A stretch of 64,000 bases of DNA, taken from NCBI RefSeq assembly GCF_008831305.1, contig NZ_ML708614.1:62001-126000 (forward strand). Direction: 5' to 3'. Within the stretch, counting starts at the first letter, position 1; each line of letters begins with the position of its first letter. The position numbers and the translations under genes are program-made. Shown here piece by piece: positions 1 through 64,000 of this stretch. The stretch comes from Kocuria coralli. GTDB taxonomy: Bacteria; Actinomycetota; Actinomycetes; Actinomycetales; Micrococcaceae. The notes under the pieces are model-generated. The model worked only from the letters and a program-made list of their open reading frames with translations. It was not told where the DNA came from and ran no database searches.

Positions 1-1260
1 CGGAGCCCCTGCGGCAATACGCAGGGCGTCCTCGACGGCGATCGGCCCGTATCCGACCAGGTGTGCTGGCTGGTCGCCGTAGCCGGGGTCTTCAATGCCT
101 CCAGCCAACGCTTCATCGAGATCCGGGTCATGAGCGAGGACGCCGGTAGCCGGGACCATGATCGAGACCTGTCCTCTGATCCCGCGAGCGATGCCCGAGG
201 ATTCGGGCAGCTCACCGTCGAGCAGCAGATCGGCCAGTACATCGGCCCGCTTCTCACCCATCGAACGATGCTCCTCCATCCAGATGCCAGAGCCCGGACG
301 GTCCTGGAGGTCTGGGTCGGAATGCCGATCCAGCTGTTGCCCTTCTCCTGGTGCGGCGTCGTCGAGGGTGCCGGCCAGGTGACGGATCCTGGCGCCGATC
401 GCCGTGGCTGTCGGGGCATCCAGCAGGGCCGTCAGATACGCCAGCCCGTCGTCGTCCGGGGACACCCACACATCACGTCGGCGCCTGGCCGCGTTGCAGG
501 CCCGCTGAGCCGCCGCGGCTCCGAGCCCGGCACGGCGCCGACGGGCGTAGTTGGACAGCTGTGCCGTGGTGACATGCGGGGCCCGGGCGAGAAGGTCTTC
601 TACCAGGACGGTGGCCTTGTGCTCCAGATCCGCAGCCTCCTCCTGGGCCCTCTCCAAAACGTCTCCGGTCAAGGTCCGTAGAGCACGGCGAGTGGGGGCC
701 TGCTCCGTCAGGGCTTGCCAATGAGCGAGGATCACTCGTGCCTGTCCCCAGGTGATCTCGCCGTCTTCCAAGGCGGCCAGGGCTACGGGGAGGTCACCGG
801 CGAAAATGAGGGCCTCGGCGACGGTGGCCCTGGCGGTGCCGGCCGGCAGCATCAAGGCCACCGAGATCTCCGCGGCGACATCACGCAGGACCAGGTCCGA
901 CGATCCTTGAGCCAGCGTCGCAGCCGGCTCCTGCTGAGCCTGTTCCCCATGGCGGGCCCTGGCCTCCTCGTAGAGGCCTGCGATCAGCCGGAGCAGGCGG
1001 CCCCGGGCGGAGGCCTCCGCTCTGACCATCTGCTGGATCCCGGCCACCAGCTGCTCCGCCGGGGCTCCGTTCAGATACGTCAGTTCCGGTGGAGGAGAGT
1101 CACGATGAACGCCGTCGTGATGGGCCTGATCGCGAGAGAGGCGACCCCGGCTCGCGTTTCCACGAACCCCCGCACCGTAAGGCCCTCCCCCGCTCTGCTC
1201 CCCAGCAGCGGAAGGCTGATCGTCGAATGGGTCGAACCCCATCCCACCTGCCCCGTCCAT
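1..1260 (-). CDS. DUF222 domain / HNH endonuclease-type protein, C-terminus cut by window edge
   Basis: Reverse-strand frame open from the ATG at 1260 to base 1 with no stop (420 codons). An in-frame TGA lies two codons before the ATG, and a GGGAG about nine bases upstream can serve as ribosome site, so the start is well placed. The protein opens with an acidic/Gly-Pro-rich stretch (about 60 residues), then a helical segment of DUF222 type with phrases such as DGEITWGQARVI, a basic patch NAARRRRDVWV and EHRSMGEKRADVLADLLLDG. In family members an HNH nuclease motif follows in the C-terminal quarter; here it would lie outside the window. DUF222/HNH proteins occur in many copies in actinobacteria and their role is unsettled. 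The family call is from pattern memory. Confidence 0.85.
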   Translation of the reverse strand, partial: MDGAGGMGFDPFDDQPSAAGEQSGGGPYGAGVRGNASRGRLSRDQAHHDGVHRDSPPPELTYLNGAPAEQLVAGIQQMVRAEASARGRLLRLIAGLYEEARARHGEQAQQEPAATLAQGSSDLVLRDVAAEISVALMLPAGTARATVAEALIFAGDLPVALAALEDGEITWGQARVILAHWQALTEQAPTRRALRTLTGDVLERAQEEAADLEHKATVLVEDLLARAPHVTTAQLSNYARRRRAGLGAAAAQRACNAARRRRDVWVSPDDDGLAYLTALLDAPTATAIGARIRHLAGTLDDAAPGEGQQLDRHSDPDLQDRPGSGIWMEEHRSMGEKRADVLADLLLDGELPESSGIARGIRGQVSIMVPATGVLAHDPDLDEALAGGIEDPGYGDQPAHLVGYGPIAVEDALRIAAGAP

Positions 1261-1609
1261 AACTCAAGACTCCCACAGGGGTCAGACAGCACAAGGCGAT
1301 TCAGACCCAGGCCGGCGGGGCGGAGAACATGGAATCTCACGCCCCTTGGAGGCAACGCCATCGTCCCCACCATCCGGTTCGCTCCCGGCAAGGAATCCGC
1401 GCGCTCACCCCTGACCCGCGGTTTCCTCGACGTCGCCGGCCGCTACGGCACCCGTGTACTCGTGGTCGGGGAATCAGTCCCGCTGCAGTCGCCGGGGAAG
1501 CCCGGGCGCCCGATACGCGGTGATCGGACCATGCCCTCGCCCGCAAGGCGGAATCGCCGGGCGAGAGAGGGCTTCTCTTTATTTATCACAGCTGTGATAA
1601 TTTCGTTCC
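1261..1609. other. Intergenic region between DUF222 gene and ABC-F gene
   Basis: 349 bp between two divergent genes. The right end holds the promoter/operator described separately. Just upstream is an 8-bp stem (CTCGCCCG at 1536-1543 pairing with 1558-1565) followed by a T-rich run (1571-1584), which could act as a weak terminator shielding the ABC-F promoter. The rest shows no convincing reading frame with a ribosome site. Confidence 0.5.
1573..1602 (+). promoter_or_regulatory. Palindromic operator over the ABC-F gene promoter
   Basis: Bases 1583-1600 form a perfect 18-bp palindrome, TTATCACAGCTGTGATAA. Its right half contains GATAAT (1596-1601), a good -10 box preceded by TG at the extended position; a TTCTCT lies 17 bp further up (1573-1578) as a weak -35. 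The predicted transcription start falls on or next to the ATG at 1610, and no Shine-Dalgarno is present, so the mRNA is probably leaderless. A perfect palindrome covering the -10 box, with a TetR gene as second gene of the unit, is the classic layout of an autoregulated repressor. That the TetR binds here is inference. Confidence 0.7.
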
Positions 1610-3286
1610 ATGGCTTATCTCGACGTCGCCTCCGTGACCTACGCACTTCCAGACGGGCGTCCGCTGTTGGACGACCTGTCCCTCACCGTCGGCGCGGGAG
1701 AGCGCGTCGCGCTGATCGGCGCCAACGGGACGGGAAAGAGCACACTGCTGCGGATCATCACGAAGGAGGTCACCCCCGAACGGGGCGCCGTCGCCTGCAC
1801 GGGAACGCTGGGGGTGATGAGGCAGTTCGTCGCCGGTGGGACCGTCCACGAACTGCTGCTGTCAGTCGCCTCTTCGGCGATCCGCCGGGCGGCCGAACAC
1901 CTCTCGCGCTCCGAAAGGACCATGGCCGAGCAGGGCAGCACCGAATCGCAGATGGCCTTCGCCTCCGCGGTCACCGCGTGGGGCGACGCGGGAGGTTATG
2001 ACACGGAAGTGATGTGGGATGCCTGCACGGTCGCCGCACTCGGACTGCCGTTCGAACAATGCCGCGGCCGGCCGCTCTCGGCGCTATCGGGCGGTGAGCA
2101 GAAACGGCTCGCGCTGGAAGCCCTGTTGCGGGGACCGGCAGACCTGCTCCTGCTGGACGAACCGGACAACTCCCTCGACGTGCCGGGAAAACAATGGCTC
2201 GAGGACCGGCTCCGGGCCAGCGACAAGGGCATCCTCTACGTCAGCCACGACCGCGAGCTCCTGGCCCGGACCGCGACGACGATCGTGACCCTGGAACGCG
2301 GCGCCGCGGGCAACCGCGCGTGGACGCACCCCGGAGGCTTCGATTCCTATCACGAGGCGCGCCGACGGCGTTTCGAGCGTCTGGAGGAACTGCGCCGTCG
2401 CTGGGACGAGGACCATGCGAAGCTGCGCGCCCTCACGCAGATGTACAAGCAGAAGGCCGCCTACAACTCCGACATGGCCTCCCGCTACCGGGCGGCGCAG
2501 ACGCGCCTGGCCAGATTCGAACGGGAGGGGCCGCCCGAGGAACGGCCTCGTGAACAGCGCCTGACGATGCGCCTGCGGGGCGGGCGCACAGGCAAGCGTG
2601 CCCTCGTCTGCGCCCGGCTCGAGCTCACGGGCCTGATGCGTCCCTTCGATTTGGAGGCCCGGTACGGCGACCGGATCGCGATCCTCGGATCGAACGGTTC
2701 CGGGAAGTCGCATTTCCTCCGGCTGATCGCCGCCGGTGGCAGCGACCCGGAGCACGAGCGCGCATCCACCACGGGCGACATCGTGATCGAGCCCGTCCCC
2801 CATACGGGGACGGCGACCCTGGGCGCCCGCGTGAGCCCCGGGTGGTTCGTGCAGAACCGCGCACGCCCGGATCTGTCAGGGCGCACTCTCCTGGAGATCC
2901 TGCACCGAGGTGACGACCACCGGAACGGATTGGCAGAGGACGAGGCCTCCCGTGCCCTCGCACGATACGAACTCGTGCAAGCCGCCGAGCAGACATTCGA
3001 CTCGCTCTCGGGAGGACAACAGGCCAGGCTTCAGATCCTGCTCCTCGAACTCAGCGGCGCGACCATGCTGCTCCTGGACGAGCCTACCGACAATCTCGAT
3101 ATCATCTCCGCCGAGGCCCTGCAGCACGCACTGGATGCGTACAGCGGAACCGTGATCGCCGTGACGCACGATCGCTGGTTCGCCCGTGACTTCGACCGGT
3201 TCGTCGTCTTCGGAGCCGACGGCAACGTCCGCGAGACCGCGCAGCCGGCATGGGACGAGAGCCGCGTCGAGCGAGAGAGGAGCTGA
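1610..3286 (+). CDS. ABC-F family ATP-binding protein, probable ribosome-protection/antibiotic resistance type
   Basis: 558 residues, two ABC ATPase domains and no membrane segments, as in ABC-F proteins that act on the ribosome rather than in transport. Domain 1: Walker A GANGTGKS (37-44), signature LSGGEQ (159-164), Walker B LLLLDEP (about 179-185), switch SHD (212-214). Between the domains (about 245-325) is a charged, Arg/Glu-rich helical linker like the P-site-tRNA interaction motif. Domain 2: GSNGSGKS, LSGGQQ and LLLDEPTDNLD. The ATG at 1610 has no ribosome site and sits at the predicted transcription start. Pairing with a TetR repressor suggests drug-inducible expression, as for macrolide/lincosamide/pleuromutilin resistance ABC-Fs. 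The actual drug cannot be read from sequence; a housekeeping EttA-like role is less likely. Confidence 0.85.
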   Translation: MAYLDVASVTYALPDGRPLLDDLSLTVGAGERVALIGANGTGKSTLLRIITKEVTPERGAVACTGTLGVMRQFVAGGTVHELLLSVASSAIRRAAEHLSRSERTMAEQGSTESQMAFASAVTAWGDAGGYDTEVMWDACTVAALGLPFEQCRGRPLSALSGGEQKRLALEALLRGPADLLLLDEPDNSLDVPGKQWLEDRLRASDKGILYVSHDRELLARTATTIVTLERGAAGNRAWTHPGGFDSYHEARRRRFERLEELRRRWDEDHAKLRALTQMYKQKAAYNSDMASRYRAAQTRLARFEREGPPEERPREQRLTMRLRGGRTGKRALVCARLELTGLMRPFDLEARYGDRIAILGSNGSGKSHFLRLIAAGGSDPEHERASTTGDIVIEPVPHTGTATLGARVSPGWFVQNRARPDLSGRTLLEILHRGDDHRNGLAEDEASRALARYELVQAAEQTFDSLSGGQQARLQILLLELSGATMLLLDEPTDNLDIISAEALQHALDAYSGTVIAVTHDRWFARDFDRFVVFGADGNVRETAQPAWDESRVERERS

Positions 3287-3291
3287 AGGGC

Positions 3292-3960
3292 ATGCCTGCA
3301 CGGATCGATCCCGCCCGCAGAAGGCAGCAAGTGGTGGAGGCGGCGTTCCGCCTGGTCGTGGCCGAAGGCATCGAGGGCCTGACCCTCAGGAGGGTCGCCG
3401 ACGCATCGCACCTGAATATCGGCTCGGTCCGACACTACTTCGACGGCCATCAGGACCTGCTCGCGGCCGCGGCCCAGGAGGCCGGCGATCGTATGGGGCG
3501 CAGGCTGGCCAGGCACCCTCTCGAGCATCTGGACGGACTCGACGGCGAGGCCGCCGTCGACGCCCTGCAGGCACTGGTCGAGGAGGTACTGCCCGTTGAC
3601 GAGGACCGGCGGGGCGAGGCCATCGTGGTGGTCGAGCTGATCATGGCCTCCCGCACCCGGCCCGTCTTCCAGGCGATGGCCGCACGCATGGCCTCGGACC
3701 TCTCGATGGTGGCCCATGACGCGCTGGCGACACTGGGCGTATCCGACCCCCGGATGCGCGCAGCCCAGCTCACAGCCACCATCGGCGGCCTCACCCTCGA
3801 CGCCGTGACCCCGCACGGGGCGCTGACCGTCGGCCAGCTGCGCGCGACCCTGCGCGCACAGCTGCGGATGCTGCTCGGATCAGCCGGCATCGAAGGAGAT
3901 CGCGGGGCACCGGTAGACCAGCCGGAGACCCGCTCCGATCAGTGCTCCTCGCCGCGATAG
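3292..3960 (+). CDS. TetR family transcriptional regulator
   Basis: About 222 residues. The N-terminal 60 residues form a TetR DNA-binding domain (RRRQQVVEAAFRLVVAEG, then GLTLRRVADASHLNIGSVRHYF as the helix-turn-helix); the rest is a helical ligand-binding part with hydrophobic stretches. The ATG at 3292 is preceded by GAGAGGAG and GAAGGG and lies five bases after the ABC-F stop, so the two genes form one unit. It is the likely repressor of the palindrome at 1583-1600. The last 22 bases overlap the end of the convergent SRPBCC gene. The ligand is unknown, plausibly the antibiotic that the ABC-F protein counters. Confidence 0.85.
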   Translation: MPARIDPARRRQQVVEAAFRLVVAEGIEGLTLRRVADASHLNIGSVRHYFDGHQDLLAAAAQEAGDRMGRRLARHPLEHLDGLDGEAAVDALQALVEEVLPVDEDRRGEAIVVVELIMASRTRPVFQAMAARMASDLSMVAHDALATLGVSDPRMRAAQLTATIGGLTLDAVTPHGALTVGQLRATLRAQLRMLLGSAGIEGDRGAPVDQPETRSDQCSSPR

Positions 3961-4601
3961 AAGGCGGTGGTGCGCAGTTCGGCGGCGCGTGCGTCCTCCT
4001 CGGGGGTTCCCGCATCGACGGAGGCCCGGGCCCACCGGTGGCTGGAGCCGGCCACGAACTCCCTGGCCTGGGGCGAGGTCTCCCAGCCCGAGGACTCGGG
4101 CGGCTTGGAGGCCCCGGTGGAGATGTGCAGGGCCAGCCCCAGCAGACCCAGCTCCCAGCCCACGCCCGTGGCGCCCGGACCGTAAGTTGCCCAGAAGTCG
4201 TTCGGGGTGTCCGCGCGGTGGACGAGAGTGAGCCGTGCACCCTCTTCCGCACCGGTTACGGCCTCCACGCTGACCTCGATGCGGGAGACCGCTCCGCCGA
4301 ACTCCCAGGTGGCGGCGAAATGCCGCGGGGGCTCGCAGCTCTCGACGGTGCCACCCGCATTGCCCTCCACCTGGTATCGGCCGCCGAGCTTCAGGTCGCC
4401 CGTGACCGGGGCGAACCACCGCGGCAGTCTCTCGGCATTGGTGCAGGCATCCCAGAGGTCATCGACGGTGGTCGCGTAGACCTGGCTGAGGCTGGACTGG
4501 ACACGCGCGACCTCCTCCTTCTGCTCGATGGTCAGCCCGCGCTCGACGGCGTCGAGCTGTCCGGCGATATCGACGGGCAGCTCCCCGGTCTCGTCACTCA
4601 T
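3939..4601 (-). CDS. SRPBCC (AHSA1-like) domain protein
   Basis: 220 residues. Residues about 35-160 have the START/Bet v1-like pattern of AHSA1 proteins: a start like SLSQVYATTVDDLWDACTNA, then RLPRWFAPVTGDLKLGGRYQVEGN and a strand-rich middle ending in a long helix around GVGWELGLLGLALH. Such proteins bind hydrophobic ligands in a cavity; the ligand is unknown. Its first eight bases overlap the end of the upstream ArsR gene, so the pair is translationally coupled, a very common actinobacterial arrangement. The C-terminal 50 residues (QAREFVAGSSHRWARASVDAG onward) are typical of this subgroup. No signal peptide, hence cytoplasmic. Confidence 0.85.
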   Translation of the reverse strand: MSDETGELPVDIAGQLDAVERGLTIEQKEEVARVQSSLSQVYATTVDDLWDACTNAERLPRWFAPVTGDLKLGGRYQVEGNAGGTVESCEPPRHFAATWEFGGAVSRIEVSVEAVTGAEEGARLTLVHRADTPNDFWATYGPGATGVGWELGLLGLALHISTGASKPPESSGWETSPQAREFVAGSSHRWARASVDAGTPEEDARAAELRTTAFYRGEEH

Positions 4602-4989
4602 CTCTGTCTCCCTCTCCTGGTACCGGTGCTTCCGGTACTCCCGGTGCGTTTCGCTCCTGCTCCATGCGCCGCTCTCGACGCCCGCGAGCGATCTCGGTGT
4701 CCAGTGCCGCGAACTTGGGCACCCAGAACCGCCGGAAGGCCGCGATCCACTGGTCCGCCTCCTGCAGGGGTGCAGGGTCGACCGAATAGAGCCGCCTGGC
4801 CCCCTGGGGGCGAACGGTGGCGAACCCGCTGTCGCGCAGCACCTTCAGATGCTGGGACACAGCGGGCTGACTGATGCCGAACTCCCCTCCGACGATGTCC
4901 GAGAGCTCGCCGGCGGAACGTTCCCCGCTCGCCATGAGCTCCAGGATCCTTCTCCTGACGGGGTCCCCCAGGATGTCGAGTGCGTGCAT
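4594..4989 (-). CDS. ArsR family winged-helix regulator
   Basis: 131 residues. The N-terminal 90 residues are an ArsR-type winged helix: MHALDILGDPVRRRILELM, then SAGELSDIVGG, the recognition helix ISQPAVSQHLKVLRDSGFATVRPQG and a wing with RRLYSVDP. The ELCVCDL metal-binding motif of arsenic/cadmium sensors is absent, fitting the non-metal subgroup paired with AHSA1/SRPBCC proteins. The ATG at 4989 lies close behind a GGAG and near the predicted transcription start. It probably represses its own operon through the inverted repeat at 4996-5037. Confidence 0.88.
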   Translation of the reverse strand: MHALDILGDPVRRRILELMASGERSAGELSDIVGGEFGISQPAVSQHLKVLRDSGFATVRPQGARRLYSVDPAPLQEADQWIAAFRRFWVPKFAALDTEIARGRRERRMEQERNAPGVPEAPVPGEGDRDE

Positions 4990-4995
4990 GGCTCC

Positions 4996-5037
4996 ATAGT
5001 TTCAGCTGTCGCTTATATAAGTCAATACTGAAGCTAT
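4996..5037. promoter_or_regulatory. Inverted repeat overlapping the arsR promoter
   Basis: ATAGTTTCAG (4996-5005) and CTGAAGCTAT (5028-5037) are inverted copies matching at nine of ten bases, with centres 32 bp apart, close to three helical turns. On the reverse strand a TTGACT (5020-5025) between them is a strong -35 box, and the downstream arm (AACTAT region, 4996-5001) falls at the -10 position. The transcription start would be about 4989-4990, giving almost no leader. Likely the ArsR operator; binding is inferred. Confidence 0.6.
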
Positions 5038-5058
5038 CGATGCCGGGGCGCACAGAGA

Positions 5059-5092
5059 ACCGCCCCCGGATCGGTACCGATCCGGGGGCGGT
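5059..5092. terminator. 34-bp perfect palindrome downstream of the beta-glucosidase gene
   Basis: Bases 5059-5092 are perfectly self-complementary, with no unpaired loop (centre GGTACC at 5073-5078). The stem is GC-rich with a CCCCCGG/CCGGGGG core and starts 17 bp after the beta-glucosidase stop. No long T-run follows, as is common for actinobacterial terminators. It also insulates the arsR promoter from read-through. Confidence 0.7.
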
Positions 5093-5108
5093 CAAGGACG
5101 GGCGTCCG

Positions 5109-7328
5109 TCAGGACTGCTGCGCCTTCTCGACGATCTTCACCATCTCCGTGCGCGGGAGCGGGAAGCCGTCCATCCTGCCCACGGGGAAGTTGGCCAGCA
5201 TCTTGAGCATGCCTGCGTCGTCATCGCCCATGCTCTCGTCCAGCGCGGCCTGCAGAAGAGGGCCGGCATTGGGATCGGCCAGGACCTCGTCGAACGAGGA
5301 CTCCAGGGTGATCGGCAGCTGGACCCGGTCACCGTCGATCTGCACCGTGGCGGACGTGCGCAGATCGCGACTGGAGGCCCCGACCTCGACCGTGTAGGTC
5401 CCGCTCTCGACGATCCAGCTGTCGACGCGGATGTCCCAGTAGGCCAGTTCCGCCCGGCTGAGGGTGAGGGTGACCTCCTTGGTCTCGTTCGGCTCCAGGG
5501 CGACGCTCCGGAACGCCTTGAGCTCGCGCGGCGGGCGCTGCACGGAGGAGCCGGGCAAGGAGGTGTAGGCCTGCACGACTTCGCGGCCGGCCACGGCACC
5601 GGTGTTGGTCACCGTGACCGTCACGACGACGTCGCCGTCCGCGTCCACCGAGGCCGAGGCGTCGCCGATGTCGAAAGTCGTGTAGGACAGGCCGTGGCCG
5701 AAGGGGAACCGGACATCCAGGCCCTTGGCGTCGTACCAGCGGTAACCGACCAGCAGCCCCTCGCCATAACGGGCGTGCCCGTTCTCACCGGGGAAGTTGC
5801 CGAAGGCAGGGGTATCGCTCAGGCGCAGCGGAATCGTCTCGGCGAGCTTGCCGGAGGGGTTGAGCACCCCGTAGAGGACGTCGGCCGTGCCACCGCCACC
5901 GGCCTGGCCGAGCAGCCAGCCCTCCAGGATCGCGGGCACCCGGTCGGCGAACGGGAGGTCGACGCCACCTCCATTGGAGAGAGTGACGACGACGTTGGGG
6001 TTGACCTCGAGCACCGCATCGAGGAGCTCCAGCTGAGCGGCGGGGAGGTCGATGTGCTCGCGGTCGTAGCCCTCCGACTCCTCGTGGGCGGGAACGCCCA
6101 GGAAGACCACGACCTTCTCCGCCTCGCCGGCGATGGCCACGGCCTCGGCCCGCAGAGCCTCGGCGTCCCCGGAGCCGTCGACCGTGTAGCCCTGGGCGAA
6201 GGCCACCTCGCCGTCGGCCAGGGCGCGGATCTCCTCCAGCCCCGTGTCGAGGCGGGTGGGGTTGATCTGGGACGAGCCGGCACCCTGGTAGCGCGGCGTC
6301 TCGGCGAACGTCCCGACCACCGCCACCTTCGTGCCACTGCTGAGCGGCAGGAAGCCATCGTCGTTCTTGAGCAGCACGATCGAACGGCCCGCGACCTCGC
6401 GGGCGAGGGTGTGATGCGCCTCGACGTCGAGGGGTCCGTCGACGGCCGGGCGGGTCAGGGACCTGCCGACGAGGTCGAGCACCCGCTGGACCACGGCGTC
6501 GAGCTCGGCCTCCTCGAGCTCACCGGCGCGAACCGCGGCCACGATCTCGGCGGGCGTGCGCCCGTTGCTGGAGGGCATCTCCAGGTCGAGACCGGCGCGA
6601 ACACCGGCCACCCGGTTGGACACGGCTCCCCAGTCGGAGACGACGAGGCCCTCGAAGCCCCAGTCGTCCCGCAGCACCTCGGTCAGCAGGAAGGGATCCT
6701 CCGATGCGAGGACGCCGTTGACCCGGTTGTAGGAGCACATCACCGTCCAGGGCTGGGCGCTCTTGACGACTCGCTCGAAGCCCCGCAGGTAGATCTCGCG
6801 CAGCGGCCGGGGGTCGACGTCGCTGGAGACCCGGAGGCGGTCGGTCTCCTGGTTGTTGGCGGCGAAGTGCTTCAGCGACGAGCCCACGCCCTTGGACTGG
6901 ATGCCCTGGACCAGGCCGGCCCCCATCGCCCCGGCGACGATCGGATCCTCCGACATGTATTCGAAGTTGCGGCCGCACAGGGGCGAGCGCTTGATGTTGA
7001 TCCCGGGGCCGAGGATGACGGCGACGTCCTCGATGGCCGACTCGGTCCCCAGCGCCTCACCGACCCGTTCCGCCAGATCGGGGTCGAACGTGGCGCTGAG
7101 CCCGACGGCCGGAGGGAAGCAGGTGGCCGGGACGCTGGCCGAGAGCCCCAGGTGATCCGATCCGCCCGACTGCTTGCGCAGGCCGTGCGGCCCGTCGGTC
7201 ATCATGATGGACGGGACACCGGCTCGCTCGACGCTCGCCGTGGTCCAGAAGTCGGCGCCGCTGGTCAGAGCGGCCTTCTCCTCGAGAGTGAGGTCGGAGA
7301 CGTTCGGCAGTTGAGGCGATTCAGACAT
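5109..7328 (-). CDS. Glycoside hydrolase family 3 beta-glucosidase, intracellular
   Basis: 739 residues from the ATG at 7328, which has GGGAG five bases upstream; the frame stays open further up but without a comparable site. N-terminal GH3 barrel: TDGPHGLRKQ (44-53), KHFAANNQETDR (153-164) and nucleophile Asp232 in GLVVSDWGAV. A second alpha/beta domain follows, then a fibronectin-III-like domain (about 570-660) and a C-terminal extension of roughly 90 residues. There is no signal peptide, so it should hydrolyse imported beta-glucosides such as cellobiose or gentiobiose in the cytoplasm. It diverges from the (broken) MFS transporter gene, which would have imported the substrate. Exact linkage specificity cannot be read. 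Confidence 0.9.
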   Translation of the reverse strand: MSESPQLPNVSDLTLEEKAALTSGADFWTTASVERAGVPSIMMTDGPHGLRKQSGGSDHLGLSASVPATCFPPAVGLSATFDPDLAERVGEALGTESAIEDVAVILGPGINIKRSPLCGRNFEYMSEDPIVAGAMGAGLVQGIQSKGVGSSLKHFAANNQETDRLRVSSDVDPRPLREIYLRGFERVVKSAQPWTVMCSYNRVNGVLASEDPFLLTEVLRDDWGFEGLVVSDWGAVSNRVAGVRAGLDLEMPSSNGRTPAEIVAAVRAGELEEAELDAVVQRVLDLVGRSLTRPAVDGPLDVEAHHTLAREVAGRSIVLLKNDDGFLPLSSGTKVAVVGTFAETPRYQGAGSSQINPTRLDTGLEEIRALADGEVAFAQGYTVDGSGDAEALRAEAVAIAGEAEKVVVFLGVPAHEESEGYDREHIDLPAAQLELLDAVLEVNPNVVVTLSNGGGVDLPFADRVPAILEGWLLGQAGGGGTADVLYGVLNPSGKLAETIPLRLSDTPAFGNFPGENGHARYGEGLLVGYRWYDAKGLDVRFPFGHGLSYTTFDIGDASASVDADGDVVVTVTVTNTGAVAGREVVQAYTSLPGSSVQRPPRELKAFRSVALEPNETKEVTLTLSRAELAYWDIRVDSWIVESGTYTVEVGASSRDLRTSATVQIDGDRVQLPITLESSFDEVLADPNAGPLLQAALDESMGDDDAGMLKMLANFPVGRMDGFPLPRTEMVKIVEKAQQS

Positions 7329-7486
7329 GGAAACTCCCGGAGGATGGACGGCGTCATTGCCGCATCCCAGGACGGGTGCGGTGCGAGAAACCGTAGCCGT
7401 TTGGATTTTGATCGACAAGGGCTTGCGAGCGGGCTACCAGCGGGTTACGCGTACCTTAACGAAACCTGAATCCTGCCTCTTGTGCT

Positions 7487-7511
7487 GAAAACCTAAACGG
7501 ACTAGGTTTTC
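7487..7511. promoter_or_regulatory. Inverted repeat in the beta-glucosidase/MFS divergent region
   Basis: GAAAACCTA (7487-7495) and TAGGTTTTC (7503-7511) form a perfect 9-bp inverted repeat around a 7-bp centre. It lies in the 265-bp region between the divergent beta-glucosidase and transporter genes. AT-rich arms and the absence of a T-tail favour a repressor operator over a terminator. The cognate regulator is not encoded next to it. Confidence 0.5.
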
Positions 7512-7593
7512 CTCGCATGAGGCGCAGTGTGGCGTCCGACACATTCGGATCCGTCATTCCCGCCGATCCCAAGATTGGCCATAGGAGGCAGGG

Positions 7594-8942
7594 ATGACGT
7601 CAGTAAGTGGGTCAGCCGCTGGCAACCCTTCGGGGATGACCATGGCGGGCGAGGTGGTCCGTGAGCACCACTGGTTCAAGGAACCGACCGACCCGGCACC
7701 CAAGTCGTATATGTTCGCGCTGGTCATAGCGCAGTTCCTTCTTCGTCGCCCTGCTCGGTCCGGCGATCATCGGCGTCAGCCTGAAGATCGTCACGATCGT
7801 CGAGGACGTCGGGGTCGCCCGTGAGAACGCCGTCGCCGTCGTCGCCGGTGTGGGAGCCGCGGGCGCCCTCATCGCCAACGTCGTCTTCGGCCGGCTCTCG
7901 GACCGCACCACCTCGAAGCTCGGCCGCCGCCGGCCGTGGATCGTGGGCGGCACCCTGGGCATGAGCCTGGGCCTGATCATCATGGCGCTCGCACCGAACG
8001 TCGCCATGACCGCGGGCGGCTGGTTCATCGCGCAGCTGGGTGCCAACGCCACCCTGGCGCCGTTCATCGCGACCATCTCCGACCAGGTCCCGAAGTTCCA
8101 GCGCGGCGGCGTCTCGGCCCTGCTCGGCATGGCCCAGAACGTCGGCATCCTCGGCGGCACCTGGGTCGCGGAGCTGTTCCAGTCGAACATGTTCGTGATG
8201 CTCGTGGTCCCGTCCTTCGTGGCGATCGCGGCCATGCTGTTCTTCGCCTTCGTCCTCAAGGACCAGGTGCTGCCGGCCAAGCCGCCGTCCATGACCCTCA
8301 AGGAATGGGCGCAGACCTTCTGGGTGAGCCCCCTCAAGTACCCCGACTACGCCTTCGCGTGGTGGTCGCGGTTCCTGATCACGATGGCCTCGTTCATGTT
8401 CAGCACCTACCGGTTCTTCTTCCTGAACCGGCAGGTGGGCGTCCCCGAGGAGAACGTCGCCGGCGTCATCACGACCAGCGTGCTGATCTACACGGTCTGC
8501 CTGGTGGTCACCGCCTGGTTCGCGGGCAAGCTCTCGGACAAGCTCCAGCGGCGCAAGATCTTCGTCATCCTGTCGACCGTCCTGTACGCCGTCGGCACGG
8601 TCATGCTCGCCCACACCCACTCGGTGGACATGTTCTACCTGGTCGAGGCGGTGCTCGGTATCGCCTACGGCGTCTACATCGGCGTCGATCTCGCCCTGGT
8701 GGTCGACGTCCTCCCGAACCCGGACGATGCGGGCAAGGACCTGGGCGTGTTCAACATCGCCAACGCCCTGCCCCAGACGCTCTCGCCGATCCTCGCCGAT
8801 CCTCGTCGGCTTCATCGTCGCCTGGACGGCGGTGACGGTAGACGGCCAAGAAGTCGCGAACTATCAACCGTTGCTGTATATCGCAGGCGCTCTAGCACTC
8901 ATAGACGCAGCGGTGATCATACCCATCAAGAAAGTCAAGTAG
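7594..8942 (+). pseudogene. MFS sugar transporter disrupted by two frameshifts
   Basis: Starts at ATG 7594 behind a strong AGGAGG. The frame is lost at 7738, where one extra C in TTCCTTCTT breaks the second part of a membrane helix, and again at about 8783-8802, where the ten bases TCGCCGATCC are tandemly duplicated. Removing these 11 bases restores a clean 445-codon frame ending at TAG 8942, with about 12 membrane helices and the MFS loop motif GRLSDRTTSKLGRRRPW. The family resembles glycoside/sugar transporters, and the divergent intracellular beta-glucosidase supports beta-glucoside uptake. Either a recent pseudogene or two sequencing/assembly errors; both changes are of the kind either could create. 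Confidence 0.8.
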
Positions 8943-8947
8943 CGCCA

Positions 8948-8991
8948 GGAAGGGGCGGGACGACGTTCGGATACGTCGTCCCGCCCCTTCC
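8948..8991. terminator. Bidirectional terminator between MFS gene and dhaM
   Basis: A perfect 19-bp GC-rich stem (8948-8966 with 8973-8991) around a 6-base loop, six bases past the stop of the forward transporter gene and about 30 bp past the stop of the reverse dhaM gene. It can end transcription from both sides. Confidence 0.85.
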
Positions 8992-9021
8992 CTGTGCCCG
9001 CTCCCCTGCCGCTCCGTCAGG

Positions 9022-9402
9022 TCACCTGAACAGCTCCCGGGCCCGGGCCGCCTCGGCGACGGCGTCGAGGTCGCGACCGATCTGCGCGGCGACCGCGGCC
9101 GAGACCGCTCCCTCGACCAGCGGGCCCGGACAGAAGCGGACGTTGTCGTCGTCCATCACCTCCAGGATGGACTTCACGGTCATGTCGGCCGAGCCCAGGT
9201 CGGTCAACAGCGCCACCTGGTGGCCGAGCCCGGTGAGCTCCTCGACGGCGGCGTAGATCGCATCGAACGAGGTCCCGATGCCGCCGTCGTCGGTGCCGCG
9301 CGCAGCACGGAATTCCACGTCCCGACCCATCTGACTGGCGAGTTCGACCACTCCCTCGGCCAGCTTGGCCGAGTGCGAGACGACGACGAACGCAACCGAC
9401 AT
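9022..9402 (-). CDS. dhaM: PTS-dependent dihydroxyacetone kinase, phosphotransferase subunit DhaM
   Basis: 126 residues forming only the EIIA-mannose-like domain. The phosphorylated histidine is His10 in FVVVSHSAKLAEG; GGIGTSFDAI and LLTDLGSADMT match the fold. It passes phosphate from HPr of the PTS to ADP bound on DhaL. The fused HPr and EI-like domains of the E. coli protein are missing, so general PTS proteins encoded elsewhere are needed. It is the last gene of dhaKLM; only two bases separate it from dhaL. Cytoplasmic. Confidence 0.92.
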   Translation of the reverse strand: MSVAFVVVSHSAKLAEGVVELASQMGRDVEFRAARGTDDGGIGTSFDAIYAAVEELTGLGHQVALLTDLGSADMTVKSILEVMDDDNVRFCPGPLVEGAVSAAVAAQIGRDLDAVAEAARARELFR

Positions 9403-9404
9403 GG

Positions 9405-10040
9405 TCAGCCCCTCGATTCTGCGGCATCCGCCGCGGTGGCGAGCAGGTAGGCGGTCGAGGTGGCCCCCGGGTCCTGATGCCCGATGGAGCGCTCGCCGAG
9501 GTACGAGGCGCGTCCCTTGGTCGCCTCCAGCGGGACCGTCGCGGCGGCCCCCGCCTCGGCCGAATCGGCGGCGGCGCGCAGCACCTCGGCGGGACTCCGG
9601 CCCGCGTCCGCGGCGGCCTGAGCCGCCTCGGTCGCAGGCGACCAGGCGTCCACCATGGTCTTCTCCCCTGTGGTCGCCTTGCCCCGGGCCACGACTCCCT
9701 CGAGCGCGGCAGCGCAGACGGCAACCACACCGGCGGCGTCCAGGTCGCCTTCGGTCGCCTTGGCGGCGCGCATGAAGGCGGTCCCGTAGAGCGGACCGGC
9801 CGCGCCGCCGACCTTCGACATCAGGGCCTGCGCCACCACTTTGAACACCCCGGTGACATCATCGGGCGGCGTGGCCCCGATCCGCTCCACGACGGCCGTG
9901 AAGCCACGGGCCATGTTCTCACCGTGGTCGCCGTCGCCGATCGCACGGTCGAGATCGTTGAGTTCCGCACGGTGCTCGGTGAGCGCGGCGGACGCGCGGC
10001 GCATCCATTCCAGGGCCCATTCCACGTCCAGGTTCGACAT
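9405..10040 (-). CDS. dhaL: Dihydroxyacetone kinase ADP-binding subunit DhaL
   Basis: 211 residues, the standard length. The N-terminal DLDRAIGDGDHGENMARGF (residues 29-47) carries the aspartates (Asp31, Asp36, Asp38) that hold two magnesium ions and ADP; MSKVGGAAGPLYGTAF and the C-terminal SIGHQDPGATS follow the DhaL pattern. It transfers phosphate from DhaM to dihydroxyacetone on DhaK. Its ATG directly follows the dhaK stop (TGAATG), with AGAGGAG inside the dhaK end as ribosome site, so the two are coupled. Confidence 0.93.
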   Translation of the reverse strand: MSNLDVEWALEWMRRASAALTEHRAELNDLDRAIGDGDHGENMARGFTAVVERIGATPPDDVTGVFKVVAQALMSKVGGAAGPLYGTAFMRAAKATEGDLDAAGVVAVCAAALEGVVARGKATTGEKTMVDAWSPATEAAQAAADAGRSPAEVLRAAADSAEAGAAATVPLEATKGRASYLGERSIGHQDPGATSTAYLLATAADAAESRG

Positions 10041-11039
<999 letters not shown>

Positions 11040-11195
11040 GGAGCACTCCTTGTTCGTGCGGCCCGCGGACGCCCTCGGCCGCCGGCGGCGTCGGCTGTGA
11101 CGCACCTCCAACTCTGCCGTGTAACCGCGCCGCACGAAAGGGGTCCGTGAACTTACGGGCAACACCTGGGAAGCGTGAATCGTCAGCGTCGAGAG

Positions 11196-12110
11196 TCAGC
11201 GCAGAGGGTCGGCGGCGTCAAAGCTGCGCGCGATGCGATGCGAGGCGAAGAATGCCTCATAGGGCCTGCTGCCGTACACGCCGATGCGCGAGAACGAGGC
11301 CGGTACGGATGCGTCCCGGTACCACCCGTCGGTAACGCCGGGACGCATGACGTCCAGGGTCGCCTGGTTCTCGCCGTTGATCTGAACCTCCTGCCATTGC
11401 CCATCGGTGTTGATCCACATCTCCACCCAGCCGCCGTTGCTCTCGTATGCGTACTTGTACGCCTGGATCACGCCCACCCAGCGCCCGGTGGGCACCCGCA
11501 CGGTGTCGCCGAGCAGTTGCGGGTCATCGCCCATCCGTAGCATGAGCCCGCCCTCGGGATGCCGCACCAGCATGAGGCCCAGAAGCGAGGCGCCATTGGC
11601 CGGTGGACCGTAGCCACCGGTGAACACCGTGATCCAGGTGTCCTGTTCGAAGTCGTCGTCCAGGACATAGATGGAGAACCCGTTGAAGTACACGTCGTTG
11701 TCGTTACCGTGCGCGGCCGCCTTGATGATCGGCTCGGTTTCGACCATGGATCGCGGGAACTCGTTGCCCAGGGTCAATCCCGGCTGGGACGTGAACCGGA
11801 CTACCTGCCGTCCGCCGCCCACGGGGTCGGGGACCAGGTGGTAGCCCAGGCCCTCCCTGTTGTCATCCGGTATCAGCTTGGCGTAGCCGCTCAGGCCGCG
11901 CTCGTTGATGTCGGCATCGAAGATCCGATCCGCGGCGAGGTCCTCGCCGGTCGGTTCGTCCTCGAGCCACTCGGGAATCCGGGTGGCGACTCCCACCGCG
12001 GCAGCGGTCGCGATCACGCCGGCGGCGGTCATGATCACCCGGCGCCGTGTCAGGCCACCGCGCCGTTGCTCACCGGACTCGGGATCGGTACTTCCAGGAC
12101 TCTCCCCCAC
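11196..12110 (-). CDS. Tat-exported jelly-roll protein, possible polysaccharide lyase
   Basis: 304 residues. The GTG at 12110 has AGGAG six bases upstream. The N-terminus has a twin-arginine signal (LTRRRVIMTAAGV, residues about 20-32) and a hydrophobic stretch to about residue 45, predicting export folded. The mature part is strand-rich with GLGYHLVPDPVGGGRQVVRF, DTWITVFTGGYGP and RWVGVIQAYKY. This is the pattern of concanavalin-like lectin/glucanase domains of the heparin-lyase I / alginate-lyase type, where long-strand Tyr, His and Arg residues act on acidic polysaccharide. Family assignment is by general resemblance only, so the substrate is unknown. It stands alone, upstream of the dha operon. 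Confidence 0.6.
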   Translation of the reverse strand: MGESPGSTDPESGEQRRGGLTRRRVIMTAAGVIATAAAVGVATRIPEWLEDEPTGEDLAADRIFDADINERGLSGYAKLIPDDNREGLGYHLVPDPVGGGRQVVRFTSQPGLTLGNEFPRSMVETEPIIKAAAHGNDNDVYFNGFSIYVLDDDFEQDTWITVFTGGYGPPANGASLLGLMLVRHPEGGLMLRMGDDPQLLGDTVRVPTGRWVGVIQAYKYAYESNGGWVEMWINTDGQWQEVQINGENQATLDVMRPGVTDGWYRDASVPASFSRIGVYGSRPYEAFFASHRIARSFDAADPLR

Positions 12111-12281
12111 GTGGTGCTCCTACTAGTTCTAGTCGTTGGTCTGCAACCGAGGCGAGATACGCGAGCCGGACTGCAAGGAGGCCACCGGCGCCCTCTCGTC
12201 CACCGCGTCGCCCGGGAATGGAACGTCCAGGCCGATGTCCCCGGAATCGGCCGTCGCTAAAGAGTCGCACACCATGATTTA

Positions 12282-12358
12282 TGGTGCCCCCAGCGGGACT
12301 CGAACCCGCACTGAGCGGATTTTAAGTCCGCTGCCTCTGCCAATTGGGCTATGGGGGC
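12282..12358 (-). tRNA. tRNA-Leu (anticodon UAA), CCA encoded, short variable loop
   Basis: 77 nt including genomic CCA. Acceptor stem GCCCCCA/TGGGGGC (seven perfect pairs), anticodon stem GCGGA/TCCGC around loop CTTAAAA (anticodon UAA, reading UUA), variable loop of only five bases (TCAGT), T stem GCGGG/CCCGC with TTCGAGT, and discriminator A. The UAA anticodon assigns leucine, yet the long variable arm expected of leucine tRNAs is missing. The 5' end lies four bases after the ndh terminator stem, with no clear promoter of its own. Confidence 0.93.
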
Positions 12359-12361
12359 ATG

Positions 12362-12399
12362 GGTCAGCCCCTCCCCGAATTCCGGTGAAGGGGCTGACC
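12362..12399 (-). terminator. Terminator hairpin after ndh, next to the tRNA
   Basis: Perfect 11-bp stem GGTCAGCCCCT (12362-12372) with 12389-12399 around a 16-base loop, starting 14 bp after the ndh stop. No T-run follows. Because the tRNA begins just beyond it on the same strand, it could alternatively serve as a processing signal of an ndh-tRNA transcript. Confidence 0.65.
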
Positions 12400-12412
12400 G
12401 ATGGCAAGAAGA

Positions 12413-13798
12413 TCAGAGCTTGATCTTGGTGCGCACCACTTCCTGGCCGGTGGCGCTCTGGAAGTTCAGGCGGGGGTCACGGACGTGACGGATCGGGGCG
12501 GTGTTGCGCCCGAAGATCATGTTGAGACCCCATTCGGTGAACACGCGTGCCTTGTGCTCGATCGTGGGAATGGCGGCGCCGTGGTACAGGCGGTGCATGG
12601 CCCACGCCGGGAACCCCTGGAACTCGATGCCCTTGATGTTGGCCACGCCCTTGTTGAGGCCGAAGCCCGCGACGGCCCCGATGTTCTCGTGGTAGTAGTC
12701 CTGCAGTTCCCTGCCCTCGCGAGCGGCCAGGATGTTCCTGGCCAGGACCTTGGCCTGGCGGACCGCGTGCTGGGCATTGGGAACGCAGAAGCCGCCCACG
12801 CCGCCGCCGGAGAGGTCCGGCACCGCGGCGTTGTCGCCGGCGGTCCAGGCCTTCTCGAGCGGGCCGTCGTCGCCGGTGATACGCAGATCGGCACCCGCGC
12901 GAACACGGCCGCGCTCGTCCAGCGGGAAGTCCGAGTTCTTGGCCAGCGGGTTGGCCGCCACGCCGGCGGTCCAGATCAGGGTGTCGGCGTCCATCTCACC
13001 GGCGGGGGACTTGTCCTGCATGTTCATCAGCTTGAGGTGGTTGTCCTCCGCCGAGGCCAGGGAGGTGTTCAGCAGCACCTCGATGCCGCGGGAGCGCAGG
13101 TGCGCCACGACCTTCTCGGCACGTTCCTTGGAGACCTCGGGCATGATGCGTCCCATGGCCTCGATCATCACGAAGCGAAGGTCGGAGACCTTCAGGCGAG
13201 GATCGCGTTCGACGGCCACACGGGCCATGTCCTCGAGCTCTGCGATGGTCTCGACGCCGGCGAATCCGCCGCCCACGACGGCGAAGGTCAAGGCACGGCG
13301 CCGCAGCTCCTCGTCCGTGGACTGGGATGCGGTATTGATGCGCTCGAGCACCCAGTTGCGGACGGCGACGGCCTCTTCGATGGACTTCATGCCGATAGCG
13401 GACTCGCCCAGGCCCGCGATGGGGAAGGCGCGGGTCACGGAGCCACCGGAGACGACGATCTCGTCGTACGGGATATCCAGGACAGGACCATCGGCGATGG
13501 TCTGCACAGTGGCGACCCGGTTGGCGTGATCGATCCCGGTCACGCGGCCCGAGACCAGCTCGCTGTCGCTCAGGTACTGCTGGTGGGCGACCACCGCGGA
13601 ACGCGCCTCAATGCTGCCCGCTGCCACCTCCGGAAGGAAAGGCAGGTACATCATGTACGGGTTGGGGTCCACGACGGTCACGATTCCGCCGGATTCCTTG
13701 ATCCGCTTCTGTAGTTGCTGCGCCACGGTGAAGCCTACGTAGCCACCGCCGACGATAAGGATCCGGTTCCGGCCCTTGGCCAAAAAAGTGTCAACCAT
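12413..13798 (-). CDS. ndh: Type II NADH dehydrogenase (non-proton-pumping)
   Basis: 461 residues from the ATG at 13798 (a GTG two codons upstream is an alternative). FAD Rossmann motif ILIVGGGYVGFTVAQQL near the N-terminus, a second nucleotide-binding motif FAVVGGGFAGVETIAEL for NADH, and the FAD-contacting TAGDNAAVPD. It passes electrons from NADH to menaquinone at the inner membrane face; the C-terminal 60 residues (WAMHRLYHGAAIPTIEHK) are amphipathic as in membrane-attached NDH-2. No ribosome site is visible; instead TAGACT (13806-13811) ends seven bases before the ATG, so the mRNA is probably leaderless. Confidence 0.88.
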   Translation of the reverse strand: MVDTFLAKGRNRILIVGGGYVGFTVAQQLQKRIKESGGIVTVVDPNPYMMYLPFLPEVAAGSIEARSAVVAHQQYLSDSELVSGRVTGIDHANRVATVQTIADGPVLDIPYDEIVVSGGSVTRAFPIAGLGESAIGMKSIEEAVAVRNWVLERINTASQSTDEELRRRALTFAVVGGGFAGVETIAELEDMARVAVERDPRLKVSDLRFVMIEAMGRIMPEVSKERAEKVVAHLRSRGIEVLLNTSLASAEDNHLKLMNMQDKSPAGEMDADTLIWTAGVAANPLAKNSDFPLDERGRVRAGADLRITGDDGPLEKAWTAGDNAAVPDLSGGGVGGFCVPNAQHAVRQAKVLARNILAAREGRELQDYYHENIGAVAGFGLNKGVANIKGIEFQGFPAWAMHRLYHGAAIPTIEHKARVFTEWGLNMIFGRNTAPIRHVRDPRLNFQSATGQEVVRTKIKL

Positions 13799-13805
13799 GC
13801 GCACG

Positions 13806-13811
13806 AGTCTA
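13806..13811 (-). promoter_or_regulatory. -10 box for a leaderless ndh transcript
   Basis: Reverse-strand TAGACT, ending seven bases before the ATG at 13798, with no Shine-Dalgarno between. The predicted transcription start coincides with the start codon. The -35 region is not recognisable. Confidence 0.5.
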
Positions 13812-13932
13812 AACGCTGTCCGGACAAGACCGCGCGCATCACCGGCGAACTTCTCCGCTTGTTTCTGCTCAGCCCGTCACGGATCGATGTGTTTCGGACC
13901 GAATGCGCGGCGAGCCCGGCGGAGTAAGGGTC

Positions 13933-15471
13933 TCAGGAGCCCTTGGAGTTCTTCCCGCCGCGCAGCAGCCAGCGGATATGCCAGGCAGCCGCTCCGGTGA
14001 TGCCCGCGACCAGCACCCCGAAGCCGGCCAGGATGAACACCGGCAGAGCGCCCGTCGAGTTCAGCGGCGCCACGGGTTCGGGCGGGAGGGCCTCGGCGGT
14101 CACCTCCGAGGTCAGGGCCGATGCGCTGGCCGAGGGCGTGGCGGTCGGCGTGGAATCGTGACGACGGTGGATCTGGATCCACTCGGCCATGGATCCCAGG
14201 GGCCCGTCGCCCTCCATGGGCGCCATGTCCTGGGTGACGGCGGCCTCCACGTCCAGGATGCCGTAGCCGTACAGCGGGTCGCGTCCGCTGGCGCCGACGT
14301 CCCGTGCCGAGGCGGTGATCCGGTGGGCCACCTCCTGGGCCGAGAGGTCCGGGTACTTCTCCATGATCAGCGCCGCGGTGCCGGAGACGATCGGGGCCGC
14401 CGCCGACGTGCCCGCCCACTCGCCGTAGCCGCCGCCCGGTACCGCGCCCACCAGATCCTCCGACGGAGCCGCAACGGCGATCGAGATCCCCTGCGACGAC
14501 GACTCCCACCCGGCCTGGTCGTTGCGGTCGACGCCGCCCACCGTCAGCACGCTCGGGATCGTGGCCGGAGCGCCCACCTGCGTGATGCCGTTGCCGCGGT
14601 TGCCCGCGGCGGCCACGACCAGGACGTCGTTCTCCTCGGCGTACTCGAAGGCGGAGTCCCAGGACTCGGGCCAGGTCTGATCCGGGGAGCCGACCGACAT
14701 GTTGATGATGTCCGCGTCGTTGTCCACCGCCCAGCGCACGGCGTCGGGGATCTGCTGATCGGTCGACCGCACTCCCTCGCGGTCCGTGCCGAGCCAGGTG
14801 GAGACGGGCAGGATCTCGGCACCCGGTGCGACGCCGATGACACCTGTACCGCCTCCCGGCTCACCGCTGGCAGGGCTGCCGTGCCCTCGTCCGGCCGCCA
14901 CGGAGGCCACCATGGTTCCGTGGGGCGGTTCCGCGCCCAGGCCTTCCTGCCCGTCGGACGCCCCGACGCCGGAGACGTCCGTTCCGGTGCCCACGGCACC
15001 CTCGAGGTCGGGATGGCCGCCGTCCACGCCGGTGTCGATCACCGCGATCTTCACGCCCTCGCCGGTCGCCTCGTCCCAGGCACCGCGGACACCGTATTCG
15101 TCCAGCCAGTACTCCCCCGCCCGGGCCTGCTGCGCGCTGATCGCCGGAGGTGAGCTCAGGTCCGGGACGTCCGTGGGATCCGTGATCGGCACGGACGGCG
15201 CCGGGCCGTCCGGTGCCGGCTGCCGGTTCAGCTGGGCCCCGGCGTTGGTCGCGTTCGCCGGAGTGGCCAGTCCGGTCCGGCCGTCGGCATCGACGACGAC
15301 GGCCGTCACCGCGCCTCCGGCCACCAGGGCGCCGGCGATCCCGATCCCCAGGACGCGCCGGCCCGCTCGCCTGGCAGGCCCGGCGGGACGCCCGTCATGA
15401 TGCGGCGCCCCGTCCCACGGGGTGCCCGGCTGGTCGGGGACTTGCTGGTGGCCTGGGGCGTTTGTCGGCAT
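13933..15471 (-). CDS. S8 (subtilisin-like) serine peptidase, membrane-anchored
   Basis: 512 residues. A basic N-terminal 40 residues precede a membrane segment (40-60) that acts as signal/anchor; a Pro-rich linker leads to the catalytic domain. Asp146 in AVIDTGVDGGHPDL, His184 in EPPHGTMVASVAAG, oxyanion Asn291 in AAAGNRGNG and Ser356 in AGTSAAAPIVSG make a complete triad. A second membrane helix near 475-500 (ALPVFILAGFGVLVAGITGAA) with a basic tail puts the protease domain outside the cell, anchored at the C-terminus. The arrangement is mycosin-like, but no type VII secretion genes are near. It follows ppx by 12 bp and ends the ftsB-DUF501-ppx unit. Substrate unknown. Confidence 0.88.
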   Translation of the reverse strand: MPTNAPGHQQVPDQPGTPWDGAPHHDGRPAGPARRAGRRVLGIGIAGALVAGGAVTAVVVDADGRTGLATPANATNAGAQLNRQPAPDGPAPSVPITDPTDVPDLSSPPAISAQQARAGEYWLDEYGVRGAWDEATGEGVKIAVIDTGVDGGHPDLEGAVGTGTDVSGVGASDGQEGLGAEPPHGTMVASVAAGRGHGSPASGEPGGGTGVIGVAPGAEILPVSTWLGTDREGVRSTDQQIPDAVRWAVDNDADIINMSVGSPDQTWPESWDSAFEYAEENDVLVVAAAGNRGNGITQVGAPATIPSVLTVGGVDRNDQAGWESSSQGISIAVAAPSEDLVGAVPGGGYGEWAGTSAAAPIVSGTAALIMEKYPDLSAQEVAHRITASARDVGASGRDPLYGYGILDVEAAVTQDMAPMEGDGPLGSMAEWIQIHRRHDSTPTATPSASASALTSEVTAEALPPEPVAPLNSTGALPVFILAGFGVLVAGITGAAAWHIRWLLRGGKNSKGS

Positions 15472-15483
15472 CTGGTATCCGCT

Positions 15484-16446
15484 TCAGCGATCGGTCAGGG
15501 ACAGGGCGATTCCGTCCAAAATATCGTGCTCGCTGGTGGTCACGGAGTTCACCCGCCCGGATGTCGCCTCCATGACACGTTCGACGATCCTGCGCCAGAT
15601 CAGCGCTCCCCCGCCGATGACGTCCACCCGTCCCGGATGCATGTACGGCAGCGCGGCGCGCTGTTCGCGTGTCATCCCGGTGAGCTCACGGCACGCCCGT
15701 CCGACGTCCTCCGCGCTCAGCACGCTGCCGTTGAGGCGTTCTGCGTCGTAGGTCTCCAGGCCCAGGGCCCGTGCGGTGATGGTGGTCACGGACCCGGCCA
15801 CTCCCACGAGGCTGCGTGCCTGCGCCAATGGCACGGTCTGCAGGACCTTGTCGATGGCGCGGTCCACGTCGGTCAGGACGGCGGCCTGCTGCGTCTGCGA
15901 CGGCGGGTTGGAGCCGAGGTGGCGTTCCGTCATCCGCACGCAGCCCACGTCGACGCTGCGGGCGGCGACGATCCCCTCGGAGGAGCCCAGGACGAACTCC
16001 GTGGAGCCGCCACCGAGGTCCACCACCAGGACCCGGTCCTCGGCGTCCGCGGCAGGGGCGACGAGGGAGGCCCCCGCGAAGGACAGGGCCGCCTCCTCCT
16101 GCCCGGAGATCACCTCGGGCTCCACCCCGAGACGTCGCTGGATGCCGTCGACGAACACGTGCCGGTTGCCCGCGTCGCGCGTGGCCGAAGTGGCCACGAA
16201 CCGTACCGCGTCCACGTGGTGCTCGCCGAGCAGCCCGGCGTAGTCCTCCGTGGCCGCGAACGTGCGTTCCAGGGCGTCCTGGGCCAGCCAGCCGGTGGCG
16301 TCCACCCCCTGCCCCAGGCGCACGATGGTATTCAGCCGCACGACGTCGGTCAGGGTGGTGCCGTCTCCCCACGAGCCGTCGCGGCCCACATCGGCGATGA
16401 GAAGGCGGATCGAGTTGGTTCCGCAGTCGATGGCGCCAACGCGCAT
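15484..16446 (-). CDS. ppx: Ppx/GppA family exopolyphosphatase
   Basis: 320 residues, the short single-module form typical of actinobacteria. The ASKHA-type phosphate loop MRVGAIDCGTNSIRLLIADV opens the protein; later VLVVDLGGGSTEFVLG forms the second phosphate motif. It removes terminal phosphate from polyphosphate and/or hydrolyses pppGpp. The eno-ftsB-DUF501-ppx order is conserved in Micrococcales and mycobacteria, supporting the call. Confidence 0.9.
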   Translation of the reverse strand: MRVGAIDCGTNSIRLLIADVGRDGSWGDGTTLTDVVRLNTIVRLGQGVDATGWLAQDALERTFAATEDYAGLLGEHHVDAVRFVATSATRDAGNRHVFVDGIQRRLGVEPEVISGQEEAALSFAGASLVAPAADAEDRVLVVDLGGGSTEFVLGSSEGIVAARSVDVGCVRMTERHLGSNPPSQTQQAAVLTDVDRAIDKVLQTVPLAQARSLVGVAGSVTTITARALGLETYDAERLNGSVLSAEDVGRACRELTGMTREQRAALPYMHPGRVDVIGGGALIWRRIVERVMEATSGRVNSVTTSEHDILDGIALSLTDR

Positions 16447-16513
16447 GATCAGGTCCTTCCTCAGGGGGATCCCGGCCGGCCCGCGGCCGGCCGGCGGTGG
16501 TTCCGCTCCAGAC

Positions 16514-17095
16514 TCAAGCCCCGCGCCAGGCGGGGTCGCAGTGGCAGGTCTCGGTGTCCCAGGTCTGCGAGATCAGCTCCAGGGTCTCGTCCCCCAGGCG
16601 GTTCACTCCCGCACCGGCGGAGAGGGAGTGCCCGGCCAGGACGTGGAGGCACTTGACCCGCGTGGGCATGCCCCCGGCCGAGATGCCGTCGATCTCCGGG
16701 ACCGGGCCGGTGCCGGACTTCAGCCGGATGCGCTCGCGTTCCGCCAGGAAGTCCTGGTGGGAGCGCCGGTAGGAGGCGGCGAGATCCTCGTCCGTGCTCA
16801 GCCGGTCGGTCATCTCGTACATCTTCCCCTCGGCCTCCAGGCGGGAGACCGCGGCCGTGATGACGGGGTGCGCCAGGTAGAAGACGGTGGGGAACGGCGA
16901 GCCGTTCGACAGTCGCGGCGCGGTGGCGGCCACCAGGGGATTGCCGCAGACGCAGCGGGCCGGGATCTCGACGACGTCGCGCACCTGCCGACCCAGCTGA
17001 CGGGACAGCACCTGCAGGTCCAGGTCGCTGGGATCCAGCGTGTCGGCGGTCGAATGCAGGCCGCGCGCGGTGCGCTCCTGGGGGGATTCAGTCAC
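16514..17095 (-). CDS. DUF501 domain protein
   Basis: 193 residues. Recognisable DUF501 pattern: LQVLSRQLGRQVRDVVEIPARC, CGNPLVAATAPRL, GSPFPTVFYLAHP and a C-terminal MPTRVKCLHVLAGHSLSAGAGVN. Conserved cysteines and histidines (CVCGNP, CLHVL-AGH and a CHC near the end) could bind metal, but the function is unknown. It lies nine bases after ftsB and 67 before ppx, the usual actinobacterial order. No membrane segment. Confidence 0.88.
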   Translation of the reverse strand: MTESPQERTARGLHSTADTLDPSDLDLQVLSRQLGRQVRDVVEIPARCVCGNPLVAATAPRLSNGSPFPTVFYLAHPVITAAVSRLEAEGKMYEMTDRLSTDEDLAASYRRSHQDFLAERERIRLKSGTGPVPEIDGISAGGMPTRVKCLHVLAGHSLSAGAGVNRLGDETLELISQTWDTETCHCDPAWRGA

Positions 17096-17104
17096 GTGGG
17101 TTCC

Positions 17105-17722
17105 TCATGGGGCGGCGGGATCGGTGGTGGCGTCCGCGCCCGGTTCGCTGGTTTCGGTCGGCTGGGCTGCGTCCCCCAGCTGGGGGAAGTTCTCGGCTTG
17201 GCTGGGCGATGTCCGCTGCTCCGGCCACCCGGAGTCCAGGACGGAGCCCCACAGGGCATCCGCCCAGGCGGGACGGTCGGCCTCCTCCTGCACCGCCGAC
17301 GATTCGGGGGCCTCGTCGCCCAGGCTGTCGGCCCCCACCACCAGGTAGGAGCGTTCCCCCGGTTCGACCATCAGGAGACGGTTGCGGGCCTGCTGCCGGA
17401 CGTAGGCGGGGTCGTCCCACAGGGAGACCTCGTGCTGGAGATCGTCGCGGGCGGTCTGGTTCTCCGAGATGCTCTGTTCCAGGGAACGGATCTCCGCCCG
17501 CTGATCGAGGTAGATCTTGGTCGTCGGCGCCGCGAGGAAGACCATGAGCAGCACCGTGGCGATCAGCAGCAGCATGCGCCGTCGTGCACCGAATCCGCGG
17601 GCCAGGGCCGCAGCCGAGAACGGTTCGTGGGCGCCCTGGTCCGTCCGCTCGTCGTGAGAGTCGCGCTGGGGCACCTGGTCACTCCTGCTGGTCGTCGTCC
17701 GCCCGGGCGAGCGGACGTTCAC
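17105..17722 (-). CDS. FtsB/DivIC family septum formation initiator
   Basis: 205 residues, a bitopic membrane protein. A hydrophilic cytoplasmic tail (about 48 residues) is followed by one membrane helix (MLLLIATVLLMVFLAAP, near 50-66), a short coiled coil (IYLDQRAEIRSLEQSISENQ) and the FtsB/DivIC hallmark DPAYVRQQARNRLLMVEPGE. The acidic Pro/Ala-rich end is not conserved. It stabilises the FtsQ-FtsL complex of the divisome. A GTG at 17722 is used as start, but no good ribosome site is visible; later in-frame starts before the helix are possible. Confidence 0.88.
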   Translation of the reverse strand: MNVRSPGRTTTSRSDQVPQRDSHDERTDQGAHEPFSAAALARGFGARRRMLLLIATVLLMVFLAAPTTKIYLDQRAEIRSLEQSISENQTARDDLQHEVSLWDDPAYVRQQARNRLLMVEPGERSYLVVGADSLGDEAPESSAVQEEADRPAWADALWGSVLDSGWPEQRTSPSQAENFPQLGDAAQPTETSEPGADATTDPAAP

Positions 17723-17793
17723 ATGGTCCGGGACGCGACCACGACTGCGAGGTCATGGATCCGGGATCGCTGCGCAACCGCGTCCGATGCGAG

Positions 17794-17799
17794 AGTCTA
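17794..17799 (-). promoter_or_regulatory. Putative -10 box upstream of the ftsB-DUF501-ppx unit
   Basis: Reverse-strand TAGACT in the 157-bp gap between eno and ftsB, downstream of the eno terminator, so ftsB can be transcribed separately from eno. It is the same hexamer seen before ndh and purH. No consensus -35 is visible. Confidence 0.35.
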
Positions 17800-17832
17800 A
17801 TGGCCCGGCCTCCATGCCGGGTCCGAAAACAC

Positions 17833-17863
17833 CGTGGCCGCCCGGGAGCCCCGGGCGGCCACG
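17833..17863 (-). terminator. Terminator after enolase
   Basis: Perfect 14-bp GC stem (17833-17846 with 17850-17863) with a 3-base loop, 17 bp past the enolase stop. It separates eno from the cell-division unit. Confidence 0.8.
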
Positions 17864-17879
17864 ACGAGTCTCAGCGCTG

Positions 17880-19277
<1,398 letters not shown>

Positions 19278-19359
19278 TCAGCCTAGCGACCGGAGGCCCC
19301 CGTCACAGCATTGTTGCCTGCCGTTCGCTGGGAGGTGAGGGATCCCACACGCCGCCGGC

Positions 19360-20154
19360 TCATCGGGCGCTCTCCCGTTCCCGGTCGCCGGCCCATCGGC
19401 GGGCCGTGGCACGCAGGGCGCGTTCGGGGTCGAGCCCTGCGACGGAGGCCTGCCGGACCAGGTGGAAGAGGCGTTCGCCGAGCTCCTCCTCGCTCGCCGG
19501 GGCTCCCGGCTCGGACCCGGATTCCGGTATCCCGCCCGGCTGCTCTCCGCCGGGTGCGGGCTCGAGGCCGTGGCGGCGGGCCTTGGCCAGGATCTTCTCC
19601 GCGTACTGCAGCGCCGGGAGCCCGGGCGGCACGCCGTCGAACGGGCCCTTCCGCTCGGGTTTCTCCTGCTTCTTGAGCTCCTCCCACCGGGAGTGCAGCG
19701 CCTCCTCGGAAGCCTGCGTTCCCAGGGTGTCGCGGTACTCGGCCGCGAAGACCTGGGGATGACGCCGGATCAGCTTGGCGGTGACCGCCTCGAGGATGTC
19801 GGAGACCGTGAACCCGCCGTCCTGCTCGCGGCGCTCCTGGGCCACCCGGGCGTGGAAGACCACCTGGAGCAGGAGGTCGCCGAGCTCCTCGACCAGCTCC
19901 TGCCGGTGGGCCGCCGGACCGCCGTCCGACTCGATGGCCTCGATGACCTCGTAGGACTCCTCGATCAGGTACTTCACGAGGGACTCGTGGGTCTGCCGGG
20001 CGTCCCAGGCGCAGCCGCCCGGCGAACGGAGCCGGTCCATGACCTCGAGCAGCCCGGTGAATCCCCGGGCCGCCGACTCCGGGTCGAGCGGCTGGACAGC
20101 CGAGGTGGCGGGCGGGTCGGCCGGGGCGCCGGCCGACGGGGCCGCCCCGTTCAC
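19360..20154 (-). CDS. mazG: MazG nucleoside triphosphate pyrophosphohydrolase
   Basis: 264 residues from a GTG at 20154 that overlaps the add stop (GTGA), indicating coupling. MazG core: GGCAWDARQTHESLVKYL, then the magnesium-binding helices LIEESYEVIEAIE (EExxE) and ELVEELGDLLLQVVFHA (ExxD). A Gly/Pro/Glu linker (about 195-225) leads to a short helical tail. It hydrolyses abnormal or excess NTPs to NMP and PPi. It ends the nucleoside salvage operon and sits upstream of eno, as in many actinobacteria. Confidence 0.92.
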   Translation of the reverse strand: MNGAAPSAGAPADPPATSAVQPLDPESAARGFTGLLEVMDRLRSPGGCAWDARQTHESLVKYLIEESYEVIEAIESDGGPAAHRQELVEELGDLLLQVVFHARVAQERREQDGGFTVSDILEAVTAKLIRRHPQVFAAEYRDTLGTQASEEALHSRWEELKKQEKPERKGPFDGVPPGLPALQYAEKILAKARRHGLEPAPGGEQPGGIPESGSEPGAPASEEELGERLFHLVRQASVAGLDPERALRATARRWAGDRERESAR

Positions 20155-21401
20155 TGCCCGGCCCCGTCCTCCGCGGCCAGCAGGTCGCCCAGGCCCAGCT
20201 GCGCGCCCGCGGCGCGCAGGGCGTCGAACTCCTCGGTGATCCGCGCCTCGAGCATCACGCGGTGGTCCAGGGGCGCGAAGGCCGCCTGGGCGCCGTTGCG
20301 CTGCAGCGTCTCGACGTCGTCCAGGGTCAGGCCGTGCAGGTTGACCAGGCGGCCCAGTTCGGCGGAGATGTCCGTTCCGGAGATCAGCCGGTTGTCGGGT
20401 CCGATCACCACGCGGAAACCGGCACGGTGCAGGAACCCCACGGGATGCTGGGCGGTACCGGGGCCCAGGACCCTCACCAGGTTGGACGGCGGATCCCACC
20501 GGGGGGTCGCGTGCGTCTGGCGGTTGGACTCGGGGCAGATCTCCAGGGCGATGGAGCGGTCGCGGACCCAGGTGGCCACCGGACCCATGTCGATGGTGAC
20601 ATCGCCATCGGGAGCATCCGTCAGGGTGATGTCCTCGGCGATCCGCACGCCGTGCCCGAGCCGCAGAGCCCTACCGTTGACGACGGCGTCCCGGATCGAG
20701 TCGACCCCGTCAGCCTCCCCTGCGTGAAGGGTCACGGGGATCAGGTTCTCGGCCAGCAGGTCCAGTGCGGCCCGGTGCGATGAGACCGGGTAACCGGCTT
20801 CCGGGCCGGCCAGGTCGAAGCCGAGGATCCCGCCGGCGCTGACGGGATCGTAGCGGGTCACCACCAGGCGGGCGATCTCCTCGGAACGGTCGTTCTGGCG
20901 CATGGCGCACAGCAGCTGCCCCACGGAGATCTCGTAGCCCTCCGTGGCGGCGGCCTCCACCCCCGCGGCCAGCCCCTCCTGGACGGCCTCGACGGCCCCT
21001 TCCAGGGTGAGGCCCCGGCGCACATGCAGCTCCGGCGCCCAGCGGACCTCGGCGTGGATCACGCCGTCGTCGACGTAGTCCTCCACGGCCTCCCGGGCGA
21101 CCCGGCGCAGCGCGTCCGCGGTCTGCAGCACGGCCAGCGTGTGCTCGAAGGTCTCCAGGTAGGACACGAGAGACCCGGAGTCACCCGCGCGGGTCATCCA
21201 TCGGGCCAGCTCGGCGCCGGTCGAGGCGGGCAGGTCATGTCCGGCCAGGGCGGCCAGCTCCACCACCGTGTCCGGCCGGAGACTGCCGTCCAGGTGATCG
21301 TGCAGGCTGATCTTGGGCAGGGCGCGCAGGACCCCGCCGGAGGCACCGGCGGGGTCCTGGCTCCCGGTCCCGTGGTCCAGGGAAGTCGGGATATCCGTCA
21401 T
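20151..21401 (-). CDS. add: Adenosine deaminase
   Basis: 416 residues, somewhat long for the family because of a Gly/Ser-rich N-terminus. Zinc ligands His34 and His36 in ISLHDHLDGS, the substrate motif LHAGEADG, the catalytic LGHGVRI and a further metal aspartate in the DNRLISGTD region. It deaminates (deoxy)adenosine to (deoxy)inosine in the cytoplasm. The ATG follows the previous stop by three bases, so translation is coupled to the unknown protein upstream in the operon. Confidence 0.95.
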   Translation of the reverse strand: MTDIPTSLDHGTGSQDPAGASGGVLRALPKISLHDHLDGSLRPDTVVELAALAGHDLPASTGAELARWMTRAGDSGSLVSYLETFEHTLAVLQTADALRRVAREAVEDYVDDGVIHAEVRWAPELHVRRGLTLEGAVEAVQEGLAAGVEAAATEGYEISVGQLLCAMRQNDRSEEIARLVVTRYDPVSAGGILGFDLAGPEAGYPVSSHRAALDLLAENLIPVTLHAGEADGVDSIRDAVVNGRALRLGHGVRIAEDITLTDAPDGDVTIDMGPVATWVRDRSIALEICPESNRQTHATPRWDPPSNLVRVLGPGTAQHPVGFLHRAGFRVVIGPDNRLISGTDISAELGRLVNLHGLTLDDVETLQRNGAQAAFAPLDHRVMLEARITEEFDALRAAGAQLGLGDLLAAEDGAGQ

Positions 21402-21404
21402 GGA

Positions 21405-22973
21405 TCAGTAGTTCCAGTCCTGCAGAGCGTCGTTGACGTGGGCCGGGATATTGGCGCCGGTACGCGGGTACATCCGCAGCTCCTCCACGTAGTTCTGCGA
21501 GGGCAGGCGCTCGGGGTAACGGACGAACGCCTCCTCGTCGGCGTAGTCGAAGGACACCTCGGGAGGGATGCCCGGCCGGAAGCGGAACATCATGGCCAGC
21601 GGCGCGCCCTGGCCCTCGACGTAGGAGTCCTCCTTGAGCTCCTGGACCTTCAGCTCCTCCTCGGGCACCAGGTCGAACGAGGGGCGCTGGTCCCAGAAGC
21701 CGCCCTGGCGCACGTGGGTCAGGGCGTCGTAGTAGGTGCCGAGGGTGCGGACGCGGATCAGGACGGTGGAGACGTCCAGGGCCGTGCCCTCGGCGCCGAA
21801 CAGGCGGCGCTGCGCGCCGGCCAGGCGGCCGAGCACATCCGCTTCGGTCAGGACCTTGTTGCCCTCGGCCAGCTTGTCCTTGGAGGGAGCCCTTCCGCTC
21901 ACCTCGCCGGCCCTGTAGGAGGGGGCGACATCCGCGGTCTGGGCCATCGACGGGGCATCGCCCTCACCCGACCCGGCGGAGGCACGCGCCCCGGCACCCG
22001 AGGCCGCACCTGCAGCCGCGGCGCCGGTGGCCTGCGCGCCGGAACGGCCGGCGTCGTCATCGCGCCACTCCTCGTGGTCGACGTGCTGGGGCACGTCGTC
22101 CTGCGAGCCGGGGCCCGGCTCGACGGCGTCAGTGACCGTGGGCGGCACCGGTGCCGGCTCGGACGCCGGCTCCTCGCCGCGGTCGGCCTCAGCGGCCGGG
22201 GCCTGGGGCGCAGGCACCGGCTGCGGTGCTTCCGGCCGGGGCTGCGCTTCCGGCTCGGCGGTCCCCGAGGCCTCCTCGGCGGCCTCTCCACGGCCCTCGG
22301 CGGCAGCCGCGGCCAGGGCTCCCGACCCCACGCCGGCGGCGGTGCCGGTGCCGGAGTCAGCCCCTGAATCAGCACTGTCGGCGGGAACGCGGGATTCCGG
22401 GGCGCTCTCGCGCCCTTCGGCGGTTCCAGTGGTTCCAGTGGTTCCGGGGGTCTCCGCGGTTCCGGCGGTTCCGGGGGCTTCACTGCCCTGACCGGCGGTT
22501 CCAGCGGCCGGAGCACCGGGGGCCGCGGCCGCAGCGTCTCCAGCACCGCCGCCGAGCTGATAGCGCTCGGTGGAGTGCGGTGCAGCCGGGAAGTCGTAGT
22601 CGACCTGGACCAGACGGCCGCGACCGGAGTCGGGGCCGACCTCGATCACGGCGGTCTGCCAGGCCCCGGTGTCACGGGACATGGCCTCGGTGTAGAGAGC
22701 GGCGACGTCCTCGAACAGCGGGTGGGCCTGGTCGACCGTGCCGCCGTCGGTGGTCGGGTTGCCGCCCACGGAGCGTTCGGTCTGCTGGCTCATGGTGTTG
22801 CCGCGCTGGACCAGGGTCAGCTTGCCCCGGTCCGCGCCATCGGCCACCAGGCCGGCGACCAGGTTCCGCAAGGGGCCTTCGGCCGGCAAGGGCTGAGCCG
22901 CCGGGGCGGCCTCAGCGTTCGGGGCCCCGGCAGTCTGCTGCTCGGTATTCGACTTCCTGGAAAAAAGTCCCAC
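21405..22973 (-). CDS. Unknown protein with two structured ends joined by an Ala/Pro/Glu/Thr-rich linker
   Basis: 522 residues; not recognised with confidence. GTG at 22973 with GGAGG upstream. The N-terminal part (about 1-140) is structured, with RNLVAGLVADGADRGKLTLV and DVAALYTEAMSRDTGAWQTA. Residues about 140-360 are low complexity (GTAGTAETPGTTGTTGTAEG and similar short repeats). The C-terminal 150 residues are again ordered, with aromatic-rich RQGGFWDQRPSFDLVPEEEL and SFDYADEEAFVRYPERLPSQ. It faintly recalls YezG/DUF600- or SseB-like proteins, but that is only an impression. No signal peptide or membrane helix. Sitting between deoA and add, three bases from add, it is co-expressed with nucleoside salvage. 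Confidence 0.7.
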   Translation of the reverse strand: MGLFSRKSNTEQQTAGAPNAEAAPAAQPLPAEGPLRNLVAGLVADGADRGKLTLVQRGNTMSQQTERSVGGNPTTDGGTVDQAHPLFEDVAALYTEAMSRDTGAWQTAVIEVGPDSGRGRLVQVDYDFPAAPHSTERYQLGGGAGDAAAAAPGAPAAGTAGQGSEAPGTAGTAETPGTTGTTGTAEGRESAPESRVPADSADSGADSGTGTAAGVGSGALAAAAAEGRGEAAEEASGTAEPEAQPRPEAPQPVPAPQAPAAEADRGEEPASEPAPVPPTVTDAVEPGPGSQDDVPQHVDHEEWRDDDAGRSGAQATGAAAAGAASGAGARASAGSGEGDAPSMAQTADVAPSYRAGEVSGRAPSKDKLAEGNKVLTEADVLGRLAGAQRRLFGAEGTALDVSTVLIRVRTLGTYYDALTHVRQGGFWDQRPSFDLVPEEELKVQELKEDSYVEGQGAPLAMMFRFRPGIPPEVSFDYADEEAFVRYPERLPSQNYVEELRMYPRTGANIPAHVNDALQDWNY

Positions 22974-23023
22974 GGTGTTGGTCCTCCCGCGTCAAGAGCG
23001 TGCTGGATCTGTCTGGGACCAGA

Positions 23024-24394
23024 CTACAAGTCCTCGGCAGCAACTCGACCGAGCAGCACGTTCGCTCGCGGCGTGCTGCGGTCGCCCGGTTCCCTTGCGC
23101 CGGCGGCGGCCGCGGCCCCGTGGAGACTCTCGATGCCGTAGGCGGACCGGATCCGGTCGGCGGCTGCGGTGACGGCCGACGCGCTGTCGGTGTGCATGGT
23201 GGCCAGGATCTGCCCTCGTCGCACGGTGTCACCGGGCTTTGCCCGCAGCACCACACCCGCCGCCGGCTGGACGGGATCCTCACGACGGGCCCTGCCCGCC
23301 CCGAGGCCCCAGGAGGCCAGTCCGATGCCCATGGCGTCCAGGCTCGTGACCACGCCGTCCGAATCGGCGCTCACGGTCTCGGAGATCCGCGCCTGCGGCA
23401 AGGGAGCCTTCGGGTCACCGCCCTGCGCGGCGATCATCGCCCGCCAGGCGTCCATCGCCCGCCCGTCACGGAGCGCGTCGGCGGGATCCGCCTCCACTCC
23501 GGCCGCCCGGAGCATCTCCCCGGCGAGCGCGAGGGTCAGGCCGACGACGTCGGACGGGCCTCCCCCGGCCAGGACCTCCACGGACTCCGCGACCTCGCAC
23601 GCGTTGCCGACCGCATGGCCCAGTGGCGCGGACATGTCGGTGAGCAGGGCGATCGTCGTCAGGCCGGCATCCGTGCCGAGGCCCACCATGGTCTCCGCCA
23701 GCTCTCCGGCCGACCGCGCGTCCTTCATGAAGGCGCCCGCGCCGACCTTGACGTCCAGGACCAGCGCCTCGGCGCCCTCGGCGATCTTCTTGGACATGAT
23801 CGAGGAGGCGATCAGGGGGATGGACTCGACCGTTCCGGTCACGTCGCGCAGGGCGTAGAGCTTCTTGTCCGCCGGGGCCAGGTCGCCGCCGGCGGCGCAC
23901 ACCACGGCTCCCACCGACTCCAGCTGACGGACGATCTGATCGTGGTCCAGATCGGCGCGCCAGCCCGGGATGGCCTCGAGCTTGTCCAGCGTGCCCCCGG
24001 TGTGGCCGAGCCCGCGGCCGGACAGCTGCGGCACGGCCACGCCGTGCGCGGCCACCAGCGGGGCCAGGGGCAGGGTGATCTTGTCCCCCACTCCCCCGGT
24101 CGAGTGCTTGTCGACGGTGGGCAGGCGCCGTCCATGGCGGGTGAGCCCGGAGAAGTCCATCCGCCGGCCCGAGTCGATCATCGCCCGCGTCCACCGGGCG
24201 ATCTCCTGCCGGTCCATGCCGTTGAGCACGATCGCCATGGCCAGTGCGGCCATCTGCTCCTCGGCCACCTCGCCGCGCACGTAGGCGTCGATCACCCAGT
24301 CGATCTGGGCCGGGTTCAGGGCGAGGCCGTCCCGCTTGGCCCGGATGATGTCGACGGCGGCGAAGGCCGTCTCGGAGGAAGCGCTCATGGACAT
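23024..24394 (-). CDS. deoA: Thymidine (pyrimidine-nucleoside) phosphorylase
   Basis: 456 residues. Family signature SGRGLGHTGGTLDKLEAIPGW and the phosphate-binding KHSTGGVGDKITLPLAPL; N-terminal helical domain with NPAQIDWVIDAYVRGEVAEEQMAAL. It splits (deoxy)pyrimidine nucleosides with phosphate into base and (deoxy)ribose-1-phosphate. The start may be the ATG at 24394 or the second ATG two codons later, which has better spacing to GGG. It follows cdd by 34 bp in the salvage operon. Confidence 0.95.
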   Translation of the reverse strand: MSMSASSETAFAAVDIIRAKRDGLALNPAQIDWVIDAYVRGEVAEEQMAALAMAIVLNGMDRQEIARWTRAMIDSGRRMDFSGLTRHGRRLPTVDKHSTGGVGDKITLPLAPLVAAHGVAVPQLSGRGLGHTGGTLDKLEAIPGWRADLDHDQIVRQLESVGAVVCAAGGDLAPADKKLYALRDVTGTVESIPLIASSIMSKKIAEGAEALVLDVKVGAGAFMKDARSAGELAETMVGLGTDAGLTTIALLTDMSAPLGHAVGNACEVAESVEVLAGGGPSDVVGLTLALAGEMLRAAGVEADPADALRDGRAMDAWRAMIAAQGGDPKAPLPQARISETVSADSDGVVTSLDAMGIGLASWGLGAGRARREDPVQPAAGVVLRAKPGDTVRRGQILATMHTDSASAVTAAADRIRSAYGIESLHGAAAAAGAREPGDRSTPRANVLLGRVAAEDL

Positions 24395-24428
24395 CCCGTC
24401 GGTCAGGGGTTCTGGTCAGGAACTCCGG

Positions 24429-24857
24429 TCAGAGGTTCTCGGGGCCGAAGGCGTCCGGCAGCACCTGGTCCATGCTCTTCACCCCGGACACCGTCATCAG
24501 CACCATATCCGGGGCACGGTGCTCGTAGAGCAGCTGGCGGCACCGGCCGCACGGCATCAGGATCCGTCCCTTCCCGTCGACGCACACGAAATGGGTCAGG
24601 CGTCCGCCGCCCGTGGCGTGGAGGGAACTGACCAGGCCGCATTCGGCGCACAGGGTCACGCCGTAGCTCGCGTTCTCCACGTTGCATCCGGAGACCGTCC
24701 GTCCGTCCTCGACCAGGGCGGCGGCCCCCACCGGGAAGTCGGAGTAGGGCACGTAGGCGCGGGTCATGACCCTGCGCGCCTCGGCCAGCAGGGCGTCCCA
24801 TACGGGTGCCTCCGCGTCCTGGGGGGCGGCTCGGGGATCCGTCGTCATCTCGGACAC
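24429..24857 (-). CDS. cdd: Cytidine deaminase
   Basis: 142 residues, homotetrameric-type length. Zinc site: CNVENASYGVTLCAECG with the catalytic Cys-Ala-Glu, and MPCGRCRQLLYE with the paired cysteines. It deaminates (deoxy)cytidine to (deoxy)uridine, feeding DeoA. Start is the GTG at 24857 or the ATG three codons downstream (24848); a GAGGG lies just upstream of both. Eight bases separate it from the second permease gene. Confidence 0.95.
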   Translation of the reverse strand: MSEMTTDPRAAPQDAEAPVWDALLAEARRVMTRAYVPYSDFPVGAAALVEDGRTVSGCNVENASYGVTLCAECGLVSSLHATGGGRLTHFVCVDGKGRILMPCGRCRQLLYEHRAPDMVLMTVSGVKSMDQVLPDAFGPENL

Positions 24858-24864
24858 GACCCTC

Positions 24865-26189
24865 TCATTCCTTGACGTACGGCTGCCCGGCGGAGGCGGG
24901 ACCGCGGGAGGCGCCCACCAGGCCGGCCACGGCCAGGATGGTGATCACGTAGGGCAGCATCGCCAGGAACTGGCTGGGCATCGAGGTGCCCAGGAAGGAC
25001 AGCACGGACTGCAGGTTGGAGGCGACGCCGAACAGCAGGGCGGCCAGGAAAGCGCCGATCGGATTCCACCGGCCGAAGATCAACGCCGCAAGGGCGATAT
25101 AGCCGGCACCCGAGGTCATATCCCTGGTGAAGGAGGTCACCGACACCAGCGTGTAGAACGACCCGCCGATACCGGCGATCAGTCCGCCCAGCAGGACGTT
25201 GACGAACCGCATCCGGTTGACGTTGATGCCCAGGGTGTCCGCGGCCTTGGGATGCTCGCCGATGGCGCGGGTGCGCAGCCCCCAGCGGGTGCGGTAGACG
25301 GCGAACCACACGATCGGGATGGCCAGCCACATGAAGTAGCCCACGATCGACTGGTCGAAGAGGATCCGCCCGACCAGGGGCAGCTCGCTGAGCACCGGGA
25401 TCGCGAAGGACGGAAGACGGGGCGGGGAGTTGAAGCGGCCGGCGTCGGACTCCAGCAGGGTGGCGAACAGGAAGCCGGTGAGGCCCGAGACCAGCACGTT
25501 GAGCACCACGCCTACGATCATCTGGTTGACCCGGTAGGTGATCGAGAAGACGGCAAGGACCAGGGAGACCAGGGCCGCGCCGATCATGGCGGCCAGCAGG
25601 CCGACCCACGCGCTGCCGGACACGGAGCCCGCGATGGCGGCCGAGAACGCCCCGAAGAGCAGCTGACCCTCGATCGCGATGTTGACCACGCCGGAACGCT
25701 CGCACATGAGTCCGCTCAGCGAGCCGAAGACCAGGGGCACGGCGAGGGCGACCCCGCCTGCCAGCAGACCGGTCAGGGACACGGAGGGGTTGTTGGCCGA
25801 GCCCACCACCCAGACCAGGAACCCGGCGACGAACAGTGCGCCGTAGAGCACCACGGACCACGTCGGGGTGAGCCGGCCGGACCGCACGCGCAAGAAGGCG
25901 AAGACGGTCAGCGCGGCGAGCGCGATGGTGATCACCCAACCCGTGACCAGGCCGGGAACCACCACGTTCGGAACCTGGAACAGGTCGCCGTCGCCGCTGA
26001 TCCGGAAGGTCACGCTCTGGTCCGGGCCGTTGAAGGCGAAGACGATCAGGGAGACCAGGGCCAGGACGCCGAAACCCAGCGGGGCGCGGCGGGCGCTCGC
26101 GGGCAGGGCAGCGGGGTCCACGTGCTCGGCGCCCTCGTGGGCCTCTCCCTGCGTCCCGTGCCCGGGAGCGGGGGTCTGCGTTGCGGTGC

Positions 26190-26193
<4 letters not shown>
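24865..26193 (-). CDS. Nucleoside ABC transporter permease 2 (BmpA-type system)
   Basis: 442 residues from the ATG at 26193, whose ATGA overlaps the stop of permease 1 and has AAGGAGG upstream. A polar N-terminal 35 residues is followed by about nine to ten membrane helices of the BPD_transp_2 type; GLMCERSGVVNIAIEGQLLFGA is the loop typical of these permeases. With permease 1, the double ATPase and the BMP lipoprotein it forms a nucleoside (purine/pyrimidine) importer in the cytoplasmic membrane. Confidence 0.9.
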
Positions 26194-27523
<1,330 letters not shown>

Positions 27524-27527
<4 letters not shown>

Positions 27528-29164
27528 GCCTGCTCCTCCCACGGTGCGTTCGGGACGGCCCGGCCGTCGTGATGGATGGGGTCGTCGCCGGAGGGGCCGG
27601 CGTCCCGCTGCGACGCTGCGGGCGGCTGGGGCCCGCCGTCGCCGTCCGGCGGAGGTGTCGCGCGCACCTCGTCCTCGGTGGCCCCGGCCATCATCTGGCC
27701 CAGGATCTCCCGGGGGGTGTCCGGGCCCACGATGCCCATGAGCCGGCCGTGGAAGAAGACCGCGATCCGGTCCGCCAGGGCGTAGACCTCGTCCAGCTCG
27801 GTGGACACGATGATCACGGGGACGCCCGAGTCGCGCTCGGCCACGATGCGCTCGTGGATGAACTCGACCGACCCCACGTCGACGCCGCGGGTGGGCTGGG
27901 AGGCCAGGAACAGCTTCAGGGGCCGGGACAGCTCCCGCGCGATGACGATCTTCTGCTGGTTGCCGCCCGACAGGGTCGCGGCGTGAGCGTTCGCCGACCC
28001 CGTGCGGATGTCGAACTCGGCGATCCGTTCCTCGGCGTTGGCCGCGATGGCGCGCTTCCTGAGGGACAACCCCGAGCGGAACCGAGGATCCTTGTAGAGG
28101 TCCAGGACCAGGTTCTCCGCGACGGAGAACGGGCCCACCAGGCCGTCGGTCGAGCGGTCCTCGGGGACGAAGCCCACACCGGCCTCCAGGACCTGGCGCA
28201 CCGAACGGCCGACGAGCTCCTTGCCCTCCAGGCGGATGGAACCGGAGGCCTTGCGCAGCCCCAGGAGAGCCTCGGCGAACTCCACCTGCCCGTTGCCCTG
28301 CACCCCGGCCACGGCGAGGATCTCGCCCTTGGCAACGGACAGGTTGAGGTTCTCCAGCAGGGTCACGCCGTTGGACCCCACCACGGTGAGGTCCGAGACC
28401 ACCAGGGCCTCCTCGCCGGCCTGCGCCTCCGCCTTGGTCACGGACAGCGAGACCTCGCGGCCGACCATCATGGCGGCCAGTTCACCGGGCGTGGCCTGCG
28501 GCGACACCGACCCCACCACTTCACCGCGGCGGATCACCGTAATCACGTCGGAGACCTCGCGCACCTCGCGCAGCTTGTGGGAGATGAACACGATGGAGGT
28601 GCCGTTCTCCTTGAGCTGGCGCATGATCGCCAGAAGCTCATCGGTCTCCTTGGGGGTGAGCACCGCGGTGGGCTCGTCCAGGATGAGCAGCTCGGCGTCG
28701 CGCACCAGGGCCTTGATGATCTCCACGCGCTGCTGCACACCCACCGGCAGGTCCTCCACGACGGCGTCGGGGTCCACCGCGAAGCCGTACTGGTCGGAGA
28801 TCTCGCGGATTTTGCTCCGCGTGGTCTCCAGATCCAGGCTGGCCCCCTTGAGCGACTCCGAGCCCAGCGCGACGTTCTCCGCGACCGTGAAGACGGGCAC
28901 CAGCATGAAGTGCTGGTGCACCATCCCGATGCCGCAGTCCAGGGCGTCCGACGGGCCGTTGAACTCCACGGCCAGGTCGTCGACCAGGATCTCCCCCGAC
29001 GTGGGCTGGTAGAGGCCGTAGAGAACGTTCATCAAGGTGGACTTGCCCGCGCCGTTCTCGCCGAGCAGGCAGTGGATCTCCCCCGGCTCGACGGTCAGGG
29101 AGACATTCCGGTTGGCGGCGAAGGACCCGAATTTCTTCGTGATCTCCCGAAGTTCGAGCTTCAT
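27524..29164 (-). CDS. Nucleoside ABC transporter ATP-binding protein (two ATPase domains)
   Basis: 546 residues. Domain 1 starts LELREITKKFGSFAANRNVSL with Walker A GENGAGKS, signature near VGVQQRVEIIKAL and Walker B LLILDEPTAVL. Domain 2 has the degenerate nucleotide loop VQGNGQ and signature LSGGNQQKIVIAREL, as in sugar/nucleoside importers where one site is impaired. The last 40 residues (Gly/Pro/Asp-rich) are non-conserved. ATG at 29164 with AGAGGA upstream. It powers both permeases and follows the lipoprotein gene after a 164-bp gap with hairpins. Confidence 0.93.
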
Positions 29165-29296
29165 GGGTTCGTATTCCTCTGAGCTGACGGGATGTGGGAT
29201 CGGTCGGGCCCGCCCGCCGTCCGGGCCCGGCGAAGGGCACGGGACGACGGGCGAGCCCGGGTTCCAGACCGGCGGACCGCGGCCGTGGAACCCGCG

Positions 29297-29324
29297 GATG
29301 CCCCGGCCTCAGGGTCGGGGCATC
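29297..29324 (-). terminator. Intra-operon hairpin between the lipoprotein and ATPase genes
   Basis: Perfect 9-bp stem GATGCCCCG/CGGGGCATC (29297-29305 with 29316-29324), starting five bases past the lipoprotein stop. Two further short stems lie downstream in the same gap. Such hairpins partly stop transcription or protect the upstream message, keeping the binding protein in excess over the transporter. Confidence 0.6.
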
Positions 29325-29328
29325 GGGG

Positions 29329-30420
29329 TCACTCGGGGGAGCTCTCGGACTCCACGGTGATCTCCCCGTCCACGATCTGCTGGCGGATCTGCTCGACCTC
29401 GCCGGCGAGCTCCTCGCCCACACGATCCTCCTGATCGTGGAACGGGGCGATGCCCACGCCCTCGTTGGACAGGTCCCCCACGTAGGGCTCGCTGTCGAAG
29501 TTGCCCTCCGCGGCGGTGGTCACCACGTCCTCGACCGAGGTGGACAGTTCCTTCAGCACCGAGGTCAGCTGATAGGGCTTCTGGTCCTCGGAGAGGGTGT
29601 CGTAACCGTCGGCGTCCACCCAGACGAAGGTGACCTCGTCCTCGCCACCGCCGGAGTTGGCTTCGACGACGGCGTCAGGGGTGCCCGTCGCGGCCTGGCC
29701 GGCGACCGGCATGATCACGTCGGCGCCTTCGTTGATGAAGTTCTGCGTGGTGGTCTTGGCCGCGGCGGCATCGCTGAAGTTGCCGACGAACGTGCCGTCC
29801 TGGGTCTCCTTGTTCCAGCCCAGCAGCTCGACGTCATCCGACTTCTGCTCGTTCCAGTAGTCCACGCCGTCGGCAAAGCCGTCCATGAACACGGTCACGG
29901 TGGGGATGTCCAGGCCGCCGTAGGTGGCGACGGTGCCCGTCTCGGAGGAGCCCGCGGCGACGTAGCCCGCCAGGAACGCGGCTTCGGCGGTGTTGTAGGT
30001 GATCGGCTTGACGTTGTCCAGGTCGATCGAGTGGTCGTCCACGATCGCGAAGTGCGCATCGGGGTTGGCCTCGGCGGCCTCCCGCGTGGCGTCGGCCAGG
30101 AGGAAGCCCACGGAGACCGTCAGGTCGCAGCCGTTCTGGATCATGGAGTTCAGGTTCGGGATGAAGTCGGTCTCCGCCTGGGACTCGGCCTCCTGGACAT
30201 CGATGCCGAGGTCGGACTCGGCCGCCTTCAGCCCTTCGTAGGAGTTCTGGTTGAACGAGCGGTCCTGGAAGCCGCCCTCGTCGGAGACGATGCAGCCCGT
30301 GAAGTCGGACGCGTCCGCGGCGCCCTCGCTGTCTTCCGGTGCTTCGCCGCAGGCCGTCACGGCCAGAGCAGTCAGTCCGAGAAACGCAGACGCCTTCATG
30401 GTGCGGGAACGGAAGGTCAT
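29329..30420 (-). CDS. BMP family nucleoside-binding lipoprotein
   Basis: 363 residues. Signal peptide with lipobox LAVTAC, so the mature protein starts at a lipidated Cys and is anchored outside the membrane. BMP pattern: DEGGFQDRSFNQNSYEGLKAAE, VGFLLADATREAAEANPDAHFAIVDD-type ligand residues and AEAAFLAGYVAAGSSETGTVATYGG. GGAGG just before the ATG at 30420. It delivers nucleosides to the permease-ATPase complex encoded downstream and opens the salvage operon. Confidence 0.93.
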   Translation of the reverse strand: MTFRSRTMKASAFLGLTALAVTACGEAPEDSEGAADASDFTGCIVSDEGGFQDRSFNQNSYEGLKAAESDLGIDVQEAESQAETDFIPNLNSMIQNGCDLTVSVGFLLADATREAAEANPDAHFAIVDDHSIDLDNVKPITYNTAEAAFLAGYVAAGSSETGTVATYGGLDIPTVTVFMDGFADGVDYWNEQKSDDVELLGWNKETQDGTFVGNFSDAAAAKTTTQNFINEGADVIMPVAGQAATGTPDAVVEANSGGGEDEVTFVWVDADGYDTLSEDQKPYQLTSVLKELSTSVEDVVTTAAEGNFDSEPYVGDLSNEGVGIAPFHDQEDRVGEELAGEVEQIRQQIVDGEITVESESSPE

Positions 30421-30530
30421 GTTTCCTCCGGTGGAGAGTGTGCCGGAGCCGGGCAGAGGAGTCCCGGCGAGGACCGGGAATGGTGAGTGCGCGCCGACGG
30501 GCCGGAACTGAACGGGTGGTGGTGGCGTTC

Positions 30531-30536
30531 AGTGTA
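30531..30536 (-). promoter_or_regulatory. Putative -10 box of the nucleoside salvage operon
   Basis: Reverse-strand TACACT about 110 bp upstream of the lipoprotein start, in the 174-bp gap after the M20 gene, implying a leader of roughly 100 nt. No clear -35 or operator palindrome was found. Confidence 0.35.
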
Positions 30537-30594
30537 CTCAGGAGTATGTCCTGGATGTTGCGCACGGTACGAACATGGTGATCCGTGCAATGTC

Positions 30595-31866
30595 CTACCC
30601 GGCGAGCTCCCGAACGTGCAGCATGACGGCCCGCAGCGCGGTGTTGGTCATCACCTGGACGCCGCACCCGATGGCCTCCTCGTCCGCGATGTAGTCGGCC
30701 TGGTGGAGGTCGTAGGTCCGCCCGCCCGGCGTCCTGGTGCCCAGGCGCATCATGGAACCCGGCACCTCCTGCAGGTACCAGGCGAAATCCTCCCCGCCCA
30801 TGGACTGCTCGACCAGCAGCACGGCGTCCTCGCCGAGCTCGTCGCGGGCGGCGTTCTCCAGCAGGGTGGTCTCGACCTCGCCGTTGACGACGGGCGGGAC
30901 GCCGCGGATGTGCTCGACCTCCACCGTCACCCCGTACGGGGAGGCCACCTGGCCCACCACCTCGTCCAGGAGGGTGCCCGCGCGATGCCAGGCATCGGCG
31001 TCCAGGCAGCGCATGGTCCCGGCCAGGGTGCCCTGCGACGGGATGGCGTTGGGGGCGATCCCGGCGTTGATCTCGCCCCACACGACGGAGACGCCCGAGC
31101 GCACGTCCACCCGGCGGGACATCACCGCCGGGACGTTGACCGCGATCTGCGCCATGGCGAAGACCAGGTCCTGGGTCAGGTGCGGGCGGGACGTATGCCC
31201 GCCGTCGCCCGATACGTGCACCCGTACGGTGTCCGAGGCGGAGGTGATGGCGCCGATCCGCGTCCCGACGTGACCGACGTCGACCTTGGGCTCGCAGTGC
31301 AGGGCGAACATGCGGGGCACGCCCTCCAGCACCCCCTGGTCGATGACGGTGAGCGCCCCTCCGGGCAGCTTCTCCTCGGCGGGCTGGAACAGGACCCTCA
31401 CCCGGCCGGCCAGCGGCGAGGACCGGTCGATGTCGGACAGGACCTTTGCCACGCCCAGCATCACGGTGGTGTGGACGTCGTGCCCGCAGGAGTGGGCCAC
31501 GCCGTCGTTCACCGAGGAGAACGGCAGGCCCGTGGCCTCCTGGATCGGCAGCGCGTCGATATCGGCGCGCAGGCCGACCGCGATCGGACCCTGCCCGATG
31601 TCCACGTAGCAGCCCGACCCCTTGAGGCGCACGGGACTGAGGCCCGCCGCCTCCAACGCCTCCACGATGCGGCTAGTGGTACGGAACTCCTGGTAGGACA
31701 GCTCCGGGTGCTGGTGGATGTCACGGCGGAACTCGATCAGCTCGGGCAGCCACCGACGTATGAACGCGCCGACGGACGGCACCTGTCCGGCCTCGCCCGA
31801 CCAGGCGGTCAGGGTCTGAATCTCGTTCTGAGCGGGGGTGACGAGGGGATCCGTGGATGGGGACAT
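30595..31866 (-). CDS. M20 family metallo-amidohydrolase (amidase/carboxypeptidase type)
   Basis: 423 residues from the ATG at 31866. M20D pattern: RRDIHQHPELSYQEF, the metal-binding HSCGHDVHTTVMLGVA, FQPAEEKLPGG and a dimerisation domain with GHTSRPH. Relatives hydrolyse N-acyl amino acids, indole-acetyl amino acids or aminobenzoyl-glutamate; the substrate here is unknown. TATTCT (31873-31878) ends six bases before this ATG with no ribosome site, suggesting a leaderless mRNA. The alternative ATG at 31896 has a GAGGG seven bases upstream and would add ten residues. Cytoplasmic. Confidence 0.88.
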   Translation of the reverse strand: MSPSTDPLVTPAQNEIQTLTAWSGEAGQVPSVGAFIRRWLPELIEFRRDIHQHPELSYQEFRTTSRIVEALEAAGLSPVRLKGSGCYVDIGQGPIAVGLRADIDALPIQEATGLPFSSVNDGVAHSCGHDVHTTVMLGVAKVLSDIDRSSPLAGRVRVLFQPAEEKLPGGALTVIDQGVLEGVPRMFALHCEPKVDVGHVGTRIGAITSASDTVRVHVSGDGGHTSRPHLTQDLVFAMAQIAVNVPAVMSRRVDVRSGVSVVWGEINAGIAPNAIPSQGTLAGTMRCLDADAWHRAGTLLDEVVGQVASPYGVTVEVEHIRGVPPVVNGEVETTLLENAARDELGEDAVLLVEQSMGGEDFAWYLQEVPGSMMRLGTRTPGGRTYDLHQADYIADEEAIGCGVQVMTNTALRAVMLHVRELAG

Positions 31867-31974
31867 TGGCACAGAATACGCCGGGACTCCCATCATCAGG
31901 ATTCCCTCGTTCACATAGTGACCCACATACCTGCTCTCAATGCGACGGCCGCCGCCCGGCGGCCGGGGCACTGA

Positions 31975-33084
31975 TCACAGGACGTCCAGGTCCCCCGAGG
32001 CCTTGAGGGAGTTCACCGTCTCCTTGACGCTCTGGGCGTGTTCGCGCGTGGTCACCAGCAGGGCGTCGGGGGTGTCGACGACGACGATGTCCTCGACCCC
32101 GATCAGCGCCACGACCCTGCCCGTATCGGAGACCACGATGCCGGAGGAGTTGTCCACGAGCACCCGGGTGTTCTCCCCCAGGACGGCGACGTCGTCGGAC
32201 TCCCCCACGTGGTTGAGCCGGGACATCGCGGCGAAGTCCCCGACGTCGTCCCAGTTGAAGGTGCCCGGCACCACGGCGACGTCGCCGGCGGCCGCGGCGG
32301 GCTCGGCCACGGCGTAGTCGATCGCGGTCTTGGGCAGGGACTCCCACACCCTGGACATGACCTGGTCCTGGCGCACGGTCCCCCAGGCGTCGGCGATGGT
32401 GCGCAGCCCCTGGAAGAGCTCGGGCTCGTTGGCCTCCAGGTGCTCGAGCATCAGGCTGGCCGGCGCGACGAACATCCCGGCGTTCCAGAGGTAGTCGCCA
32501 CTGGCCACATAGGCTCGGGCCGTGTCCTCGTCCGGCTTCTCCACGAACTGCTCGACCCCGCGGACCGAGGAGGCGCCCTCGATGCCGAGGTCGCCGTCCG
32601 CCTTGATGTAACCGAAACCGGTGGACGGGGAGGACGGCTGGATGCCGATGGTCACGATCTTGCCCGTCCGCGCCGCCGTGACCGCCTGGACGACGGCCTC
32701 CTGGAAGACGCTGGCGGGTTCGATCACGTGGTCGGCGGCGAACGACCCGACCACGCACCCCGGGTCCCTGCGCTCGAGCAGCATGCAGGCGAGGCCGATC
32801 GCCGCTGCGGAATCGCGCGGGGAGGGCTCCAGGACGAGGTCCTTGGCCGAGAGCTCCGGCAGCTGCTGGCTCACGGCACCGGCGTGACCGCGCCCGGTCA
32901 CCACCATCACGGGATCCTTGGTCAGCGGGGCCAGCCGCTCGTACGTCGCACGCAGCAGGGAGGACCCGGACCCGGTGAGGTCCAGCAAGAACTTCGGCGC
33001 ATCGGCACGGGACAGCGGCCACAGCCGGGAGCCCACGCCGCCGGCGGGGATGAAGGGGTGAAAGTGCTCAAGTGGTTGGGTCAC
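31975..33084 (-). CDS. manC: Mannose-1-phosphate guanylyltransferase (GDP-mannose synthesis)
   Basis: 369 residues from the GTG at 33084. Nucleotidyltransferase signature IPAGGVGSRLWPLSRADAPKFLLDL, then SFAADHVIEP and FVEKPDEDTARAYV, and GDYLWNAGMFV. It makes GDP-mannose from mannose-1-P and GTP for mannosylated glycolipids and glycoproteins, which the GT4 enzyme at 56270 would use. It lacks the phosphomannose isomerase cupin half of long ManC proteins. No Shine-Dalgarno; TAGGAT (33092-33097) ends seven bases before the GTG. Confidence 0.9.
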   Translation of the reverse strand: MTQPLEHFHPFIPAGGVGSRLWPLSRADAPKFLLDLTGSGSSLLRATYERLAPLTKDPVMVVTGRGHAGAVSQQLPELSAKDLVLEPSPRDSAAAIGLACMLLERRDPGCVVGSFAADHVIEPASVFQEAVVQAVTAARTGKIVTIGIQPSSPSTGFGYIKADGDLGIEGASSVRGVEQFVEKPDEDTARAYVASGDYLWNAGMFVAPASLMLEHLEANEPELFQGLRTIADAWGTVRQDQVMSRVWESLPKTAIDYAVAEPAAAAGDVAVVPGTFNWDDVGDFAAMSRLNHVGESDDVAVLGENTRVLVDNSSGIVVSDTGRVVALIGVEDIVVVDTPDALLVTTREHAQSVKETVNSLKASGDLDVL

Positions 33085-33091
33085 GTTCGCG

Positions 33092-33097
33092 ATCCTA
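33092..33097 (-). promoter_or_regulatory. -10 box for leaderless manC
   Basis: Reverse-strand GGTTAGGATCGCG context with TAGGAT ending seven bases before the GTG at 33084. The same 13 bases precede purN at identical spacing, which supports a real promoter element. Confidence 0.6.
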
Positions 33098-33377
33098 ACC
33101 CGCGGGGGCTGCCGGGCAGCACCTGACGGGGCCCGGGTGCCGCCGCGGGCAGGACACCCCGCCGGCACGAGGCCCGGGGTCACGGGCCAGCTGTGCGGCG
33201 CCCGAGCGCTGACACCCTGTCGCCAAGTGGCGCTTCCGCCGCCCTGCGGCTGATATGGTGAGCTGCGAGTTCACTAGAGATCTTGACGTGAGCCACAGGC
33301 TCCGCCAAGGGTGCAATGCACGCAAAAACGCCAGGGCGAGCCAACGCACCCGCAGGCGATACAGGGAGGTATCAATC

Positions 33378-33779
33378 GTGGCCGCGACAACCACGGAGAC
33401 CCGAACTGGACCCAAATCCGGCACCCTCTACCGGGGCGAGTACGGAATGTGGTCCTGGGTCGCGCACCGGATCAGCGGTGTGGGCATTTTCTTTTTCCTT
33501 CTGGTCCACGTCATGGATACGGCCATGGTGCGCGTGGATCCGGAGGCGTACAACGCCGTCATGGAGACCTACAAGAACCCCATCATGGGCCTCGGCGAGG
33601 CCGGCCTGGTGGCGGGCATCGTCTATCACGCCTTCAACGGGATCCGGATCATCCTGATCGACTTCTGGTCCTCGGGCGCCAAGCATCAGAAGAAGCTGTT
33701 CTGGGGTGTGATCGTGGCCTGGCTCGTAGTGATGGTGCCGTTCGCGATCCGTCACTTGTCCAACGTCTTCTTCCACTGA
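33378..33779 (+). CDS. sdhC: Succinate dehydrogenase cytochrome b556 subunit
   Basis: 133 residues from the GTG at 33378, preceded by AGGGAGG; the open frame upstream is not conserved. Three membrane helices; SWVAHRISGVGIFFFLLVHVMD carries the quinone-site Ser/Arg and a heme-ligand histidine, and IVYHAFNGIRIILID the following helix. It anchors SdhAB and binds heme b and quinone. First gene of sdhCDAB. The 293-bp region upstream should hold the promoter; a TATGGT at 33254-33259 is only a weak candidate. Confidence 0.93.
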   Translation: MAATTTETRTGPKSGTLYRGEYGMWSWVAHRISGVGIFFFLLVHVMDTAMVRVDPEAYNAVMETYKNPIMGLGEAGLVAGIVYHAFNGIRIILIDFWSSGAKHQKKLFWGVIVAWLVVMVPFAIRHLSNVFFH

Positions 33780-33797
33780 TCGCGAGGGAACACAAGC

Positions 33798-34286
33798 ATG
33801 AGCACTCCGCTGAAACCCCAGATTGCCGTTCCTCGCAGCAATGACCGCGTCGTCAACGGTGTCAAGTACAACCGCTCGGGATCCGGGCGCAGCAAGTTCG
33901 AGATGCTGGCCTGGCTCTACATGCGCCTGTCCGGGATCCTGCTGCTGGTCCTCGTCTTCGGGCACCTGATCGCCAACCTGATCGTCCCTGAGGGCGGCGT
34001 CCACGCCATCGACTTCGGCTTCGTGGGCGGCAAATGGGCCAACCCGTTCTGGCAGGTCTGGGACCTCGCCCTGCTGTGGCTGGCCATGCTGCACGGTGCC
34101 AACGGCATGCGCACGATCATCGACGACTACGCCGAGCGCGACGGTGCCCGCTTCTGGCTGAAGCTGGCGCTCTTCCTCGCCACCGGCTTCGTGATCCTCC
34201 TGGGCACGCTGGTCATCTTCACGTTCGAGCCCTGCCCCGCCGGTGCCGATCCCGAGCTGCTCGCATCCTTCTGCCCGGGTGCCTGA
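33798..34286 (+). CDS. sdhD: Succinate dehydrogenase membrane anchor subunit
   Basis: 162 residues with three membrane helices. Residues about 30-60 (SKFEMLAWLYMRLSGILLLV) and the helix with MLHGANGMRTIIDDYAER (heme/quinone histidine and Arg/Asp) match actinobacterial SdhD. It forms the membrane half of complex II with SdhC. It starts 18 bp after sdhC behind GAGGGAA. Confidence 0.92.
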   Translation: MSTPLKPQIAVPRSNDRVVNGVKYNRSGSGRSKFEMLAWLYMRLSGILLLVLVFGHLIANLIVPEGGVHAIDFGFVGGKWANPFWQVWDLALLWLAMLHGANGMRTIIDDYAERDGARFWLKLALFLATGFVILLGTLVIFTFEPCPAGADPELLASFCPGA

Positions 34287-34389
34287 GCGAGGCCGTGCCC
34301 GCTAGTTTCCGAACTGTTCGGGTGAATGACGGCCCCGGCCTCCGCCCGCCGCTCGCCCACTGAATCTCGAGAAGAAAGAATATTTCAGA

Positions 34390-36141
34390 ATGCAGGTTCA
34401 CAAATACGATGTGGTCATCGTAGGAGCCGGCGGCGCGGGCATGCGCGCCGCTATCGAATCCGGTCAGCGCGCCAAGACCGCGGTGCTGACCAAGCTCTAC
34501 CCCACCCGCTCCCACACGGGTGCGGCGCAGGGCGGTATGTGCGCGGCACTCGCCAATGTCGAAGAGGACAGCTGGGAGTGGCACACGTTCGACACCATCA
34601 AGGGCGGTGACTACCTCGTCGACCAGGACGCCGCGGAGATCATGGCCAAGGAGGCCATCGAAGCCGTCCTGGACCTCGAGAAGATGGGGCTTCCGTTCAA
34701 CCGGACCCCCGAGGGCAAGATCGATCAGCGCCGGTTCGGCGGCCACACCCGCGATCACGGCAAGTCCCCGGTCCGCCGCGCGTGCTACGCCGCCGACCGC
34801 ACCGGTCACATGATCCTGCAGACGCTCTACCAGGCCTGCATCAAGCACAACGTGGAGTTCTACAACGAGTTCTACGTCTTCGACCTGATCCTCGTGGACA
34901 CCCCCGAGGGCCGCCGTCCGTCGGGCGTCGTCGCCTACGAACTGGCCACGGGCGAGCTGCACGTCTTCCAGGCGAAGTCCGTGGTCTTCGCCACCGGCGG
35001 CAACGGCAAGGTCTTCAAGACCACCTCGAACGCCCACACCCTCACGGGGGACGGCATGGCCATCGCCTTCCGCAACGGCCTGCCGCTCGAGGACATGGAG
35101 TTCGTGCAGTTCCACCCGACCGGACTGGCCGGGCTGGGCATCCTGGTCTCCGAGGCCGCCCGCGGTGAGGGCGGCATCCTCCGCAACTCCGACGGCGAGC
35201 GGTTCATGGAACGCTACGCCCCCACCATCAAGGACCTCGCCCCGCGTGACATCGTGGCCCGCTCGATGGCCAACGAGGTTCGCGAAGGCCGTGGCTGCGG
35301 CCCCAACAAGGACTACGTGCTCCTGGACCTCACCCACCTGGAGCCGGCGCACATCGACGCCAAGCTGCCGGACATCACCGAGTTCGCCCGCACCTATCTG
35401 GGCGTGGAGCCCTACACCGAGCCGGTGCCGGTGTTCCCCACCGCGCACTACACCATGGGCGGGATCCCCACCGACATCAAGGGCGAGGTCTTCGAGAACT
35501 CCGAGAAGACCATCCCCGGGCTCTACGCCGCCGGAGAGGTGGCCTGCGTCTCCGTGCACGGGTCCAACCGCCTGGGCACCAACTCCCTGCTGGACATCAA
35601 CGTGTTCGGCAAGCGGGCGGGCGTCAACGCCGCCGAGTACTCCCAGCGAGCCGAGTTCCTGCCCATCCCGGACGATGCCATGGAGGCGACCGAGGCGCTG
35701 CTGCAGAACGCCCTCTCGGCGCACGGCTCCGAGAAGGTCGGGGCGATCCGCAAGGATCTGCAGGACACCATGGACCTGAACATGCAGGTGTTCCGCACCG
35801 AGGAGTCCATCAACCAGGCGCTCTCCGACATCTCGGCCCTGGAGGAGCGGTACGCGAACATCGCGATCCAGGACCACGGCAAGCGGTACAACCTGGACCT
35901 GCTCGAGGCGGTGGAGCTGGGCTTCCTGCTGCAGCTGGCCAAGGTCATGTCCGTCGCGGCGCTGCACCGTCAGGAGTCCCGCGGCGGCCACGCCCGCGAG
36001 GACTTCCCCAAGCGCGACGACGAGAACTTCATGGTGCACTCCATGGTGTACGAAGACCCCTCGTCGGAGACCGCGGGCATCCGCCAGGAGACCAAACCCG
36101 TCATCTTCACCCATTACGAGCCGATGGAGCGTAAGTACTGA
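34390..36141 (+). CDS. sdhA: Succinate dehydrogenase flavoprotein subunit
   Basis: 583 residues. FAD fold DVVIVGAGGAGMRAAIESGQ; the covalent-FAD histidine in SHTGAAQGG; the active-site HPTGLAGLGILVSEAARGEGG and RSMANEVREGRG; and the second FAD contact CVSVHGSNRLGTNSLLD. It oxidises succinate to fumarate and passes electrons to SdhB. A 103-bp gap separates it from sdhD, with a weak AGAAAG ribosome site. Its TGA shares one base with the sdhB ATG (TGATG). Confidence 0.98.
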   Translation: MQVHKYDVVIVGAGGAGMRAAIESGQRAKTAVLTKLYPTRSHTGAAQGGMCAALANVEEDSWEWHTFDTIKGGDYLVDQDAAEIMAKEAIEAVLDLEKMGLPFNRTPEGKIDQRRFGGHTRDHGKSPVRRACYAADRTGHMILQTLYQACIKHNVEFYNEFYVFDLILVDTPEGRRPSGVVAYELATGELHVFQAKSVVFATGGNGKVFKTTSNAHTLTGDGMAIAFRNGLPLEDMEFVQFHPTGLAGLGILVSEAARGEGGILRNSDGERFMERYAPTIKDLAPRDIVARSMANEVREGRGCGPNKDYVLLDLTHLEPAHIDAKLPDITEFARTYLGVEPYTEPVPVFPTAHYTMGGIPTDIKGEVFENSEKTIPGLYAAGEVACVSVHGSNRLGTNSLLDINVFGKRAGVNAAEYSQRAEFLPIPDDAMEATEALLQNALSAHGSEKVGAIRKDLQDTMDLNMQVFRTEESINQALSDISALEERYANIAIQDHGKRYNLDLLEAVELGFLLQLAKVMSVAALHRQESRGGHAREDFPKRDDENFMVHSMVYEDPSSETAGIRQETKPVIFTHYEPMERKY

Positions 36142-36905
36142 TGTCGACCGCTACCGCCGAGAACACTCAAGATCAGACCGCGTCCGAGGCCATTCCGTCG
36201 TTCGATGTCACCGTCCGGGTGCGCCGCTACAACCCCGAGGTCTCCGAGGACGCCCACTGGGACGAGTTCCAGCTGACGATGTACGGCACCGACCGCGTGC
36301 TGGACTGCCTGCACAAGATCAAGTGGGAGATCGACGGCTCGCTGTCCTTCCGCCGGTCCTGCGCCCACGGCGTGTGCGGCTCCGATGCGATGCGCATCAA
36401 CGGCCGCAACCGCCTGGCCTGCAAGGTGCTGCTCAAGGACCTGGACCTGTCCAAGCCGCTGACCGTGGAGCCCATCAAGGGCCTCCCGTGCGAGAAAGAC
36501 CTGATCGTGGACATGGAGCCCTTCTTCCAGTCCTACCGCGAGATCATGCCGTTCCTGGTCAACGTCGACAACGAGCCGGAGCGCGAGCGCTACCAGTCCG
36601 CCGAGGACCGCGCCCGCTTCGACGACACCACCAAGTGCATCCTCTGCGCCGCGTGCACCTCCTCGTGCCCCGTGTTCTGGACCGACGGCCAGTACTTCGG
36701 TCCGGCCGCGATCGTGAACGCGCACCGGTTCATCTTCGACTCGCGGGATCAGGCCGGTGACATGCGCCTGGAGATCCTGAACGACAAGGAAGGCGTGTGG
36801 CGCTGCCGCACCACGTTCAACTGCACCGAGGCCTGCCCTCGCGGGATCCAGATCACCAAGGCGATCGCGGAGGTCAAGAAGGCCGCGCTCTCCCGCGCCA
36901 TGTGA
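36141..36905 (+). CDS. sdhB: Succinate dehydrogenase iron-sulfur subunit
   Basis: 254 residues. [2Fe-2S] cysteines in SCAHGVCGSDAM and RLAC; [4Fe-4S]/[3Fe-4S] cysteines in CILCAACTSSCPVFW and NCTEACPRGIQ. It conducts electrons from the flavin to the quinone site in SdhC/D. The N-terminal 20 residues are an Ala/Thr/Glu-rich lead-in. Last gene of the operon, ended by the hairpin at 36927-36993. Confidence 0.98.
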   Translation: MSTATAENTQDQTASEAIPSFDVTVRVRRYNPEVSEDAHWDEFQLTMYGTDRVLDCLHKIKWEIDGSLSFRRSCAHGVCGSDAMRINGRNRLACKVLLKDLDLSKPLTVEPIKGLPCEKDLIVDMEPFFQSYREIMPFLVNVDNEPERERYQSAEDRARFDDTTKCILCAACTSSCPVFWTDGQYFGPAAIVNAHRFIFDSRDQAGDMRLEILNDKEGVWRCRTTFNCTEACPRGIQITKAIAEVKKAALSRAM

Positions 36906-36926
36906 GTTCTCGTTCCGCGCGCCCTT

Positions 36927-36993
36927 AGACGACGACTGGCCGTTCTGGTCGCCTATCCGAGCTGATGGCGACCAGAACGGCCAGTCGTCGTCT
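36927..36993. terminator. 27-bp perfect inverted repeat between sdhB and the YihY gene
   Basis: Bases 36927-36953 pair perfectly with 36967-36993 (27 bp) around a 13-base loop. It lies in the 94-bp gap between convergent genes and can stop transcription from both sides. The stem is far longer than usual for a terminator, so its RNA is a candidate double-strand RNase substrate. The YihY stop follows inside a tandem TATACCTC TATACCTC (36993-37008). Confidence 0.8.
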
Positions 36994-36999
36994 ATACCT

Positions 37000-38157
37000 C
37001 TATACCTCACGTTCGTAGGAACGGATCCGGTCGAGCAGCCCGGCGTCGATGGGCGTGACGGCGCGGTCCTCCCCCGCCGGCTGGGCGTGCCCGCCGTTGA
37101 GGTCGGCCTGGACCAGGGCGCCGAAGGCCGTGGCCACCAGGATGATCTGGCTGAAGAAGTAGAACCAGAACAGCACGCCGACGATGATGCCCACGGACAG
37201 CAGGTACGGGTTGGCGGCCATGGTCTGCACCAGCGCGCCCCCGAGCTCACGCAGGGCGAAGTTCCCGACGACGCCCAGGATCAGGATGCAGGTCATGGGC
37301 CACCAGCCCGGCTTGAGCTGGGCGACCCCGCGGATCATCAGGAACAGCATCAGCGCGTCCGCGGCGAAGCCCAGGGTGGTGGCCGCCCCGTAGAAGAACT
37401 CGCCGCCCAGGAACTGGACGATCGCGTGGAGCCATCCGACGTCCTCCGTGGCTCCCTCGAACAGGCGCAGGGCGCCGGCGGCCTCCGCGTTGAGCACCAG
37501 GGAGACGGCGACGACCGTGACCAGCAGGATCAGCCCCAGGATGTCGCGCGGAATGGCGGCGATGGGGGCGCCCCGGGCCGGCGGAACCTCGAACATCCGG
37601 CGGCAGGACAGCCTGATGCCCGCGGCCCAGCGCCATGCCACGAAGCACAGCACCAGGGAGGCGATGACGGTGGTCAGGGTGAAGGGCTGCGGGTTCTCCA
37701 GCACGGAGGCAGGGATCACTCCCCCGTCGCCGGTGTTGATCAGCCCCGGGATGGTCTCGTCCACCGCGTCGACGACCAGGGCTCGCAGCTCGGAGTCGTT
37801 GCCCAGCACCCGGCCGCCGACGGAGGCGCCGATCACCAGGACGGCGGTGGAGGCGAAGAGCATGTTGTAGGACAGACCCGCGGCCATGAGCGGCCCGCCG
37901 TGGAAGAAGTAGTGCATGATGAGCCGCCCCGGCAGCAGGGTCCACACGAAGGCCAGCGCGGCGTTGAACGCCTGCCCCGCCACCTGCGGGAAGCCCGCGC
38001 CGGTCCGGCGCTTGTGCCGGAGGATCGAGGCCTGTCTGCGGAACTCGCGCTTCAGACCGGCCTTGTCCACGGCGGACGGCGGCACGCTGGGTGCGGTGAT
38101 GACCCCGGTGTCGGTCGCCCTCTCCGGGGATTCAGCGGGTTTCGTCGTCTGCGCCAC
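37000..38157 (-). CDS. YihY/virulence factor BrkB family membrane protein
   Basis: 385 residues, six to seven membrane helices. The N-terminal 60 residues are polar; the core has LIMHYFFHGGPLMAAGLSYNMLFAS, the family hallmark at the first helix, and later ILGVVGNFALRELG and VGIIVGVLFWFYFFSQIILVA. The function of YihY proteins is unsettled; they were once mistaken for ribonuclease BN. The C-terminus is a short polar tail. Monocistronic or first of trpS-side genes is unclear, as trpS ends 34 bp upstream on the same strand. Confidence 0.9.
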   Translation of the reverse strand: MAQTTKPAESPERATDTGVITAPSVPPSAVDKAGLKREFRRQASILRHKRRTGAGFPQVAGQAFNAALAFVWTLLPGRLIMHYFFHGGPLMAAGLSYNMLFASTAVLVIGASVGGRVLGNDSELRALVVDAVDETIPGLINTGDGGVIPASVLENPQPFTLTTVIASLVLCFVAWRWAAGIRLSCRRMFEVPPARGAPIAAIPRDILGLILLVTVVAVSLVLNAEAAGALRLFEGATEDVGWLHAIVQFLGGEFFYGAATTLGFAADALMLFLMIRGVAQLKPGWWPMTCILILGVVGNFALRELGGALVQTMAANPYLLSVGIIVGVLFWFYFFSQIILVATAFGALVQADLNGGHAQPAGEDRAVTPIDAGLLDRIRSYEREV

Positions 38158-38190
38158 GGCAACCCTTTCAGCTGGAGGTCGGGCTCGGGC

Positions 38191-39249
38191 TCAGACGCTG
38201 GGCGGCAGGAAGCCGACCTTCTCGTGCACGTCGGCCAGGGTGCCGGCGGCGATCTCGCGCCCCTTCTCCGCCCCGCGGGCGAGGATCCGGTCCAGTTCCG
38301 CCGGATCGTCGAGCAGTTCCTGGGCGCGCTTCTGGATGGGGCCGAGGGTCTCGTTGACCACTTCGGCCAGGTCCACCTTGAGGTGGCCGTACATCCTGCC
38401 TTCGTAGTCGGCCACGATCTGCGGGATCGGGCGGTCCGTGATCGCCGAGTAGATGGTCAGCAGGTTGGCGATACCCGGTTTCGCCTGCCGGTCGAACCGG
38501 ATCTCCGTACCGTCGTCCGTGACCGCCGACTTGATCTTCTTGGCGTTCCTCTTGGCGGGGTCCAGCAGGCGGATGAGCCCGTTGTCGGAGTCCGCCGACT
38601 TGGACATCTTGGCGGTGGGCCGCTGCAGATCGTAGATCTTCGCGGTCTCCTTCATGATCTTGGCCTCCGGGACCGTGAAGGTCTCGCCGAAGCGCGAGTT
38701 GAAGCGCTGCGCGAGGTTCCGGGTCAGCTCCAGGTGCTGCCGCTGATCCTCGCCGACGGGCACCAGATCGCTCTGGTAGACCAGGATGTCGGCGGCCATC
38801 AGCACGGGGTAGGTGAACAGGCCCACGGTGGCGGCGTCCACGCCCTGCTTGGCCGACTTGTCCTTGAACTGGGTCATGCGCGCCGCCTCCCCGTACCCGG
38901 TGATGCAGTTGAGCACCCACGCGAGCTGCGCATGCTCGGGCATGTGCGACTGGACGAGCATGGTGGACTTCTCGGGGTCGATCCCGGCGGCGATGTACTG
39001 GGCGACCGTCACGCGGGTCCGCTCACGCAGCCCGGCGGGGTCCTGGGGCACCGTGATCGAGTGCAGGTCCGCCACGAAGAAGATGCACTCGTTCTCGTCC
39101 TGCATCCTGACCCAGTTGCGCAGCGCGCCGAGGTAGTTGCCCAGGTGGAGCGAGTCCGCGGAGGGCTGCACGCCGGAGAGCACACGGGGCCTGCCCGGCG
39201 AGGCGGGCTGCGATGCGTCCGGAACGGTTTCTGTGGATGCGGCGGTCAC
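38191..39249 (-). CDS. trpS: Tryptophanyl-tRNA synthetase
   Basis: 352 residues from the GTG at 39249; the longer open frame upstream is not conserved. Class I signatures: [18 protein letters not shown] (HIGH variant) and [10 protein letters not shown] (KMSKS). [33 protein letters not shown] is the tryptophan-binding region, cited here by its pieces TQFKDKS and [10 protein letters not shown]. It charges tRNA-Trp in the cytoplasm. A weak GAAAG precedes the start; it follows the exonuclease gene by 49 bp. Confidence 0.96.
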
Positions 39250-39298
39250 GGTGAGGCTTCTTTCGTGTCTTCGGTCGGAAGGGCGCGGCGAGCCGCTG

Positions 39299-40150
39299 TC
39301 AGAGACGGTAGTCCACGACCAGCGGGGCGTGGTCGGAGAAACGGGTGTCGTAGGTCGCGGCGCGGTCGACGAATGCGGAGACGGCCTTCTGCGCCAGGGC
39401 GGGGGTGGCCATGTGGTAGTCGATGCGCCATCCGGCGTCGTTGTCGAAGGCCTGCCCGCGGTAGGACCACCAGGTGTAGGGGCCCGGCACCTCACCGGCC
39501 AGGCTCCGGGCGACGTCCACGTAGCCGAGGTCGCCGAAGTAGCGGTCGAAGTAGGCCCGTTCCTCGGGCAGGAAGCCCGAGTTCTTGACGTTGCCCTTCC
39601 AGTTCTTGATGTCGAGCTCGGTGTGGCCGACGTTGAGGTCGCCCACGATCAGGACATGGTCCGCGTGCTGCTTCAAGGCGGGCAGCCGCTGGAGCATGGC
39701 GTCCAGGAAGGCGTACTTGTCCACCTGCCGCGGGGTCTCGACCTCCCCGGAGTGGACGTAGGTGGACACCACGGTCAGCGTGGAGCCGTCCGGCAGGGCG
39801 ATATCGTCCTCGATCCACCGGCCGGAGTCGTTGGTGCCCTCGGCCAGACCGACGCGCTGGGCGGTGGGCAGCAGCGAACCGCCGTGGGCGTCGCGGCGCA
39901 CCGCCGTCAGCACGCCCGCGCGGCCTTTGGCCAGGGCTTCGTGGTGATGGATCTCCCAGGTCTCCCCGTCCAGCAGGTCGCGCACGATCTTGTCCGGAGC
40001 CCGGACCTCCTGGAGGCACAGGACGTCGACGTCGCGTCCCTCGAGCCAGTCGGCCATGCCTCGTTTGTAGGCGGCGCGGATGCCGTTGACATTGACGGTC
40101 GCGATCCGCAGCACCTGGTCGCGGGGGATCTCCGTGGACTGCGTGCTCAT
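39299..40150 (-). CDS. xth: Exodeoxyribonuclease III (AP endonuclease)
   Basis: 283 residues. Family blocks: [31 protein letters not shown] (catalytic Glu), [30 protein letters not shown] and the C-terminal [12 protein letters not shown] with catalytic Asp-His. It cuts at abasic sites and has 3'-5' exonuclease activity in base excision repair. AAGGAG precedes the ATG at good spacing. Confidence 0.95.
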
Positions 40151-40202
40151 GCGCGCGTCTCCTTTCGAGCGGAACTGCAGCTTCTGGACGGGGTCGGAGT
40201 CG

Positions 40203-40760
40203 TCAGCGATCGTCGTCGTCGATGACTTCGCCGCTCAACGGCTCCGAGGCATCCTTGACCATACCCATTCCGTTGGAGGCGGTCACGGCCAGGGTGTCCA
40301 GGGCGCGGTCGACCTGCTCGCGGTCGCCCTCCGTGGAGCCGTCCGGGGCGGGCAGGTTCGCCGCGATGACGCGTGCCTGCACCATGATGATCTGGAAGGA
40401 GTGCTCGAGCTTCTGGTCCAGGATCGAGCGGTCCGCGGCAGGGGTCGTGGACGGCGAGGTCATGGGCGCCCGCCCGAAGCGCCGGTTGGCCTCCTGCTGG
40501 GCCTGCTCGATCTGCCGGGCTCCGAACTTGGCCGCCTTGCGCACCATCCACAGCACGAAGCACGCGATCAGCAGCCAGCCCAGGGCGATCGCCGCCAGCA
40601 CCCAGCCCAGGACCGAGTTCTGGTTGGCAGCCTGCAGCAACGCCACCACGAAGATGACCACCAGGGCCGTCATGCCGATCAGGGTGATCCAGATCGAGGC
40701 CCTTCCTGAACTGGAGCCGGACGGGTTGGTGCGCGTGGAGCCTATCTGCTGCATGGGCAT
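40203..40760 (-). CDS. Small membrane protein of unknown function
   Basis: 185 residues; family not recognised. Two membrane helices near residues 23-45 and 50-72 (IWITLIGMTALVVIFVVALL and GWVLAAIALGWLLIACFVLW), then a basic amphipathic helix KFGARQIEQAQQEANRRFG. The soluble tail ends in an acidic DDDD-R cluster and includes HSFQIIMVQARVIAANL. The second ATG (40754) has GGGAG at better spacing than the first. It lies between folD and the exonuclease gene on the same strand. Confidence 0.75.
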   Translation of the reverse strand: MPMQQIGSTRTNPSGSSSGRASIWITLIGMTALVVIFVVALLQAANQNSVLGWVLAAIALGWLLIACFVLWMVRKAAKFGARQIEQAQQEANRRFGRAPMTSPSTTPAADRSILDQKLEHSFQIIMVQARVIAANLPAPDGSTEGDREQVDRALDTLAVTASNGMGMVKDASEPLSGEVIDDDDR

Positions 40761-40799
40761 ATTCTCCCGTACTCGCTGCCACCGGTGAAATGCAGCGGA

Positions 40800-40840
40800 G
40801 ACGGAATCGCCCTGGGCGCAACGCCCAGGGCGATTCCGTC
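40800..40840 (-). terminator. Terminator after folD
   Basis: Perfect 19-bp stem (40800-40818 with 40822-40840) with a 3-base loop, 20 bp past the folD stop. One of the strongest hairpins in the window; it ends the glyA-folD unit. Confidence 0.88.
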
Positions 40841-40859
40841 GTACTCGGGTCGACGCCGC

Positions 40860-41747
40860 CTAGCGAATCCCGGCCGCCCTCTCCGCGGCCTCGACCACGT
40901 TGACCAGCAGCATGGCGCGGGTCATGGGGCCGACCCCGCCGGGGTTGGGCGAGAGCCAGGAGGCGCGCTCGGCCGCGGCGGGATCGATATCTCCGGTGAG
41001 CCGCTTCCGGCCGGTCGCGGGATCCTCGACCCGGGAGACGCCCACGTCCAGCAGGACCGCGCCCTCCTTGATCTGCCCGGCCGTGACCATATGCGGCTGT
41101 CCCGCGGCCGCCACGACGACGTCCGCCGTGGCCAGCAGCGCCTCGAGGTCCCTGGTTCCCGTGTGGGCCAGCGTGACCGTGGAGTTGATCGACTTGCGGG
41201 TGAGCAGGAGGCCGATGGGCCGCCCCACGGTCACGCCCCGGCCGATCACCAGGACGTGCTTGCCCTTCAGGTCGATGTCGTGGCGCAGCAGCAGCTCCAC
41301 GATCCCGTGCGGTGTGCACGGCAGCGGGGATGTCATGGGCTCGCCGACGTTGAGCACCAGGCGACCCAGGTTCGTGGGGTGCAGGCCATCGGCGTCCTTG
41401 GCCGGATCGATCTTCTCGAGGATCCGGTGGGTGTCGATGTGGTCGGGCAGCGGCAGCTGGACGATGTACCCCGTGCATGCCGGGTCCTCGTTGAGCGCTT
41501 CGATCTCCTGCTCCAGCTCCTCCTGGGAGATCGAGGCGGGGAGGTCACGGCGGATGGAGGTGATCCCCACCTCCTCGCAGTCCCTGTGCTTGCCCGAGAC
41601 ATAGGAGTGGGAGGCGGGGTCGTCGCCGACCAGCACCGTTCCCAGCCCGGGTACCACCCCCGCCGCGCCCAGGGCCGCGACGCGTTCGCGCAGTTCGGCT
41701 TTGATCGAGGCCGCCGTGGCCTTCCCGTCGAGTATCCCCGCGGTCAT
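40860..41747 (-). CDS. folD: Methylenetetrahydrofolate dehydrogenase/cyclohydrolase
   Basis: 295 residues. [14 protein letters not shown] holds the catalytic Tyr/Lys; [13 protein letters not shown] and NADP motif [16 protein letters not shown] follow, with C-terminal [17 protein letters not shown]. It interconverts methylene-, methenyl- and formyl-tetrahydrofolate, supplying formyl groups for purine synthesis (PurN at 53010, PurH at 51229). ATG 41747 overlaps the glyA stop by one base (TGATG). Confidence 0.97.
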
Positions 41748-43033
41748 CACCACTCCTCGAGGCCGCTGTAGAGCGGGAAGTCCTCGGCCAGCTTGTCCAC
41801 GCGGGCCCGCAGTGCGGCCACGTCGGGCTGCGGCTTGAGGGAGGTCGCGATGATGTCGGCGACCTCCTCGAACTCCTTCGCCCCGAAACCGCGGGTGGCC
41901 AGGGCCGGGGTACCGATCCGCAGCCCCGAGGTGACCATGGGCGGGCGGGGGTCGAACGGCACGGCGTTGCGGTTGACCGTGATGCCGACCTCGTGCAGCA
42001 GGTCCTCGCCCTGCTTGCCGTCGATCTCGGAGTTGCGCAGGTCGACCAGCACCAGGTGCACGTCGGTGCCCCCGGTCAGCACCGAGACGCCGGCCTCGGC
42101 GACGTCGGCCGCGGACAGCCGCTCCGCGATGATCCGGGCGCCTTCGATGGTGCGCTCCTGACGGTTCTTGAACTCCTCGGTGCCCGCGATCTTGAACGCG
42201 ACGGCCTTGCCCGCGATCGCGTGCATGAGCGGCCCGCCCTGGTGCCCCGGGAAGACGTTGGAGTCGATCTTCTTCTTCCACTCCTCGGTGCACAGGATCA
42301 CGCCGGAGCGCGGGCCGGCCAGCGTCTTGTGCACGGTCGAGCTGACCACGTCGGAATGCGGCACCGGGTTGGGGTGCAGCCCTGCGGCCACCAGGCCGGC
42401 GAAGTGGGCCATGTCCACCCACAGCTTCGCGCCGACCTCGTCGGCGATGGAGCGGAACGCCTCGAAGTCCAGGTGCCGGGAGTAGGCGGACCAGCCGGCC
42501 ACGATCACCTTGGGGCGGCTGCCGAGAGCCACCTCGCGCACCTGGTCCATGTCCAGCCGGTGCGTCTCCGGATCGACCTCGTAGGCCGCGATGTTGTAGA
42601 GCTTGCCGGAGATATTGAGCTTCATGCCGTGCGTCAGATGCCCGCCGTGGGCCAGCGAGAGCCCCATCAGGGTGTCGCCCGGCTCCATGAGCGCGGTCAT
42701 CACGGCGCTGTTGGCCTGGGCGCCCGAGTGGGGCTGAACGTTGGCGTGGAAGGCGCCGAACAGCTCGGTGGCCCGGTCACGGGCCAGGTTCTCCACCACG
42801 TCCACGTGCTCGCAACCGCCGTAGTACCGGCGTCCCGGGTAACCCTCCGCGTACTTGTTGGTCAGCACGGAACCCTGTGCCTCCAGGACGGCGCGCGGGG
42901 CGAAGTTCTCGGAGGCGATCATCTCCAGGGTGCCCCGCTGCCGGCCGACCTCAGCGGTGATCGCGGCGGCGACCTCCGGGTCCACCTCGGACAAGGGACG
43001 GTCGGTGACATCGGCGAAAGGCGTTGGGCTCAT
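41747..43033 (-). CDS. glyA: Serine hydroxymethyltransferase
   Basis: 428 residues from the ATG at 43033, with AGGAGG upstream. [31 protein letters not shown], and the PLP-lysine region [30 protein letters not shown] near the C-terminus. It makes glycine and methylene-THF from serine, feeding FolD, with which it is translationally coupled. The reverse-strand promoter is likely the TACAAT at 43141-43146, giving a leader of about 100 nt with phased GTTCTG repeats. Confidence 0.98.
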
Positions 43034-43396
43034 GCGATTCCTCCTGGGCTCCGAAGGCGCTGCTCCGGAGGTTCTGGCCACGTTCTGGCGGGGTTCTGCA
43101 CTGCCGGCGCTGCCGGCAGCCGGTCGAAACGGCGCTGCCCATTGTAGGACCCCCGGCAGCGGCGGCAGCCACGCGGGGGTAATATGCCCAAGCCCACACC
43201 GAGCTTTCCCTGTCACGTACCTGACCTATTCGCCCGCTTGAACTACTCTTGAGTCACACCTGATCCGGAAAATGGTGCCCTCCACCTCATTCCTCCCAGG
43301 CCATCCACGCACAGTCGTGCCCAAACCCATGCTGACCAGCGGCTTCATGCCGTGGTCACACCCTTGGGGCAAGGGCTCGAAACTACAGGAGCACCT
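43034..43396. promoter_or_regulatory. Divergent intergenic region glyA / HAD-GH65 gene
   Basis: 363 bp. For glyA a reverse-strand TACAAT (43141-43146) is a good -10 box. Its leader contains three GTTCTG direct repeats at 43071, 43082 and 43093 (11-bp period, read as CAGAAC on the glyA strand) and a 10-bp palindrome CTGCCGGCAG (43110-43119). On the forward side I see a TTGAAC near 43239 as a possible -35, but no clear -10. No riboswitch fold is recognisable. Confidence 0.45.
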
Positions 43397-46300
43397 GTGA
43401 ACGCAATGCCGACAGCGCCCTTCACCGCCTCGATCCCTCAGATCCGAGGAGATCAGGTTCCCGAGAAGCCCTCGGAGAGCCTGCGGACCCCTTACTCGGC
43501 CGTGATCTTCGACATGGACGGCGTGATCACCGACACCGCTGCCGTGCACGCCACTGCATGGAAGCTGCTGTTCGACGCCCTCCTCCAGGACGAGCGGCTC
43601 GAGCCCCTGAGCGATGACGACGAGATCGACCGCCGCGAGTTCGACGTCATGACGGACTACCGCGACTTCGTGGACGGCCGCCGCCGCGAGGACGGCATCA
43701 GGACCCTGCTGGCCTCCCGCGGTGCCGCCCTCCCGGAGGGCGCTGCGAACGACGAGTCCGGAGCCTGGACCGTCCAGGGCCAGGCCGGTCTGAAGAACGC
43801 CTACTTCACCGAGGCCCTCGAGGAGCAGGGCGTCCGGGTCTTCGACGGCACCGTCCGGCTGGCCGAGCGCCTGCGTGAGGCCAGGATCCCCGTGGGGCTG
43901 GTGACCGCCTCCCGCAACTCGACCAACGTCCTGGAGCGCGCGGGCCTGAGCAACCTGTTCGACCACATCGTCGACGGCGCCACCGCCGCGGAACTCGGCC
44001 TGCCGGGCAAGCCCGCCCCGGACACGTTCCTGCGCTGCGCCCAGGAACTGGGCGTGGACCCGGTCGAAGCGGTCGTCATCGAGGACGCCGTGGCCGGCGT
44101 GGAGGCCGGCGTGGCCGGCGGTTTCGGCCTGGTGGTCGGCATCGCCCGGCACGGCGACCGGCAGGCGCTGTACAACGGCGGTGCCCACATGGTCCTCAAC
44201 GACGCCGGCGAGCTGGATCTGGGGGCGCGCCGCGAGGATTGCTGGAAGCTGGTCTACGAGGGCTACGATCCCTCCGTCCAGGCCCGCCGCGAGTCGCTGC
44301 TGACCCTGTCCAACGGCTACATGGGCGTCCGCGGCTCTCATTCGGAGCGCTCCGCCGACGGCATCCACTACCCCGGCAACTACCTGGCCGGCGTGTTCAA
44401 CCGCGTCGTCAGCCATATCAACGGCCGCGACATCGAGCACGAGTCCATGGTCAACGCCCCCAACTGGACCCACCTCGACCTCCGGGTCTCGGGGGGTACC
44501 TGGCTCTCAGAGGGCGGACTGGAGTACTCGGACGAGCGCACCGAGCTCGATCTGCGCACCGGCGTCCTGACCCGCACGATGGTGCTGACCGACCTCAACG
44601 GCGATCCCACCGACGGCGGGGACCGCCCGCGCCTGCAGGTGGTCCAGCGCCGGCTCGTCTCGCTGCGCCTGCGCCACATCGGCGCCCAGGAGACCTCCAT
44701 CACCGCGCTGAACTTCACCGGCCGCGTCCACGTGCGTACGGGCATCGATCCCGCCGTGACCAACGACGGGGTCAAGGAGTACAGGGAGCTCAACCCCCAC
44801 CATCTGGTCACCACCGAGTCGACCACGCTGCCGGACGAGCAGGAGACCCTGCTGAGCCTGGTGACCACCAACCAGTCGCAGATCCAGATCGCCACCGCGC
44901 AGCGCACGGAGGTCTACGGCGGGGCCGCCATCCGCGCCCGTCGTGAGATCCGCCCGGGCGGCACCGAGTTCCGGCGCCACCAGGTCGGCGTCCGCCAGGG
45001 CGAGCCGGTGACCGTGGACACCGTCACCGCCGTCGTGACCAGCCGCGATGCCGCCATCGGGTCCCCGCGCGACGGCGCGCTGTCGCAGCTCGACCGCAGC
45101 CCGCACGACTTCAAGGGGCTCCTGAAGGGCCACGAGCTGGCCTGGGAGCGCCTCTGGGACCGCTACGACGTCGATCTGGAGCCGGACGACGCCCCCGAGG
45201 AGCTGCTGACCCAGCTGGCGCTGCGGACCCACGTGTTCCACACCGCCCAGACGCTCGCACCGCACCTGTCCCTGCGTGATGCCGGGGTGCCCGCGCGCGG
45301 TCTGCACGGCGAGGGCTACCGCGGCCACATCTTCTGGGACGACGTCTACATCCTGCCGATGGTCTCCCTGCACGAGCCCCAGGTGACGCGTTCGCTGCTG
45401 TCCTACCGGTGGCGCAGGCTGCCCATGGCCTACTACCGCGCCCAGGAGTTCGGCCTCAAGGGTGCGGCCTTCCCCTGGCAGTCCGGTTCGGACGGCCGCG
45501 AGGAGACTCCGCCGGAGCTCTACAACCACCATTCCCAGCGCTGGCTGCCGGACAACTCCTGGCGCCAGTTCCACGTGGGCCTGGCCATCGCCTACAACGC
45601 GTGGCACTACTACGAGACCACGGGCGACATCGACTGGCTCTCCGGCCAGGGCGCCGAGCTGATCATCGGCATCACCCGTCTGTTCGCCTCCCTCACGGAG
45701 TTCGACGAGGCCGACGGCCGCTACCACATCAGCGGTGTCATGGGCCCCGACGAATACCACGACGGCCCGCGCGGCCAGCACGGCGGCGGCCTGAAGGACA
45801 ATGCGTACACCAACGTGCTCGCCGCCTGGCTGTTCCGCCACTCCGCGTACATCTTCAACGACATGGTGGACCACCAGCGCGAGGAGCTGATCTCCCGCTT
45901 CGGCGTCACGGAGGACGAGCCCGCCCGCTGGCTGGACATGTCCCAGAAGATGTCCATCGCCTTCAACTCGGACGGCACGATCTCCCAGTACGACGGCTAC
46001 AACGAACTCGCGGAGCTCGACTGGGAGTACTACCGGAAGAAGTACCGCAACATCGGCCGCCTGGATCTCCTGCTGGAGAACGAGGGCGACATGACCAACA
46101 ACTACAAGCTGTCCAAGCAGGCGGACACCATCATGCTGGTCTACCTGCTGGGCCCCGAGGGCCTGGTCGAGGAGCTCGGCCGCATGGGCTACGAGATCGA
46201 TCACGACGTCGTCCAGCGCACCGTGGACTTCTACATCGCGCGATCCTCGCACGGGTCGTCGCTGTCCAAGGTGGTCAACGCCGCCGTGCTGGCGTGGCTG

Positions 46301-46690
46301 GCCCCGGACCGCTCCTGGGCGTCGTTCCAGGACGCGCTGGTGGTCGACATGGACGACACCCAGGGGGGCACCACCGGCGAGGGCATCCACATGGGCGCCA
46401 TGTCGGGGTCGGTCGACGTGGTCACCCGCGCCTACGCGGGGATGCGCGTGCGCGGGGACTGGCTCGAGTTCAGCCCGCACCTGCCCCGGCAGCTGGACAA
46501 CGTGAACTTCACGGTCCTCTACCGCGGCCAGGTCATCCGGGTGTGCATCGACCACGAAGTCCTGGAGCTCGAGGGAGGCTCCAAGCAGGCCGCGCCCGTG
46601 ACCATCCACGTCCACGGTGCGGAGTACGTGCTCAAGGGCGGCCAGAAGATCGCCGTCGCCATCCGCCGGCACAAGCGCGGTCGTTCCTGA
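43397..46690 (+). CDS. Fusion of HAD beta-phosphoglucomutase-like domain and GH65 family phosphorylase
   Basis: 1097 residues from the GTG at 43397 (AGGAG five bases upstream). Residues about 30-270 are a HAD phosphatase/mutase: VIFDMDGVITDTAAVHATAW with nucleophile Asp39 and Asp41, GLVTASRNS, and VVIEDAVAGVEAG. Residues about 280-1090 are a GH65 phosphorylase: SLLTLSNGYMGVRGS, GHIFWDDVYILPM, the catalytic glutamate in GVMGPDEYHDG and LKDNAYTNVLAAW. A GH65 enzyme splits an alpha-glucosyl disaccharide (maltose, trehalose, kojibiose or similar) with phosphate to beta-glucose-1-P, and a beta-phosphoglucomutase turns that into glucose-6-P. The two steps are joined in one chain here; mycobacteria carry them as neighbouring genes. 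The disaccharide cannot be read from the sequence. Confidence 0.92.
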   Translation: MNAMPTAPFTASIPQIRGDQVPEKPSESLRTPYSAVIFDMDGVITDTAAVHATAWKLLFDALLQDERLEPLSDDDEIDRREFDVMTDYRDFVDGRRREDGIRTLLASRGAALPEGAANDESGAWTVQGQAGLKNAYFTEALEEQGVRVFDGTVRLAERLREARIPVGLVTASRNSTNVLERAGLSNLFDHIVDGATAAELGLPGKPAPDTFLRCAQELGVDPVEAVVIEDAVAGVEAGVAGGFGLVVGIARHGDRQALYNGGAHMVLNDAGELDLGARREDCWKLVYEGYDPSVQARRESLLTLSNGYMGVRGSHSERSADGIHYPGNYLAGVFNRVVSHINGRDIEHESMVNAPNWTHLDLRVSGGTWLSEGGLEYSDERTELDLRTGVLTRTMVLTDLNGDPTDGGDRPRLQVVQRRLVSLRLRHIGAQETSITALNFTGRVHVRTGIDPAVTNDGVKEYRELNPHHLVTTESTTLPDEQETLLSLVTTNQSQIQIATAQRTEVYGGAAIRARREIRPGGTEFRRHQVGVRQGEPVTVDTVTAVVTSRDAAIGSPRDGALSQLDRSPHDFKGLLKGHELAWERLWDRYDVDLEPDDAPEELLTQLALRTHVFHTAQTLAPHLSLRDAGVPARGLHGEGYRGHIFWDDVYILPMVSLHEPQVTRSLLSYRWRRLPMAYYRAQEFGLKGAAFPWQSGSDGREETPPELYNHHSQRWLPDNSWRQFHVGLAIAYNAWHYYETTGDIDWLSGQGAELIIGITRLFASLTEFDEADGRYHISGVMGPDEYHDGPRGQHGGGLKDNAYTNVLAAWLFRHSAYIFNDMVDHQREELISRFGVTEDEPARWLDMSQKMSIAFNSDGTISQYDGYNELAELDWEYYRKKYRNIGRLDLLLENEGDMTNNYKLSKQADTIMLVYLLGPEGLVEELGRMGYEIDHDVVQRTVDFYIARSSHGSSLSKVVNAAVLAWLAPDRSWASFQDALVVDMDDTQGGTTGEGIHMGAMSGSVDVVTRAYAGMRVRGDWLEFSPHLPRQLDNVNFTVLYRGQVIRVCIDHEVLELEGGSKQAAPVTIHVHGAEYVLKGGQKIAVAIRRHKRGRS

Positions 46691-46713
46691 CGAGTCGGTG
46701 AGGTCGAGGGCGG

Positions 46714-47322
46714 CTAGCGGTTCAGATCCCGGTGCCGGGCGCTGAGTTCGCGATAAGTAACGGCGTTGCCCTCGACCTTCTGCCGCTCCTCCTCCGTGAG
46801 CTCGCGCCGGACCTTCGCGGGCACCCCGGCCACGAGCGAACCCGGCGGGATCTCGGTGCCCTCCAATACCACCGCGCCCGCCGCCACGAGCGAGCCCGCT
46901 CCGATCACGGCTCCGTTGAGCACCGTGGCGGACATGCCGATCAGGACGTCGTCGTGGACGGTGCAGCCGTGCAGGACCGCCGCGTGGCCCACCGAGACGC
47001 CGTCGCCGATGGTGCACGGGAAGTCCGGGTCGGAGTGGACGGTGCAGTTGTCCTGGAGGTTCGAGCCGGCGCCCAGCCGGACCGGGGACCGGTCGGCGCG
47101 GATCACCGTCCCGTAGAACACGCCGCTGCCCGCGCCGATGCGGACATCCCCGATGAGGGTGGCGGTGGGCGCTATGAAGGCGTCCTCGGCGATCCGCGGT
47201 TCGTGTCCTTCCCATGCTGCGATGACGGGTTCCACGCTTTCCTCCAAATGCTCTGAATCAAATGCTCGGGATCGAATGCTCGGGGTCATGTCTTCGGGAC
47301 AGGTATCCGGGACCGGGCTCAT
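46714..47322 (-). CDS. Gamma-carbonic anhydrase family protein
   Basis: 202 residues from the ATG at 47322, which overlaps the TetR stop (ATGA). Left-handed beta-helix of hexapeptide repeats, with metal-binding histidines in DNCTVHSDPD and VGHAAVLHGCTVHDD. An ATG at 47289 would give a protein closer to family length, since the first 30 residues are not conserved. These proteins bind zinc or iron; many lack proven carbonic anhydrase activity. Cytoplasmic trimer expected. Confidence 0.88.
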   Translation of the reverse strand: MSPVPDTCPEDMTPSIRSRAFDSEHLEESVEPVIAAWEGHEPRIAEDAFIAPTATLIGDVRIGAGSGVFYGTVIRADRSPVRLGAGSNLQDNCTVHSDPDFPCTIGDGVSVGHAAVLHGCTVHDDVLIGMSATVLNGAVIGAGSLVAAGAVVLEGTEIPPGSLVAGVPAKVRRELTEEERQKVEGNAVTYRELSARHRDLNR

Positions 47323-47915
47323 TCCCCCACGGCGGCGATGGTACGGGCGTAGTCGAGATAGGCCTCGTGGGCGAACCCTGGAAGCAGCTGGGACTGCACG
47401 ACCCATCCCTGCAGCACCGACAGCACCGCCTGCGAGAACATGCCCACCCAGTCAGCCGCCTCCCGGTCGCTCAGCCCCAGCTGCTCGACGGCCCATGCGG
47501 AGAAACGGTCGTCGATCAGCCCCCGCAGGGCCTCCAGGTGCGATCCGAGGGCGCCGTGGACCTCCGGGTCGACGGCGGCTTCGCCCCACGTGACCAGAAG
47601 GAGACGGGCCAGCCTGGGCTGGGCGGCCAGCGACTCGAGCACCCCCACCAGCCAGCTCTCCGGATCGAAGGGGGCGCTCGCGGTCTGCGCGGCCAGATCG
47701 AAGACCTGGTCCAGGGCGGTCCGTGCGCAGGCCACCACGAGTTCGGACTTACCGCCCGGGAAGTGGTTGTAGATCGCCCCGGCGGACAATCCCGTGGCGG
47801 CGATGATCTCGTGCATCGACGCGCCGCGGTAGCCCTCGGTCAGGAAGCAGCCGGTGGCGGCATCGACCACCGAACGTCGTCGGTTCCGGCGATACTCCTC
47901 GCTGACTTTGGGCAT
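47319..47915 (-). CDS. TetR/AcrR family regulator
   Basis: 198 residues. N-terminal HTH: RRRSVVDAATGCFLTEGYRG, then SMHEIIAATGLSAGAIYNHF. The C-terminal helical domain (WLVGVLESLAAQPRLARLLLV) resembles the TetR_C group that binds small hydrophobic molecules. Coupled to the gamma-carbonic anhydrase gene by ATGA and divergent from the Gfo/Idh gene 55 bp away, either of which may be its target. TAGGAT (47922-47927) ends six bases before the ATG with no ribosome site: probably leaderless. Confidence 0.88.
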   Translation of the reverse strand: MPKVSEEYRRNRRRSVVDAATGCFLTEGYRGASMHEIIAATGLSAGAIYNHFPGGKSELVVACARTALDQVFDLAAQTASAPFDPESWLVGVLESLAAQPRLARLLLVTWGEAAVDPEVHGALGSHLEALRGLIDDRFSAWAVEQLGLSDREAADWVGMFSQAVLSVLQGWVVQSQLLPGFAHEAYLDYARTIAAVGE

Positions 47916-47921
47916 AGCCCG

Positions 47922-47966
47922 ATCCTACGCAGTCCGATTTGCCGCGTTCCGCCTGAGGCGATTTGC
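47922..47966. promoter_or_regulatory. TetR/Gfo-Idh divergent promoter region
   Basis: Holds the reverse TAGGAT -10 box (47922-47927) for the leaderless tetR gene. Two direct copies of CGATTTGC lie 24 bp apart (47935-47942 and 47959-47966) between the genes; their role as regulator sites is a guess. Confidence 0.4.
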
Positions 47967-47970
47967 GACG

Positions 47971-49137
47971 ATGCCTGACATCCTGGGTGATGTGACTGAT
48001 TCGCACGCACCCACCGAAGACCTGTCCGCTGAGAACCACCTGGCCGATTTCGCCGCGGCCGGCCTGACCGCCCCGCACCTGGATTCGCCCCTCGAGCCCA
48101 CGGTGGCCGACGCCGAGCCCCTGTGCTGGGGAGTCGTCGGACCGGGCGCCATCGCCGGCCGCGTGGTTCCCGATATCGCCCGTCTCCCGGATGCCCGCCT
48201 GGGTGCCGTCTCCTCGCGCTCCCTAGAGCGCGCCCAGGCCTTCGCCGCCGAGCACGGTATCGAGCGCAGCTACGGGGACGACGACGATCGCAGCGGTCTG
48301 GCCGCGCTGGCAGCCGATCCCGAGATCGACATCGTCTACGTGGCGAGCCCCCACGGCTACCACCACGAGCACGTCTCGGCGCTCCTGAAGGCCGGCAAGC
48401 ACGTGCTGTGCGAGAAGGCCCTGGCGGTCACCGCCGCCGAGGTGGCCGATCTGATCGCGACGGCACGGGCGCAGGGCGTCCTGCTCATGGAAGCCGTCTG
48501 GACGGCCATGACCCCTGGCTTCCGCAGGGTCATGCGGCTGATCGCCGACGGCGCCATCGGGACGGTCCACGGCGTCTCCGGAGCCATCGGCTCCCATGTG
48601 CCGGCCGACGGCTCCAACAGGCTGTTCGCCCCGGCCGACGGAGGCGGCGTCACGCTCGACATGCTCGTCTACCCGCTGCTGTGGTCGGATGCCCTGCAGG
48701 GCGAGGTGCGGCGCCGGACCGAGGTGGCGCACCTGGGGCCGACGGGCGTGGACGACGACCTGGCCCTGCAACTGGACCGGCAGTACGGATGGGCGCAGCT
48801 GTCGGCCACGCTCAGGCGGGAGCCCGTCACGGGCGTCAGCATCTCCGGCACCGACGGCTGGCTACGGGTGGACGGCCGGATCACCAACCCGGTCCGGATC
48901 GAGGTGATGACCGCCCGGAGCCGTGAGGCCGGGGAGGACCCCCACGTCGAGGAGTTCGAGACCCTCGGCGCGGGCTACGTCCCCCAGATGCGCGAGGCCA
49001 CCCGGTGCGTCCGGGAGGGACTCACGGAGTCGCCGTTAGTCCCGTGGAGCCTCTCCCTGTCGCGCGCCGAGCTCTTCGATGCGATCCGCGCAGCGATCGG
49101 ACTGCACCTGCCGAACGACGACCGCCGGTTCAGCTGA
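47971..49137 (+). CDS. Gfo/Idh/MocA family NAD(P)-dependent oxidoreductase
   Basis: 388 residues from the ATG at 47971; a GTG at 47992 is an alternative. After a 40-residue polar lead, CWGVVGPGAIAGRVVPDI is the dinucleotide loop; YVASPHGYHHEHV and the catalytic-lysine motif CEKALAVTAAEV follow; the C-terminal beta-sheet domain includes GGGVTLDMLVYPLLW. Likely oxidises or reduces a sugar, polyol or trans-dihydrodiol; substrate unknown. Its last eight bases overlap the end of the convergent lacI gene. Confidence 0.9.
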   Translation: MPDILGDVTDSHAPTEDLSAENHLADFAAAGLTAPHLDSPLEPTVADAEPLCWGVVGPGAIAGRVVPDIARLPDARLGAVSSRSLERAQAFAAEHGIERSYGDDDDRSGLAALAADPEIDIVYVASPHGYHHEHVSALLKAGKHVLCEKALAVTAAEVADLIATARAQGVLLMEAVWTAMTPGFRRVMRLIADGAIGTVHGVSGAIGSHVPADGSNRLFAPADGGGVTLDMLVYPLLWSDALQGEVRRRTEVAHLGPTGVDDDLALQLDRQYGWAQLSATLRREPVTGVSISGTDGWLRVDGRITNPVRIEVMTARSREAGEDPHVEEFETLGAGYVPQMREATRCVREGLTESPLVPWSLSLSRAELFDAIRAAIGLHLPNDDRRFS

Positions 49138-50227
49138 GGGCGCTGGCGGCGCGGAACCGGCCCTGGATGTCGCTGGACTGCCGCACCACGAGCTTGGTCG
49201 GCAGGACCAGCGGCCGGCTGGAGGTGGGCGAGGCGCCCTTGATCATCGCCACCAGGTTCTTGGCGGCCGTCGAGCCCACCGCGTTCAAGGGCGCCGCGAT
49301 GGTGGACATGCTCGGATTGAGGAACGACAGGGACATGATGTTGTCGTAGCCGATCACCGCGACGTCGTCGGGGACCTGCAGTCCCATCTCGTGCACGGTG
49401 CGCACGAAGCCCATGGCCACGAGGTCGTTGTAGCAGATCACCCCCGGAATACGGTTCTCGGCCCAGGCCAGGGCCGCGGCGCGGCCGCCGGCGACCGTGG
49501 GGGTGGCCGGACCGATCCGGTGGATCCGCAGACGGTGCTCGACCCCCGCCTCCCGGACGGCGCGCCACCGGATGCCGTCGGCCCAGGAGGCCTCCGGGCC
49601 GGCGACGTAGGTGATGTCCTTGCACCCCTGGGCCGCCAGGTGCTCCACGGCGCGCCGGGTACCGGTGGCGTTGTCCGTGACCACGGAGACGACCCCGGAC
49701 ACCGCCCGGTTCATGATGATGGTCGGCTTCTGCTTGGCCGTCATGCGAACGGCGGAGTCGGACATCCGCGACGACGCCAGGAGCACCCCGTCGACCAGCG
49801 GCAGGACGCGTTCCAGCGCCTCTCGCTCGCGCCGGTCGGATTCGTGGGAACTGGCCAGCAGCAGTGTGTAGCCCGCTTCTGCGGCCGCTTCTTCCGCTCC
49901 ACGGATGAGGTCGAAGAAAGCAGGGTTGGAGATGTCCGTGACCACCAGGGCGATCATCTGGCTTCCGCTGCGGCCATCGGCGTTACGGGAGATGGTTCGC
50001 GCACGGTAGCCCAGCTCGTCGGCGGCCTCCCGGATGCGTTCCGCGGTCTCGTACGAGACCCGCCCCGGACGGGCGAACGCCCGCGAGACGGTCGAGGGTG
50101 CTACGCCCGCCAGTTTCGCGACGTCGTAGATCGTGGGCGCGCTCCCGCGCGACCGACGACGTGGTTGCGTCTGACTTGCTGTGCTGTCAACAGGATCCGC
50201 CCCATTGCCATTCTGTTGCTGCTTCAC
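49130..50227 (-). CDS. LacI family transcriptional regulator
   Basis: 365 residues from the GTG at 50227 (GAAAG upstream). A Gln/Asn/Ser-rich, basic lead of about 30 residues precedes the LacI helix-turn-helix TIYDVAKLAGVAPSTVSRAF and the hinge helix region; the rest is a periplasmic-binding-protein-like ligand domain with LVVTDISNPAFFDLIRGAEE. Probably senses a sugar. Its target is not evident; neighbouring genes include the Gfo/Idh enzyme and a solute-binding-like gene. Confidence 0.92.
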   Translation of the reverse strand: MKQQQNGNGADPVDSTASQTQPRRRSRGSAPTIYDVAKLAGVAPSTVSRAFARPGRVSYETAERIREAADELGYRARTISRNADGRSGSQMIALVVTDISNPAFFDLIRGAEEAAAEAGYTLLLASSHESDRREREALERVLPLVDGVLLASSRMSDSAVRMTAKQKPTIIMNRAVSGVVSVVTDNATGTRRAVEHLAAQGCKDITYVAGPEASWADGIRWRAVREAGVEHRLRIHRIGPATPTVAGGRAAALAWAENRIPGVICYNDLVAMGFVRTVHEMGLQVPDDVAVIGYDNIMSLSFLNPSMSTIAAPLNAVGSTAAKNLVAMIKGASPTSSRPLVLPTKLVVRQSSDIQGRFRAASALS

Positions 50228-50566
50228 GCTTTCATTTTCACGCACAGGGGCGACATGACCAAGCCAAGACGTGAGCTGAGACGCGGGGAGGTAACGCTCA
50301 GGCAACGTCCGGAGCCGGCCGGCGCCCCGAACTCCCCGGTAGGGCGCAATAGCACGCCCCCATAATTGGTGACAGATCATCATTTATCGGTGTGCCAAAC
50401 CTGCGAATACATATTTTTGGGGCGATTGAGGCTCCATGAAAGGGGACGCAGGGCCGCTCACGGCGGTGTCACACTAACGGGAGAGAACGCGACTCAGCAG
50501 GTCGGATCGGTTCCGGGCCTCTATCACCAGCCCGGCCGCCCCGTCCAACTACTGAAGGAGTGGCTC
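50228..50566. other. Divergent intergenic region upstream of lacI, with AT-rich patch
   Basis: 339 bp between lacI (reverse) and the solute-binding-like gene (forward). Bases about 50361-50420 are clearly AT-richer than the surroundings (ATAATTGG, ATCATCATTTATC, ATACATATTTTTGG). This is the likely promoter zone for both genes, but I cannot fix a -10/-35 pair. No reading frame with a ribosome site is seen. Confidence 0.45.
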
Positions 50567-51190
50567 TTGCCCCCTGCTCAGACCCACCGTGCCTGGCGCG
50601 ACGCGGAGAGGAAGAGATCCGGTATACCGCGTGCGGTCCTCGGCGCGGCAGCACTCCTCCTCGTCGGAGGCAGCGGTCGCTTCCTGGTCGACCGGGGCGG
50701 GGAGGACCCTCCCCGCCTTCCCGAGGCCTGCGAGAGCACGCAGCGGGTCTCGCTGGCCACGGAACAGGCCATGGCGGATGCGCTGGGGAGCAAGCCCGTC
50801 GATGCAGCTTCGTGCATCCAGCTGGAGATCACCGTTGAGCCCAGCGCCAGGACCGCGGGGCGGGCAGCCGCCGGGGAACTGCCCCAACTGCTGTGGATCC
50901 CGGATTCCATCCGGCGGGTTCCCGCCACGCCCAACGGCGACAGCATGGTCATCTACGCCCGGTCGCTGGCCTCCTCCCCCGCCGCCATGGTGGGGGAGGA
51001 CCCGAGGCGCACGCCGGCCTGCAATACCGCGCTGCTCGACTACCCCTTGATGGCATCCCGCGATGCCGTCGAGAACAACGACGCGGTCCGCGCGGCGGCC
51101 CATGAGATCACCGAATGGCTGCAGACGGAGGAGGGCCGCGACGCCCTGAGTGCGGCGCACCTGGGCGCGGCCCGGCCGGGTGGCTGCTGA
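50567..51190 (+). CDS. Short membrane-anchored protein resembling a shortened solute-binding domain
   Basis: 207 residues from a TTG at 50567, chosen because GAAGGAG stands about seven bases upstream; no ATG/GTG nearby has a site. A basic N-terminus and hydrophobic segment (PRAVLGAAALLLVGG, about 20-36) make a signal/anchor. The exported part begins like the solute-binding half of VWA-type proteins (QLLWIPDSIRRV), then jumps to TALLDYPLMASRDA and a C-terminal TEWLQTEEGRDALSAAHLG, the usual end of such a domain. The central part of roughly 100 or more residues seems missing. Three cysteines remain. Function unknown; the resemblance is from memory. Confidence 0.6.
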   Translation: MPPAQTHRAWRDAERKRSGIPRAVLGAAALLLVGGSGRFLVDRGGEDPPRLPEACESTQRVSLATEQAMADALGSKPVDAASCIQLEITVEPSARTAGRAAAGELPQLLWIPDSIRRVPATPNGDSMVIYARSLASSPAAMVGEDPRRTPACNTALLDYPLMASRDAVENNDAVRAAAHEITEWLQTEEGRDALSAAHLGAARPGGC

Positions 51191-51195
51191 CCGAC

Positions 51196-51237
51196 CGGGC
51201 TAAGCCGGCCGGGCTCAGCCGAACGGGCTCAGTGGAA
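51196..51237. repeat. Three imperfect 14-bp tandem repeats
   Basis: Units starting at 51196, 51210 and 51224 (CGGGCTAAGCCGGC, CGGGCTCAGCCGAA, CGGGCTCAG...). They fill the 38-bp gap after the forward solute-binding-like gene and run into the last codons and stop (51229-51231) of the reverse purH gene. Confidence 0.7.
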
Positions 51238-52860
51238 GAAGTGCCGTGCACCCGTGAAGTACATGCTCACGCCCGCTTCCTGGGCCGCGGCGATGACCTC
51301 GTCGTCCCGGATGGAGCCGCCGGGCTGGACCACGGCCCGCACCCCGGCTTCCAGAAGCACCTGCAGGCCGTCCGCGAACGGGAAGAACGCGTCCGAGGCC
51401 GCCACGGATCCCTCGGCCCGGATCGAGCCGCCCTCGGAGAGGGTGTTGGCGCGTTCGATGGCCAGCCGGCAGGAATCCACCCGGTTGACCTGGCCCATGC
51501 CGATGCCGACGGTGGCGCCGTCCTTGGCGAGCAGGATCGCGTTGGACTTCACGGGCCGCAGGGCGGTCCAGGCGAAGGCCAGGTCCGCCAGGGTCGCCTC
51601 GTCCGCGCTCTCGCCGGCCACGAGCTGCCAGTTGGCGGGATCGTCCCCGTCGGCCTGGACCCGGTCGGTCACCTGCATGAGCGCGCCGCCCGAGATCTGG
51701 CGGTACTCCAGGGGATCGCGGCCGAAGCCCTCGGGCAGCTGCAGCAGGCGCAGGTTCTTCTTGGCGGTCAGGATCTCGAGTGCCTCGGGGTCGAACCCCG
51801 GAGCCACGACCACCTCGGTGAAGATGGGCTTGACGCTCGCGGCCATCCCCGCGGTCACGGGGCGGTTGACCGCGATCACGCCGCCGTAGGCGGACAGGGG
51901 GTCGCACGCGTGCGCCTTGACATGGGCGCTGGCCACGGGGTCCTCGGCGCCGGGATCGGCCACCGCCAGTCCGCAGGGATTGTTGTGCTTGACCACGGCC
52001 ACCGCGGGCTCGTCGAAGTCGTAGACGGCACGCAGCGCGGCATCGGCGTCCACGTAGTTGTTGTAGGACATCGCCTTGCCGTGCAGTTGCTCCGCCTGGG
52101 CGATCCCGGGGGAAGCGGCGTGATCGACGTACAGCGCTGCGTCCTGGTGCGGGTTCTCCCCGTACCGCAGGGTCTCGGCCCGTTCGAAGGCCAGCCCGGC
52201 GTAGGGCGGGAAGGTCACGGCGGACGCGATGGCGTCCTCGGAGCCGGCGGCGACCTCGGGGAACTGCTCCTGATACCAGGTGGCCACTGCGGTGTCATAG
52301 GCCGCGGTGTGCGCGAAGGCGGCTGCTGCCAGACGACGACGGGCGGCGAGGTCGAACCCGCCGTCCTGCGCGGCCTCGACGACCTCTCCGTAACGGGCCG
52401 GGTCGACGACGACGGCGACCGAGGGATGGTTCTTCGCCGCCGCGCGGACCATCGACGGCCCGCCGATGTCGACCTGCTCGATCACGGCGTCCCTGTCCGC
52501 CCCGGACTTCACCGTTTCCACGAACGGGTAGAGGTTCACGACGACCAGATCGAAGGGCTCGATCTCCAGCTCGGCCAGTTGCCGCACGTGGTCTTCCTTG
52601 CGGCGATCGGCCAGGATCCCCGCGTGCACGCGGGGATGCAGAGTCTTGACGCGGCCCTCCAGGCACTCCGGGAAACCGGTCAGGTCGGCCACCTCGGTGA
52701 CCGGCACGCCGGAGCCGGCGATGCGCTGGGCCGTGGAGCCGGTCGAGACGATCGATACCCCGGCTCGGTGCAGCCCGCCCGCGAGCTCCTCCAATCCGGT
52801 CTTGTCGTATACGGAAATCAGGGCACGCTTGATGGGTGCACGGACCTGTTCGTTCGTCAC
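51229..52860 (-). CDS. purH: Bifunctional AICAR transformylase / IMP cyclohydrolase
   Basis: 543 residues from a GTG at 52860 with GGGAG nine bases upstream. N-terminal MGS-like IMP cyclohydrolase domain ([44 protein letters not shown]) and C-terminal transformylase domain ([34 protein letters not shown]). It performs the last two steps of IMP synthesis using formyl-THF. A reverse TAGACT at 52947-52952 may be its own -10 box. It is downstream of purN, as in mycobacteria. Confidence 0.97.
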
Positions 52861-52946
52861 TTGAGTTAGCTCCCGAGGTGGACGACGGTACGAATGGACG
52901 CTGCGCTGGGACAGCAGGGCCGCCGGACGTGGGCGGACTGGGCCAG

Positions 52947-52952
52947 TCTACG
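52947..52952 (-). promoter_or_regulatory. Putative -10 box upstream of purH
   Basis: Reverse TAGACT in the 149-bp purN-purH gap, about 87 bp before the purH GTG. The same hexamer precedes ndh and ftsB. No -35 found, so this remains tentative. Confidence 0.35.
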
Positions 52953-53009
52953 GCTCCCGCCGACTCGCCCCCGCCGCCCGGCCGCTAAGAGAGCGACCTG
53001 GCATGCCTA

Positions 53010-53591
53010 TCACCGCTCGGGCCGTGGTGCGCCGGCGGCCACCAGCTCAGCCACGGTCTCGACGTAGAGTTCCCGCTCCGCGGCCTTGATGCGCTCGTGG
53101 AGGCTGGTCTCGTCGTCGTCGTCGAGGACGGGCACGGCGACCTGGGCGAGGATCTGGCCGGCGTCCACCTCTGGGACCACGCGGTGCACGGTCGCCCCGG
53201 TGATCTTGACACCGTGCTCCAGTGCGTCGCGCACCCCGTGGGCTCCGGGGAAGGACGGGAGCAGGGCCGGGTGCGTGTTGACCAGGGCCGGCGCGAAGGC
53301 GGCGACGAACTCCGCGTCCAGGATCCTCATGAACCCCGCCAGGAGCACCAGGTCCGGCCGGTGCGCCGTCACGGCGGCCTGCAGCGCGCGGTTCCAGGCG
53401 GGCCGGTCCGGATGGTCCCCGGGTTCGACGACGAAGGTCCGGGCTCCGGCGGCCTCCGCCCGGTCCAGGCCCTCGCAGGGCTTGTCCGCACCGACGGCCA
53501 CGATCTCGGCCTCGATGCGGCCGCTCCCGGCAGCATCGAGGAGTGCTTGCAACGTGGTTCCGGACCCGGAGACAAGGGCAACTATGCGCAT
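53010..53591 (-). CDS. purN: Phosphoribosylglycinamide formyltransferase
   Basis: 193 residues from the ATG at 53591; the frame is open further upstream but without conserved sequence. ALVSGSGTTLQALLDA, LAGFMRIL, catalytic Asn-His in VNTHPALLPSFPG and the signature GATVHRVVPEVDAG. It adds a formyl group from formyl-THF to GAR in purine synthesis. No ribosome site: TAGGAT (53599-53604) ends seven bases before the ATG, in the same GGTTAGGATCGCG context as manC. Confidence 0.96.
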   Translation of the reverse strand: MRIVALVSGSGTTLQALLDAAGSGRIEAEIVAVGADKPCEGLDRAEAAGARTFVVEPGDHPDRPAWNRALQAAVTAHRPDLVLLAGFMRILDAEFVAAFAPALVNTHPALLPSFPGAHGVRDALEHGVKITGATVHRVVPEVDAGQILAQVAVPVLDDDDETSLHERIKAAERELYVETVAELVAAGAPRPER

Positions 53592-53598
53592 GTGCGCG

Positions 53599-53604
53599 AT
53601 CCTA
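53599..53604 (-). promoter_or_regulatory. -10 box for leaderless purN
   Basis: Reverse TAGGAT, seven bases before the ATG at 53591. The 13-base context GGTTAGGATCGCG and the spacing match the manC promoter exactly. Confidence 0.6.
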
Positions 53605-53691
53605 ACCAGTGCTCGCGCCGTGCGGCGATCCTCGTCCGGCGCCCCGCCGTCGTGTCCCCGGCTCACGACCGGCGGGGGCACCAGGCTCGCA

Positions 53692-53697
53692 TAGAGT
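53692..53697 (+). promoter_or_regulatory. -10 box for the small membrane protein gene
   Basis: TAGAGT ending six bases before the ATG at 53704. A GGTGG between them is too close to the ATG for a good ribosome site, so a leaderless start is likely. Confidence 0.5.
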
Positions 53698-53703
53698 GGT
53701 GGC

Positions 53704-54183
53704 ATGAGCTCCGCACCGTCCAGACCCCCGTCACCGCCCAGCGCTCCGCCGCAGGGGTCCGGTGGCTCCCACGACGTGGAGCCCTCCGACGGTCCCGCCG
53801 AGCCCAAGGGCGCCCGGCGTCCGATGGGCAGGGCGCTGCTCGCTCTCATAGCGGCAGGCGCGGCGATGCTCATGACCTCCGGACCGCTGTGGCTCACCGT
53901 CGCCGGCATGGTCGCGGGCCTGGCGGCCCTGGTCTTCGCCATCTCGGCCGTGATCCATCTCCGCAAGGCCCAGCGCCGCGGCTTGATCCTGTTCTCGGCC
54001 CTGATAGCCGTGACCGTGGCCGGTTTCGCCCTGGTGAGCGGAGGCGTCCGTCTGGCCTTCTGGGACACCGTCTCCGCCTACGAGACCTGCGCCGCCCAGT
54101 CCGTGACCATCTCCGGTGAGGCCGCGTGCCGGGAGCAGATGGAGGACGGTCTGCGCGGGGTCATCCTGCCGGGCCTGAACTAG
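53704..54183 (+). CDS. Small membrane protein of unknown function
   Basis: 159 residues. A Pro/Ser-rich cytoplasmic lead of about 38 residues precedes three likely membrane helices (RALLALIAAGAAMLMTSG, WLTVAGMVAGLAALVFAISA, LILFSALIAVTVAGFALV). The C-terminal 40 residues are outside or periplasm-facing and hold two cysteines (ETCAAQSVTISGEAACRE) that could form a disulfide. The layout recalls DUF4190-type proteins of actinobacteria but I cannot assign a family. It is divergent from purN. Confidence 0.75.
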   Translation: MSSAPSRPPSPPSAPPQGSGGSHDVEPSDGPAEPKGARRPMGRALLALIAAGAAMLMTSGPLWLTVAGMVAGLAALVFAISAVIHLRKAQRRGLILFSALIAVTVAGFALVSGGVRLAFWDTVSAYETCAAQSVTISGEAACREQMEDGLRGVILPGLN

Positions 54184-54258
54184 GTTCCCGGATCCACGTC
54201 CGCACGAGACCGCGGTCGGGGAAGCCCTCCGGGCTCGCTGAGCTCGCTCGCGGCGCGG

Positions 54259-56148
54259 TCAGCGGTCCCGGGCGGCCTTGCGCCGGGCACGTCGCTTCTC
54301 GGCCGCCGCGTAACGCTTCTGCGCCTTGAGATCCGCGTTGTGCGCCCGCTGCCGGTGCTTGTCCGCGATCTCCCGGCGGCGCTCCGCCTCCCGGTCTCGT
54401 TCCCTGGCCCCGCGCGATGTCCGTGATGCCCCGGCCGCGTCCCGGCCGCGCCTGAAGAGCCCTCCGGCCTCCTCCGATGTCCCGCCCTGCGCATCCGGCC
54501 GGACCCGGTCCCGCCCATGCCGCTCGCCAGCAGACCCAGCGTCTGTCGATGCCGTGCCGGTCGAAGCCGTGCCCGCTGAAGCCGTCTCCTCAGCGCCGGA
54601 GGCGGGGCCGCTGCCGGGCCCGGCCTCCGCGGGGAAGGCGCCGCGCTCAGCGGCCGGCCCGCCCGCCTCGGATCGGTCCTGACGACCGGGCGATGCCGGA
54701 GCGCCCGGACCGGACATGGCCGCTGCGTCCTCCCCGGGGTGGTAGGTCCGCACCGCACGGCCGTGCTCCACCCAGGGTCCGACGGCGGCCCCGATGGCCG
54801 CCCCGATCGCGATCTCCAGTCCCACGACCAGCGCGGTCTCCCACACCTGCGGACCCACCAGGTCCATCCGTCCCACGCCCAGGGAGCCGGAGGCCGCCGC
54901 GGCCAGGACCGCGACGAGCAAGGCCGAGACGGCACCGATGATCGCACCGGAGACCACCACGACCACCGGAGCGGCGACGGGCCGCCAGGGGATCCGGATG
55001 GAGATCCACTCGCCCAGGTGGTTCTCCCCCTCGCGGACGAACCACCAGCCCGCCAGCACACCGCACAGCACGAGGAGCCCGGGGGCCGCCGCCAGAACCG
55101 GGGAGGCGTCCTGCGGCGGGAGGGCACCGAAAAGAGGAAGGAGCGGGACGGTCTCCACCTGGGTCCCGGCGGGCGAGACCAGGGCGCCGTCGCCCAGATA
55201 GAAGCCCGCTCCGGAAGCCCATGAGACCGCCCAGACCAGGAAGTTGGGCAGCAGGGCGAAATGGAGGATGGCGAAGACCGTATCGCCCGCGGCGTCGGAG
55301 CCCAGCTGCTGCTGGATGGCGACCACCTGCTGCCAGCCCAGGACCAGGGCGGCCGTCACGATCACCGCGCCCACGAACAGGGCCGCCACCGTAGCCACCA
55401 CGGCGGCGCGCAGCACGGCCCAGAGGAACGAACCCGTCCAGCGCATGTCCTGCCCGGTCTTGCGGGCGCGCTCCACGACCCACGTTCCCAGCAGGGCCGC
55501 CGGCGTCCCGCCTCCCCTCAGGGCACCGGCCGCCGTCGCGGCCAGGACGATCAGGCCACCGACCAGCAGAGCTCTCCCCGGTGTGGCATGGACGCTTCCG
55601 GAGGCGGTCAGGAAGGCGGCACCGGCGGCCACCAGCGCGTGGGTCACCGCCGTCGTGAGCACCGCCGCGGCCAGTCCGGCGCCCGAAGGCGCCCGCCGGG
55701 CCAGGTTCCGGCCCATGACGAACCCGAGCGCCGCCGTCAGCAGGCTCAGCCCCAGGGGGATCAGGCTGACCGTGCCCTGGACCGCCGCGGCGCCGGTGAC
55801 CGGGGCCACCGACACCCCGAGCGGGACTCCCAGGGAGAGCAGCCACAGCTGCATGCCCAGCACTAGCCCCGTGGCCGAGGAGAGCTCTGCGAAGCCTCCG
55901 GCCATCACGGACAGCAGCACCACGATCTCCACGGCGGCCAGCGCGACCAAGGCGATGGTCACACCGGGCACGAGCCCTTTGGTCCAGGACACCCGCGGCG
56001 CCCTGGCAGGCCCCTCCGGCCGCTTCCCGGGGCTCTCACGCGCTGAGGACCCCACAGGTCTCTCGTCCGGGTTCCCAGAATCGTCGCGCTGGCGGGCCCA
56101 CGGGCTGAGATCCGGGGCGGGCGGGGAAGGGGGCGGTGTGTTCGGCAT
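54259..56148 (-). CDS. PerM-like multi-pass membrane protein (DUF6350 type)
   Basis: 629 residues with about ten to twelve membrane helices between residues 55 and 455 (GLVPGVTIALVALAAVEIVV, AVLRAAVVATVAALFVGAV, FAILHFALLPNFLVWAVSW). A long Gly/Ala/Thr-rich linker and a strongly basic C-terminal tail (RERDREAERRREIADKHRQR) follow, possibly coiled and nucleic-acid or membrane-surface binding. In mycobacteria perM (linked to cell division and FtsB stability) sits directly next to purN-purH; the same neighbourhood here supports the call. Confidence 0.78.
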   Translation of the reverse strand: MPNTPPPSPPAPDLSPWARQRDDSGNPDERPVGSSARESPGKRPEGPARAPRVSWTKGLVPGVTIALVALAAVEIVVLLSVMAGGFAELSSATGLVLGMQLWLLSLGVPLGVSVAPVTGAAAVQGTVSLIPLGLSLLTAALGFVMGRNLARRAPSGAGLAAAVLTTAVTHALVAAGAAFLTASGSVHATPGRALLVGGLIVLAATAAGALRGGGTPAALLGTWVVERARKTGQDMRWTGSFLWAVLRAAVVATVAALFVGAVIVTAALVLGWQQVVAIQQQLGSDAAGDTVFAILHFALLPNFLVWAVSWASGAGFYLGDGALVSPAGTQVETVPLLPLFGALPPQDASPVLAAAPGLLVLCGVLAGWWFVREGENHLGEWISIRIPWRPVAAPVVVVVSGAIIGAVSALLVAVLAAAASGSLGVGRMDLVGPQVWETALVVGLEIAIGAAIGAAVGPWVEHGRAVRTYHPGEDAAAMSGPGAPASPGRQDRSEAGGPAAERGAFPAEAGPGSGPASGAEETASAGTASTGTASTDAGSAGERHGRDRVRPDAQGGTSEEAGGLFRRGRDAAGASRTSRGARERDREAERRREIADKHRQRAHNADLKAQKRYAAAEKRRARRKAARDR

Positions 56149-56269
56149 CGTCCCTATGGTCGCACGCTCACCCGGGTGCTCACCCTGAACGCGACGCCAC
56201 CGGGGTCATGACCGCGGGCCGCCCGATCCCCTGCCACCTGCACGCCGATGCCGGCCACCGCGACCGGCC

Positions 56270-57451
56270 TCAGTGCCGGCGCGAGACCGCCCCGTGACGG
56301 CCCGCCACGATCCACGCCTTCTCGTAGTGGCGCACGAGCTGGTCGCCTACGGCGGACCAGGTGCGGTCCTCGACGGTCTCCCGGGCGCAACGAGCGAATG
56401 CGGCCCTCTTGGCCGCATCCCCCAGGAGATCCTCGACCTGCCCTCGCAGCTGCCTCAGATCCCCCGGCCGGTAGAGCCATCCGTTGCGCGACTGATCGAT
56501 CAGGTCGAGAGGGCCGCCGCGGCCGGTCGCCACGACGGGGACCCCGGAGGCCATGGCCTCCTGGAGGGTCTGGCCGAAGGTCTCGGATTCCCCCGGGTGC
56601 ACGAAGACGTCGAAGGAGGCCATCGTGCGGGCCAGCTCCTCCCCCGACTGGAAGCCCGTGAAATGCGCGTTCGGCAGCTGCCTCTCGAGTGCCTCGCGTT
56701 CCGGACCCGACCCGACGACGACCAGGCGCGTACCCGGCAGGGCGTCCAGGACCGCGAGATCCTGGACCTGTTTCTCCGGCGCCAGCCGTCCCGCGTAACC
56801 GATGAGCAGGTCTCCGTTCCCGATTTCCCGCCGCCAGGCCTCGTCCCGTTTGGCGGGGTGGAACCGGACGCCATCCACCCCGCGGCGCCACAGGTGCACC
56901 CGGTCGACGCCGTGCCGTCGCAGCTGGTCCACGGCCGCCGTCGACGGGGCCAGGGTCGTGGTGGCCAGGTTGTGCATGGTGTTCACATGGGACCACAGCA
57001 CCTCCTCCAGGAACGCCGCCCCGTACCGCGCGGCGTAACCGGGAACCTCCGTCTGGTAGACCGCGACCGACGGCAGCGACATCTGATGGGCGGCCTGGAT
57101 GCCCCTCCAGCCCAGCACGAACGGGGAGGCCAGGTGCACGACGTCGGCGCCGAAATGGGCCAGAATCCGCCGGAGCCTCAGGACCGATCCGTACGCCAGG
57201 CGGACCTCGGGGTAGCGGGCCAGGGGCAGCGCCGGAAGGCGATGCACGGCGATGCCGTCGAGCACGGGTGCCCCGGCGGCCTCGCCGTCGAACGACTCCA
57301 CGCTGTGCGTGAGCTGAAGGGGATCCCCCGCTGGGGCGACGACCATGACCTCGTGTCCACGGGCACGCAGGTGCTCGAGGACCCGGATCACGGAGTGCGT
57401 CACCCCGTTCATGTGGGGGAGGAACTGCTCGGCGATCACGGCGATTCTCAT
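56270..57451 (-). CDS. GT4 family glycosyltransferase, probable GDP-mannose-dependent mannosyltransferase
   Basis: 393 residues from the ATG at 57451. N-terminal GT-B half starts IAVIAEQFLPHMNGVTHSVI with GHEVMVVAPAG; C-terminal half has YAGRLAPEKQVQDL and the donor-binding HPGESETFGQTLQEAMASG (EX7E). The pattern fits MgtA/PimB-like enzymes that mannosylate glycolipids using GDP-mannose, the product of the manC gene in this window. No ribosome site is evident, so the start may again be leaderless. Cytoplasmic face of the membrane. Confidence 0.85.
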   Translation of the reverse strand: MRIAVIAEQFLPHMNGVTHSVIRVLEHLRARGHEVMVVAPAGDPLQLTHSVESFDGEAAGAPVLDGIAVHRLPALPLARYPEVRLAYGSVLRLRRILAHFGADVVHLASPFVLGWRGIQAAHQMSLPSVAVYQTEVPGYAARYGAAFLEEVLWSHVNTMHNLATTTLAPSTAAVDQLRRHGVDRVHLWRRGVDGVRFHPAKRDEAWRREIGNGDLLIGYAGRLAPEKQVQDLAVLDALPGTRLVVVGSGPEREALERQLPNAHFTGFQSGEELARTMASFDVFVHPGESETFGQTLQEAMASGVPVVATGRGGPLDLIDQSRNGWLYRPGDLRQLRGQVEDLLGDAAKRAAFARCARETVEDRTWSAVGDQLVRHYEKAWIVAGRHGAVSRRH

Positions 57452-57614
57452 GGTGCCGATGCTGGCGCGGGCAGTTCTCCGGCGTCCCGCCGGCCCATGG
57501 ACCGGGTGTGAAAGCCTCGTGAACAAATACCTCAGAGACCCGGATCACTATGCTCTAGTGAAAACAGGGCGCGACGACCGCCCTGTCCGGGAGCACCGCT
57601 CGAGGGGGCACACC

Positions 57615-59873
57615 TTGTCCACACCTGCCGATGAACCAGCCGGAACGGCCGGCCCGCCGCCGTCGCCGGGCGCACTGCCCCCTCCCTCCGGAGTCCCGAC
57701 TCCCGGTGACCGACCCACGGTGAACTGGCTGGTCCTGGGCGTCACCGGGGCCATCGTCATCGCGCTGTCGGTGTGGGCGATCGTCGCCCCCGCCCAGGCG
57801 GAGACCAGCATCGTCGCTATCGTGAGCTGGGTCTCCGCCAATCTGGGATGGTTCTACGTCCTGACCGCGACCGTCGTGGTCGTGTTCGTCGTCATCGTGG
57901 CCTTCAGCCGCGCGGGAAAGACGAAGATGGGCCCGGATCATTCCACCCCGCAGTTCAGTCTTTTCACCTGGACGGCCATGCTCTTCGCGGCCGGCATCGG
58001 CATCGACCTGATGTTCTTCTCCGTCTCCGAGCCCGTGAGCCAGTACTACGCCCCGCCCTCGGGCGACGGGCAGTCCCTCGAGGCCACCCGGCAGGCCGTC
58101 GTCTGGACCCTGTTCCACTACGGCATCACCGGCTGGGCCATGTACGCGCTCATGGGCATGGCCTTCGGCTATTTCGCCTTCCGGCACGGCCTGCCCCTGA
58201 GCATCCGCTCCGCGCTCTACCCCCTGATCGGACGGCGCGTCTACGGGCGTGCCGGGGATGCGGTGGACATCGCTGCCCTGCTCGGCACGATCTTCGGCGT
58301 GGCGACCTCCCTCGGCATCGGGGTGGCCCAGCTCAACTACGGGCTCTACCTGATGTTCGGCGTCCCGGAATCGACGGCGGCCCAGGCCGCGCTGATCGCG
58401 ATCGCCGTCATCATGGCCACCATCTCGTGCGTATCCGGCGTCGACAAGGGCATCCGCCGGCTCTCGGAGCTCAACATCATCCTGGCGATCGCCCTGCTGG
58501 TGTTCTGCCTGGCCACCGGCCAGACGGCCTTCATCCTGGACGCCCTGGTCAACAACCTGGGCGACTTCGTGGCCGGTTTCGGCGGCATGACCCTGAACAC
58601 CTTCGCCTATGACGACGCCAGTGACTGGATGTCCGGCTGGACGCTGTTCTTCTGGGCCTGGTGGATCGCGTGGGCGCCCTTCGTGGGGCTGTTCCTGGCG
58701 CGGATCTCCCGCGGCCGCACGCTGCGCGAGTTCGTGATCGCCACCATGACCGTGCCGTTCGCCTTCATCCTGATCATGATCTCGGTGTTCGGCAACAGCG
58801 CCCTGGCGCTCGTGACCGGCGGCAACGACGCCTTCGGCGAGGTCGCCCTGAACCAGCCGGAACGGGCCTTCTACTCGCTGCTCGAGCAGTTCCCGGCGGC
58901 CCCGGCCGTGATCGCGGTAGCCACCGTGACGGGCATGCTCTTCTACGTCACCTCCGCCGACTCCGGGGCGCTGGTGATGTCCAACTTCACCTCGACCATC
59001 GGTGACCCCAAACAGGACGGTCCGCCGTGGCTGCGGATCTTCTGGTCGGTCGCCACCGGCGTGCTGACCCTGGCCATGCTGATCGTCGGCGGCATCACCA
59101 CGCTGCAGAACGCCACCCTGATCATCGGCCTGCCCTTCGCCGTCGTGATGTACCTGATCATGGTCAGTCTCTGGAAGGCGCTCAGGGTCGAGGTGTCGCA
59201 AGCCCAGAGCTCCGACTCCGTACGCCCGGCAATGGCGGCCGGGCGTTCGGATCGCATGACGGACGGGCACTGGCGGCGCCGCCTGCGCCGGGCGACCACG
59301 TATCCCAGCGCCGCGCACGCCACGCGCTACCTCGACAAGGTGGCGGAGCCCGCACTGCGTGAGGTCCTGGACGAGGTCCAGTCCGATGGATCCCAGGCCG
59401 TCCTGGAGCGCACCCCCGTGGAGGGCACGGGCACCGACTGCATGACCCTGCGGGTCGACCTGGCCCCGGAACGGGACTTCCTCTACCAGCTCTACCCGGT
59501 GGCCGCACCCGTCCCCTCGTTCGGCCGCATGGACGCCCGGCCCATCCAGGACGCCTACGTGCGCCTGGAGATCTTCTCCCACACCGGCTCCCACGCCTAC
59601 GACATCCTGGGCTACACCCGGGAGCAGATCATCGACGACGTCCTCGACCACTACGAACGCCACCTGGAGTTCCTGCGCCTGAGCGCCACGCAGAACGGCG
59701 CCACCCAGCTGTCCCTGGACCCGCACGCCGTGCCCACCTGGACCACGGAGGACTTCGACGCGGACCTGCGGACCGGCGCCCTGCCCGTGGTGGGGACCGA
59801 CGGCGCGGAGCCCGGCGCCACCGACGGCACCGGGCCCTCTCCGACCACCGACACGAAAGGACACCGCCCATGA
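57615..59873 (+). CDS. betT: BCCT family choline/betaine transporter
   Basis: 752 residues from a TTG at 57615 with GAGGGGG upstream; a GTG at 57558 in frame is less likely. Twelve membrane helices (about 45-545), the choline-type motif GIGIDLMFFSVSEPVSQY, and the tryptophan-rich WTLFFWAWWIAWAPFVGLFLA. The soluble C-terminal domain of about 190 residues (from ALRVEVSQAQSS) is typical of BetT-like osmosensing carriers. It imports choline with protons or sodium, feeding the two enzymes encoded next. The betB ATG overlaps its stop (ATGA). Confidence 0.93.
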   Translation: MSTPADEPAGTAGPPPSPGALPPPSGVPTPGDRPTVNWLVLGVTGAIVIALSVWAIVAPAQAETSIVAIVSWVSANLGWFYVLTATVVVVFVVIVAFSRAGKTKMGPDHSTPQFSLFTWTAMLFAAGIGIDLMFFSVSEPVSQYYAPPSGDGQSLEATRQAVVWTLFHYGITGWAMYALMGMAFGYFAFRHGLPLSIRSALYPLIGRRVYGRAGDAVDIAALLGTIFGVATSLGIGVAQLNYGLYLMFGVPESTAAQAALIAIAVIMATISCVSGVDKGIRRLSELNIILAIALLVFCLATGQTAFILDALVNNLGDFVAGFGGMTLNTFAYDDASDWMSGWTLFFWAWWIAWAPFVGLFLARISRGRTLREFVIATMTVPFAFILIMISVFGNSALALVTGGNDAFGEVALNQPERAFYSLLEQFPAAPAVIAVATVTGMLFYVTSADSGALVMSNFTSTIGDPKQDGPPWLRIFWSVATGVLTLAMLIVGGITTLQNATLIIGLPFAVVMYLIMVSLWKALRVEVSQAQSSDSVRPAMAAGRSDRMTDGHWRRRLRRATTYPSAAHATRYLDKVAEPALREVLDEVQSDGSQAVLERTPVEGTGTDCMTLRVDLAPERDFLYQLYPVAAPVPSFGRMDARPIQDAYVRLEIFSHTGSHAYDILGYTREQIIDDVLDHYERHLEFLRLSATQNGATQLSLDPHAVPTWTTEDFDADLRTGALPVVGTDGAEPGATDGTGPSPTTDTKGHRP

Positions 59874-61369
59874 GCCGGACGCTGTACATCGACGGGCAGT
59901 GGACGGGCGCCGCCCACGGCGGCACCCGGGACATCCGCTGCCCGGCCGACGGAACGTTCGTGGCCACCGTGGCCGAAGCGGATGCGACGGACACGCAGCT
60001 CGCCATCGACGCCGCGCGCAGGGCCTTCGACGGCGGCGGGTGGAGCGCTGTTCCCGCCGCCGCACGAGGGGACCTCCTCCTGCGGGTGGCCTCGGCGATC
60101 CGCGAGCGCAAGGAGGAGTTCGCCCGGGCCGAGTCCCTGGACACCGGCAAACGTCTGGTCGAGTCCCGGACCGACATGGACGACATCGCCGCGTGCTTCG
60201 ACTTCTTCGGCAAGATCGCGGCCGAACAGGCGGGGCGGGTGGTCGACCCGGGCATGCCGGACGTGGTGTCCAGGGTCGTGACCGAGCCCGTCGGCGTCTG
60301 CGGCCTGATCACGCCCTGGAACTACCCCTTGCTGCAGGTCGCCTGGAAGGTCGCGCCGTGCCTGGCCGCGGGGAACACGTTCGTGCTCAAGCCGGCCGAG
60401 CTGACCCCGCACACCGCGATCCTCCTGATGGACGTGCTGGAGAAGGCAGGAGTCCCGGCGGGTGCGGCCAACCTGGTCCTCGGGGCGGGTGCGGACGCCG
60501 GCGCCCTGCTGTCCTCCAGCCCGGAGGTCGACATGGTCTCCTTCACGGGCGGGCTCGCGACCGGTTCGCTGATCGCGCAGGAGGCCGCCAGGACCGTGAA
60601 GAAGGTCGCCCTGGAACTCGGGGGCAAGAACCCGAACGTGGTCTTCGCGGACGCCGATTTCGACGCCGCCGTGGACAACGCCCTGAACGCGGCGTTCGTG
60701 CACTCCGGGCAGGTGTGCTCGGCAGGGGCCCGCCTGGTGATCGAGGAGTCCATCGCCGGGCCCTTCGTGGACGAGCTGGTCCGCCGGGCGGGGCAGATCA
60801 CGCTGGGCGGCCCGTTCGACGAGCGGGCCGAGACGGGCGCACTGATCTCCGAGGCGCACCGGGAGAAGGTGTCCGCCTACGTGCAACGCGCCCGGGAGCA
60901 GGGGGCCCGGGTGCGCTGCGGGGGCGCGTTCGCCGAAGGACCCTCCGCGGACGGCGCCCTGGAGCTGTCCGAGGGCTTCTTCTATCTGCCCACGGTCATC
61001 GACCGGTGCACCCGGGAGATGGAGTGCGTGCACGAGGAGGCCTTCGGCCCCACCCTGACGGTGGAGACCTTCACCACCGAGGACGAGGCCGTGGCGATCG
61101 CCAACGACACCCACTACGGGCTGGCGGGCGCGGTGTGGTCCCAGGACGCGGGGCGCGCCCAGCGGATCGCGGGCCGCCTGCGGCACGGCACCGTCTGGAT
61201 CAACGACTTCCATCCGTACCTGCCCCAGGCCGAATGGGGCGGGATGAAGCGCTCGGGGATCGGCCGCGAACTCGGCCCCCACGGTCTGGCCGAGTACCAG
61301 GAGCTCAAGCACGTCTATCAGAACACCCGCCCCGGTGTGACCGGCTGGTTCGCCGACCGCAGCTCCTGA
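59870..61369 (+). CDS. betB: Betaine aldehyde dehydrogenase
   Basis: 499 residues. Aldehyde dehydrogenase landmarks: TPWNYPLLQVAWK (catalytic Asn), LELGGKNPNVVF (general base Glu), HSGQVCSAGARL (nucleophile Cys) and EEAFGPTLTVETF. It oxidises betaine aldehyde to glycine betaine with NAD(P)+. Position between betT and the GMC oxidoreductase gene gives the substrate; other aldehydes would be possible without that context. Coupled to betT by ATGA. Confidence 0.93.
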   Translation: MSRTLYIDGQWTGAAHGGTRDIRCPADGTFVATVAEADATDTQLAIDAARRAFDGGGWSAVPAAARGDLLLRVASAIRERKEEFARAESLDTGKRLVESRTDMDDIAACFDFFGKIAAEQAGRVVDPGMPDVVSRVVTEPVGVCGLITPWNYPLLQVAWKVAPCLAAGNTFVLKPAELTPHTAILLMDVLEKAGVPAGAANLVLGAGADAGALLSSSPEVDMVSFTGGLATGSLIAQEAARTVKKVALELGGKNPNVVFADADFDAAVDNALNAAFVHSGQVCSAGARLVIEESIAGPFVDELVRRAGQITLGGPFDERAETGALISEAHREKVSAYVQRAREQGARVRCGGAFAEGPSADGALELSEGFFYLPTVIDRCTREMECVHEEAFGPTLTVETFTTEDEAVAIANDTHYGLAGAVWSQDAGRAQRIAGRLRHGTVWINDFHPYLPQAEWGGMKRSGIGRELGPHGLAEYQELKHVYQNTRPGVTGWFADRSS

Positions 61370-61454
61370 CCGGGTCCGGCGCAGTTCCGATCCCGGACCT
61401 CCCCTGCCCCGCTCACCCGCCGTCCGGCGGAAACCACCCGACAGGAAGAGACCC

Positions 61455-63047
61455 ATGAACCCCAGCGCACCCGGCCCGGCCGGTGCCCAGTCCCCCGCCG
61501 AGTTCGACTACATCGTGGTGGGAGCCGGTTCCGCGGGCTCCGTGGTCGCCGCGCGGCTGTCGGAGGATCCCGGCGCGACCGTGGCCCTGATCGAGGCCGG
61601 CCCGCACGACAAGGACATCCCGGAGGTCACCACCCTCAGCCGCTGGATGGAACTGCTGGAGTCCGGATACGACTGGGACTACCAGGTCGAACCCCAGGAG
61701 AACGGCAACTCGTTCATGCGGATGGCCCGCGCCAAGGTCCTGGGCGGGTGCTCCTCCCACAACTCGTGCATCGCCTTCTGGGCGCCGGCCGAGGACCTCG
61801 ACGAATGGGAGGAGAGGTTCGGCGCCCAGGGCTGGAACGCCGAGACGGCCTTCCGCCTGTACCAGAAGCTGGAGGACAACGAGGACGACGGCGCCCACCA
61901 CGGCCACGACGGGCCCGTCCGGCTGCGCAGCATCCCGCCGCGGGACCCCTGCGGCGTCGCCGTCCTGGAGGCCGCCGAGCAGGCCGGCATGCCGCGGGCG
62001 GAGTTCAACACGGGCAAGACCGTGCTCAACGGCGCCGGTTTCTTCCAGATCAACGCACGGGAGGACGGCACCCGGTCGTCGTCGTCGGTGTCCTACCTCC
62101 ATCCGATCGAGGCCGAGCGCACCAACCTGACCGTGCTGCCCGGCACCCAGGTGAAGGAGCTGATCTTCGACGGCGATCGGTGCACGGGCGTCTCGGTGGT
62201 GGACAACGCCTTCGGCACCTCCCAACCCGTCCGTGCCCGCAAGGAGGTCGTGGTCAGCGCCGGGGCGATCGACTCCCCCAAGCTGCTCATGCTCTCGGGC
62301 ATCGGGCCGGCCGGCCACCTGCGCGAGATGGGCGTCGAGGTCCGCGTCGACGCCCCGGGGGTGGGTGAGAACGTCCAGGACCACCCCGAAGGGGTGATCC
62401 AGTGGGAGGCGAAACGGCCCATGGTCACCGAATCGACCCAGTGGTGGGAGATCGGGCTCTTCGCGCAGGTGGATCCCGGGACCGACCGGCCGGATCTGAT
62501 GATGCACTACGGGTCGGTCACCTTCGACATGCACACCGTCCGGCAGGGCTACCCGACCTCGGACAACGCCTTCTGCCTGACGCCCAACGTCACGCACGCG
62601 CGCTCCCGCGGGACCGTGCGGCTGCGCTCCAGGGACTTCCGCGACAAGCCCCGGTACGATCCCCGGTACTTCACCGACCCCGAGGGTTACGACCTGCGGA
62701 TCATGACCGCCGGTTTCCGCAAGGCCCGCGAGATCGTGGCGCAGGGGCCGATGTCCGGATGGGCGGGCGAGGAGCTGTTCCCGGGCGAGGACGTTCAGAC
62801 GGACGAGCAGTTCGCGGACTACATCCGCCGCACCCACAACACCGTGTACCACCCCGCCGGCTCGGTCCGCATGGGCGCCGTCGACGACCCCATGTCCCCC
62901 CTCGATCCGCAGCTGCGGGTCAAGGGCGTACGGGGCCTGAGGGTCGCCGACGCCTCCGTGATGCCCGAGCTGGTGACGGTGAACCCGAACATCACGGTGT
63001 TCATGATCGGCGAGCGCGCTGCGGAGCTCATCGCGCAGGACGGCTGA
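61455..63047 (+). CDS. betA: Choline dehydrogenase (GMC oxidoreductase)
   Basis: 530 residues. FAD fold DYIVVGAGSAGSVVAARLSE, GMC signature 1 around ARAKVLGGCSSHNSCIAFWA, signature 2 GAIDSPKLLMLSGIGPAG, and the C-terminal catalytic His/Asn in YHPAGSVRMG and VNPNITVFMIGERA. It oxidises choline to betaine aldehyde. GGAAGAGA precedes the ATG. Last gene of betT-betB-betA; only 13 bp separate its stop from the convergent gene at the right edge. Confidence 0.92.
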   Translation: MNPSAPGPAGAQSPAEFDYIVVGAGSAGSVVAARLSEDPGATVALIEAGPHDKDIPEVTTLSRWMELLESGYDWDYQVEPQENGNSFMRMARAKVLGGCSSHNSCIAFWAPAEDLDEWEERFGAQGWNAETAFRLYQKLEDNEDDGAHHGHDGPVRLRSIPPRDPCGVAVLEAAEQAGMPRAEFNTGKTVLNGAGFFQINAREDGTRSSSSVSYLHPIEAERTNLTVLPGTQVKELIFDGDRCTGVSVVDNAFGTSQPVRARKEVVVSAGAIDSPKLLMLSGIGPAGHLREMGVEVRVDAPGVGENVQDHPEGVIQWEAKRPMVTESTQWWEIGLFAQVDPGTDRPDLMMHYGSVTFDMHTVRQGYPTSDNAFCLTPNVTHARSRGTVRLRSRDFRDKPRYDPRYFTDPEGYDLRIMTAGFRKAREIVAQGPMSGWAGEELFPGEDVQTDEQFADYIRRTHNTVYHPAGSVRMGAVDDPMSPLDPQLRVKGVRGLRVADASVMPELVTVNPNITVFMIGERAAELIAQDG

Positions 63048-63060
63048 GCTCCGGCGGGCG

Positions 63061-64000
63061 TCAGCCCATCAGCTTGGCGACCAGGATCCGGGCGAAGTCC
63101 TCCGTGATGTCCCCGTAGTTCAGGGAGAAGTCCTCGTCCACGCGCGTGGGCAGCACGCCCGAGCACAGCACCGTCGCACGGGCGTAGAGCCCGGGCAGCT
63201 CGGCGCCGATGGGCACGGACAGCAGCTGCAGCTCCTCGTCCCAGGACACCAGCGGCCGGCCCGCCTGGCGTGCCGCCAGGTGCTTGCCCAGCCCGGAGTT
63301 CACGAGGCGGCCGTGACCGGACTCGACGTCGGCCTCCGTGCGGAAGACGTAACGGGTGCGGTGATGATGGTTGATCCGGTACATCCCCGGCTGCTCGCGG
63401 TCCGTCGTGGCACGCCAGGTGGCGTCGCCGGCCTCGAACCGCTCCGCCACGCCGTTGTACTGCATCTCGACCCGCGGCAGGCCCGCCTCCACGGTGGACA
63501 GCGGTGCCAGGGTGTCGAGCATGACCGGGCCTGCCTCGTACACCACGTCGCACAGCCCGTCCGGCAGGGCCTCCTGCAGGCGTTCGAGGTCGACGTCCTG
63601 GACCAGCGAGGAGGAGTGGTCCTCCGGGGACAGCGTCACCAGGGCGCCGCCCTGCGCCGCGGCGGCCTCGGACACCACGGTCTCCTTGTCCGGGGTCCAA
63701 CCACCGGTCAGCAGGATCGAACCGTCCACGAGCTGCGTCAGCGCGGGCGAGCAGACCTGCCAGCGGCGCACCATCCAGTTCTCATCCCGGACGACCTCCA
63801 GGAACCCGAGAGCGAGCAGATGGCCCACGAACCACTCCTCGAACCGTTCGGTGTCCACCAGCTGGCGCGCCACGATGGACAACGACGAGCGCTTCCCGCC
63901 GCCCAGGAAGGTCAGCACGTCCCGGAACGGCGCCCACGAGGTGGGGTGCTCGCCCTGCTCCGGGCCGATGAACTGCAGGGCCTCGACCGAGCCCGCCTCC
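63061..64000 (-). CDS. Unrecognised protein, N-terminus beyond the right edge
   Basis: At least 313 codons, open through base 64000; an internal GTG at 63918 is not the true start because coding-like sequence (FIGPEQGEHPTSWAPFRDVL) continues upstream. The first visible part (SLSIVARQLVDTERFEEWFVGHLLALGFLEV) looks like a helical, winged-helix-like domain. The middle has DGSILLTGGWTPDKETVVSEAA. The C-terminal part is strand-rich with MYRINHHHRTRYVFRTEA, LVSWDEELQLLSVPIGAELP, ARATVLCSGVLPTR and a final DITEDFARILVAKLMG. I do not recognise the family. No signal peptide or membrane segment is visible. Confidence 0.8.
   Translation of the reverse strand, partial: EAGSVEALQFIGPEQGEHPTSWAPFRDVLTFLGGGKRSSLSIVARQLVDTERFEEWFVGHLLALGFLEVVRDENWMVRRWQVCSPALTQLVDGSILLTGGWTPDKETVVSEAAAAQGGALVTLSPEDHSSSLVQDVDLERLQEALPDGLCDVVYEAGPVMLDTLAPLSTVEAGLPRVEMQYNGVAERFEAGDATWRATTDREQPGMYRINHHHRTRYVFRTEADVESGHGRLVNSGLGKHLAARQAGRPLVSWDEELQLLSVPIGAELPGLYARATVLCSGVLPTRVDEDFSLNYGDITEDFARILVAKLMG

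Follow-up and report, generated by a model that had tools for sequence, protein, structure and literature searches.

The ABC-F gene described here is likely controlled by its own neighbor: a TetR autorepressor encoded just downstream would block the extended -10 of an abcF-tetR operon, whose message is probably leaderless, until a ligand releases the repressor. Comparison with relatives supports the operator, the cognate TetR, and the overlap of promoter and operator, and we infer the transcription start, the single transcript, the ligand, and ribosome protection. The features are listed below in the coordinates of the window, by which we mean the whole 64-kb stretch of DNA that was analyzed.

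1583 to 1600, no strand: predicted TetR operator, perfect palindrome TTATCAC-AGCT-GTGATAA, from conservation of its core in relatives
1595 to 1603, plus strand: extended -10, TGA-TAATTT, its first six bases within the operator right half, from the sequence
1604 to 1610, plus strand: discriminator of 6 nt followed by the predicted start of transcription, on the A of the ATG (putatively leaderless), from -10 spacing and Shine-Dalgarno scarcity
1610 to 3286, plus strand: ABC-F ATPase of 558 aa, candidate ribosome-protection protein, from profile and structure matches
3277 to 3282, plus strand: tetR Shine-Dalgarno GAGGAG, within the ABC-F 3′ end, from the sequence
3292 to 3960, plus strand: TetR-family repressor of 222 aa with a BetI/TetR_C_6-type ligand domain, from Pfam and the model
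3415 to 3417, plus strand: Asn42 codon, beside the first recognition-helix residue; tracks an operator base, from residue-operator covariation and helix 43–49 in the model

In the proposed mechanism, a TetR dimer would bind TATCAC-N4-GTGATA, whose right half appears to serve the only recognizable promoter as its extended -10 (TGATAATTT), and because the two coincide, bound TetR and RNA polymerase would be mutually exclusive. The transcript would begin at the first base of the ABC-F ATG, or no more than 1–2 bases from it, and would be leaderless. A small molecule bound by TetR, most likely a drug acting at the ribosomal peptidyl-transferase region, would free the operator, and release would yield ABC-F for ribosome protection along with fresh repressor that re-closes the operon once the drug is gone. 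Since tetR begins 5 nt past the ABC-F stop and has its own Shine-Dalgarno, repression would be self-limiting, with both genes presumably on one transcript. Autorepressors of efflux genes of the TetR, QacR, and EbrR type have a palindromic operator over the promoter and an adjacent target. The overlap of operator and promoter is the same here, but the target is an ABC-F, the half-site is an extended -10, and the promoter is probably leaderless.

The palindrome and its promoter

The palindrome TTATCACAGCTGTGATAA, at 1583–1600 and 9 nt upstream of the ABC-F start, is a perfect 18-bp palindrome, as the preliminary description had it, and the patch around it (1570–1609) has a GC content of 38% versus 70% for the window. 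We dropped its rarity as an argument: perfect palindromes of at least 18 bp number 3 in the window versus 0.95 per 64 kb expected under a first-order Markov model, and with about one expected per window, rarity is weak evidence. The exact 18-mer is present once in the 3.4-Mb genome, at its own site, and one further place fits when up to 3 mismatches in the palindrome are allowed. With a single exact site, a TetR regulon elsewhere in this genome was also set aside; the operator with 2 mismatches is found at 33 other places versus 9 for the reversed pattern.

The placement of the -10 hexamer inside the palindrome, also claimed in the preliminary description, stands in part: GATAAT (1596–1601) has 5 of 6 bases inside, but the better register, TAATTT (1598–1603), is only half inside. 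We chose TAATTT, which has TGA (1595–1597) ahead of it, on the basis of the actinobacterial -10 pattern TANNNT and the 6-nt gap to the start, and in this register the palindrome therefore includes the TG extension and half of the hexamer, its first three bases. The combination of TANNNT, TG extension, and a gap of 6–8 nt recurs in 19 of 21 scored TetR loci, the exceptions to TANNNT being TAAATA/TAAACA in L017/L074. No -35 is recognizable for the ABC-F promoter, and a -35/-10 consensus promoter ahead of the gene was dropped because a scan for one detected none at this place. An excerpt of PMC7157823 gives the start of Streptomyces coelicolor WblC promoters as 7–8 bp downstream of the -10.

The longest match to the Shine-Dalgarno consensus is 3 nt long before the ATG at 1610 and 5 nt long before tetR, so the earlier claim that the ABC-F lacks a ribosome-binding site holds. 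Matches of at least 4 nt precede 1/21 ABC-F starts with TetR, 17/21 tetR starts, and 16/61 ABC-F starts without TetR. Leaderless translation of the ABC-F, as predicted from the 6–8 nt between -10 and start and the near absence of Shine-Dalgarno sequences, is a prediction well supported by sequence.

Linkage of the operator to the TetR

The second gene encodes a TetR, as had been proposed; the Pfam scores are 31.1 bits against 24 for TetR_N and 42.5 against 27 for TetR_C_6, and the predicted model (pLDDT 90) matches TetR structures including EbrR. The preliminary description had suggested looking in relatives for the palindrome ahead of ABC-F/TetR pairs, and it is conserved there. Among 80 ABC-F relatives, TATCAC-N4-GTGATA, matched with at most 1 mismatch, lies 9–11 nt before the start in 18/18 loci with this TetR downstream and in 0/61 scorable loci without it. 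The 12 core bases are exact in 16 of these 18, with one mismatch each in L019 and L074. Thus, of the drug-sensing TetR switch for a leaderless ABC-F message that had been put forward, the operator, the cognate TetR, and the promoter overlap are supported by comparison, while drug sensing is something we infer.

When the rows of the ABC-F tree are compared, operator status matches TetR status in 81/81, and each changes 6 times; the independent pairs, on starred branches, go in the same direction in 4/4 cases (p = 0.125). Because independent pairs and changes are few, the large counts of co-occurrence and covariation are not independent, and the 61 TetR-less loci include many that are closely related (12 Kribbella and 12 Brevibacterium-type rows in the tree). 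L126 and L035 are at zero distance in the tree and probably one genome, and L180 and L189 are probably the same genome as L017. L075, whose contig ends inside the ABC-F, is outside the counts of 61 and 81 and inside the 62 loci scored for WhiB7/WblC promoters below; L062 and L114, with ABC-F frame breaks, are out of the tree and kept in the promoter counts. The absence of TetR is a weaker call in L067 because the sequence examined there extends just some 220 nt beyond the ABC-F.

The two half-sites differ at loci without TetR. At 21 loci with TetR, the left and right halves score 5.9 and 6.0 of 6; at 61 loci without it, the left scores 1.20 (shuffled 1.23) and the right 3.90 (shuffled 2.74). 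The start-proximal half, which doubles as the extended -10, is partly kept, and the distal half is at chance.

The TetR also covaries with its operator. Helix 43–49, which from the TetR fold we take to be the recognition helix, begins beside residue 42, and among TetR relatives Asn42 goes with GTGATA in 37/37 cases and Ala/Val42 with GTGCTA in 18/18, a pattern that rests on roughly 2 changes across the TetR tree. L165 and L169 carry the other base in the left half. The other 3 of the 58 rows lack an operator in the stretch examined; L180 and L183 show it in longer loci and L182 (Ser) does not. L164, the same place as L157, was left out of this count.

The operator is kept where the gene order differs. 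It is present at TetR relatives with no neighboring ABC-F in the stretch examined (L193, L154, and L155, the last with the identical 18-mer), in L141, a Rhodococcus plasmid on which the pair is divergent, and with TetR relatives of about 40% identity. Where tetR is farther from the ABC-F and has no Shine-Dalgarno (L031, L048, L191, L192, L194), an operator of its own lies 10 nt ahead of the tetR start. The site is not always adjacent to the start, lying 52 nt before tetR in L111, 31 in L154, and 20 in L166. Within the order, the TetR (E ≤ 1e-35) is found in 5/396 genomes, with the operator in 5/5; one of these, G647, has operator and -10 directly before tetR, and its best genomic ABC-F match is 30% identical. 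Taken by comparison, the link between operator and TetR has strong support, as predicted binding.

A phylum-wide scan for the operator matched 11/396 genomes, our own and ten others, and these ten have no close ABC-F or TetR relative within about 1.5 kb on each side of the match. Hits without TetR in four of the genus group of G581 (Brevibacterium), namely G485, G593, G604, and G740, were set aside as chance, since they are one common coding-looking sequence.

The layout is common to relatives in many actinobacteria. The ABC-F/tetR pair occurs patchily across many families, and Corynebacterium, Auritidibacter, and a Brevibacterium-group genome carry near-identical versions of it, so it is probable that entire units move. 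Viral contigs held no TetR relative; plasmids held one, the 40% relative on the Rhodococcus plasmid, and seven plasmid records carry ABC-F relatives below 60%.

The ABC-F and alternative readings

The ABC-F has Pfam ABC_tran in two stretches and no transmembrane part, as expected for an ABC-F ATPase, and its model has helices 244–283 and 288–306 between the two ABC domains. It is thus like the resistance ABC-Fs VgaL, VgaA, LsaA, VmlR, and MsrE in its two ABC domains, long interdomain helices, and lack of a membrane part, with 18–27% identity to those compared; with the producer model NF000171 it scores 209 of 800 bits, below cut-off. The best structural matches are VgaL (Z 32.6), VgaA-LC (31.7), VmlR2 (30.4), and VmlR (30.1), a ranking that favors resistance ABC-Fs, but the fold alone shows no function. 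This ranking, together with efflux and acetyltransferase genes in related loci, suggests a resistance-type ABC-F.

A reading that keeps promoter and operator, with the TetR sensing a metabolite or general stress and the ABC-F acting as a translation factor and not a resistance protein, seems to us unlikely. The TetR ligand domain does match BetI-type families, EttA follows closely in the structure ranking (Z 29.4), and the ABC-F scores 260 bits with the NCBI ribosomal-protection model NF000355, below its cut-off of 380. The related loci argue the other way. In 8/27 loci with ABC-F and tetR on the same strand, and also in L111, L193, L155, and L141, an MFS gene follows the TetR relatives, and this gene scores best with the NCBIfam model for Cmx/CmrA chloramphenicol efflux, at a below-cut-off 173–187 of 400 bits; such a gene is absent after tetR in the window. 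In L115 and L141, the operator recurs in front of a gene for an acetyltransferase, and many TetR-less relatives have promoters that score as WhiB7/WblC-like (below).

The palindrome could instead act as RNA, with an upstream start and a hairpin at the start codon, perhaps together with a leader peptide, attenuating the ABC-F as for some resistance ABC-Fs of Firmicutes. It would fold into a stem of 7 bp closed by a loop of 4 nt, cplR is a published case of attenuation (excerpt of PMC10201436), and symmetric base changes would fit a stem and a dimer site equally. We nevertheless regard this as highly improbable and dropped an RNA element: there is no Rfam match, the fold is unexceptional against shuffles (z -1.13; 27/200 fold at least as well), and there is no Shine-Dalgarno for a hairpin to hide. 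Moreover, the motif is found only with TetR, it precedes tetR where no ABC-F intervenes, and the left-half base of L165 and L169 at the variable position disrupts the stem pairing. Less credible still is that another host regulator reads the operator and that the TetR hitch-hikes on a mobile unit. The patchy spread and near-identical units would suit this, but the TetR helix covaries with the operator, the operator follows TetR into different gene orders, and the genome has a single exact site.

Possible sensors of a probably leaderless ABC-F family

In the published work consulted, control of resistance ABC-Fs is by ribosome-mediated attenuation, as for cplR, or, in actinobacteria, by WhiB7/WblC, whereas here the candidate is a neighboring TetR. 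The excerpted PMC12421871 describes TiaA and Are5sc of S. coelicolor as drug-induced actinobacterial resistance ABC-Fs whose promoters are active without drug, with control in the 5′ region and WblC for are5sc, and mentions no TetR there. Among open-access full-text articles, judged by titles, the beginnings of abstracts, and selected passages, we recognized no description of a TetR-controlled ABC-F.

The WhiB7/WblC promoter pattern is GAAAWY-N3-TKGMNN-N16-19-TANNNT (excerpt of PMC7157823). About half of the TetR-less relatives (30/62) reach a score of at least 10 of 13 with it, with the -10 near the start codon, but the window promoter scores 8, with GAGAGG where the pattern has GAAAWY, 3 bp ahead of the -35. 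Among the 21 TetR loci, a score of 10 is attained by two, both from Nocardia, and there the operator fills the 17-bp spacer. Tentatively, one ABC-F family, expressed as a leaderless message from a -10 beside its start codon, may swap its sensor over evolution: in some lineages WhiB7/WblC, a global activator responding to ribosome stress, in others a dedicated drug-binding TetR, and in Nocardia an AND-type promoter that combines the two. The TetR would sense the drug itself before ribosomes stall, and translation of the leaderless message might continue in the presence of the drug.

If true, control of resistance ABC-Fs by a one-component TetR switch would add another mode to those in print, one able to respond to the drug itself. 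The operator together with the residue-42 rule would let a wider regulon of ABC-F, Cmx-like efflux, and acetyltransferase genes be mapped across actinobacterial genomes.

The palindrome and the two genes of the window

The sequence TTATCACAGCTGTGATAA at 1583-1600 is, as the preliminary description stated, a perfect 18-bp palindrome, and its end lies 9 nt 5′ of the ABC-F ATG. The second gene does encode a TetR and starts 5 nt past the first:

1610-3286, + strand, ABC-F gene (558 aa)
3292-3960, + strand, tetR gene (222 aa)

Markov-1 simulations give 0.95 palindromes of that size per window versus 3 seen, and thus the argument depends on conservation. The palindrome had been said to swallow the −10 box, and this holds in part: 5 of the 6 bases of GATAAT are within it, not the whole −10. 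TAATTT (1598-1603), preceded by TGA, is the register that fits TANNNT and leaves 6 nt to the ABC-F start, and the first six bases of this extended −10 (TGA-TAATTT) are inside the right half-site. No −35 is recognizable before ABC-F.

With the NCBI ribosomal protection model, the ABC-F protein reaches 260 bits where 380 are required, and its structural model (pLDDT 83) is closest to VgaL, VgaA-LC, VmlR2, and VmlR (Z 32.6 to 30.1), followed by EttA (29.4). It is a candidate resistance ABC-F. For the TetR (model pLDDT 90), the top structural match is 2np5, an uncharacterised regulator from Rhodococcus, with multidrug-binding EbrR further down the ranking.

Flanking the pair, a minus-strand gene for a DUF222 protein (1-1260) is divergent from ABC-F, and an AHSA1-domain gene followed by an ArsR-type regulator lies 3′ of tetR on the other strand. 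A 34-bp perfect palindrome at 5059-5092, perhaps a terminator, lies in the gap separating the gene for the ArsR-type regulator from a long ORF on the minus strand that may encode a glycosidase.

Operator and TetR among ABC-F relatives

We compared the best 80 of 281 ABC-F relatives, from actinobacterial genomes and 65-80% identical in the best segment. In 18 of these 80, a TetR relative follows on the same strand, its match starting 6-61 nt downstream of the ABC-F match, and each of the 18 has the operator 9-11 nt upstream of the ABC-F start. Its twelve core bases are exact in 16, with one mismatch in L019, which has a second operator copy upstream, and one in L074. Of the 62 TetR-less relatives, one (L075) ends inside the ABC-F gene and was excluded; the operator is absent within 300 nt upstream of ABC-F in all 61 scorable loci, which deviate at 4 or more of 14 positions. 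Conservation of the palindrome before ABC-F/TetR pairs, proposed earlier as a check, is therefore borne out (18/18 with TetR, 0/61 without).

Half-sites were scored at a fixed position in 21 TetR loci (the 18 above, that of the window, and two from genomes), which match 5.9/6 bases in the left half and 6.0/6 in the right. In the 61 TetR-less loci, the right half matches 3.9/6 (shuffled 2.7) and the left 1.20/6 (shuffled 1.23), and thus the right half, being also the extended −10, is partly kept for the promoter and the left is kept only alongside TetR. On the ABC-F tree, operator and TetR each change six times and agree in 81/81 rows. Well-supported branches provide four independent pairs, and each of them points the same way, which alone gives p = 0.125. 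One Brevibacterium-group genome (G696) has an ABC-F copy of each type. Separately, the ABC-F-tetR-MFS units of L018, L019, and L115 are near-identical across three families (Corynebacterium, Auritidibacter, and a Brevibacterium-group genome), and so recent transfer of this unit is likely.

A TANNNT with TG extension lies 6-8 nt before the ABC-F start in 19/21 TetR loci, the exceptions being L017 (TAAATA) and L074 (TAAACA). A Shine-Dalgarno match of at least 4 nt precedes 1/21 ABC-F starts with TetR, 16/61 without TetR, and 17/21 tetR starts. The ABC-F message is probably leaderless, as had been proposed. Nearly one in four mycobacterial transcripts is reported to be leaderless (PMC4633059), and thus such translation is ordinary in the phylum.

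WblC-like promoters were scored with elements from a published description (GAAAWY, −35 TKGMNN, −10 TANNNT; PMC7157823), with a maximum of 13 points. A score of at least 10 is reached by 30/62 TetR-less relatives, many of them close kin (Kribbella, Jiangella, Nocardioides), versus 2/21 TetR loci and 0.7% of shuffles; TetR-less Brevibacterium and Leucobacter loci score 6-8 and Brachybacterium loci 9-11. Both high-scoring TetR loci are from Nocardia (L031, L048). In the 60 nt preceding their ABC-F start (position 4001), a WhiB7-like box and a −35 come first, the operator then forms a 17-bp spacer, and a −10 follows. The closest relative without TetR, L036 (Nocardia), retains the box and −10 but has neither operator nor TetR. 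This hybrid arrangement suggests combined control.

Operator-tetR pairs beyond ABC-F

In an order-wide survey of 396 genomes, the TetR (E <= 1e-35) occurs in 5, all with the operator; the operator pattern occurs in 9, the four extra sharing one coding-looking stretch. One genome (G647, locus L111:4771-6620) has the operator and tetR together with a Cmx-like MFS gene, and the ABC-F is missing. Here the operator and −10 immediately precede tetR, at 52 nt from the tetR start, and the top ABC-F hit genome-wide shows 30% identity. This would be a version of the module in which the ABC-F has been exchanged or lost.

Class-wide (394 genomes), a TetR match at E <= 1e-18 is found in 12, the window's genome included. 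Among the 11 others, L153 has ABC-F, operator, and TetR together; L154, L155, and L157 have GTGATA-type operators before tetR and no ABC-F within the stretch examined; and L156 and L158-L163 have sites of GTGCTA type. The L155 18-mer is identical to the window's, its TetR being 41% identical. On a Rhodococcus plasmid (L141), the TetR and ABC-F genes diverge, and a perfect CTATCAC-N4-GTGATAG lies 10 nt upstream of tetR. The L157 query matched 23/199 Streptomyces genomes: L191, L192, and L194 have an operator before ABC-F and a second 10 nt before tetR, and L193 has tetR and operator with ABC-F absent within the 7.5 kb examined. The Nocardia loci L031 and L048 also have a second operator before tetR. 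Two tandem operator-like sites precede tetR in 12/14 loci (L156-L163, L195-L200). A distant actinobacterium (G137) has a same-type site, TTATCACGGTTGTGATAA (L112:3175-3190), then another TGATAAT-like element, and no relative of the window's TetR within the 7 kb examined. The window's own genome has TATCAC-N4-GTGATA sites at 2 mismatches in 33 places versus 9 for the reversed control.

More distant TetRs have sites shaped TAGCAC-N4-GTGCTA. Residue 42, which in the model of the window TetR adjoins helix 43-49, is Asn in 37/37 proteins with right half GTGATA; for two of these, L165 and L169, the left half has the base of the other type. In the 18/18 proteins with right half GTGCTA, the residue is Ala or Val. 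An operator site was lacking in the DNA examined for 3/58 rows, and longer loci reveal one for two of the three. A tree with residue 42 masked needs about two changes, and so the covariation of residue and operator base is suggestive, not statistically independent.

Control and the putative inducer

In published accounts, attenuation controls cplR (PMC10201436), WblC and the 5′ region control are5sc of S. coelicolor (PMC12421871), and the direct WhiB7 regulon includes M. abscessus MAB_1846 and MAB_2355c (PMC10727445). We recognized no description of a TetR-controlled ABC-F in the open-access literature, judged largely from titles and abstract beginnings.

An MFS gene lies 3′ of tetR in 8/27 same-strand ABC-F-tetR loci (26 loci if L189 and L017 are one genome) and also in L111, L193, L155, and L141. 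Pfam MFS_1 matched on L111, L193, and L141, and among NCBIfam models Cmx/CmrA chloramphenicol efflux scores highest, though under its cut-off, at 187 (L111), 181 (L002), and 173 (L141) of 400 bits. A second operator is found ahead of an acetyltransferase gene in two loci, the two proteins being 45% identical:

L115:2255-3607, minus strand, GNAT acetyltransferase (~450 aa)
L141:538-1881, minus strand, GNAT acetyltransferase (~450 aa)

The L141 protein has a MazG-like tail at 26.7 versus 27 bits, and the copies in L018 and L019 appear broken. The MFS and acetyltransferase proteins have no match in window 1-9000, and neither gene adjoins the window tetR.

We conclude that TetR would autorepress its own operon by covering the extended −10. 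Because of the genes that accompany this TetR in other genomes, we infer that the inducer is probably a ribosome-targeting drug.
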